A stretch of DNA of 40,675 bases. Origin: Bacillota bacterium (GTDB lineage Bacteria > Bacillota_I > Bacilli_A > RF39 > UBA660). Position 1 is the stretch's first letter, and every line of letters begins with the position of its first letter. This document shows, one piece after another, positions 1-40,675 of the stretch. The notes under the pieces are model-generated. The model saw nothing but the letters and a program-made list of their open reading frames with translations, did no database searches and had not been told where the DNA came from. The stretch is from the NCBI GenBank assembly GCA_015059375.1, contig SVAN01000009.1:1-40675 (forward strand), given 5' to 3'. The translations under genes and the position numbers were made by a program.

Positions 1-16
1 ATTTTTCTCTTGCCAT
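1..16 (-). CDS. tuf: Elongation factor Tu, first codons only (runs off left edge)
   Basis: Minus strand reads GGAGGAAATATTAT ATG GCA AGA GAA AAA (M-A-R-E-K) directly downstream of fusA, the expected str operon position and EF-Tu N-terminus. Confidence 0.75.
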
Positions 17-84
17 ATAATATTTCCTCCTTTTCTTATACTATTATATTTTATCTAATGCCTGAATAAAATTCAAGTATTATT

Positions 85-2157
85 TTAGTTTACGCCGTTT
101 TTCTTGATGATTTCTTCTGAGATTGATTTTGGCACTTCTTCATAGTGATCCATGAACATAGTAAATGTTCCACGGCCTTGGGTATTACTTCTTAGTGAAG
201 TAGCATAACCAAACATTTCAGCAAGTGGAACCATAGCCTTGATTGATAAAGCATTTCCTCTTGATTCGTTGCCCATAGGTTTACCACGTCTACTAGTTAA
301 GTCACCCATTACATTTCCTAAATATTCTTCAGGAACTACAACTTCAACTCTCATGATTGGTTCAAGTAAAACTGGTTTACATTTTTTAGCAGCTTCTTTT
401 AATGCAAGCGATGCTGCAACTTTAAATGCCATTTCTGATGAGTCAACATCATGATATGATCCGTCAAATAATGTAGCTTTTACATCAACAAGTGGATATC
501 CAGCAAGTACACCACCAGCCATAGCTTCTTGTAATCCTTTATCAGTAACTGGGATATATTCACGAGGAACAACACCACCTACTACTGCATCTACGAATTC
601 ATAACCTTTTTCAGGATTTGGTTCAAATCTAACCCAAACGTGACCATATTGTCCACGACCACCTGATTGTTTAATATATTTACCTTCACATTCAGCAGTC
701 ATTGTTAATGTTTCACGATAAGCAACTTGTGGTTTACCAACGTTACAATCAACGCTAAATTCTCTACGCATTCTTTCAACTAATACGTCTAAGTGTAATT
801 CACCCATACCACTAATAACAGTTTGACCTGTTTCATGGTCAGTATGATATTTAAAAGATGGATCTTCATCTGCTAATTTTTGTAATGCAACAGCCATCTT
901 ATCTTGATCTGATTTACTTTTTGGTTCAATTGCAAGATCAATAACTGGTTCTGGAATTTCCATACCTTTCAATAAAACTGCATTTTTTTCATCACATAAT
1001 GTATCAGCAGTACCAGTATCTTTTAAACCAACTGCAGCTGCAATTTCACCAGCATATACGCAATCAATTTCTTTTCTTTGATTAGCGTGCATTTGTAAGA
1101 TACGACCTACTCTTTCTTTTTCGCCTTTGGTTGAATTTAATACATAACTACCACTTTGTAGTTTTCCAGAATACACTCTGAAGAATGTAAGCGTTCCTAC
1201 AAACGGATCTGTCATAACTTTAAAAGCTAATGCAGTGAAAGGTTCATTATCATCAGCTTTTCTTAAAACATCGTTACCTTTTAAATCAACACACTCAGCA
1301 GCGCCAATATCAGTTGGACTAGGTAAATAATCAATAACTGCATCTAAAGCAAACTTAATACCAATGTTTGCTTTTGCGCTACCTGGCATAACTGGGAAAA
1401 ATTCTACAGCTAAAGTTCCCTTTCTAATAGCTTTTTTTACCATATCAACAGGGATATCTTCGCCTTCTAGATATTTTTCCATTAATTCATCATCAAATTC
1501 TGCAGCAGCTTCAATTAAATCCGTTCTTTTTTCTTCAATCAAATCTTTTAAATCAGCAGGAATATCAACTTCTTCGTAAGCTTCATCAGCATCACCGCTA
1601 AATATCATTGCTTTACGATTAAGAATATCAATAATTCCTTTAAAATCTGATTCTGCTCCAATTGGCCAAGCAATTGGTTTAGCATTTACCCCTAGTCTTT
1701 TATCAATTGTTTCAAGACTGTATTGATAATCTGCTCCCATCTTGTCCATTTTGTTTGCGAAAATCATTCTCGGAACTTTAAATTCTGTAGCTTGACGCCA
1801 AACTGTTTCAGTTTGTGGTTCAACACCATTTTGTGCATCGATTACAGTTACTGCCCCATCTAATACTCTTAGGCTTCGTTCTACTTCGATTGTAAAATCT
1901 ACGTGACCTGGAGTATCGATAATATTTAAACGGTATCCATTCCAATGAGCTGTTGTTGCTGCTGAAGTAATTGTGATACCTCTTTCTTTTTCTTGGTCCA
2001 TCCAGTCCATTTGAGACTCACCATCGTGAGTTTCTCCAATTTTATGGATTCTTCCTGTATGATATAAAACTCTCTCTGTAAATGTTGTTTTACCAGCATC
2101 AATATGAGCCATTATACCAATATTTCTTGTATTATTTAATGAAACATCTCTTGCCAT
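85..2157 (-). CDS. fusA: Translation elongation factor G
   Basis: 690 aa; [56 protein letters not shown] motifs; str operon context. Confidence 0.99.
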
Positions 2158-2163
2158 AAATAA

Positions 2164-2631
2164 TTACCATCTATAATGAGCGAACGCTTTATTAGCTTCA
2201 GCCATCTTGTGCATGTCTTCTCTTTTCTTAACTGCACCACCTACACCTTTAGCAGCATCCATAATCTCATTAGCTAAATTAATAGCCATGCCCTTTCCAT
2301 TTCTTAGTTTTGCATAATTTACTAACCAACGAAGTGCTAAAGCTTGAGATCTTTCGCTTGATACTTCAATTGGAACTTGGTAATTGCTACCACCAACACG
2401 ACGAGATTTAACTTCTAATGCTGGTTTAATATTTTCTAATGCTTCGTTATAAACATCCATTGCTTGGCGTTTTGTTTCTTTTTCAATTATTTTAAAAGCA
2501 TCATATAAAATAGTTTGAGCTGTACCTTTTTTTCCATCAACCATAATAGTATTAATTAATCTAGTTACTACCTTAGAATTATATATAGGATCTGGAAGTA
2601 CATCTCTTTTTACTGCTCTTCTTTTACGCAT
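2164..2631 (-). CDS. rpsG: 30S ribosomal protein S7
   Basis: 155 aa [27 protein letters not shown]; typical S7; between rpsL and fusA. Confidence 0.99.
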
Positions 2632-2662
2632 TTTTCTTCCTCCTTTATTTATTTTTGCCTAA

Positions 2663-3073
2663 TTACTTAGGTCTTTTTGTACCATATTTACTTCTACCTT
2701 GTTTACGGTCTTCAACTCCATGAGTATCTAATGTACCGCGGACAATATGATAACGAACACCGATTAAGTCTTTTACACGACCACCACGTACTAATACTAC
2801 GCTGTGTTCTTGTAAGTTATGTCCTTCACCTGGAATATAAGCATCGATTTCTTTTCCATTTGAAAGTCTAACACGAGCATACTTTCTTAAAGCTGAGTTA
2901 GGTTTCTTAGGTGTTTTTGTTCCTACACGAGTACATACTCCTCTTTTTTGTGGACTCTTATTATCAGTTTGTTTTCTTTCAATAGTGTTGAATCCCACGT
3001 TTAAAACAGGACTTTTACTCTTTCTAGTTTTATTCCCACGGCTTTTCTTTACAAGTTGATTAATTGTTGGCAT
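2663..3073 (-). CDS. rpsL: 30S ribosomal protein S12
   Basis: [12 protein letters not shown]...[18 protein letters not shown]. The ORF track begins 8 codons upstream; ATG at 3073 follows a GGGAGGAAG RBS and matches the conserved S12 N-terminus. Confidence 0.99.
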
Positions 3074-3168
3074 TTTTCTTCCTCCCTTCATTAACACACA
3101 ACCTGGTGTATCATTTTCCCCATTAAATTAGGTCCAATCAAAGACTGAACCCAAATAAACGCATAATT

Positions 3169-3197
3169 AATATATCAATTTATTACTATATTGTCAA
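3169..3197 (-). promoter_or_regulatory. Promoter of str operon: TTGACA-17 bp-TATATT with extended -10 TG
   Basis: Minus strand TTGACAATATAGTAATAAATTGATATATT; consensus -35, 17 bp spacer, TGA before the -10. Confidence 0.75.
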
Positions 3198-3202
3198 CAA
3201 AT

Positions 3203-3580
3203 TTATTCGTATATTTCATTATATCCAGAGGATGTAAAATTCATACAACTAATATATGAAGTATATTCACTTTCTTCGTAAACAACATAGCCTTTACACT
3301 CATTCCCTTTATCGTCAGCAAATGATTCAAGATATCCCAAGCGTTTTAAATCTGAAACTGAAACAATAACCTTATTTTCCTTTAAATCATATTCACTTAC
3401 ATAACGCATTGCTTTGGTTTGCAAACGAGTTTCTAAACTGGCATAAGTTATTCCATCTTGACCGTCCAAATTATTATAAAGCACATATATATAATATGAT
3501 GCAAAGAATAATAATAGAAGCAACACTGAACTAAATACAATCATTTCAGGAAAACCCCATCCTTTATTATTAAGTTTCAT
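3203..3580 (-). CDS. Type IV pilin/pseudopilin-like membrane protein
   Basis: N-terminus MKLNNKGWGFPEMIVFSSVLLLLLFFASYY: K-G then E at +5 and a hydrophobic helix, like class III (prepilin) signals. Confidence 0.55.
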   Translation of the reverse strand: MKLNNKGWGFPEMIVFSSVLLLLLFFASYYIYVLYNNLDGQDGITYASLETRLQTKAMRYVSEYDLKENKVIVSVSDLKRLGYLESFADDKGNECKGYVVYEESEYTSYISCMNFTSSGYNEIYE

Positions 3581-3582
3581 TA

Positions 3583-3894
3583 TTATTTATCACCGCTTTT
3601 TCTAACAAAATCTTTGAAAATCAAAGTAAATTCTTTCGCAGAAATTGAATCGTCTATTGTATAGTGATATTCACGATATTTATATAATATTCCATAACAA
3701 GTAAGAGAATATTCATCATTATCCTCAATATCGCGATATTGTCCCATACAAATTAATGGTTTTTTATCAATTTTAACACGATATAAATTAGTTAACACTA
3801 ACGAAAACCACAAGATTACCGTTCCCAATAAACAAAAACATATTATTTTAATTTTTCTTCTTGTGTTTGCTAACTTTTGCTCTGGAGTTATCAT
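3583..3894 (-). CDS. Small single-pass membrane protein of unknown function
   Basis: 103 aa, one TM segment (IKIICFCLLGTVILWFSLVLTNLY); 2 nt upstream of the pilin-like gene. Confidence 0.6.
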   Translation of the reverse strand: MITPEQKLANTRRKIKIICFCLLGTVILWFSLVLTNLYRVKIDKKPLICMGQYRDIEDNDEYSLTCYGILYKYREYHYTIDDSISAKEFTLIFKDFVRKSGDK

Positions 3895-3930
3895 ATATTA
3901 TCACCATTTTAAGTATAAAATAGTTCCTAT

Positions 3931-3966
3931 TTTTTTTCAACAAAAAACCCACATTAGTGGGTTTAA
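3931..3966 (-). terminator. Rho-independent terminator after rplL
   Basis: Minus strand AAACCCACTAATGTGGGTTTTTTG. Confidence 0.85.
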
Positions 3967-3980
3967 TTGACTAAAGTAAA

Positions 3981-4349
3981 TTAAGCTAATTCAACTTCAG
4001 CGCCAGCTTCAGTTAATTGAGTTTTAATTGCTTCAGCTTCATCTGCAGCAACGTTTTCTTTAATATTTCCACCGTTATCTGCAAGAGCCTTAGCTTCAAC
4101 TAATCCTAAGCCAGTAATTTCCTTAATGATTTTAATAACAGCAATTTTATTGCCACCAGCTGATTTTAATACAACTGTCTTAGTTGCAGATCCAGCATCT
4201 TCAGCTTGTGCAGCAGGAGCAGCAGCAACTGCTACAGCACTAGGATCTACACCAAATTCTTCTTTCATAGCGTCAACTAATTCCTTAACTTCAAGAATAG
4301 TCATTTCTTTTAATGCGCTAATAAAATCTTCTTTTGTTAATTTTGCCAT
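3981..4349 (-). CDS. rplL: 50S ribosomal protein L7/L12
   Basis: MAKLTKEDFISALKEMTILEVKELVDAMKEEFGV...; start moved 10 codons from the ORF track to the canonical MAKL. Confidence 0.98.
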   Translation of the reverse strand: MAKLTKEDFISALKEMTILEVKELVDAMKEEFGVDPSAVAVAAAPAAQAEDAGSATKTVVLKSAGGNKIAVIKIIKEITGLGLVEAKALADNGGNIKENVAADEAEAIKTQLTEAGAEVELA

Positions 4350-4350
4350 A

Positions 4351-4848
4351 TTATTCTTCTCCCTCCATTTTTTCGGCATAAAGATTTAATGCTATGCTTA
4401 AATCTCTTACGTATTGAATCATTCCACTTGCCAACATAGTAAGTAGTCCATCTCTTGATGGTATAGATGCGTATTCTTTAATTACATTCTTATCAGATAC
4501 AGATCCACTCAATACACCTACACGAATATCAAGTTTATCATGATCTTTTGCGTAATTAGAAATAATTTTAATTGGTTCTAATAAATCAGCTCCAAATAAA
4601 ATTGCGTTTGGACCTTCAAGAAATTCTGTAATGTCAATTTTTAATTCGTCGCAAGCTAGCTTTAGTAAAGTATTTTTATATACCTTAACTTCAGCATTAG
4701 CTTCTTTTAGTTTAGTTCTAAGTTCTGTAAGTTCAGCAACAGTTAAACCTTGATATTGAAACAAAATAACTGACTCACTATTTTTAATTTTATCAATTAT
4801 TTCACTTACTACTAGCTTCTTTTCTTCTAGAATTCTCTCGCTTGCCAT
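4351..4848 (-). CDS. rplJ: 50S ribosomal protein L10
   Basis: 165 aa, L10 family sequence, upstream of rplL and downstream of an L10 leader. Confidence 0.98.
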   Translation of the reverse strand: MASERILEEKKLVVSEIIDKIKNSESVILFQYQGLTVAELTELRTKLKEANAEVKVYKNTLLKLACDELKIDITEFLEGPNAILFGADLLEPIKIISNYAKDHDKLDIRVGVLSGSVSDKNVIKEYASIPSRDGLLTMLASGMIQYVRDLSIALNLYAEKMEGEE

Positions 4849-4867
4849 ATTTCCTCCTTATTATATT

Positions 4868-4975
4868 TAGAAAAAACTTCCCATGGGGAAGTTTAAAAAG
4901 ACTTAAAACTTTCCCCTCGGCAGGATGTTCTTTTTAAGCCATTAGGCTCCTACTGTCTTTGGTTCTCCGTTTTTC
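4868..4975 (-). ncRNA. Ribosomal protein L10 leader with attenuator
   Basis: Minus strand ...GGAGAACCAAAGACAGTAGGAGCCTAATGGCTTAAAAAGAACATCCTGCCGAGGGG..., then intrinsic terminator AAACTTCCCCATGGGAAGTTTTTTC; classic L10 leader signature upstream of rplJ. Confidence 0.9.
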
Positions 4976-5002
4976 CTATTCGATATTATAGTATAGTTTT
5001 TA

Positions 5003-5701
5003 TTAATTGTCAAAACTATTTTTATTAATTCTAATACCAGGTCCCATTGTAGAAGAAACTACAATATTTTGAATTAAAGCACCTTTAACTGTATTAGGTT
5101 TATTTTTTGAAATTGTAGAAACAACATATTTTAAATTTTCTTCTAAAGCTTGTTCAGTAAATGAAGCTTTTCCGATAATGGTATGAATATTTCCATAACT
5201 ATCAGTACGATACTCAATCATACCTTTCTTAATGTCAGCTATAGCATTTTCTACTTTTGGTGTAACAGTACCAGTTTTAGGATTAGGCATTAAACCTCTA
5301 GGTCCTAAAATGTTACCAATTTTACCAACTTCCGGCATCATATCAGGAGTTGCAACAATAATGTCAAAATCCAACCAATTTTCAGATTTGATTTTTTCAA
5401 TTAAATCTTTATCTCCAACATAGTCTGCACCAGCATTTTTAGCTATTTCTGCTTGTTCACCTTTAGCTAGTACTAAAATTCTTTTTGATTTACCACTACC
5501 ATTTGGTAAAACAAGTGAACCACGTAATAATTGATCTTGTTTCTTAGGGTCAACATTAAGTTTTAAAGCAACTTCAATGGTACTATCAAATTTTGTGATT
5601 GAAGTTTCTTTTACTAGTTTAATTGCATCAGTAATTGAATAACTTTGATTCTTATCAACCTTACTTGATGCTTCCACATATTTCTTTCCAGTCTTTCTCA
5701 T
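5003..5701 (-). CDS. rplA: 50S ribosomal protein L1
   Basis: 232 aa; LGPRGLMPNPKTGTVT motif. Confidence 0.99.
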   Translation of the reverse strand: MRKTGKKYVEASSKVDKNQSYSITDAIKLVKETSITKFDSTIEVALKLNVDPKKQDQLLRGSLVLPNGSGKSKRILVLAKGEQAEIAKNAGADYVGDKDLIEKIKSENWLDFDIIVATPDMMPEVGKIGNILGPRGLMPNPKTGTVTPKVENAIADIKKGMIEYRTDSYGNIHTIIGKASFTEQALEENLKYVVSTISKNKPNTVKGALIQNIVVSSTMGPGIRINKNSFDN

Positions 5702-5749
5702 TTATTTCCCTCCTAACTGTGGTTTATTAGCGGATAAAATTTATGTTCA

Positions 5750-6343
5750 TTATTCAGCTGTTTCTTCAGCTTCGTTTTCTTCAGGAATTTCCATAGATGT
5801 TGCTTCAGCCATTTCTTGAGCTTCAGCTTCAAGTTCGGCAAGTTGAGATTCACGTTTAGCTCTTTCAGCTTCTTCTCTCTTAGCTTCTGCAGCTTGTTCT
5901 TGAAGTTCAGCGTCATTATAACCTTTAACAGCAATTCCCATATTTCTTGCTGTACCTGCAATAATTTCCATTGCAGCGTCTACATCATAAGCATTTAAAT
6001 CAGGTAACTTTGTTTCTGCTATCTTTTTTAAATCCTCTTTTGAAATTGTAGCAACAATTTCATTTGCTCCCTTAGATCCAGCTTTAGCGATTCCAGCAGC
6101 TTTCTTTAATAAGAATGCAGCAGGTGGAGTTTTTAATACGAAATCGAATGAACGATCATCATAAATAGTAATTTCACAAGGAACTACATCTCCCATTTTT
6201 TCTCTAGAAGCTTCATTAAACTTTGTACAAAATTCTTGTAAATTGATACCTGCAGGCCCTAAAACAGTCCCAACTGGTGGAGCTGGTGTAGCTTTACCGG
6301 CTTCAATTTGTAATTTTATTTTCTTTACGACTTCTTTAGCCAC
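5750..6343 (-). CDS. rplK: 50S ribosomal protein L11 with acidic C-terminal extension
   Basis: VAKEVVKKIKLQIEAGKATPAPPVGTVLGPAGINLQEFCTKFN; GTG start at 6343 after AGGAGGT (track start at 6352 lies in the RBS). Canonical core ends near GTARNMGI, followed by about 50 extra residues. Confidence 0.97.
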   Translation of the reverse strand: MAKEVVKKIKLQIEAGKATPAPPVGTVLGPAGINLQEFCTKFNEASREKMGDVVPCEITIYDDRSFDFVLKTPPAAFLLKKAAGIAKAGSKGANEIVATISKEDLKKIAETKLPDLNAYDVDAAMEIIAGTARNMGIAVKGYNDAELQEQAAEAKREEAERAKRESQLAELEAEAQEMAEATSMEIPEENEAEETAE

Positions 6344-6376
6344 GAAAAACACCTCCTATAAAATATCTTTTCATGT

Positions 6377-6410
6377 AAGTGGTATGGGCATCCGCTCTTC
6401 CCTCCCACTT
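6377..6410 (-). ncRNA. Leader RNA mimicking the 23S rRNA L1-binding site (rplK-rplA autoregulation)
   Basis: Minus strand AAGTGGGAGGGAAGAGCGGATGCCCATACCACTT, closed by AAGTGG/CCACTT, resembles 23S H76-H78 (GUGGGAGG...GGACGCC...AUACCAC). Confidence 0.75.
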
Positions 6411-6606
6411 GATGCAAATTAATTGCAACATAAATACTAACACAAAAAATACAAATATACAAGTAAATCTGCATTTTATTATTATTTAATAATATTATTT
6501 TTTTGCATTTTCTTTCATTATTTTAATAAATAATGTGTTAATTATAAGCTTTTTTAATTGCTTGCCACAAAAAATAGTGATATTATAAATATGAGGATAG
6601 AGAGTT

Positions 6607-7662
6607 ATGGGAAAATTTTTTAATGGGAAAGTACGAAAAGACCGCGGCACTCTTATTAAATATGGTATCATTGCTGCCGGCGTACTTTTAATAATTATTT
6701 TATTTGTTCTTATATCCGCCGGAAAAAACAAGAACAAAGATGTTGTATTAGAACTTAATGAAGTAGTTACAGTTGAAGTTAATGGAGAATATCCAGCAAT
6801 AAAAGATTACTTCTCTAAATTTGAAAACTTTGATGAGAAATTAGTTGATATTACTGACTTTGATATAACTACTGTTGGCGAATACACTGTGACTGTTACG
6901 GCTGAAGGATATGGTTCAGAAGATATTACGGTAAATGTTATTGACACCACTGCTCCTGAATTAGTTTTAAAAAATGTTGAAATCGAATCTGGAGATACTT
7001 ATTATATAGAGGATTTTATTCACACATGCGAAGATAATTCGAATACAGAATGTATAGTAGAATATTATACTGAATCATTTGATCAAACAGGAAATCCTAT
7101 TGACTATTCATCATTTACCGAGGATGGTAAATATTTAATTAAAATCATCGCAAAAGACGAATCGGATAATACTAGTGATCCTAAAGATGTTTACTTAACC
7201 ATCGGAAACGATGAACAACCTGTTGAACCAGAACCTGTTACTTGTACATATGGAGATTTAACAATTAATCGTGAAACTCATTATTATCCAATTGCTGTAG
7301 TAGTTGGCGATCAAATTAACAATTGTGCATTAAACAGAGATTTATGGGATAGCGCAACAATTCAAGCTCCTGTAAAAACTTTTTATCAAAATGATTACGA
7401 AAGATTAAAAATTCAAATTAAAGCGGAATTAGAAAAAGAATTTCCAAAAGGCGCTAAAATAGTTGCTTACCCACATTTCATTGGAGTATTAAACGCTGAA
7501 TTAAAAGGACTAGTTGGTTACGCGGTTTACGTTAAAGTTTATGTAGCACCAGCAGATACATCAGGACAAGTTGATTCAGACGAAAATCTAAGATTAGCAT
7601 ATTACTTACGTAGTGATAAAACTCGTGAATACGAAATTAACAAATACAATCTTGCTGAATAA
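6607..7662 (+). CDS. Membrane-anchored surface protein with Ig-like beta domains
   Basis: N-terminal TM anchor, then bacterial Ig-like/DUF5011-type pattern (GEYTVTVTAEGYGSEDITVNVIDTTAPELVL). Confidence 0.7.
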   Translation: MGKFFNGKVRKDRGTLIKYGIIAAGVLLIIILFVLISAGKNKNKDVVLELNEVVTVEVNGEYPAIKDYFSKFENFDEKLVDITDFDITTVGEYTVTVTAEGYGSEDITVNVIDTTAPELVLKNVEIESGDTYYIEDFIHTCEDNSNTECIVEYYTESFDQTGNPIDYSSFTEDGKYLIKIIAKDESDNTSDPKDVYLTIGNDEQPVEPEPVTCTYGDLTINRETHYYPIAVVVGDQINNCALNRDLWDSATIQAPVKTFYQNDYERLKIQIKAELEKEFPKGAKIVAYPHFIGVLNAELKGLVGYAVYVKVYVAPADTSGQVDSDENLRLAYYLRSDKTREYEINKYNLAE

Positions 7663-7698
7663 AAAAATAAGGATTTTAAATTTAATCCTTATTTTTTT
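7661..7698. terminator. Bidirectional terminator between convergent genes
   Basis: AAAAAAATAAGGATTTTAAATTTAATCCTTATTTTTTT; hairpin with A-run and T-run on opposite sides. Confidence 0.88.
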
Positions 7699-8209
7699 GC
7701 GACTTTCTTGAAATAAATATTATGATTCCGATTATCGAAGGAAGTAGCAACATTAAAAGTGGAGCTAATATTTTATCAACATTATTTTGTTTTTTGATTT
7801 CATTGTAAATTTTTTCAACAACGTCAACGTACTTATTATTATTCAATTCATTTATTAAAGCATTTTCTAATTCTTCATTAAATGATTCAGCATATTCATC
7901 TAATGTATAATTATCGCCAATTACAATATATGGCGCGCCTATAATCTCTTCACCGAATGTTTCTGCAACTTTATCAGCTAGTTTGCGCTTTTCTCGATCT
8001 TCTTTCCACTCAGAATTCCAAACTTCATACTCCACCACTTCAAAAGTGTACTTGTTTTGTAATTTTTTAAAAAATAATACTGTTTTTTGACTAATCTCAT
8101 CTTCACCCTTTGTAAAGATATAAACTGTTACTGCATCCTTTGCTTCAACCACTGGAATAAACTGTGCTAAGCATAGTAGACAGCATAGTCCAATAACTAT
8201 TTTTTTCAT
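7682..8209 (-). CDS. Secreted/membrane-anchored thioredoxin-fold-like protein
   Basis: Signal peptide, DAVTVYIFTKGEDEISQKTVLFFKKLQ...IGAPYIVIGDN (thioredoxin-like with cis-Pro-like region), C-terminal TM helix. Confidence 0.5.
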   Translation of the reverse strand: MKKIVIGLCCLLCLAQFIPVVEAKDAVTVYIFTKGEDEISQKTVLFFKKLQNKYTFEVVEYEVWNSEWKEDREKRKLADKVAETFGEEIIGAPYIVIGDNYTLDEYAESFNEELENALINELNNNKYVDVVEKIYNEIKKQNNVDKILAPLLMLLLPSIIGIIIFISRKSQKNKD

Positions 8210-8218
8210 TTCACCTCA

Positions 8219-8767
8219 TTATTTGACCAAATTCTTATATATTTTAACCATTCTTATCATAATTTTTTCTTCATCCAGTTTAATTTGATTAGTAGCAATT
8301 AAGGTTGCTAAACCATTGGCATATAACCACATATGTAAAAATAATTCTTTAGCTTCATCAAAACTAAAGCCATGCTTATTAACCAGATTAATAATTGTTC
8401 CTTGATTCCACTTTTCATCAAAAACATCCTCAATTTTTTTCCATTTTAGATTATCTGACAAAAAAAGACTTATAAAAAGATTTTTATAATTATTTGCAAA
8501 TTCAACATATGCAATACATAATGTTAATAACGCTTTTTTATTATCAATTTTACTTGTTATAAATTCGTCATATTGGCGATATATTTCCACTAAAACATCT
8601 TGTTTTATCTCGTCCATATTATCATATATACGATATAATGGCTTTGTACTTATGCCTATTTGTTTAGCTAGACTACGAGCATTTAATGAATCCCAACCCT
8701 CGTTATTAATCATTTTAACTGCTATTTTTACTATATTTTCTTTTGTAAGCGCTATTGCCTTTGCCAT
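8219..8767 (-). CDS. TetR/AcrR family transcriptional regulator
   Basis: N-terminal HTH: KIAVKMINNEGWDSLNARSLAKQIGISTKPLYRIYDNMDEI. Confidence 0.85.
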   Translation of the reverse strand: MAKAIALTKENIVKIAVKMINNEGWDSLNARSLAKQIGISTKPLYRIYDNMDEIKQDVLVEIYRQYDEFITSKIDNKKALLTLCIAYVEFANNYKNLFISLFLSDNLKWKKIEDVFDEKWNQGTIINLVNKHGFSFDEAKELFLHMWLYANGLATLIATNQIKLDEEKIMIRMVKIYKNLVK

Positions 8768-8818
8768 TGTTTTTCCATCCCCTAATCTACGATAACTTAC
8801 GTTTCCATTATATCTAAA

Positions 8819-9628
8819 TTAATGAAATTTGTCAAAAAATTCTGCTGAATTATAGTGTTTTTTATCTTTTATAAAACCTCTTACGTATTCAATTTCAACA
8901 TTTTCTGCACTTTTAAATATATTAAAATCTACAATATTATTTTCTTGTTTTAACTCTTTGATAATTTCTTTAACTCGAGCCCGCTTCGAATCTTCTTTTT
9001 TCATTGGGCAATTGCAAGAACTACATGTAATGTTATGTTTCTTTACAAAACTTATAATATCTACTTCTCGAACTAAATATAATGGTCTAATCAATTGCAT
9101 GCCGGGAAAGTTCTGACTATCTAATTTAGGCAACATTGTATTAAAAATACCGTTATATAATACAGATAACATTGTTGTTTCAATTACATCATCAAAGTGA
9201 TGGCCCAATGCGATTTTATTGCATCCTAATTCTTGCGCCGCATTATATAAAAATCCCCGCCGCATTTTAGCACATATATAACATGGGGATTTGTGTCCAG
9301 AATTTTTTACTGCAGAAAAAATTGTTGAATCAACCACTTTAGCTTCGATACCGATTTCCTTTGTGCTGTTGATAATTTGTTGTAAATTATTATTGTCATA
9401 TCCAGGATTCATTATCAAATATTCACATTCAATTTTCTTTTTACCATGACGAGCTATCTCTTGCATACACTTTGCTAAAACAAGAGAATCTTTCCCACCG
9501 CTTATACATACGCATATCCGATCGCCATCTTCTAATAAGTTATAATCAGTAACAGCTTTAGTAAATGGTCTAAATATCGTTTTACGAAAATTTGTTAATA
9601 TACTTCTTTCAATTTCTTTTGGCTTCAT
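8819..9628 (-). CDS. TtcA/TilS-superfamily PP-loop ATPase (tRNA 2-thiocytidine synthetase-like)
   Basis: CVCISGGKDSLVLAKCM PP-loop, CYIC and CSSCNC cysteines, GHHFDDVIETTMLSVLYNG motif. Confidence 0.85.
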   Translation of the reverse strand: MKPKEIERSILTNFRKTIFRPFTKAVTDYNLLEDGDRICVCISGGKDSLVLAKCMQEIARHGKKKIECEYLIMNPGYDNNNLQQIINSTKEIGIEAKVVDSTIFSAVKNSGHKSPCYICAKMRRGFLYNAAQELGCNKIALGHHFDDVIETTMLSVLYNGIFNTMLPKLDSQNFPGMQLIRPLYLVREVDIISFVKKHNITCSSCNCPMKKEDSKRARVKEIIKELKQENNIVDFNIFKSAENVEIEYVRGFIKDKKHYNSAEFFDKFH

Positions 9629-9718
9629 AATTTTATTATCACCATAAATTTATATTATGTCAAATAAAAAATAGATATTGATAAATTCCAACTTTTGGAG
9701 ATATCAACATCTACTTTT

Positions 9719-12085
9719 TTATCCTCTTAGCTTAGCACCAAGCTTTTCTTCAACATCAGCAATAATTTTATTAAATACTGCCATTACTTCATCATCCTGT
9801 AATGTTTTAGAAGAATCTTTAAATGTTAATTTATAAGCAATAGATTTCTTTCCGGCCTCAAAGTTATTATAAACATCAAAGACTTCAACTAAATCAAGAA
9901 TGTTGCCTCCTGAGGATTTAATTTGCTTTTTAATAACTTCGCTTTCAACTTCATTATCTACCACAAAAGCAACATCTTTAGTAATTTCAGGGTATCTTGA
10001 AGCTTCTTTAAACTTAATCGGTTTTATTGTTTTTTCATATAATTTTGTCATTGAAAGCTCGGCAACGTAAACATCATCTTTTTGTAAACTTGGATGAACC
10101 CTACCGATAATTCCAATTTCTTCGCGATCAATCATAATTTTCGCGCTAATGCCAGGATGCAAACTATCTACTTCTGCCTTCACAAAAGAATATCGATTTT
10201 TAAATCCCAAATAATCTAATAAATTTTCAACAATTCCTTTTATTAAATAAAAGTCACACTTATTTTCTATATTTTGCCAATTATTAATAATATAATTTCC
10301 TTTAACTAACATTGCAACTTTTGTGTCTTCTTGATAGCTAACATCATATGTTTTAGCAATTTCATAAAGCAAGATATCTTTTACATTTCGTGCTTTGTTA
10401 TATTCAAAAACTTCTAACAAGGAACCTAAAATCGATGTTCTTATAATCGATTTATCAACACTCATCGGATTAGAAAGATTAATGGCAACAACATCATTAT
10501 ATCTAAATAATGCGGCATTTTCAGGGCTAACCAAAGTATAAGTTTTTGTTTCATTCAACCCTAATGCACGTAATCTTTTCGAGATTTCTTTTCTAATCTT
10601 TACATCTCCAACATACACACCACGACGCGAAGGAACAACAGGAAGCGTTGATGTTAAATTTTGATAGCCATACAATCTGCCAATTTCTTCAGCAATATCA
10701 TTAACATTAGGATCAATATCAAGGCGACGATATGGTATTTCTACAACAAATCCATCATCTTTTACTTCATACATAAAGCCCAAACGTTCAAGTTCTTTTT
10801 CAACATCTTTATCAGTTAATTTCATTCCTAACAATGAATTAATATCATCGGTTTTAAATGTAACAATTTTCTTCTCTTTATTTGCTTTATCATGTTTTAA
10901 CGTTCCTTTCAGCACAGTTGCTCCAGCATACTTTTCTAATAAATGGCATGCTCTTTCAATTGCTGCATCAGTATACTCAAATGACAAACCTTTTCCATAT
11001 CTAATTGATGCTTCACTACGCAAATCTAGTCTAGAAGCCGTATATCTAATTGCAGTTGCATCAAAGATAGCGCTTTCAATAAGGACATCAGTAGTTTGTT
11101 CATCCACTTCTGTATTTGCTCCACCCATTACACCCGCAATACATACAGGTTTAGAACCATCAGTAATTACAATATCATTAGATTGAAGTTTTCTTTCGAT
11201 TCCATCTAATGTGATAATTTCTTCATTTTCTTCAGCATTTCTTACTAAAATTTTACTACCTAACTTATTTTTATCAAAAAAATGAAGAGGTTGACCATAT
11301 TCAAGCATTACATAATTAGAAATATCTACAACATTATTAATTGGTCGTAACCCTACAGATAAAAGTCTTTGTTTAATAAAATCAGGAGATTCTCCAATTC
11401 TAACATTTTTTACCATCTTTGCAGTATAATATGGACATTTATCAGTTTCTACAGATATTTCTATATGATTTTCTACACAATCGCTATTTTCTGAATAATT
11501 ACATTCAGGAAGTGTGACTTTTTTATTTAATATAGATGCAATTTCATAGGCAAAACCGATGTGGTAATAACAGTCATTATTTCTGTGTTTATGGATATCT
11601 AACTCATAGACAGTTGTATTAGTTTTCAAATATTCATTTGCATCTGTGCCTGCTTCTAAATCTGTATTTAATATTTCTATTCCCTTGGCATGCGTTTCAT
11701 CATTTTTAGGCTCTAATCCTAATTCATAAAGCGCACAAATCATTCCGTTAGATTCAACACCACGAATAACTCCTGTTTCAATCTTAAAATCACCAGGAAG
11801 AACGCAGCCAGGTAGTGCAACAATAACTTTAATTCCTTCTTTAACATTTGGAGCACCACAAACAATTTGTTCAACTTTTTCACCTATATTTACTTGACAA
11901 ATGTGAAGATGATCACTATTAGGATGATCAACACAATTTAATACTTCACCAATAACCAAGTTATCAATCCTAGATGAAATAACTTTTTCAACATTGATCC
12001 CTGCTTTCGTAATCTTAACAGCTAATTCCTTTAAATCTTCATCACTAATATCGATATAATCTTTTACCCAATCTAAATTTATCAC
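9719..12085 (-). CDS. pheT: Phenylalanine--tRNA ligase beta subunit
   Basis: 788 aa; tRNA-binding domain, B3/B4, B5, FDX-ACB regions; GTG start; next to pheS. Confidence 0.99.
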   Translation of the reverse strand: MINLDWVKDYIDISDEDLKELAVKITKAGINVEKVISSRIDNLVIGEVLNCVDHPNSDHLHICQVNIGEKVEQIVCGAPNVKEGIKVIVALPGCVLPGDFKIETGVIRGVESNGMICALYELGLEPKNDETHAKGIEILNTDLEAGTDANEYLKTNTTVYELDIHKHRNNDCYYHIGFAYEIASILNKKVTLPECNYSENSDCVENHIEISVETDKCPYYTAKMVKNVRIGESPDFIKQRLLSVGLRPINNVVDISNYVMLEYGQPLHFFDKNKLGSKILVRNAEENEEIITLDGIERKLQSNDIVITDGSKPVCIAGVMGGANTEVDEQTTDVLIESAIFDATAIRYTASRLDLRSEASIRYGKGLSFEYTDAAIERACHLLEKYAGATVLKGTLKHDKANKEKKIVTFKTDDINSLLGMKLTDKDVEKELERLGFMYEVKDDGFVVEIPYRRLDIDPNVNDIAEEIGRLYGYQNLTSTLPVVPSRRGVYVGDVKIRKEISKRLRALGLNETKTYTLVSPENAALFRYNDVVAINLSNPMSVDKSIIRTSILGSLLEVFEYNKARNVKDILLYEIAKTYDVSYQEDTKVAMLVKGNYIINNWQNIENKCDFYLIKGIVENLLDYLGFKNRYSFVKAEVDSLHPGISAKIMIDREEIGIIGRVHPSLQKDDVYVAELSMTKLYEKTIKPIKFKEASRYPEITKDVAFVVDNEVESEVIKKQIKSSGGNILDLVEVFDVYNNFEAGKKSIAYKLTFKDSSKTLQDDEVMAVFNKIIADVEEKLGAKLRG

Positions 12086-12087
12086 TA

Positions 12088-13131
12088 TTACACATCCCTT
12101 CTGTCAAATACTTTTGATTCTCTTAAGTCAGTGTTGTAAAAAGTTCTAATATCACTAATTCCATACTTTAACATTGCCAATCTTTCGGCACCAAAACCAA
12201 AAGCAAAACCAGACCATACATTAGGATCATATCCGCAATTTCTAAGAACATTAGGATGAACCATACCGGCTCCACTTACTGTAATCCACCCAGTAGATTT
12301 ACAAAGCGGACAGCCTTTTCCTTTGCACGAAAAACAAGTAATATCAGTTTCTACTGATGGTTCAGTAAATTGATAATAGCTTGGTCTAAATCTCGTTTCA
12401 ATATCTTCACCAAATAATCGTTTTACAATAACATCAAAGGTCCCTTTTAAATCCGAAAGCTTAATATTTTTATCCACTAGTAGGCCTTCAATTTGCATAA
12501 ATTGGTGTGAATGGGTTGCATCATCACTGTCTCGACGATAGGTTTTACCAGGACAAATCATTCTAACAGGTTTATCTCCTCCAGCGGCAATCATCGTTCT
12601 AGCTTGGACTGGTGAAGTTTGGCTTCTTAAAAGAATCCTTTCATCTTCAATATAGAATGTATCTTGGGCATCTCTAGCAGGATGACCCAAAGGTATATTT
12701 AATAATTCGAAATTATACTTATCCTCCTCAATTTCTGGACCATCAACAACATCGTACCCCAAAGACATAAATACTTCTTCGACCTCTTCTATAACCTTTT
12801 CCAAAATATTAGGAGCCCCAACAGCGATTTTAGTAGATGGCAAAGTTATATCTATTTGTTCGCTGGAAAGCTTAGCATTCAGCTTTTCTTCTTCGAAAAA
12901 TTTAATTTTCGCTTCAATATTATCACTTAGCTCTTGTTTTAAACTATTTAATGTTTTACCAAAAACTTTCTTTTCTTCAACCGTTAAATCTCGCATTTTA
13001 CTAGCCAGTTCATTTACCGGCCCCTTTTTTCCTAAATACATTACTCTAAGCTCATTAACTTCTTCTAAAGTACTTACATTACTTAACTTCTCGTTAACTT
13101 CTTGCGCAAGTAATCTTGCTTTTTCTTCCAT
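12088..13131 (-). CDS. pheS: Phenylalanine--tRNA ligase alpha subunit
   Basis: 347 aa; HPARDAQDTFYI, GAGMVHPNVLRNCGYDP, FGFGAERLAMLKYGI motifs. Confidence 0.99.
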   Translation of the reverse strand: MEEKARLLAQEVNEKLSNVSTLEEVNELRVMYLGKKGPVNELASKMRDLTVEEKKVFGKTLNSLKQELSDNIEAKIKFFEEEKLNAKLSSEQIDITLPSTKIAVGAPNILEKVIEEVEEVFMSLGYDVVDGPEIEEDKYNFELLNIPLGHPARDAQDTFYIEDERILLRSQTSPVQARTMIAAGGDKPVRMICPGKTYRRDSDDATHSHQFMQIEGLLVDKNIKLSDLKGTFDVIVKRLFGEDIETRFRPSYYQFTEPSVETDITCFSCKGKGCPLCKSTGWITVSGAGMVHPNVLRNCGYDPNVWSGFAFGFGAERLAMLKYGISDIRTFYNTDLRESKVFDRRDV

Positions 13132-13144
13132 ATTCTATCCTTCC

Positions 13145-13345
13145 TTTAATAAAAAAAGACTTCATAAATATAAGGACGAGCAAACCCGCGGTACCACCTT
13201 ACTTTATGATGTCTTCATACACTTTAAATATTTAACGCTATCAACCGATTATACTCATTATTTGAATTTCGTTTTAAGTTTTTATAATACTCTCACCATA
13301 TATACTATTCTCTTTTACTTTCTTCCTAAAACTACTTAAAATAAC
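13145..13345 (-). ncRNA. T-box leader (Phe) upstream of pheST
   Basis: Minus strand AAGGTGGTACCGCGGGTTTGCTCGTCC T-box motif, terminator stem ending AAGTCTTTTTTT, candidate specifier UUC in ACGAAATTCAAATAATGAG. Confidence 0.93.
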
Positions 13346-13355
13346 TCATCGTATC

Positions 13356-13895
13356 TTAATAATTTGTACTTTTTAATTCCATAAATGATTCTGGATGTTT
13401 ACATACTGGGCAAACTTTTAAAGCATCTTTGCCATAGTATACATGCCCGCAATTTCGACAAATCCAAATTACTTCTTGGTCTTTATGAAAAACTGTATCA
13501 TTTTCTACTGCATTCACTAATTCTAAATATCTTTCTTCATGATGCTTTTCAATCTCTGCTACTTTTTCAAATAAGAAAGCTATTTGATCGAAACCTTCTT
13601 CTCTAGCTACCTCAGCAAAACCTTTATACATCTCAGTCCACTCATAATTTTCTCCATTAGCGGCATCCTTTAAATTTTCAATCGTTGAAGGAATACTTCC
13701 ACCGTTTAATTCCTTAAACCAAAGTTTAGCATGTTCTTTTTCGTTATTTGCGGTTTCTTCAAAAATCGCTGCAATTTGTTCATATCCATCTTTTTTTGCT
13801 TGCGATGCATAATAAGAATATTTATTTCTAGCTTGACTTTCTCCAGCAAAAGCCGCCATTAAATTTTGTTCTGTTTTACTTCCTTTTAATTCCAT
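13356..13895 (-). CDS. Rubrerythrin
   Basis: [43 protein letters not shown] diiron motif plus C-terminal rubredoxin [10 protein letters not shown]...CPVCKHP. Confidence 0.97.
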
Positions 13896-14009
13896 AATTC
13901 ACCTCTTAAAATATTTAATATCTATATATTAACATAGAAAAAAAAGAGAGTCAATTTAGTATTTTGGAAATATTTATCTATTTTTTAATATATTTAAATA
14001 GGTGATATA

Positions 14010-15215
14010 ATGAAAAGATTTTTTAAATATTATAGGTCTTCTTTCGCCTTATTATTAAGTATGGTGATTGGACTTATAATTGGGCTTATTTTCAAAGAAA
14101 AAGCAACTGCTCTATCTCCATTAGGTACTCTATTTATTAATCTACTAAGCACAATAATTGTTCCATTGATTTTCACTACAATTACTCTTTCTATAGCTAA
14201 AATTAAGCCTCAAATTGTTGCAAAATTACTCAAAAATATTGTAATTGTCTTTGTAATAATGTCGTTGTTGTCTGTGCTTGTTGGAATTATCTCTACTTAT
14301 GCTTATCGTTTTGTTTCCACGCAAAATACCATTGAGACTCACCATAATGTAACAACCGAAAATACTGATTTAAACTTTTTAGAAAGAACAGTTAATATGA
14401 TTAGTGTAAATGATTTTAATTCGCTACTCACAAAAGAAAATATGATTGCTCTTATTGTTTTCTCAATAATCATTGGCATCGCGGCATATAAAAGCAAGGA
14501 AAAAGCAAAACCATTTATTAGTTTTCTAGAAAGTTGTGAAGAAATATTAATGCGCGTTATCACAATTATTATGTATTATGCGCCGATTGGTATATGTGCT
14601 TTCTTCGCTAGCATGGTTGGCACTTTAGGTGGGCAAATTGCTGCAGATTACTTAAAAGTTTTTATTTACTATGCTGTAATATCCATTCTTTTCGCAGCAA
14701 TTGTTTATTCCGTTATAGCTAAGATATCTGGAAAAAGTGTCAAAGAATTTTGGAAAGAATCAATTCCTATTATTCTTTGCTCATTAAGTACTTGTTCTTC
14801 CGCTTCATGTTTACCAATAAATATAAATACCGCAGAAAAACTTGGCGTATCAGATCAAGTAAGTAAAACAACAATTTCTTTAGGAACAAGCTTTCACAAA
14901 GACGGATCTGTTATTGACAGTGTGTTTAAAATAATGTTTTTAGTGTATTTATTTAATAGTAACATTAATATTATTCAAGTAATCATTGTTGCCTTAGCCG
15001 CTACACTTCTAATTACTGCTGTTCCAGTTGGCGGTGGTACAATTAGTGAAATGTGTATTATTACTTTGTTAGGATTTCCAGTAGCAGCTCTTCCCATCTT
15101 AACAATTATAGCTACAATTACAGATGCTCCTGCTACAATGCTTAATGCTCTCGGAGATACATCCGCATCATTGCTAGTCGATAAGCTTATGAAAAAAGAT
15201 ACTATTTCGTCATAG
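14010..15215 (+). CDS. Dicarboxylate/amino acid:cation symporter (DAACS family)
   Basis: 401 aa multi-TM; SLSTCSSASCLPININ, SLGTSFHKDGS, TDAPATMLNALGDTSASLLVDK motifs. Confidence 0.93.
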   Translation: MKRFFKYYRSSFALLLSMVIGLIIGLIFKEKATALSPLGTLFINLLSTIIVPLIFTTITLSIAKIKPQIVAKLLKNIVIVFVIMSLLSVLVGIISTYAYRFVSTQNTIETHHNVTTENTDLNFLERTVNMISVNDFNSLLTKENMIALIVFSIIIGIAAYKSKEKAKPFISFLESCEEILMRVITIIMYYAPIGICAFFASMVGTLGGQIAADYLKVFIYYAVISILFAAIVYSVIAKISGKSVKEFWKESIPIILCSLSTCSSASCLPININTAEKLGVSDQVSKTTISLGTSFHKDGSVIDSVFKIMFLVYLFNSNINIIQVIIVALAATLLITAVPVGGGTISEMCIITLLGFPVAALPILTIIATITDAPATMLNALGDTSASLLVDKLMKKDTISS

Positions 15216-15225
15216 TATCTTTTAT
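15189..15225. terminator. Bidirectional terminator within overlapping 3' CDS ends
   Basis: AAAAAAGATACTATTTCGTCATAGTATCTTTTATATT hairpin with A/T runs. Confidence 0.75.
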
Positions 15226-15447
15226 ATTCTGGGTTAATTTTGCCATTAATTCAGTATTTTTAACTAATTCCACATATGAACCATCCTGTTCTTCGACTAA
15301 TTTCAACAAGACTAACTTTTTAGAATTAATATTCTCTTGTTCATCAACACCCGCAGCCAAGAAATAACGAAATCCTTCAAATATCGTTTCTTCTAGCAAT
15401 ATAAAACGTTCCTCGTTTTCTAGTACAATAATATCATTAACTTTCAT
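15202..15447 (-). CDS. Small conserved-type protein, weakly DUF1292-like
   Basis: MKVNDIIVLENEERFILLEETIFEGFRYFLAAG...; ATG at 15447 behind AAAGGAAC; overlaps the end of the signal peptidase gene. Confidence 0.6.
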   Translation of the reverse strand: MKVNDIIVLENEERFILLEETIFEGFRYFLAAGVDEQENINSKKLVLLKLVEEQDGSYVELVKNTELMAKLTQNIKDTMTK

Positions 15448-16105
15448 CGGTATTGTTCCTTTCATTTTCAATTATACCATTATTTTTATCTTCTTCTAAT
15501 AATCGACGATTTGCTTCTTCAGCATTCTTTTTAACTTTGCTAATTCTAATAAGTTTAGAAACATCTTTAATTATTACGTAAACCGCCGGTAAAATTACTA
15601 CCAATAACCATCCAAATTTACTTGCTACAAAGAATTGAATTCGTCCTAATTGTGGTATTTTAATTACTGCTTTACCTATTACATTTCTATATAAAGCCGG
15701 AGCGCTGTCTTTTGATAAATTATTATCCCCTTGCGTTGTAAATTGATATTCGCCATTAACAATTTGAATATCCTTAACCCGGTGAGTAATTGTCATTCCA
15801 TAAGTAAATGAACTCGAAGATTTAAAGGTAATAATATCTCCTACTTTTATATCCTCGGGTTTATCCACCTTCGTATTTATGATAACATCATACACCTTAA
15901 TTTTCGGCGTCATACTAGGACTTACAATTGTATATATCGAGTAAGGTGGAGCAAAACTCTCTCCTTTTCTAGCATATATCTGAAGGGAAATATAATAATA
16001 TACTAAACAGGCTGCACAAGCAATTAGAATTACAAAAATAGCCCAAGTTATAATACTTGATAAATAATTTATTATCGATTTTATTTTCACACTATTTCTT
16101 TTCAT
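15437..16105 (-). CDS. SipW/ER-type signal peptidase I
   Basis: TIVSPSMTPKIKVYDVIINTK Ser motif, THRVKDI His motif, TQGDNN, two TM segments; Ser/His form like SipW. Confidence 0.88.
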   Translation of the reverse strand: MKRNSVKIKSIINYLSSIITWAIFVILIACAACLVYYYISLQIYARKGESFAPPYSIYTIVSPSMTPKIKVYDVIINTKVDKPEDIKVGDIITFKSSSSFTYGMTITHRVKDIQIVNGEYQFTTQGDNNLSKDSAPALYRNVIGKAVIKIPQLGRIQFFVASKFGWLLVVILPAVYVIIKDVSKLIRISKVKKNAEEANRRLLEEDKNNGIIENERNNTDES

Positions 16106-16125
16106 ATACCCTTCTTCTTAATTTC

Positions 16126-18174
16126 TTATTTAACTAATTCTATTTTAAGTTGACCTTTAAACATTTTACCACTATCAACATTTTGATTTAGACCAGTTTC
16201 CCTAAAATAAATATCTAAAACAAATTTTGCTTCGCTTTTAGCTCTTAGCAATACATTATCTTTTAATATAACGGTTTGACGTGGAGCTTTATAACCTTCT
16301 ATAAATGCTGTATTGCTTCTTGCCAATGAATAATCCATATTGTTTTCATCACTAAACTCATTTGTTACATTTTCCCAAACAACCCGATACGCTATTGCAT
16401 ATGAAGAATTATTTTTTACTTCAATAACGTACCTATCATTCCATCCAGGTTCAATGTCAGAAGATTTTATTTCTAAAGGATTCATTATATAAAAATCATA
16501 ATTTCCCGCTGACGTAATATCCAATATAGCATCTGAATTATACTCCGAATCTAAGTAATAATTATTGTCCTTATCAATATTTGTTGTTCCATTATCACAA
16601 TTGAAATCACATATACCATCGTTGTCAATATCGACGTTTTTATCTGGCCATCCGTCCCCATCAGTATCACAGTTTCTTACACAAAAAGGGGATTTGTCTA
16701 CTAGATTATTACCAGCACAATTAAAATTACAAACACCTAGTCCATAAGCATCTAAATTTTCTTCTGGCTTTCCATCTTTGTTGCTATCTAAATTAAAATC
16801 TGCTAATTGATCTTGATTGTAATCTACATCAATATCAGCAATATTATTACCATCTACATCAATATTATTATCAGGATGTAAATCGTAATTCAAATCACAA
16901 TTAACATCACAAGTACCATTATAGTCAACATCAACGTTAATGTTTTTAGATAAAATTAAATGGCCTTCTTGGTATTCAATTAAATGATCTGAACGGCCGT
17001 CATGATTTGTATCACAATTTTTTATACATACATTATCATCGTCAACTAGATTTAAATCAGCTTCACCATCATTATTTAAATCAATATTATATTCAGGGAA
17101 TCCATCGTTATCAATATCAATATTCAATTTTAAATCATCAATTTCTTTGTTTATCGGGTTTATAATTGTTTCTCCATTATCTTGAGAAATATTTACATCT
17201 GGATTTCCATCACCATCTACATCAATGTTAATGTAAACATTATTATTTGTGGTAACATTTGTTTTACAGTGTTTTTCCGAAGGATATAATGTGCACTTCC
17301 AATCAACATTTTTCCCTTTGTTAAATGGCAAAGAGTCCTCGCCTTTTTTTATTAACTCATTTAATAAAATTTCATTGTTATTTAAATCAATATTATAATC
17401 CGGCCATCCATCACCATCAATATCACAATTTTTTGTACAATTTGGGTTATCTTTTACATTAGTAATTGGATTTGTAATCTGCCCATTTTCATTTACATTA
17501 AAGACTTTTTTTCGATTGCCCTTATAATCAATATTGTATTTAGGAATATTACTATTTTTTTCTGTTACATTTATATCAGCTTTACCATCGCCGTCTACGT
17601 CAATATTTGTATCCGGCAAAGAATCATAATTAATATCACAATTAAGTTCGCAAAGTTTCCCCTTTTTATAATTTCTTATAATATTAATATCAGCTACGCC
17701 GTCGCCGTTTAAATCTAGATTATAATCCGGCCATCCATCATTATCAGAATCACAATTCAATATACAATATTTACCATTTTCATCTAATTGATTCGTTTTA
17801 TTGAAAATATGAGTTCGATCACCTAAAACATCAATATTAAACACAGCAATCCGATTATCTTGATAGTCAATATTATACATTGGCTTACATTTATTACCAT
17901 CTGTTATGTTTAAGTTAGGAACTAGACTACCATCGACTTTTAAATTAACATATTCGCAACGATTTTTACCCAAAAATTCATATTCTCGATAATGATATAT
18001 TCTTGAAAACGAAACAATAAAAATTAATACAACAAAAACAAGTATGCTTGCTATAAGCATATACCATCTTCGAGCTTTAACAATTAAAGCGTGTTCTTCT
18101 TCTAGTATTTTTGCTTGATTGTCAAAGTCTGGTTCTTGATTAAGGATTTCTTTTTCATTATCAATTTCGTTCAA
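16126..18174 (-). CDS. Membrane-anchored Asp/Cys-rich Ca-binding-type repeat protein with C-terminal TasA/CalY-like domain
   Basis: N-terminal TM; many 12-residue DxDxDGxxDxNx loops and CxxNCD motifs; C-terminus IEPGWNDRYVIEVKNNSSYAIAYRVVWENVTNEF...FRETGLNQNVDSGKMFKGQLKIELVK resembles camelysin/TasA. Confidence 0.75.
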   Translation of the reverse strand: MNEIDNEKEILNQEPDFDNQAKILEEEHALIVKARRWYMLIASILVFVVLIFIVSFSRIYHYREYEFLGKNRCEYVNLKVDGSLVPNLNITDGNKCKPMYNIDYQDNRIAVFNIDVLGDRTHIFNKTNQLDENGKYCILNCDSDNDGWPDYNLDLNGDGVADINIIRNYKKGKLCELNCDINYDSLPDTNIDVDGDGKADINVTEKNSNIPKYNIDYKGNRKKVFNVNENGQITNPITNVKDNPNCTKNCDIDGDGWPDYNIDLNNNEILLNELIKKGEDSLPFNKGKNVDWKCTLYPSEKHCKTNVTTNNNVYINIDVDGDGNPDVNISQDNGETIINPINKEIDDLKLNIDIDNDGFPEYNIDLNNDGEADLNLVDDDNVCIKNCDTNHDGRSDHLIEYQEGHLILSKNINVDVDYNGTCDVNCDLNYDLHPDNNIDVDGNNIADIDVDYNQDQLADFNLDSNKDGKPEENLDAYGLGVCNFNCAGNNLVDKSPFCVRNCDTDGDGWPDKNVDIDNDGICDFNCDNGTTNIDKDNNYYLDSEYNSDAILDITSAGNYDFYIMNPLEIKSSDIEPGWNDRYVIEVKNNSSYAIAYRVVWENVTNEFSDENNMDYSLARSNTAFIEGYKAPRQTVILKDNVLLRAKSEAKFVLDIYFRETGLNQNVDSGKMFKGQLKIELVK

Positions 18175-18229
18175 TTTGTGTCTCCCTATTCTATTAAATT
18201 ATAGCACAAGAAAAATTAGATAACAATAA

Positions 18230-18919
18230 TCATTTGTTGTAAACTTCGACAGTATACACGCTATTACCACGATATTTGCCATTTTCATCAAAATCATCTT
18301 CCGTATCGTATGTAAAAACACTGACAATAATTTTACCATCTATTTCATGAAATTTGCTTCCTGCAGTTAACTTCATCGAAGTTAGGATTGTATTTTCTGT
18401 CATATCATCCATTGTTAAGTGCGAGTACCATACTCCGATAGGTACATTAGCACTATCGTACAAATATATTTCTAAATAATCGTAAAAATCAGATACATCA
18501 GACGGGCAAAGAATTGTTCGATCAATTTGTGTCCCATCTAATAAATCAAACGATATATGCCATCCAGTTTTATATTTTTGGTAATCTGTATATTTACTAG
18601 CATTACTTTTCCAAATATTTTGAAAATAATCTGGTTTTATTACATCCTCTTCACTAAAAACGCTTCCGAAAACCACAATATCTTTTTTTAATTGCCATAA
18701 TTTGGAATATTCCGAACCAACTTTATCAAGTCCACCAGCATCATTGTCAATATACAATGAAAGTATGACGGGGTTATCATCATGATATTTAGGAAAATCA
18801 TCAGCATGCGCATCCGAACTAGTTTCGCCAAAAATCAAATCATTTACATCGCGTTCTTCATAATTAATTTCACATCCGCACGTCATTAAAAATATTAATA
18901 AAAATAAAAGTTTTTTCAT
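18230..18919 (-). CDS. Predicted lipoprotein, unknown function
   Basis: MKKLLFLLIFLMTCGCEINYEERDVND lipobox-type signal. Confidence 0.7.
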   Translation of the reverse strand: MKKLLFLLIFLMTCGCEINYEERDVNDLIFGETSSDAHADDFPKYHDDNPVILSLYIDNDAGGLDKVGSEYSKLWQLKKDIVVFGSVFSEEDVIKPDYFQNIWKSNASKYTDYQKYKTGWHISFDLLDGTQIDRTILCPSDVSDFYDYLEIYLYDSANVPIGVWYSHLTMDDMTENTILTSMKLTAGSKFHEIDGKIIVSVFTYDTEDDFDENGKYRGNSVYTVEVYNK

Positions 18920-18935
18920 ACTAGCCTCTTTGTAT

Positions 18936-18944
18936 ATTATATCA
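18936..18944 (-). promoter_or_regulatory. Extended -10 element TGATATAAT
   Basis: Minus strand TTTTTTTGTGATATAATATACAAAGAGG just upstream of the lipoprotein gene. Confidence 0.6.
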
Positions 18945-18973
18945 CAAAAAAAGAAAGAAATTAATCTTTCCTA
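18944..18973 (-). terminator. Terminator after M23 hydrolase gene
   Basis: Minus strand GGAAAGATTAATTTCTTTCTTTTTTTG. Confidence 0.7.
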
Positions 18974-20188
18974 AGTTCTAGAATAATACCATTGTCCATA
19001 ACTTGGCATCATAGGTGGAACAATACTGTTTGCAACATATTTGGAATAACTGGAGTATCCTTCAGTACCACCACCTAAATAAAAGCCTTTAGCAACCCCG
19101 AAATGCAAGTGCCACCCCGTTGAACAAGTGTCCCAACCGCCATTTTTCTTTAAAGTTGCGCCGCCGCCACCCATAGTACCAATAACTGTTTGATAGTTAA
19201 CTTTATCTCCGACTTTTACATATACATCTTGCATATGAGCATAAGTAAGGGTATAGGCAACACCTTTAACTCTTACATGAATATAAACTTGATTTCCTCC
19301 ACAAGAGGCTTTTTTAATGACTGCCGCAACAGTACCGCCAGCAGCGGCATATAACGGACTTCCTCCAGATATCCCTGCCACATCAACAGCATTGTGGTAA
19401 TCAGAATACGGCTTACCATTTAAGTAAAAACTACGATAACCAAATCCTGAAGATATATACCCTTTCGTTGTAGGTTTATACCACCGCGCATTATCGCCAA
19501 CCGTAATACAGGTAGCTAGTTTATCTGCGTCTTTACATCCAGCATCTTCATAAAATTTAATCAATTCTTCTTGAGCTTTAATTTGTGATGATATGTCAAG
19601 CGTTACCTCTACTAATTGTGATAAATCATGTTTTAAACTCGATAAACTATTTTCATAAGTAACAATCTTATTTTCTAAATCCACTTGCTTTTTAGCAAGC
19701 TCAATTTGTAACTCCTGATTATCTGTAATAAGTTGTTCCATTTGAGTTAAACGCGACTGATTATATTCTAAAATTTGAGCAATGGCTTCAATTCTCATCA
19801 TCATGTCCGTCATAGAAGCCGAACCATTAATGTAATTTAAGAAATCATTTTCACCTTGCATTATCTCATAAAAAACCAATATTTTTTCTGATTCTACTTT
19901 AGCAATCTCGATTTCCTCAGTAGTATCCTCAATTTTCTTTTTAGCTAGAGCAATTTCGCTTTCAGCTTGCTCTACAGCTGCATGAGCACCTGCAATTTTT
20001 GCATTTTCAGCGTTTATTTCAGCTTGCGTCTTGTTTTTATTGGCATCTGCAGTAGCTTTTTCTTTCTTTAATTGTGCTAACTCATTTTTTAAATCTTTAA
20101 GCGTTTCTGCAGCAGCATTAACTTTCCAAGGGGTCAAACCCATTACTAAGGTTAAAACCAATAATACTTTTACTACCGTTTTCATCAT
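18971..20188 (-). CDS. Coiled-coil M23 peptidase, FtsEX-partner-type (PcsB/EnvC-like)
   Basis: Signal peptide, long coiled coil, M23 residues HNAVD and HLHFG; overlaps ftsX by 4 nt. Confidence 0.88.
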   Translation of the reverse strand: MMKTVVKVLLVLTLVMGLTPWKVNAAAETLKDLKNELAQLKKEKATADANKNKTQAEINAENAKIAGAHAAVEQAESEIALAKKKIEDTTEEIEIAKVESEKILVFYEIMQGENDFLNYINGSASMTDMMMRIEAIAQILEYNQSRLTQMEQLITDNQELQIELAKKQVDLENKIVTYENSLSSLKHDLSQLVEVTLDISSQIKAQEELIKFYEDAGCKDADKLATCITVGDNARWYKPTTKGYISSGFGYRSFYLNGKPYSDYHNAVDVAGISGGSPLYAAAGGTVAAVIKKASCGGNQVYIHVRVKGVAYTLTYAHMQDVYVKVGDKVNYQTVIGTMGGGGATLKKNGGWDTCSTGWHLHFGVAKGFYLGGGTEGYSSYSKYVANSIVPPMMPSYGQWYYSRT

Positions 20189-21078
20189 ATTTTTAAATAC
20201 TTCCTTACTGATTTAACACTACCATACATTCCTACCAAAGCCCCAATGATTACTAAAACTGCTGATACCATGAAAACAAAATTATATGGGTCTACTAGTT
20301 TCAACATTTCACTAAAGAAATATCCATGCATCGTATTATACAAAATTACATAACCATATATCGTTATACATATAGGGATAATCGCCCCAATAACACCTAA
20401 TACTAACCCTTCAAAAACAAAAGGCATCTTAATTGTATTGTTACTAGCTCCTACTAATCGCATTATTTCTATCTCATTTTTACGAGAATAAATTGTTAAT
20501 TTTATTGTATTACTTATTAAAAATACAGTAACCAAAATTAAGGCAATCACAATACCAATTGTAACCTTTTCAATGATATCAAACGCAGATACCACCTCTT
20601 CGACCATTCCTTCGCCATACTTAATGGTTTCAACATTGGGAAGCGATTTCACCTCTTCTGCTATATCACTAATTTCTGTAACGTCTTCCACATAAATAAC
20701 ATAACTATCCAAAAGTGGATTTACGTCTAAATAGTTTAAAATGGTTTCAAAGGCATCATTATACTCAGCCATATTCTTTTTTTGTTCTTCTTTGCTAATA
20801 AATTTAATTTCCCGAACACCTTTGACATTCTCGATTTCTTTCTTTAAATTGTCTGCATCCTCAGCAGTAGCCTTTTTGTTTAAATATATTACAATGTTCA
20901 TTTCCTCTTCAATATTTTTTGTAGCATTATTAATATTGGCAGCAATGATAATGGAAACCGATACAATTATTAGCGTAATTGTTACACAAAGGATACTGGC
21001 CATCGCCAAAGAGAAATTACGACTTATACTTTTAAAAGCATCTCTAATGCTTCTAAAAAAAATTCTAATTGCTTTCAT
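20185..21078 (-). CDS. ftsX: Cell division protein FtsX
   Basis: MKAIRIFFRSIRDAFKSISRNFSLAMASILCVTITLIIVS..., 4-TM FtsX topology; start moved to MKAIRIF at 21078. Confidence 0.95.
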   Translation of the reverse strand: MKAIRIFFRSIRDAFKSISRNFSLAMASILCVTITLIIVSVSIIIAANINNATKNIEEEMNIVIYLNKKATAEDADNLKKEIENVKGVREIKFISKEEQKKNMAEYNDAFETILNYLDVNPLLDSYVIYVEDVTEISDIAEEVKSLPNVETIKYGEGMVEEVVSAFDIIEKVTIGIVIALILVTVFLISNTIKLTIYSRKNEIEIMRLVGASNNTIKMPFVFEGLVLGVIGAIIPICITIYGYVILYNTMHGYFFSEMLKLVDPYNFVFMVSAVLVIIGALVGMYGSVKSVRKYLKI

Positions 21079-21766
21079 CTGCTTTATAACTTCCTTTCGC
21101 GTAATCCCCAACTAACATCCCATTATTAATAACTAAGACTCTCTTCTTCATCCGATTAACAATATCTTTATCATGTGTCGCCATAATAACAGTAGTACCT
21201 AGATCTTTATTAATCGATGAAATAACCTCAATTATCTCCTTGCTTGTCTGTGGGTCGAGATTTCCAGTTGGTTCATCACAAACTAATAATTTAGGTTCGT
21301 TGACAATCGCTCTTGCAATGCACACCCGTTGCTGCTCGCCACCAGAAAGTTCCTTTGGAAAACTTCTAACTTTATCTTTTAATCCTACTCGCTCTAACGC
21401 CTTTAATACTTTAGGTCGAATATCTTTATTTTTCATTCCTACACATTCTAGCGCAAAGGCTACATTTTCATACGCTGTTAATTGTGGAAGCAATTTATAA
21501 TCTTGAAAGACAATTCCAACTTTACGACGGAATTTATATACTTTTCGATTTCTTAATTTTCCAACATTGACTCCACCAACGGAAACGACTCCTTTAGTAG
21601 GTTTTTCCTCACGATACAACATTTTGGTAAATGTTGATTTACCACTAGCTGTCAACCCAATCACAAAAACAAATTCACCTTTATCAATGGACACACTAAT
21701 ATCTGCACAGGCCGTAATACCATTACTATAAGTTTTTGTTACATCTTTAAACTCTATAAACTTCAT
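21065..21766 (-). CDS. ftsE: Cell division ATP-binding protein FtsE
   Basis: MKFIEFKDVTKTYSNG, Walker A GLTASGKST, LSGGEQQRVCIARAIV, DEPTGNLDP; precedes ftsX. Confidence 0.95.
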   Translation of the reverse strand: MKFIEFKDVTKTYSNGITACADISVSIDKGEFVFVIGLTASGKSTFTKMLYREEKPTKGVVSVGGVNVGKLRNRKVYKFRRKVGIVFQDYKLLPQLTAYENVAFALECVGMKNKDIRPKVLKALERVGLKDKVRSFPKELSGGEQQRVCIARAIVNEPKLLVCDEPTGNLDPQTSKEIIEVISSINKDLGTTVIMATHDKDIVNRMKKRVLVINNGMLVGDYAKGSYKADESN

Positions 21767-21858
21767 AGGGCCTCCATTCTACTTTCAATTATAACACTTT
21801 TAAATTACTAAATAAATGGAAATTATTTGAAAATTACTCTTTTACGCACATAAATATA

Positions 21859-21867
21859 TGATAAAAT
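21859..21867 (+). promoter_or_regulatory. Extended -10-like element TGATAAAAT upstream of acpS
   Basis: ATATATGATAAAATATATTAAAACAAAGGAG followed by ATG at 21891. Confidence 0.4.
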
Positions 21868-21890
21868 ATATTAAAACAAAGGAGTAAAAT

Positions 21891-22223
21891 ATGTTAATTG
21901 GAATCGGGTGTGATATAACATCAGTTAATCGCTTTAAAAATAAAGATGATAATTTTGTTAAGAAAATTCTTTCTAACGAAGAATACACTATTTATCTATC
22001 CAAAAAAGGCCATCAAAAAGCCGAATTTTTAGCAGGTCGTTTTGCGGCTAAAGAAGCAATTATAAAAGCCATTCCCGAAAGTGAAAAAATAGCCATGTCA
22101 ACAATTAATATTTTTTATGAAGGAGAAAAACCTTTATGTACTTATAAAAACTATCGAATATTACTTTCTATTTCTCATGAAAAAAGTTACGCAATTAGTT
22201 ACGTAACTATTGAAAAAAGATAA
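21891..22223 (+). CDS. acpS: Holo-[acyl-carrier-protein] synthase
   Basis: MLIGIGCDITSVNRFK...AEFLAGRFAAKEAIIKAI...ILLSISHEKSYAISYV. Confidence 0.96.
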   Translation: MLIGIGCDITSVNRFKNKDDNFVKKILSNEEYTIYLSKKGHQKAEFLAGRFAAKEAIIKAIPESEKIAMSTINIFYEGEKPLCTYKNYRILLSISHEKSYAISYVTIEKR

Positions 22224-22226
22224 TTA

Positions 22227-22532
22227 TTATTTTTTATTTATTATTTTAATTAACCAATATACTTGATACATTAGAATCAAGACACATAGTAAGCCATTAA
22301 AAACATATAAAATAATTTTTAATATTTTTGAAACAGAAAACACATCCATCATTCGTAAAACAAAAATCATTATAATAAGCCAAATCGCTACTACAACATT
22401 TATTACTTTCCCCTTACGTAAATGTCTCTTTAAAAATGTTGATTTATCTTTTTTTAAATATATAAAAAAATGAATACCCAAAAAATAAGATAAGACTGCA
22501 GATAATTTTTCGTTAAAAGTAATTTTATTCAT
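22227..22532 (-). CDS. Small DUF4870-like membrane protein
   Basis: 101 aa, about three hydrophobic helices; resembles the product at 23860..24147. Confidence 0.55.
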   Translation of the reverse strand: MNKITFNEKLSAVLSYFLGIHFFIYLKKDKSTFLKRHLRKGKVINVVVAIWLIIMIFVLRMMDVFSVSKILKIILYVFNGLLCVLILMYQVYWLIKIINKK

Positions 22533-22539
22533 ATAACTC

Positions 22540-23781
22540 CTACTTTATTTCTTTTGATAAATCAACATGTTTTAAATAGTCAACATAGAAAGCTTTACCT
22601 TGCTCACTTAAATGATAACCACAATCTTCTTTACTAGCACAGTAAAAGTTTTCATAAGCCCCATAACCAGACTCAGCCTTTAAAGCATCAGTTACATTTA
22701 TATAACCAATATTATACTCGTTACATAATTCTAGCAAATAATAATTATATTTGTTTATCGGGCTTTGCAAAACAGCATAATCTTTACTAACCGGTAAAAT
22801 TGATACCACCACAAGTTTAGTATTGGGATAATTATCTTTCATATGTTTAATAAAGCTAGTTACTTTTTCAATAAACACATTTTTTGTTAAAAAAGAAGTG
22901 CTCGTAATCCCAAATGATGCTATCAAATATTTTGGCGAATACTTTTCGACCGCTTCGAAAACAGTTAATTCCTCGCCCGTTGCATGAATTTTTACTCTAG
23001 CAGTACTAATATCACCAGCATTCAAATTATTCCGTGCCCATACTTGATTAGCGCTTAAATACCGACCATTTTGATATAAAAAACGAATGTTGCTATCACC
23101 AACAATTACAGCATCAGCCATATAGTCATATTCAATATTACTTTTTTCTAGCATAACTTTTTGAAATAAACCATTAAGCCTAAAAGTTGATACCGGATTG
23201 CTTAAAATATTGTTATCAACAACTTCCACGGATCTTTCAACCACTGTTTTGTTGCCAGCCTTATCATATAATTTATATCTAATAGTATAAGTCCCTACTA
23301 TAGAAGTGTCAACATTTGACTCAATTGCAACTGAATCTGTTAAATCCCCATCTAAATTATCAACAGCTTTAAAACCAGGCTCTTCATAAGAATAATATTT
23401 ATTAACAACAACATTGGTTTCACCTTCTAAAGTAATTACTGGTGAGATACCATCTATAACATTTACTACTCTAATAATTGATTTACGTCCCAAACCATAA
23501 TCAATATAATAATTAACATGATATTTACCTAATTTTTGATTATTAATGGTAGATTTAGTCTTTACAAAGCTTGTTAAATCAAAAGGGCCAAAATTTGCTA
23601 TATATCCATTTTCAAAATATTTAGTATTAATATTAAGGAAAACTTCATTCTCCCCTATCAATGAAATACTTAAAAATTCTGAACCAAATAAGATTCCCAA
23701 AATTATTACCCACGAAAACACAAATGCTAAAATGGTAAAAGCTATTTGAATAATTTTTACAAACATATTACTTCGTTTCAT
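22540..23781 (-). CDS. Membrane-anchored SGNH/GDSL-like protein with DUF5011-type Ig domains
   Basis: N-terminal TM; ISPVITLEGETNVVVNKYYSYEEPGFKAVDNLDGDLT Ig domain; AVIVGDSNIRFLYQNGRYLSANQVWARNNLNAG and DCGYHLSEQGKAFY SGNH-like blocks. Confidence 0.8.
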   Translation of the reverse strand: MKRSNMFVKIIQIAFTILAFVFSWVIILGILFGSEFLSISLIGENEVFLNINTKYFENGYIANFGPFDLTSFVKTKSTINNQKLGKYHVNYYIDYGLGRKSIIRVVNVIDGISPVITLEGETNVVVNKYYSYEEPGFKAVDNLDGDLTDSVAIESNVDTSIVGTYTIRYKLYDKAGNKTVVERSVEVVDNNILSNPVSTFRLNGLFQKVMLEKSNIEYDYMADAVIVGDSNIRFLYQNGRYLSANQVWARNNLNAGDISTARVKIHATGEELTVFEAVEKYSPKYLIASFGITSTSFLTKNVFIEKVTSFIKHMKDNYPNTKLVVVSILPVSKDYAVLQSPINKYNYYLLELCNEYNIGYINVTDALKAESGYGAYENFYCASKEDCGYHLSEQGKAFYVDYLKHVDLSKEIK

Positions 23782-23811
23782 TCGTTATATACTTTCCTTA
23801 TTATGAAATAT

Positions 23812-23820
23812 ATTATACCA
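23812..23820 (-). promoter_or_regulatory. Extended -10 TGGTATAAT upstream of the first SGNH gene
   Basis: Minus strand ATCCATGGTATAATATATTTC. Confidence 0.5.
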
Positions 23821-23845
23821 TGGATATCGCTTGGGAGTCTAGTGC

Positions 23846-23875
23846 ACAAAAAAAGAGTTTTACCTCTTTTTTATA
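23846..23875. terminator. Terminator at end of DUF4870-like gene
   Basis: AAAAAAAGAGTTTTACCTCTTTTTTA hairpin overlapping the stop codon region. Confidence 0.65.
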
Positions 23876-24147
23876 ATCAATACTATTTGAATAATTTGAA
23901 AAATAATTACAATTATCATCACAACAATATTTATAGCATTTAAAGTATTTAGATTAACGCTTTGCTTAATTAGCCTAAGCACAATATATATCCACACTGT
24001 GATAAACAGGCTTAAAATTATCCCAAAGATTAAATGTTTATTGATAACCGCACTTCTCTTAGGCCAAAACATAATTAACAAAGGAAACAGCCATAAATAG
24101 CATAATATTGATAGCACTTTATCTTTTAAAGAAATATTATTGTTCAT
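23860..24147 (-). CDS. Small DUF4870-like membrane protein
   Basis: 95 aa, multi-helix hydrophobic; MNNNISLKDKVLSILCYLWLFPLLIMFW. Confidence 0.55.
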   Translation of the reverse strand: MNNNISLKDKVLSILCYLWLFPLLIMFWPKRSAVINKHLIFGIILSLFITVWIYIVLRLIKQSVNLNTLNAINIVVMIIVIIFQIIQIVLIIKKR

Positions 24148-25256
24148 TATTTCAGCCTCATTATTGATGGATCACTATATATTCCATTAATATCATATAA
24201 AATTAATACTCTATCAATATTATTTTCTAGAATATATGACGAAACTGCATCCTTATAATATCTTAAATCAATTACACTAATTTGATCATAATCACTTGCT
24301 ATAAACGGAGCAAAACTATTTCCATAGCTATTTTTTATTAATAGTAACTTTTCAGAAGAACGATTATCTAAATTGTCAATTTCAATAAGAGCATGATTGT
24401 TATCTAAAAAAATAGAATACTTATCTTTTTTATTTAGATAATCCATATTATATAATGTATTTGTCGTTTTATTTGTCTTAATATAATTAACTAAATAATT
24501 TCCATCATCTATAAAAAGGTATAGTTGATCTGGAGGTATATTATAGTAATTAGATTTCGAATATGAGGTTCCATAAAATTCATCGCTTACTAAAGTCACT
24601 TCATATTCTGATGCCATTTTAACTGGTTTATTTATACTTCTTAAAAACGCATTATATGCATAAAATGCACCATAAGTAGTCCAATGATGGTCAGTTCGAT
24701 AATACAGTGATTCATCTTTATTTTGTAATAACACATCATGTACATTAATAATGTTGCCGTTAAATTGTTTATATATTTTTTCAATCTCGGCTATTCCATT
24801 ATATTTTTCATTATTTATAGGAAGTTTTTCATTATATATCTCAATTGCATTAGGAACTAACATAATGCTAACAGGAATAGTTAAAGAATTAGTAAATTGA
24901 TTTAAAACTTTAAGTAATGCTTCAGAACTATTCTTCTTTTCAAATGTTGGAATTAAAAATTTATCGTCCGTTATATATATTCCATTTATTTTGGATTTAC
25001 CAAGCAAATATTCAATATTAGTCTTAAAACCCACTAAAGAATCGCGCCAAGGAAATTGATCATTTAAATAATCTTCAATGCCACTAGCAAATTTACCATT
25101 ATGGATATTTTTCAATGATATTCTAGGAAATTGAGCTAAATACCTATTTTCATTTTCCGAAAAAGTTGTTGAATTTTTAAAAATTAACATTAACATCCCA
25201 AACAAGATAATTAAAACACTAATTATAAATATTATTTTATTTATTAAATCTTTCAT
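24147..25256 (-). CDS. DHHW family protein (AlgX/DltD-like SGNH superfamily)
   Basis: YYRTDHHWTTYGAFYAYNAF motif; N-terminal TM; next to the MBOAT gene. Confidence 0.88.
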   Translation of the reverse strand: MKDLINKIIFIISVLIILFGMLMLIFKNSTTFSENENRYLAQFPRISLKNIHNGKFASGIEDYLNDQFPWRDSLVGFKTNIEYLLGKSKINGIYITDDKFLIPTFEKKNSSEALLKVLNQFTNSLTIPVSIMLVPNAIEIYNEKLPINNEKYNGIAEIEKIYKQFNGNIINVHDVLLQNKDESLYYRTDHHWTTYGAFYAYNAFLRSINKPVKMASEYEVTLVSDEFYGTSYSKSNYYNIPPDQLYLFIDDGNYLVNYIKTNKTTNTLYNMDYLNKKDKYSIFLDNNHALIEIDNLDNRSSEKLLLIKNSYGNSFAPFIASDYDQISVIDLRYYKDAVSSYILENNIDRVLILYDINGIYSDPSIMRLK

Positions 25257-25265
25257 ATGTATCTC

Positions 25266-26711
25266 CTAGAATCTAAAGTATAGAAAAGGGTTATATGTGT
25301 CACTTACAATATAGCAAATGCTTATCAAAAATAAGATTATATAAATTCCCCCTCTTAAAACATTTATAAAAGCATTATTCTTTATCTTATCAGGTATTTT
25401 CTCGGCGATTGGGAAGCAAAAAACTAAACCAATTAACATTATAATCCCATAATTACATAAATAAAAGAAAAAATCATTATCTATAAATGGTATATTTACA
25501 AAACCAAACATCCCTTGAAAGTATGTTTCTAATAAATTAATATCTTCGATACTAAAGATTACATAACCTAATAAAACGACGAAAAGAACATATATATGAC
25601 TTAATACTGTATGTTTTCTTAAATATTTTTTTAAAAAGAAATCTTCAGCAATTAGAAAAAATGCGTAATATAAGCCCCAATATATATAATTGTAATTTGC
25701 ACCATGCCATAACCCAGTTAAAAAAAACACCAATAATGTACCAAGGGCCACAGTTAGATTTTTTCCCCAGTTCTTCCCTAACTTTAGTTTTAAAAAACTT
25801 TGTAATTTTTGAACACGATTACTTTTTAAAAAAGGATATAATATATAATCTTTAAACCAAGTACCAAGACTTATATGCCATCTTCGCCAAAATTCCCCAA
25901 TCGATTTTGAAATATATGGATAATTAAAATTTTCATCAAAATGGAAGCCTAACATTCTCCCTATACCAATGGCCATATCACTATATCCACTAAAGTCAAA
26001 GTATATTTGAATTGCATATCCTAAAACACCAAACCATAAAGTCATTACTGATAAAGCTTCAATTTCACTTCCTAATATGATTTCATACATACTTCCTATA
26101 TTATTAGCAAGTAAGACCTTTTTAAATAATCCTCTTAAAAAGCGCAAAAAACCATCAGCGATATCATTAAAAACTATTTTTCGTGACTTAATTTCATCAG
26201 CAATAGTACTGTAGCGAACAATAGGTCCAGCAACCAATTGAGGAAAAAGCGACACATAAGTTAGATAGCGAAAATAATTTTTTTCAATATTTACGCTTTT
26301 CCGATAAACATCTATACTATAGCTCATTGTTTGAAATGTATAAAAACTTATGCCAATAGGCAATCCAATATTTAATAAAGGAATATTGGCACCAAACATA
26401 TTATTTAAAATTTCAATTAAAAAATCACTATATTTAAAAAATCCTAACAAAGATAAATTTATAAAAATTGCGATAAACAAATAACGCTTTCTTGTTTTGT
26501 CATTATCATTTTTAGCTAGTAATATCCCATTTAAATAATCAACAAAAGAAGAAAAGCACATCAAAAAAACATATATTGGTTCGCCCCAAGCATAAAATAT
26601 CAAGCTACCAATAAGTAAGATTACATTTTTTAATCTATTTGGTACTAGATAATATAATAATAAAACGATTGGCAAAAAAAAGAAAAGGAAAACTGTGCTG
26701 CTAAAAACCAT
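25266..26711 (-). CDS. MBOAT family O-acyltransferase (DltB/AlgI/PatA-like)
   Basis: MVFSSTVFLFFFLPIVLLLYYLVP...FDFSGYSDMAIGIGRMLGF...EFWRRWHISLGTWFKDYILYPF...TGLWHGANYNYIYWGLYY. Confidence 0.97.
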   Translation of the reverse strand: MVFSSTVFLFFFLPIVLLLYYLVPNRLKNVILLIGSLIFYAWGEPIYVFLMCFSSFVDYLNGILLAKNDNDKTRKRYLFIAIFINLSLLGFFKYSDFLIEILNNMFGANIPLLNIGLPIGISFYTFQTMSYSIDVYRKSVNIEKNYFRYLTYVSLFPQLVAGPIVRYSTIADEIKSRKIVFNDIADGFLRFLRGLFKKVLLANNIGSMYEIILGSEIEALSVMTLWFGVLGYAIQIYFDFSGYSDMAIGIGRMLGFHFDENFNYPYISKSIGEFWRRWHISLGTWFKDYILYPFLKSNRVQKLQSFLKLKLGKNWGKNLTVALGTLLVFFLTGLWHGANYNYIYWGLYYAFFLIAEDFFLKKYLRKHTVLSHIYVLFVVLLGYVIFSIEDINLLETYFQGMFGFVNIPFIDNDFFFYLCNYGIIMLIGLVFCFPIAEKIPDKIKNNAFINVLRGGIYIILFLISICYIVSDTYNPFLYFRF

Positions 26712-26712
26712 G

Positions 26713-27159
26713 TTAATTAGTATGTTCCTTTACTATATTGTAAGTCGCCTCATTATCATCTGAAGATAAATATATTAAATAATTACCAATCGAAGTTTCA
26801 AGATAATTTTCTAATAAGTTTACTGCTTCAGGTGAATAAAGTGCATTTTGTTCTACTAATATTTCAAAATAATTATTCATTTGTTTTTTTACTTCGTTTT
26901 TATTTTCTTCAGAAACCAAAATAATAGCGTATAAATTGCCATTCGCACTATCACTAGCTTTGATGACATATTCTTCCATTAAATTTGTATCAATTTGATA
27001 AATACTTTCTAATTCATCATCGTTTACTTTCGACATATTTCCAAATTCGGCATCTAATGCTTTACTTGCTTCAACAATGTCAACTTTAGTTAAATTACTA
27101 CCACTGCCACACGCAGATATCCCCATCATTATCATTATCATTAATAAAAATTTTTTCAT
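26713..27159 (-). CDS. DUF4358-type lipoprotein
   Basis: MKKFLLMIMIMMGISACGSGSN lipobox; 148 aa; MBOAT neighbourhood. Confidence 0.75.
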   Translation of the reverse strand: MKKFLLMIMIMMGISACGSGSNLTKVDIVEASKALDAEFGNMSKVNDDELESIYQIDTNLMEEYVIKASDSANGNLYAIILVSEENKNEVKKQMNNYFEILVEQNALYSPEAVNLLENYLETSIGNYLIYLSSDDNEATYNIVKEHTN

Positions 27160-27161
27160 AT

Positions 27162-28400
27162 TTACTCAATCTCCTTACTTATATCAATTTTTCTCAAATG
27201 ATTTATATATAATTCTTTTCCTTTTTTGTTTAAATGAAATCCACAATCGTATTCACCATCACAAGTAAAATACTCTGGATTGCCATAGCCATCTTCCCCT
27301 TTTAATCCATCAGCAACATTAATAAAACCGATTCGATATTTAGCACACAATTCTAACAAATAATAATTAAATTGATTAGTTTTATTTTGAAATCTAGCAT
27401 ACATCGTTTCTGATGCTATTGGTGGCAAAGAAACAACTACCATTTTAGTATTTGGATAATTATTTTGAATATTAAGCATAAATTCTTCGGCATACTTAAT
27501 AAAATTATTTTTTGTTAAATTAAGAACACTTCCAAAACCGAATGATACAATTAAGTACTTAGGATTATATTTTTCTATTGCTTCATTAACAAACAATTCT
27601 TGATTATCACTATGCGTAATTATTTTTGCAGTTGTTAACTCCACAGCATTTAAATTATCTTTCCCCCATACTTGACTCGCAGATAAATATTTTCCATGAA
27701 GATACAAGTATCTAATATTACTGTCCCCAAGCAAAATTGCATCCTGCAGATAATTATATTCCACTTCAGGTTCTAGAATAATGTCTTGGTAAACATTAGT
27801 AAGCCAGAAGGCTTCGGGAGGTGAAATCAATAAGTTTCCTTTAATAACCTCCACATTTCTAACTACTGATGAACTATTACCCGAATTATCTTCAACATAG
27901 TACTCAATTTGATATTTTCCAATTTGTGTATTGTCTAAGTTAGACTTTATTTGTACCTTCTGTGCCAAATTTTTATCTACATTGTCATAAACAATATAAC
28001 CATATTCAGTATATTTTTGTTTTTCATTTAAATAAATTGTCGAGTCACCCATTAATTCTATTTTAGGTGGTTCATTATCCATCACGTGGATTTTCCGAGT
28101 TTTCTGGAAATTTCCTAACAACCATTCCAATTTATATACCAGTTCATATGTTCCAACAGTATTATTATCAACAGCACCTTCGACTTTAACGTTGTTACTA
28201 ATATTTGCGGATAAAAAATTGCTTTTATATCCATTTTCAAAATATTTATCATTAACGTTAATATATACTTCGTCATCCCCTATTAAGTTAAAGTTCACAA
28301 AATTAGTCCCAAAAACTAAAATTAATATAACTATCCAGGATGAAACAAAACTAATGCCTATTAATATAGATATAATTATTTTTTTCCATACGCATTGCAT
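27162..28400 (-). CDS. Second membrane-anchored Ig-SGNH-like protein (paralogue of 22540..23781)
   Basis: Shared blocks: FGTNFVNFNLIGDDEVYINVNDKYFENGYKSNF, LGDSNIRYLYLHGKYLSASQVWGKDNLNA, YDCGFHLNKKGKELY. Confidence 0.82.
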   Translation of the reverse strand: MQCVWKKIIISILIGISFVSSWIVILILVFGTNFVNFNLIGDDEVYINVNDKYFENGYKSNFLSANISNNVKVEGAVDNNTVGTYELVYKLEWLLGNFQKTRKIHVMDNEPPKIELMGDSTIYLNEKQKYTEYGYIVYDNVDKNLAQKVQIKSNLDNTQIGKYQIEYYVEDNSGNSSSVVRNVEVIKGNLLISPPEAFWLTNVYQDIILEPEVEYNYLQDAILLGDSNIRYLYLHGKYLSASQVWGKDNLNAVELTTAKIITHSDNQELFVNEAIEKYNPKYLIVSFGFGSVLNLTKNNFIKYAEEFMLNIQNNYPNTKMVVVSLPPIASETMYARFQNKTNQFNYYLLELCAKYRIGFINVADGLKGEDGYGNPEYFTCDGEYDCGFHLNKKGKELYINHLRKIDISKEIE

Positions 28401-28426
28401 TTCGTAGCCTCTCTAATCTATATTAA

Positions 28427-28435
28427 ATTATATCA
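28427..28435 (-). promoter_or_regulatory. Extended -10 TGATATAAT upstream of the second SGNH gene
   Basis: Minus strand TTTAAAATGATATAATTTAATATAG. Confidence 0.55.
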
Positions 28436-28456
28436 TTTTAAAGCTAGAATAGGAAA

Positions 28457-28690
28457 CTAAATTTTTTCATTTATAAGATTTACCATTTCTCCTACATTTT
28501 TCATACTAGTTACTTCATTCATTCCAAATTTAATCCCAAACTCATTTTCAATCGCCACAATTAAATTTATATGTTCTAACGAATCCCAGTCTTCAATATC
28601 ACTACTTGTTGTATTTTCACAAACAACTATTGTATCGTCATCAAAAACTTCACAAAAAACCTTATTAACACGCTTATATATTTCTTCCAT
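28457..28690 (-). CDS. Acyl carrier protein (phosphopantetheine-binding)
   Basis: 77 aa; EDWDSLEHINLIVAIENEFGIKF with the DSL attachment serine; start overlaps the FkbH-like stop. Confidence 0.93.
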   Translation of the reverse strand: MEEIYKRVNKVFCEVFDDDTIVVCENTTSSDIEDWDSLEHINLIVAIENEFGIKFGMNEVTSMKNVGEMVNLINEKI

Positions 28691-30465
28691 TATTTCACCT
28701 CAATTACTGTATTTGTTTTTTTATACTTATCACATGGCATAAGCCAAATGCTATTTTCATCCTGATCTTCACTAATCTTTTCAAATCCAAATTCCGAATA
28801 AAAATCCTTAACCATCTTATTTTTAGGAGTTGGATAATAATAACCATAGATTCTTTTTAGATTCCGTTTTTGACATGTTTCAACCAATTTATCCATCATA
28901 GCATTTTCCATTTCTCTTTTAAGAACTCGACAGCTCATAATCCATAAATCAATATGCAGTTCGTAATTTTTAATTGCGCCAATTACCACCGAAACAATTC
29001 CATTATCTCCAAAAATATCTGATAAATCGCCATAAAGAGTAATATAGTTTTGATTTTTAGCAATACTTTCTATTTCACTTACTGTATATCTTTTTGTAGT
29101 TAAATTGAATTGATTGCTTTTATTACTTAGTTGCGAAAGACGATTATAAGCTATTTCGTCAAAAGGACGGATATTAGCAACCATTTTTAACTCCTTAAGA
29201 TAATCCTTATAGTTATCATATTTAGCTAATAGTTCATTGCGTTGAACATTTTCCTTATACATTTTATCACGTTTCAAATCTTCAGACGATAGACTTAGAA
29301 ATTCAAAAAAACCATTACGATCAATTATTTTAATATAATTTTCTATATCTGTAATTTCAGGAACTGCAATATAATCAATATTTTTTCTAACAATATCCCT
29401 TTCCATAGGATTATCATCTACAAAAACAAAACTATCAGGAGTTAGTCCCATTTCATTCGCAGCACATACAATATTGATATTCTTAGGATTCCAATTAGCC
29501 TTTATAGAAATAAAATCATCTTTTTGCAATGCGCCGCTTGGATGACTCAATCCAAGAAGTGCATTCTCATGTTCATTTTTGGAAGCGATGATAAGCGGAA
29601 TTCCTAAACTTTGATGTTCTTTTAAATATTTTTGGAATTCAAAGTAACCTTCTCCAACTGCTGTTTCCTTACCTATTTGAATGTTCTCAATTCCGTCATC
29701 GCCTATAATTCCTCCCCATAGGGTATTGTCTAAATCTAGAGCAAATACTTTTTTATTTTGGGCACATATTGCTTTAATTATTTTAGCAATATTAAATGCT
29801 AAAGCAGGAATGGCATTAACATCCATTGCATACTTATATAAATAATATGCAGAAAAATTGTGCCATCTATCTAAGCCATACTCAGAGCTTACGTAATTTA
29901 AATCGTTAATATAAAAATTTTTATTATTTCTTGCATATTCATAAAAACGCATATTCAATCTAGTTAAATAGTTAATCTTCCCATGAATATCTGATGCCTC
30001 TAAATTACCTAATAACCTGTAAATAGGCATTTCAAAATTATTTTGAATGATGATTACATTAGGAAATTTTTCGTATAGCTTTTCCCAAATCATTTGAAAC
30101 TTTTTATATTCCAAATCCAACAATTTATCAACATCTTCAGCACTAGCATTTGGCTGTGGGAAAATTGTTATATTACGGAAAGAAGTATGAATGTAAACTA
30201 TTTCCGGAGAAAAATTAGTTAATTCCTCATTTGCAAACACAGCGTCTTCATAATATTGATTATACTCTGATTCATAAAAAGAAGGTTTAATACGATAGTT
30301 TAATAAAAAAAGTTCCAATATCTTAATTATCTCACTGGTTGTTGAACCACCTAAGACAGCAATTTTCTTTTCGGTAATAAAACTTTGAAGCTCTAGCTCT
30401 TTTCTTATTTTCTTTTTGTTTTTTAAAATATAAGAACTATCAAAAGGATACATTAATTCCTTCAT
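28690..30465 (-). CDS. FkbH-like HAD-IIIC family protein with C-terminal GNAT-like region
   Basis: VFALDLDNTLWGGIIGDDGIENIQIG, PLIIASKNEHENAL, FVFVDDNPMERDIVRK; C-terminal KNKMVKDFYSEFGF. Confidence 0.92.
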   Translation of the reverse strand: MKELMYPFDSSYILKNKKKIRKELELQSFITEKKIAVLGGSTTSEIIKILELFLLNYRIKPSFYESEYNQYYEDAVFANEELTNFSPEIVYIHTSFRNITIFPQPNASAEDVDKLLDLEYKKFQMIWEKLYEKFPNVIIIQNNFEMPIYRLLGNLEASDIHGKINYLTRLNMRFYEYARNNKNFYINDLNYVSSEYGLDRWHNFSAYYLYKYAMDVNAIPALAFNIAKIIKAICAQNKKVFALDLDNTLWGGIIGDDGIENIQIGKETAVGEGYFEFQKYLKEHQSLGIPLIIASKNEHENALLGLSHPSGALQKDDFISIKANWNPKNINIVCAANEMGLTPDSFVFVDDNPMERDIVRKNIDYIAVPEITDIENYIKIIDRNGFFEFLSLSSEDLKRDKMYKENVQRNELLAKYDNYKDYLKELKMVANIRPFDEIAYNRLSQLSNKSNQFNLTTKRYTVSEIESIAKNQNYITLYGDLSDIFGDNGIVSVVIGAIKNYELHIDLWIMSCRVLKREMENAMMDKLVETCQKRNLKRIYGYYYPTPKNKMVKDFYSEFGFEKISEDQDENSIWLMPCDKYKKTNTVIEVK

Positions 30466-30485
30466 ATCTTATTCCTCCTAATAAA

Positions 30486-30494
30486 AGTATAGCA
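30486..30494 (-). promoter_or_regulatory. Extended -10 TGCTATACT upstream of the FkbH-ACP genes
   Basis: Minus strand TTTTTTTTGCTATACTTTTATTAGGAGGAATAAGATATG. Confidence 0.5.
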
Positions 30495-30520
30495 AAAAAA
30501 ATCATCTAATACTAGATGAT
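30493..30520 (-). terminator. Terminator after YitT gene
   Basis: Minus strand ATCATCTAGTATTAGATGATTTTTTTTG. Confidence 0.8.
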
Positions 30521-31404
30521 TAAATTTCAAAGAACGGAAGATTCGACTTTCTTTGACCGCCCTCAACTTCATAACAATCATTAATTAAAAAGAAAGCTTG
30601 AGGATCGACTTCTAAAACACGATTTTTAAAAGCGTGATATACTCTATTCGGAACTACAATCATAATTAATTCATTTTTCTTATTAGAGTAAGACGATTTA
30701 GTAGGTAATATAGTAAAACCCGAATCATATTCGTCGCGAATAATCGCTTTTATTTCTTTAGGTTTTTGTGTACAAATGAAAAATACTTTACTATTCGATA
30801 TACCCACAATGATTTTATCTATCAATATATTACTTACTGCTAAGATAATAACCGCATAAATCATGGAAGACATGCCAAATACTAAACCACTGAGTAAAAT
30901 TATTATAATATTATACATAAAATTGGCTCTAGCAGTTGAAATTTTAGCATATTTACTTAGTAATTGCATTATCACATCTCCACCACCAGTTGTAAATCCC
31001 ATTTTATATATTAAGCCATGAGCAACTCCGTATAGAAGTCCCGCTAAAGCTACAATAACAATTTTTTCTTCAACATCCATAATCTCAATCAGGCAATTCG
31101 CTATTGGTGATGTCATAGTTATCATTAACGGATACAGTAAAGAACCAATAACTGTATTAGAAGTCGTCTCCTTACCTAAGAAAATAAAACTTATAATTAA
31201 CAAAATAATACTCGAAGCATAAATAAAAATCGTATCACTCCATTTAAATATTTCATGAAAAACAATTGCTAAACCACTCATTCCACCAACAACAAGATTA
31301 TTCGGCATTAAAAAAACGTTGTAGCAAATTGCTAATAAAAAAACTCCCAATACAAAGGTAATACCACGAAAAATAATTTGTCTAGTATTCATTTTATCCT
31401 TCAA
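30520..31404 (-). CDS. YitT family membrane protein (DUF2179 C-terminus)
   Basis: GVFLLAICYNVFLMPNNLVVGGMSGLAIV...GFTTGGGDVIMQLLSKY...AFFLINDCYEVEGG. Confidence 0.95.
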   Translation of the reverse strand: MKDKMNTRQIIFRGITFVLGVFLLAICYNVFLMPNNLVVGGMSGLAIVFHEIFKWSDTIFIYASSIILLIISFIFLGKETTSNTVIGSLLYPLMITMTSPIANCLIEIMDVEEKIVIVALAGLLYGVAHGLIYKMGFTTGGGDVIMQLLSKYAKISTARANFMYNIIIILLSGLVFGMSSMIYAVIILAVSNILIDKIIVGISNSKVFFICTQKPKEIKAIIRDEYDSGFTILPTKSSYSNKKNELIMIVVPNRVYHAFKNRVLEVDPQAFFLINDCYEVEGGQRKSNLPFFEI

Positions 31405-31494
31405 CCTCTCTATTTTCTTAAGTATATCTCATATTCATTATTTAAGCAATTATTTTAGACGTTTAACATATAATGTAATGAGGTGGATATTTTT

Positions 31495-31857
31495 ATGAAT
31501 GGAAATTTTTATCAAAATCCAACTTTTCCGACTAATCAAAACAATACACCAAACTATCAAACTCCGCCAGGAAATATAAGCGTTATGGAGGGCGATTATA
31601 CCGAACAAAGTTACATCGAAAATATTTTACGTTTAAACAAAGGACGAAAAGTTAAAGCATATGTATCTTTTCCTGATAGTACAGAATGGAAGAATAGTAT
31701 TTTTACTGGGTTAATTGAAGAAGCTGGAAAAGATCATCTAATTATTAAAGACGTTACTAATGGTAACTGGTATTTAATTAGAATCTTATATTTGGATTAT
31801 GTAGAATTTATGGAGCCAATTAATTATTTACATGCATACTCTGAAAAAAATTTCTAA
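31495..31857 (+). CDS. gerQ: GerQ-like spore coat protein
   Basis: EQSYIENILRLNKGRKVKAYVSFPDSTEWKNSIFTGLIEEAGKDHLIIKDVTNGNWYLIRILYLDYVEFMEPINY matches GerQ; ATG at 31495 preferred to the GTG in the RBS. Confidence 0.88.
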   Translation: MNGNFYQNPTFPTNQNNTPNYQTPPGNISVMEGDYTEQSYIENILRLNKGRKVKAYVSFPDSTEWKNSIFTGLIEEAGKDHLIIKDVTNGNWYLIRILYLDYVEFMEPINYLHAYSEKNF

Positions 31858-31897
31858 TTGAATTTTTTAAAAAAGTTATGAGCTTGTTCATAATTTT

Positions 31898-31949
31898 GAT
31901 ATGAACCCCGTTTCTTGGACATAGAAACGAGGTTTATATCAATTTTTTT
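31898..31949 (+). terminator. Terminator between gerQ and flippase gene
   Basis: GATATGAACCCCGTTTCT-TGGACAT-AGAAACGAGGTTTATATC then AATTTTTTT. Confidence 0.88.
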
Positions 31950-32013
31950 ATTGTTTATCAAACTTGTTTTATATTATTATTTTATCTATAATATAAATAA
32001 GGAGATGAGCATC

Positions 32014-33615
32014 TTGAAAAAAAACAATTTTATGGAGGGCGCAATCATAGCAACGATAGCTATCATTGTATCAAAGATATTAGGAGTATTATATGTAATT
32101 CCCTTTTATGATATTATAGGTGAAAAAGGCGGAGCATTATATGGTTATGCATACAATATTTACAATATTTTTTTAATTATTTCATCCGCCGGTATTCCCC
32201 TTGCTATCAGCAAAATTACTAGTGAATACGAAACTAAAAAAGAATATGATAAAAAAAATGCAATGTTCAGTATTGCTAAAAAGGTTATTTATTTTTTCTC
32301 TTTATTTTCCTTTCTAGTATGCTTTTTATTTGCTAAGCCAATAGCAACAATTATTTTGGGCGAATTAACTGGTGGTAATACTATCGGCGATGTAACATTT
32401 GTCATTCGTTGCGTATCATTTGCACTGTTGATTGTTCCGATATTAAGTGTATCACGTGGATACTTACAAGGACATAAATATATTACTGCTTCATCTTTAT
32501 CTCAAGTAATTGAACAAATAATTCGAATTGCTGTTATTTTAATTGGTAGCTACGTTTCAATTAAAATATTAAACATACCATTAACATACGCAGTTGGCAT
32601 ATCAGTTTTCTCTGCAGCAATTGGTGCAATAATTGGTTATATATATTTATATTTAAAAATGCGTAAAATTGACAATTTAAAAAAAGTTAATTTAAATTGT
32701 ATTTCCCAAAAAGAAAAAAACGAAATAGTTCAAAAACTTATTGGATATAGCATTCCATTTATCATAATTAATATTGCTAATAGTATCTATAATACTACAG
32801 ATATGATTCTCTTGATTAGAGGTTTGGATGCTTTAGGCTATTCAGCTACAGATATTGAAACAATTTCTGCAATTTTTACTACCTGGGGCAGCAAATTAAT
32901 AAGCATTGTTAATGCCTTTGCAACTGGATTAGTAATTAGTCTTATACCATCTTTAGTATCTGCTTACACATTAAAAAACCAAAAAGAAGTTAACATGTAT
33001 TTTAATAAAACATTACAAGTTTTATTATTTATAATTTTACCAATCACAATTTTTATGAGCATCTTTGCTAGTCAAGTATGGAATGTATTTTATGGTAATA
33101 GTTATTATGGGCCTATAATCTTTCAATACACAATTTTAGTAGCATTCTTTGACAGCGCTTATATTATGATTTGTTCAGCACTTCAGGGATTATACAAAAC
33201 AAAATTAATTTATATGGCTGTATTATCAGGATTAGCAACTAACGTTATCTTAGACTTACCATTAATTTTTCTATTTAACAAATTAGGATTATATCCATAC
33301 TATGGTGCAATAACAGCTACCGTAATTGGTTATTTGGTTTCTTTAAGTATTCCGCTTTATTCACTATATAAAAATGATAATTTTAGATATAAAGAAACAG
33401 TTAACAAATTACCAAGACTATTACTATCAATAATAGCATTAATTATTAGTGCCCTAATAATTAAAACTTTTATTCATTTTCCTACTTCTCGCATGTTACT
33501 TATTTTCTTTTTAGGGGCAATAGGAATTATCTTATTTGGACTGTACTATCTAATAAATTATAAAGTTATAAATGATATCATGGGTGACAAATTATCAAAA
33601 TTTATTAAGAAATAG
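32014..33615 (+). CDS. Polysaccharide/lipid flippase, SpoVB/MurJ-like (MOP superfamily)
   Basis: KKNNFMEGAIIATIAIIVSKILGVLYVIPFYDIIGEKGGALYGYAYNIY; TTG start after AAGGAG. The track start at 31915 falls in the terminator. Confidence 0.9.
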   Translation: MKKNNFMEGAIIATIAIIVSKILGVLYVIPFYDIIGEKGGALYGYAYNIYNIFLIISSAGIPLAISKITSEYETKKEYDKKNAMFSIAKKVIYFFSLFSFLVCFLFAKPIATIILGELTGGNTIGDVTFVIRCVSFALLIVPILSVSRGYLQGHKYITASSLSQVIEQIIRIAVILIGSYVSIKILNIPLTYAVGISVFSAAIGAIIGYIYLYLKMRKIDNLKKVNLNCISQKEKNEIVQKLIGYSIPFIIINIANSIYNTTDMILLIRGLDALGYSATDIETISAIFTTWGSKLISIVNAFATGLVISLIPSLVSAYTLKNQKEVNMYFNKTLQVLLFIILPITIFMSIFASQVWNVFYGNSYYGPIIFQYTILVAFFDSAYIMICSALQGLYKTKLIYMAVLSGLATNVILDLPLIFLFNKLGLYPYYGAITATVIGYLVSLSIPLYSLYKNDNFRYKETVNKLPRLLLSIIALIISALIIKTFIHFPTSRMLLIFFLGAIGIILFGLYYLINYKVINDIMGDKLSKFIKK

Positions 33616-33663
33616 TTTTTGCAAATCCTTTGTAAATAAGATATAATTATTTAAGGTGAGAAT

Positions 33664-34176
33664 ATGGAATATATATGTATCTTTTTATTAATCATTACAT
33701 TTGTTGTTATTGTTGGAATCATGTACTTTAATGCCTTTAACAAAATAAATATAATTAAGATTAAGATGGATAAGGCAAACGATAAAATAACAGAAGATTT
33801 AAAACAAAAACATGAACTGATGAATAAATTATACACTCAGATAAAAAAAGTAATCAAAAAGAAAGATTATTTAAAGGATTTTAATTCTCTTAAAAATCAA
33901 AAACTAACTAACTATGAACTAGACAAGGAACTATCAAGTCATCTTGAAACGATGAAAGCAGTTCAAGAGGATTATAAGGAATTGAAAAACGCTGATTTTG
34001 AGACAATATTACAAGAAATTAAAGAACTCGACCAAGACATTGTTGCTAGTAAAAAATTTTTTAATAAAAACAATAATTGCTTAATTAAAAGCCTTAAAGG
34101 ACACACTAAAATAGTTGCCAAAATTAATCATATAAATGTTAAAACCTCTTATGAAATAAAAGAACCTATTGATTAG
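33664..34176 (+). CDS. LemA-family-like membrane protein
   Basis: N-terminal TM, coiled-coil core, KELDQDIVASKKFFNKNNNCLIKSLKGHTKIVAKINHINVKTSYE pattern. Confidence 0.7.
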   Translation: MEYICIFLLIITFVVIVGIMYFNAFNKINIIKIKMDKANDKITEDLKQKHELMNKLYTQIKKVIKKKDYLKDFNSLKNQKLTNYELDKELSSHLETMKAVQEDYKELKNADFETILQEIKELDQDIVASKKFFNKNNNCLIKSLKGHTKIVAKINHINVKTSYEIKEPID

Positions 34177-34212
34177 TCATTATAAAGACCAATCAATAGG
34201 TTCTTTTTTATT
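34157..34212. terminator. Bidirectional terminator between lemA-like and ung
   Basis: AAAGAACCTATTGATT...AATCAATAGGTTCTTTTTT. Confidence 0.9.
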
Positions 34213-34839
34213 TTGAATAAGAAAATGATTTGTTTTAGAGAATGGTTTACTTCCAAAAAAGCCATTATATGCTGAAAAAGGGCTTGGGTGTGGAGACTCT
34301 ATAATATAATGATGTTTATTGGTTATATATTTTTTCTTCTCTCTTGCAAAATTTCCCCATAAGATAAAAACAATTGGATCTTGCTTATTATTTAAAAGCT
34401 TTATTATATAATCTGTAAATAACTCCCATCCCAATCCCTTGTGAGAAGAAGCTTTATCCTTTTCAACAGTTAATACCGCATTAAGTAGCAGTACGCCTTG
34501 TTTAGCCCAACCGGTTAAGTCCCCATGAGCTTTTGGTGGGATTCCTAAATCACTCTGAAGTTCTTTATAGATATTTTGTAATGATGGTGGAATTTTTATT
34601 CCTTTTTGAACACTGAATGACAATCCATGAGCTTCACCTAATCCATGATATGGATCTTGTCCCATAATAACTACCTTAACATTATTATAATCGGTAAGTC
34701 TCAATGCATTGAATATATTCTCCTTTTCGGGAAAAATAGTTCTCTTTTCGTACATATCAATTATTTGCCTATAGAAAGATTTAAAACCTGGGCTTTGCCA
34801 AATAATTTTTAAAGCATCGTCCCAATTATTACCTACCAT
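34180..34839 (-). CDS. ung: Uracil-DNA glycosylase
   Basis: VVIMGQDPYHGLGEAHGLSFSV, LLLNAVLTVEKDKASSHKGLGWE, ESPHPSPFSAYNGFFGSKPFSKTN. Confidence 0.99.
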   Translation of the reverse strand: MVGNNWDDALKIIWQSPGFKSFYRQIIDMYEKRTIFPEKENIFNALRLTDYNNVKVVIMGQDPYHGLGEAHGLSFSVQKGIKIPPSLQNIYKELQSDLGIPPKAHGDLTGWAKQGVLLLNAVLTVEKDKASSHKGLGWELFTDYIIKLLNNKQDPIVFILWGNFAREKKKYITNKHHYIIESPHPSPFSAYNGFFGSKPFSKTNHFLIQNKKEPIDWSL

Positions 34840-36026
34840 TACTTAACCTCCTTATTACGTAAATATAATGCATACATACTAAATACTGCCTGAAATACGC
34901 CGAAAATTGCGGCAAAAAGGAAATTTAATCTTATGCCTACACTTAGTGATATGCCACAAATTAACGTTCCTAATGATTTGCCAAAGTAGACGATCATTTC
35001 TCTGAGATTACAAAAAGCAAGCTGATAATCGTTGGCAAATCGGTTAATATATGGTGCATCTGTTATGTGCGAATATGATTCAGCAATAATCTTAGGGTAC
35101 ATTAATGCAATTAAGAACATAATCTTATTATTAAAAATAACTGCCAAAATATAAAGCAGTGCTCTTATTATATATTTTATTGACAACGATATATAATTAT
35201 TTTTAAAGGTAAGTTTTGTAAGCACAATAATTCCCAAAACAACAGCAATAACCCCCATCAAAACAACCAAACTTGCTGCTTTCTGTGGGCTAAAATTTAA
35301 TCCTGTAGTTAAAATAGTAATAATTAAGCTAAGCACACAATTATATGAAATTTGTCCACATAATAAAAATAAAATATATATCTTTGAAATTTTATCTTTA
35401 GAAATAATATTAATAAGTTTATATAACGTATTATAATCTTTTTCTTCTACGTTTTTACAATTATTGTACGTAATTTTCACATTAAATAAAACTATTACGG
35501 CCATTATTATTAAAGCCCCAGCTAACAAGCAATAAAAATTATAATTAACTACCACATAGCCTACTGTTTTTCCAAGGAAAAAGCCCGTTATCAACACGCC
35601 AATATTATAAAAAGCACTATAGACCAGATCTTTTTTGGCATATGTTCGATCGCTTTTACTCACAGTAGCAAGCAACGGATAGATACAAGCATAAATTTCT
35701 GTATTAATTGCATAATCAAGCATGACCAGCATTTTAATTAAAATACTCCACCCACTTTTATGTAAGAAAAACATAATAAAGATTATTACAGCCTTTACAA
35801 TCAAAAGCATTATACAAAAAGTTTTTAGCCTTTCCTTTTTAATAAGATTAGAACATAAAAAGATTGTCGAGACAGTAATTAAAGCACTTAAACTTAATAT
35901 AGTACCAATTGTTCTTACGGATAAAAGATTTTCTGCCATCCAAAGTTCTTGAAAATTATAAAAAATTCCTCCCGCTAACGAATAAAAAACTAGTACTAAA
36001 AATATTTTTTTTGCTTCTTTTGACAT
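34839..36026 (-). CDS. MFS-type transporter
   Basis: About 12 hydrophobic helices; ATG at 36026 after TAGGAG preferred to the track start inside rlmH. Confidence 0.75.
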   Translation of the reverse strand: MSKEAKKIFLVLVFYSLAGGIFYNFQELWMAENLLSVRTIGTILSLSALITVSTIFLCSNLIKKERLKTFCIMLLIVKAVIIFIMFFLHKSGWSILIKMLVMLDYAINTEIYACIYPLLATVSKSDRTYAKKDLVYSAFYNIGVLITGFFLGKTVGYVVVNYNFYCLLAGALIIMAVIVLFNVKITYNNCKNVEEKDYNTLYKLINIISKDKISKIYILFLLCGQISYNCVLSLIITILTTGLNFSPQKAASLVVLMGVIAVVLGIIVLTKLTFKNNYISLSIKYIIRALLYILAVIFNNKIMFLIALMYPKIIAESYSHITDAPYINRFANDYQLAFCNLREMIVYFGKSLGTLICGISLSVGIRLNFLFAAIFGVFQAVFSMYALYLRNKEVK

Positions 36027-36033
36027 ACAACTC

Positions 36034-36471
36034 CTATTTATGATAAGACTCATTATTATTAATCTTAAATGAACGATATATTTGTTCTAATAGAACACAT
36101 CTAAACAATCCATGCGGCATTGTTATATCGCCAAAGCTAATTTTTAAATCAACTAACTCCTTAATTTTTTTTGTGACACCGTTTGATCCACCGATGAAAA
36201 ATACAATTGTACCATAATGATTAAAAATATTATCAATTATTTCTGCAAATTTGGTACTGCTAACTCTATCTCCTTGAATATCCAAAAGAATATTCAAATT
36301 TCGTGTATCTATCCATTTTAACAATAAGGCCTCTTCCTTAAAAATATCATCGTCGTCCTTCAACTCAATTATTTCAAGTTTATGATATCTTCTAATTCGT
36401 TTTTCATAGTCATCAAGAGCTTGCCTTAAATACTCCTCTTTTATCTTTCCTAAACATACTATTTTTATCAT
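36034..36471 (-). CDS. rlmH: 23S rRNA (pseudouridine1915-N3)-methyltransferase
   Basis: IKIVCLGKIKEEYLRQALDDYEKRI...VFFIGGSNGVTKKI...MPHGLFRCVLLEQIYRSFKI. Confidence 0.97.
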   Translation of the reverse strand: MIKIVCLGKIKEEYLRQALDDYEKRIRRYHKLEIIELKDDDDIFKEEALLLKWIDTRNLNILLDIQGDRVSSTKFAEIIDNIFNHYGTIVFFIGGSNGVTKKIKELVDLKISFGDITMPHGLFRCVLLEQIYRSFKINNNESYHK

Positions 36472-37238
36472 ACTGTATAAACCTCACTAATTTCATTGGG
36501 TTTAGCACACTTGATATTATTGACATCAATATTCTTGTCACTCAAAACAGAAACAACAGTTTCTAAAGCACATTTTTCACTATTATTTTTCTCACTGAGA
36601 TGCAAAAGTAAGATATTTTTGGTATTTTCATCAATTAATTTCGATAAGTATATTCCAGCAAAGCGATTAGATAAATGGCCTTCATCCGAAAGAACTCGTT
36701 TTTTTAGCCATTCTGGATATGGGCCATGCGTAAGCATCTCTATATCATGATTACTTTCAATAAAATATGTATTCTTCCCTTTTAAATTTTTAAAATATCG
36801 TGAATTAACATATCCGGTATCTGTGATGTAAACTATCGAATTGTTATTTTCGGTAATCGTAAATGCTCTTGTATCACCGGTATCATGACTCATCTTAAAA
36901 GTCTTAATATCTAAGCCATCAATATTTGGATTATCATCGTATATCAAAATATTCAAATTATCAAGATTTTTTAATTCCATAAACATTTGTTGTGTAATTA
37001 CCAACTTAGCTTTATGATTCTTTAAAAACGTTGAAATTGCGGATGTATGGTCATCATGGGTATGAGTTAAAAAAATATAATCAATATCTTTATAATCAAC
37101 ATCAATGGATGCTAATTTTTCTACTATATATTTTTTTGTTTTTCCAATATCTATTAAAAGATGATATTTTTCAGTTTTTATATAAGTACAATTACCAGTC
37201 GAGCCACTGGCTAAATTACATATTTTCATTACTTCCAC
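36468..37238 (-). CDS. MBL-fold hydrolase, WalJ/YycJ-like
   Basis: LASGSTGNCTYIKTEKYHLLIDIG, FLTHTHDDHTSAI, SNHDIEML, LSEKNNSEKCALE; 5' of rlmH. Start may be ATG at 37229. Confidence 0.92.
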   Translation of the reverse strand: MEVMKICNLASGSTGNCTYIKTEKYHLLIDIGKTKKYIVEKLASIDVDYKDIDYIFLTHTHDDHTSAISTFLKNHKAKLVITQQMFMELKNLDNLNILIYDDNPNIDGLDIKTFKMSHDTGDTRAFTITENNNSIVYITDTGYVNSRYFKNLKGKNTYFIESNHDIEMLTHGPYPEWLKKRVLSDEGHLSNRFAGIYLSKLIDENTKNILLLHLSEKNNSEKCALETVVSVLSDKNIDVNNIKCAKPNEISEVYTV

Positions 37239-38701
37239 AAAGACCGAGGATTCACTGTGTAACCACCACCATAAGGCATACCATAAGTAACCCCAAAGTG
37301 AACGTGAGTACCATAAGCAAGTCCGCTGTGTCCCATTCCTCCTATAATTTGTCCTCTAGAAACTCGTTCTCCGTATTTTACGGTTATAGTATTCGGAGCC
37401 ATATGAGCATATACAGTATAATATCCATTATCATGTTTTATAACTACATTATAACCCGAAACATCCCCAATAAAACCACCATATTGCGCATTTACTACTT
37501 CTCCATCAGCTGCCGCATAAATCGGTGAACCATAGCCAGTACCGGAAATATCAATTCCCTCATGGAATGCCCCCCAGCGATATCCCCATTCGCTTGTCAC
37601 AACACAAGGTTGGTTGGTTGGCCATTGCCATTCAGTACCTGTATCGATATACTGACCACTTGAATTATACCTAGGTCCAACGGTTGTTACTTGATCAACT
37701 TTTTCAGTAATAGGAACTTGATCTAAAATTCTTGCTCCCGGTTGCGTTTCACCATTTTTTACTAAGTATTCAGTTGTAATTCTTGTAACACCAGTTACAC
37801 CCATTGTTGTTATTTCTGAATAGCCATAAGGCTTTGTTGTATCAGTAACTGTTTTCTTTTCAAATGGAATTTCAGTATCAGAGACTTCCTCAACTTCATA
37901 AGAAAAAGTGATAATTGGATCAATTAATGTAACGTTTACTTTATCACCAATTTTTAATAAGCTTTCTTTCGAAGTAAATCTAGGATTTGCAATTAAAAAT
38001 TCTTGGGGATTAAGTTTGTTCTTTTCTGACACTGATACTATTGTATCTCCTGCTTCAACCGTGTATATCTCTGTCTTATAGTCAAAACCAAATAATAAAA
38101 CTTGGCTTAATTCGGTTTTATCAGTATAAATTTTATTATTAATACTAATATAGCCCTTTTTTATAGTAATTGTTTCATCAAAATACATCATCTCAATTAT
38201 TTTTCCAGTTGTTTCAATCTTAGATTGAGTATTATTAATATAATTATTATACTCTTCGGCAGATAAGAACGCTAAAACAAAATTATGAACTGCTTCATCA
38301 AAATCATTCCTATTTAAGACATTGATAATTGTTTCCTCTTCACCTTTTATTTTAATGATATAACCCTCAATGGTAAAAGAACTCTGTTCCGCTACCTTAT
38401 TATATATTTCTTCGGCAGATGATATTGGAACATTATAAGAACTGGTTTTAATAATTTTAAAACCTTCAGGCGGATAAACATTTGCTACTTCATAACGATC
38501 TTTTATTTCTTTTTGGCGATTATTAATTATATTATATAACTCTTCATCATTAGCAACGTAACCAACAACATTTCCATCAAGATATACTTTATATATGTTA
38601 TCGGCACGCAAAACAAGTTTATTTGCAACAAAATTTAAAGCAAATAAAACGATGACTAGTATCACTATTAATGTGGTAATAATTATTTCTTTTACTTTCA
38701 T
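37229..38701 (-). CDS. M23 peptidase with LysM and G5 domains
   Basis: YTVEAGDTIVSVSEKNKLNPQEFLIANP (LysM), ETQPGARILDQVPI (G5), HEGIDISGTGYGSPIYAAADG...HVHFGV (M23). Confidence 0.93.
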   Translation of the reverse strand: MKVKEIIITTLIVILVIVLFALNFVANKLVLRADNIYKVYLDGNVVGYVANDEELYNIINNRQKEIKDRYEVANVYPPEGFKIIKTSSYNVPISSAEEIYNKVAEQSSFTIEGYIIKIKGEEETIINVLNRNDFDEAVHNFVLAFLSAEEYNNYINNTQSKIETTGKIIEMMYFDETITIKKGYISINNKIYTDKTELSQVLLFGFDYKTEIYTVEAGDTIVSVSEKNKLNPQEFLIANPRFTSKESLLKIGDKVNVTLIDPIITFSYEVEEVSDTEIPFEKKTVTDTTKPYGYSEITTMGVTGVTRITTEYLVKNGETQPGARILDQVPITEKVDQVTTVGPRYNSSGQYIDTGTEWQWPTNQPCVVTSEWGYRWGAFHEGIDISGTGYGSPIYAAADGEVVNAQYGGFIGDVSGYNVVIKHDNGYYTVYAHMAPNTITVKYGERVSRGQIIGGMGHSGLAYGTHVHFGVTYGMPYGGGYTVNPRSLWK

Positions 38702-40044
38702 TATTCATTTTCCTTATTATATTCTTTTAAAACGCTTTTGAATGAACCTATATTAAGTTCAAACATCAAATCAATTGTAGCTAAGCTACCTTTACGATGT
38801 TTTGCTATTACTAACTCAGCAGGCACAATTGTTTCTTTCTGATCTTTTTTGGCTTCATAATAATCTTTACGATTGATGAATAATACCATATCAGCATCCT
38901 GTTCTAACGATCCGGATTCTCTTAAATCAGAAAGCATCGGTTGGTTACTTTCCCTTTTTTCAGCAGTTCTAGATAGTTGGGAAAGAGCAATTACAGGGAC
39001 TTGCAATTCTAAAGCCATTGTTTTTAATGAACGAGAAATTTCTGATACTTCAACTTGTCTAGATTCAACTTTTTTGCTACCACTATTAACTAATTGCAAA
39101 TAGTCAATAATTACTAGTCCTAACCCCTGCTCACTGCTTGCTAATCTTCGACATTTTGCTCTTATTTCAGATATTGTTGCACTTGCATCAGCTTCAATAT
39201 ATATATTTGTTTCTGCTAATTCGCTCATTGCTTCATTATATCGTTGCCAATCACGATCTAACATTTTACCAGTTTGTAATTTATATGAATCAATACGTCC
39301 CACCGAAGCAATCATTCTATTTACAAGCATGTCAGCAGGCATTTCCAAGTTGAATATAGCAATGGCTTTTTTTGTCGTTGAAGCTGCAAATGTTGCCATA
39401 TTAAGCGCTAAAGCAGTTTTTCCCATTCCCGGACGAGCCGCTAATATAATCATTTCACCTGGTTGAAATCCGGTTGTTATTTTATCAAAATCATAAAAAC
39501 CCGTTTCTAAACCAGTAATAATTTTTTTGCTTTTAGCTAATTGTTCTAACTTATCATGTGCCGTTCTTAAAGCCTCATATATAGGTAATAGTTCTGATAC
39601 ACTTCGATTTCTAACTGCTAACAAAATGTTTTTCTCGGCAGAATCCTGAAGTTGAGTAACATTATCTTCTTCATAAGATTCCTCAATAATTTGCGTCGCT
39701 GTATCGATTAGACTTCGTCTAATATAAAAATCACTTAATATCTTTATATAATAATCAAGATTAGCACTAGTTACCACAGAATCAATGACATCAGTTATAT
39801 GGTCTAATCCAACCAATGATAACTTTTTATTCTTGTCTAATTCATTTTTAAGCGTTGTAATATCAATAGGAATACGATTATTATGTAATTCTTTTATAGC
39901 ACTAAAAATATATCTGTTCTTTTCGTCATAAAACATGTCTTCAGTAACAGATTCACAAATTTTATCGATTTGATCTTTAGCTATAAAGGCCACTCCCAAA
40001 ACAGACATCTCTGCTTCAAGGTTGTGAGGCATTACTCTCGCCAT
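38701..40044 (-). CDS. dnaB: Replicative DNA helicase
   Basis: LEAEMSVLG, ARPGMGKTALALNMA, VIIDYLQLVNSG, LSDLRESGSLEQDADMVLFINR. Confidence 0.99.
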   Translation of the reverse strand: MARVMPHNLEAEMSVLGVAFIAKDQIDKICESVTEDMFYDEKNRYIFSAIKELHNNRIPIDITTLKNELDKNKKLSLVGLDHITDVIDSVVTSANLDYYIKILSDFYIRRSLIDTATQIIEESYEEDNVTQLQDSAEKNILLAVRNRSVSELLPIYEALRTAHDKLEQLAKSKKIITGLETGFYDFDKITTGFQPGEMIILAARPGMGKTALALNMATFAASTTKKAIAIFNLEMPADMLVNRMIASVGRIDSYKLQTGKMLDRDWQRYNEAMSELAETNIYIEADASATISEIRAKCRRLASSEQGLGLVIIDYLQLVNSGSKKVESRQVEVSEISRSLKTMALELQVPVIALSQLSRTAEKRESNQPMLSDLRESGSLEQDADMVLFINRKDYYEAKKDQKETIVPAELVIAKHRKGSLATIDLMFELNIGSFKSVLKEYNKENE

Positions 40045-40052
40045 AATTACTC

Positions 40053-40493
40053 CTATTTTATTAAATTTATTATAATATTAAATTCTACTTTTTTATGCAA
40101 TTTTACCAGGACACTATGACTGCCCAAACAATCAATTGGTCCGTTAATAATAATTTTCTTCTTATCAATTTTATAGCCTAATTTCATAAGCTCTTCACTT
40201 ATTTGTTTACTAGAAATGGTTCCAAAAACACGATCTTGAGTTCCTGTTTTAACCTTAAAATTTAATTTTTTATCTTTCAAGCTCTTTTTTATTTGATTAT
40301 ATTCTTCAACAAGAGCTTCTTCTTCGTCTTGTCTTTGTTTAATTTCTTGATCTAGAATTTTTTTACTTCCTTCAGTATACATAACTGCTAATTTATTTTT
40401 TAATAGATAGTTATTTGCATATCCATCAGACACATCAATAATATCGTCTTTCTTTCCTTGATTTTTCACATCTTTTAATAAAATAACTTTCAT
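40053..40493 (-). CDS. rplI: 50S ribosomal protein L9
   Basis: MKVILLKDVKNQGKKDDIIDVSDGYANNYLL. Confidence 0.99.
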   Translation of the reverse strand: MKVILLKDVKNQGKKDDIIDVSDGYANNYLLKNKLAVMYTEGSKKILDQEIKQRQDEEEALVEEYNQIKKSLKDKKLNFKVKTGTQDRVFGTISSKQISEELMKLGYKIDKKKIIINGPIDCLGSHSVLVKLHKKVEFNIIINLIK

Positions 40494-40516
40494 ATTAGCC
40501 CTCCTAAATCGCTATT

Positions 40517-40525
40517 ATTATATCA
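40517..40525 (-). promoter_or_regulatory. Extended -10 TGATATAAT upstream of rplI
   Basis: Minus strand AGTTATGATATAATAATAGCG. Confidence 0.6.
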
Positions 40526-40558
40526 TAACTAAAAATAATTTAATACATAAATAAATAT

Positions 40559-40675
40559 CCACCAGCTTAGCTGGTGGTTTTTCATTTTCGCCTAAAAGGC
40601 TCATCTATTGGCCTCCACTTAAGTGGCCTTTGCAACTGCCAGAAGCATCTATTACTCGCTACCCTTTAAAAGGGT
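40559..40675. other. Multi-hairpin structured noncoding element, truncated by window edge
   Basis: CCACCAGCTTAGCTGGTGG(TTTTT), GCCTAAAAGGC, CCACTTAAGTGG, ACCCTTTAAAAGGGT, and direct repeat CATCTATT at 40602 and 40646. Confidence 0.6.

Follow-up and report, generated by a model that had tools for sequence, protein, structure and literature searches.

An Asp-Rich Loop Stalk with a TasA-Like Tip beside a SipW-Type Peptidase in Uncultured Gut Bacilli

Introduction

TasA-type fibers are the best-studied matrix scaffold of Gram-positive bacteria; at issue are their fixation to the cell and the replacement of TapA outside Bacillus. Both questions are raised by one gene in the window (the whole 40,675-nt stretch of DNA analyzed here). 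What would a protein do that spans the membrane near one end, carries an Asp-rich loop array in its middle, and ends in a TasA-like domain, with a SipW-type signal peptidase as its neighbor? We address this question by dissecting the protein, comparing its locus across relatives, and weighing its possible roles against known matrix systems.

Organization of the Stalk Gene and Its Locus

The stalk gene and its parts are as follows.

16126–18174, minus strand: stalk gene, 682 aa, TTG start; the coordinates include the stop codon
18067–18174, minus strand: charged cytoplasmic tail, residues 1–36, containing the conserved motif D[YF]xxQ...EE
18004–18063, minus strand: single transmembrane (TM) segment, about residues 38–57, putative equivalent of a SipW-type signal peptide, with a motif decayed in the window genus
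16540–17889, minus strand: Asp/Asn/Cys-rich region, residues 96–545 (~450 residues), with 13 strict and 16 loose 12-residue Ca-type loops
16129–16542, minus strand: TasA/camelysin-like C-terminal β-sandwich domain, residues ~545–682 (138 residues)

The TTG start has AGGGAG in front of it, and every homolog in the genus begins with TTG or GTG. An earlier sequence-only reading had given the protein a cytoplasmic N terminus and one TM helix, as is borne out by the charged 36-residue tail and the single hydrophobic segment (residues 39–57) that follows. Its description as giant does not survive comparison: 682 aa is not giant within a family whose members reach 1401 aa.

The surrounding genes are listed below.

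15202–15471, minus strand: small protein with a weak DUF1292 match, overlapping the end of the SipW gene and kept in several members of the genus
15437–16105, minus strand: SipW/ER-type signal peptidase (Ser-His), the next gene, 20 bases downstream of the stalk
18230–18919, minus strand: putative lipoprotein without a recognized family, immediately upstream of the stalk gene in every genus member seen
18971–20188, minus strand: PcsB/EnvC-like M23 protein (context)
20185–21111, minus strand: FtsX (context)
21065–21766, minus strand: FtsE-like ATPase (context)

The window genus thus keeps on one strand the order FtsE, FtsX, PcsB/EnvC-like M23 protein, lipoprotein, and then stalk. The peptidase scores 97.2 bits against TIGR02228 (cutoff 51.85) and 85.7 bits against the Bacillus SipW model, below the cutoff of 190; the Ser and His of the SipW type are invariant in it. 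Promoter-like sites in the region did not rise above chance.

No fiber-subunit gene lies beside the stalk in the window genus. The idea that the genus lacks such genes altogether was dropped on finding small SipW-signal genes elsewhere in the window genome, several in a row at C29. Within the genus, tandem runs of genes at L155:2850-7698 (G006:C11) and L153:1301-5240 (G000:C29) each encode several small paralogs bearing a SipW-type signal (GATFAYF), probably fiber subunits. A second DNA match, at G000:C10, is no paralog of the stalk gene and sits among ordinary housekeeping genes.

A SipW-Like Membrane Segment

Comparison across genera suggests that the TM segment may correspond to a SipW-type signal peptide, so that cleavage is possible. 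Canonical SipW-like sites with an aromatic P2′ residue stand at the TM end in several other genera, such as GASFS↓YY (g20) and GTTFS↓YF (g11), and G351 has STYS↓YY at the same place. In TasA, position P2′ of the SipW site is occupied by F29 (PMC10269814); in the donor strand, this residue sits in a conserved interface between protomers (PMC10151520). The window genus has a degenerate motif (VSFSRIYHY), and the residue after the window TM segment, at the place equivalent to the donor-strand aromatic P2′, is not aromatic. NCBIfam models, including TIGR04088 for SipW-type signal peptides, gave no match for the window stalk protein. The cytoplasmic D[YF]xxQ...EE motif is kept in most genera. Because a decayed cleavage motif combined with a conserved cytoplasmic motif favors retention, we lean toward a retained membrane anchor in the window genus, with cleavage possible in others.

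Homology of the Tip to TasA/Camelysin

The C terminus had been read as resembling TasA/camelysin, and profile comparison upholds this. A profile of 12 C-terminal domains (A1, the stalk tips) was aligned by hhalign with one built from 12 small proteins of the family, most of which carry a SipW signal (A5), giving 99.3% with E 1.4e-20 over 119 columns; in comparable alignments, a control profile from another protein of the locus reached 3.1% and 0.3%. Nine of the 12 A5 rows match PF12389 (TasA/camelysin) at E 0.01. On these profile alignments we take the tip to be homologous to the TasA/camelysin superfamily, by way of its local PF12389-positive members.

Direct routes gave less. A Pfam search that included PF12389 returned no match for the window protein or for the 12 homologous C-terminal domains, and the profile of these domains found chance-level matches only in the PDB. 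Among the PDB matches of the A5 profile were the archaeal bundling pilin AbpX, at E 0.005, and TasA (5of1/8aur), the latter weak (E 0.4–0.5) and with its alignment centered around the TasA motif LKPGD. The class, phylum, and plasmids sampled—groups seemingly without Bacillus—held no strong TasA/CalY homologs for direct comparison.

An AlphaFold model of the domain is a β-sandwich of nine or so strands (pLDDT 83). In Foldseek, TasA (5of2) gave the best TM-score among the matches listed (TMq 0.53), with E 4e-3 at rank 27, and was not separated from other jelly-rolls. In the fold check suggested by the sequence-only reading, the modeled sandwich thus appears compatible with TasA and is not decisive, TasA not being singled out. 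A Foldseek comparison with viral models returned generic jelly-rolls only and was uninformative on the tip.

The Asp-Rich Loop Array

The array had been described as about 500 residues of loops in a 12-residue period. The abundance of Asp-rich loops stands: the window protein has 16 loose motifs, whereas 1000 shuffled sequences average 1.6 and never exceed 7. An unbroken period does not, as the array is diverged and interrupted. Its 13 strict loops include only three pairs at exact 12-residue spacing (starts at residues 142/154, 353/365, and 503/515); the remaining loops are single and ~20–70 residues apart. Relatives do have unbroken arrays: in a set of 30 proteins, an exact 12-residue step from one loop to the next occurs 418 times.

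Together, these proteins contain 716 strict loops with the consensus D-T-[ND]-G-D-G-K-[PC]-D-[LI]-N-[IC]. Ligand positions are nearly fixed (D1 100%, D5 97%, N11 92%), where the D1 and D5 values are partly set by the search pattern and N11 is absent from it. Within the window genus, 13, 8, 10, and 11 of the 13 loops have an invariant residue at positions 1, 5, 9, and 11, respectively, whereas just 1–2 do so at positions 2, 4, 7, and 10; position 3 switches between Asp and Asn. Invariance extends to 17 of the 19 Cys residues. This pattern of loops and Cys is the one expected from selection on Ca-ligand geometry and disulfides, and we infer that the Asp/Asn loops bind Ca2+.

The proposed likeness to thrombospondin type 3 and dockerin loops holds in part. 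The D-x-[DN]-x-D-G-x-x-D pattern is common to both and conserved here, as are the Cys-rich composition and tandem arrangement; the stalk loops differ in their fixed 12-residue unit, the Asn at position 11, and the Ile or Cys at position 12. The Pfam TSP3, dockerin, and EF-hand families found no match at E 1 in the window protein or in four relatives with regular arrays. Loop geometry was judged from sequence, the full-length AlphaFold model being too poor to judge the repeats. Two other sets of matches were set aside: those of PVL lectin within the loops are weak and look like matches to the ligand motif, and those of MSCRAMM Sdr/ClfA to the arrays of relatives lie far below the cutoff and reflect Asp-rich composition.

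At the DNA level, the 72-loop member in genus g121 is a 36-base tandem repeat of ~43 copies; no tandem repeat of this type is left in the window array. The loop unit also occurs in other proteins. In a 571-aa DcuC/CitMHS-like transporter (L031:6341-8056, minus strand; G028:C8), it is inserted between the two membrane parts, which suggests that the repeat can move from one protein to another, unrelated one. A surface protein bearing InlB-type (Listeria-Bacteroides) repeats also contains it (L036:1-1632, minus strand; G016:C30).

Distribution and Locus Variation

Of the nine other genomes in the genus, eight carry a stalk homolog, at 49–62% identity; six of these align over their full length as one piece, and two, which lack a central segment, align in two pieces. 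Across the family, the A1-type domain was found in 137 of 389 sampled genomes, and a class-wide sample of 298 (E 1e-6) placed it in the window family only (14 genomes). The relatives that bear a name are metagenome-assembled genomes of uncultured Bacilli/Erysipelotrichaceae, several of them, to judge by title, from goat, sheep, or rabbit gut or rumen. A search for the same architecture, as the sequence-only reading had advised, showed that it recurs in about ten further genera of this one family, in proteins of 318–1401 aa with 5–86 loops.

The locus points to a matrix setting; the sequence-only reading, which had called a matrix or adhesin stalk plausible, did not mention the adjacent SipW gene. 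SipW adjoins the stalk or lies one gene away in 8 of the 11 genera with visible neighbors; by a rough estimate from 1–9 SipW-type matches per genome, chance would give ~1–2%. No SipW adjoins the stalk in g20, g61, and g99. Small SipW-signal or TasA-like genes lie within three genes of the stalk in at least seven genera (g20, g93, g49, g158, g12, g61, and g99), and some of the neighboring small proteins exceed the TIGR04088 cutoff.

The stalk itself varies. Loop number at this locus differs even among members of g121, being 5, 46, or 72, and in g11 (L033:5380-6690; a G188 homolog in L136) a cadherin-like β-sandwich region (PF12733) replaces the loop array while tip, subunit gene (L033:6769-7437), and SipW stay. 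The constant parts are thus the signal/TM segment, the tip, and usually SipW, and the stalk is exchangeable and variable. One further homolog (L032:2260-4293; G020) contains 55 Cys residues and repeats of the NCDDGSFGG type; the end of its TM segment, LLISC, is lipobox-like.

In seven or more relatives, SipW is followed by a fourth gene, which encodes a protein of ~150–196 aa with one TM segment and no Pfam family (L131:8584-9120, L048:9424-9960, L132:5591-6175, L123:5288-5842, and others). The idea that it is a further TasA-like protein found no support: Eight copies align with one another and not with the TasA-like profiles.

Relation to Known Systems

Searches of the whole stalk protein against Pfam, NCBIfam, PADLOC, and PDB sequences found no family—Pfam and NCBIfam gave no match of any kind, TapA included—in line with the earlier statement that no standard family has this architecture. 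TasA and CalY (camelysin, PF12389), the Bacillus matrix-fiber subunits, belong by profiles to the same superfamily as the tip and share its SipW linkage. Each of them consists of one domain with a free N-terminal donor strand, whereas the TasA-like domain described here forms the tip of a 682-aa protein, behind a loop array. BsaA of Clostridium perfringens (TIGR04090) and the archaeal bundling pilins AbpX are TasA-like SipW-dependent matrix proteins, weakly matched by the companion small proteins; unlike the stalk protein, they are single-domain subunits without a stalk.

Two accessory proteins offer functional parallels. TapA, the TasA assembly and anchoring protein of Bacillus subtilis, is likewise a second, larger SipW-linked gene product and combines an Ig-like domain with long extensions (PMC10151520); it differs in that its Ig domain is central, it donates its N terminus, and it has no Ca-loop array. 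CapP of Bacillus cereus is a SipW-processed, chaperone-like accessory of TasA/CalY fibers that is bound to the cell wall through a strain-variable repeat domain (PMC13082335), so repeat-bearing accessories of TasA systems exist. CapP consists of DUF4047 and QKKV/AEE repeats and, unlike the stalk protein, has neither a TasA-like tip nor Asp loops.

A literature search, with subscription papers mostly outside its reach, found no paper joining TasA and thrombospondin type 3; within the same scope, TasA with "calcium-binding repeat" led only to unrelated plant papers. The TasA/SipW system is thus already known, and a Ca-loop stalk with a TasA-like tip is, as far as we have found, undescribed.

Proposed Role and Alternatives

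We give about an even chance to the reading that the protein is the stalk or anchor component of a TasA-type (SipW-dependent) matrix-fiber system. Its role is best read, by comparison with known accessories, as TapA/CapP-like: It would hold or cap TasA-type fibers. Export would proceed through the SipW-type signal/TM segment, and in the window genus the decayed cleavage motif makes it probable that the protein stays in the membrane. Outside the cell, to judge from ligand spacing and conservation, the loops would take up Ca2+ and so stiffen the Cys-rich linker of ~450 residues into a rod. In TasA fibers, each subunit donates its N-terminal strand to the next (PMC9674648), and TapA has been proposed as the giver of the first strand (PMC10151520). 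The tip is preceded by the loop array, without a free N-terminal donor strand. Joined to the rod and lacking a strand of its own, the sandwich could receive the donor strand of a TasA-like subunit without being able to pass one on, and so hold or cap the fiber at the cell surface; homology underlies this step, and the action is our proposal. The neighboring SipW would process the fiber subunits, which are encoded beside the stalk in other genera and elsewhere in the window genome, and the array length, variable between species, would set the distance from the cell. A more specific version seems somewhat unlikely: A TasA-fold acceptor with no donor strand would sit on a Ca2+-gated stalk whose length differs between species, be held in the membrane by a decayed SipW signal that has a conserved cytoplasmic motif, and catch the growing fiber end with a polarity opposite to that of TapA.

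Rather than anchoring fibers, the protein could be a secreted minor subunit, cleaved by SipW and built whole into the matrix fibers as an initiator or decorator, with the Ca-loop array as a bristle or cross-linker. The canonical SipW-like sites of several genera and the SipW gene next door speak for this, as does the precedent of TapA and CapP, both SipW-processed accessories (PMC10151520, PMC13082335). Yet the site is decayed in the window genus, a cleaved signal has no need of a conserved cytoplasmic motif, and the N terminus after the site is, by eye, unlike the donor strand of neighboring subunits; we consider this reading unlikely, though one to be taken seriously. The conservation of the tip while the stalk varies, its linkage to SipW and TasA-like genes, and the lack of a Pfam match between it and any known ligand-binding family likewise argue against a plain adhesin, in which the tip would bind host mucus or other cells, independently of fibers, on a Ca2+-dependent stalk. 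Adhesins often have Ca-loop arrays and exchangeable stalks, and the organisms come from gut and rumen; even so, this role seems improbable.

The setting of the window genus suggests another partner. The stalk gene shares its strand with ftsEX and the genes for the PcsB-like hydrolase and the lipoprotein, at gaps of ~50 bases and in an order conserved across the genus, and its product might be a division-linked envelope protein that acts with theirs in septal wall remodeling. In other genera, however, the stalk lies beside SipW or TasA-like genes, not ftsEX, and its position here may be simple genomic neighborhood; we regard a division role as very improbable.

Significance

As a proposed fiber-holding stalk in a TasA-type system, the protein would bear on how such fibers are fixed to cells. 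The recurrent locus of these uncultured gut Bacilli—SipW, TasA-like subunits, and a Ca-loop stalk of variable length with a TasA-like end domain—is a concrete candidate for fiber fixation, and it suggests Ca2+ control of the surface matrix in bacteria with genomes of ~1 Mb.
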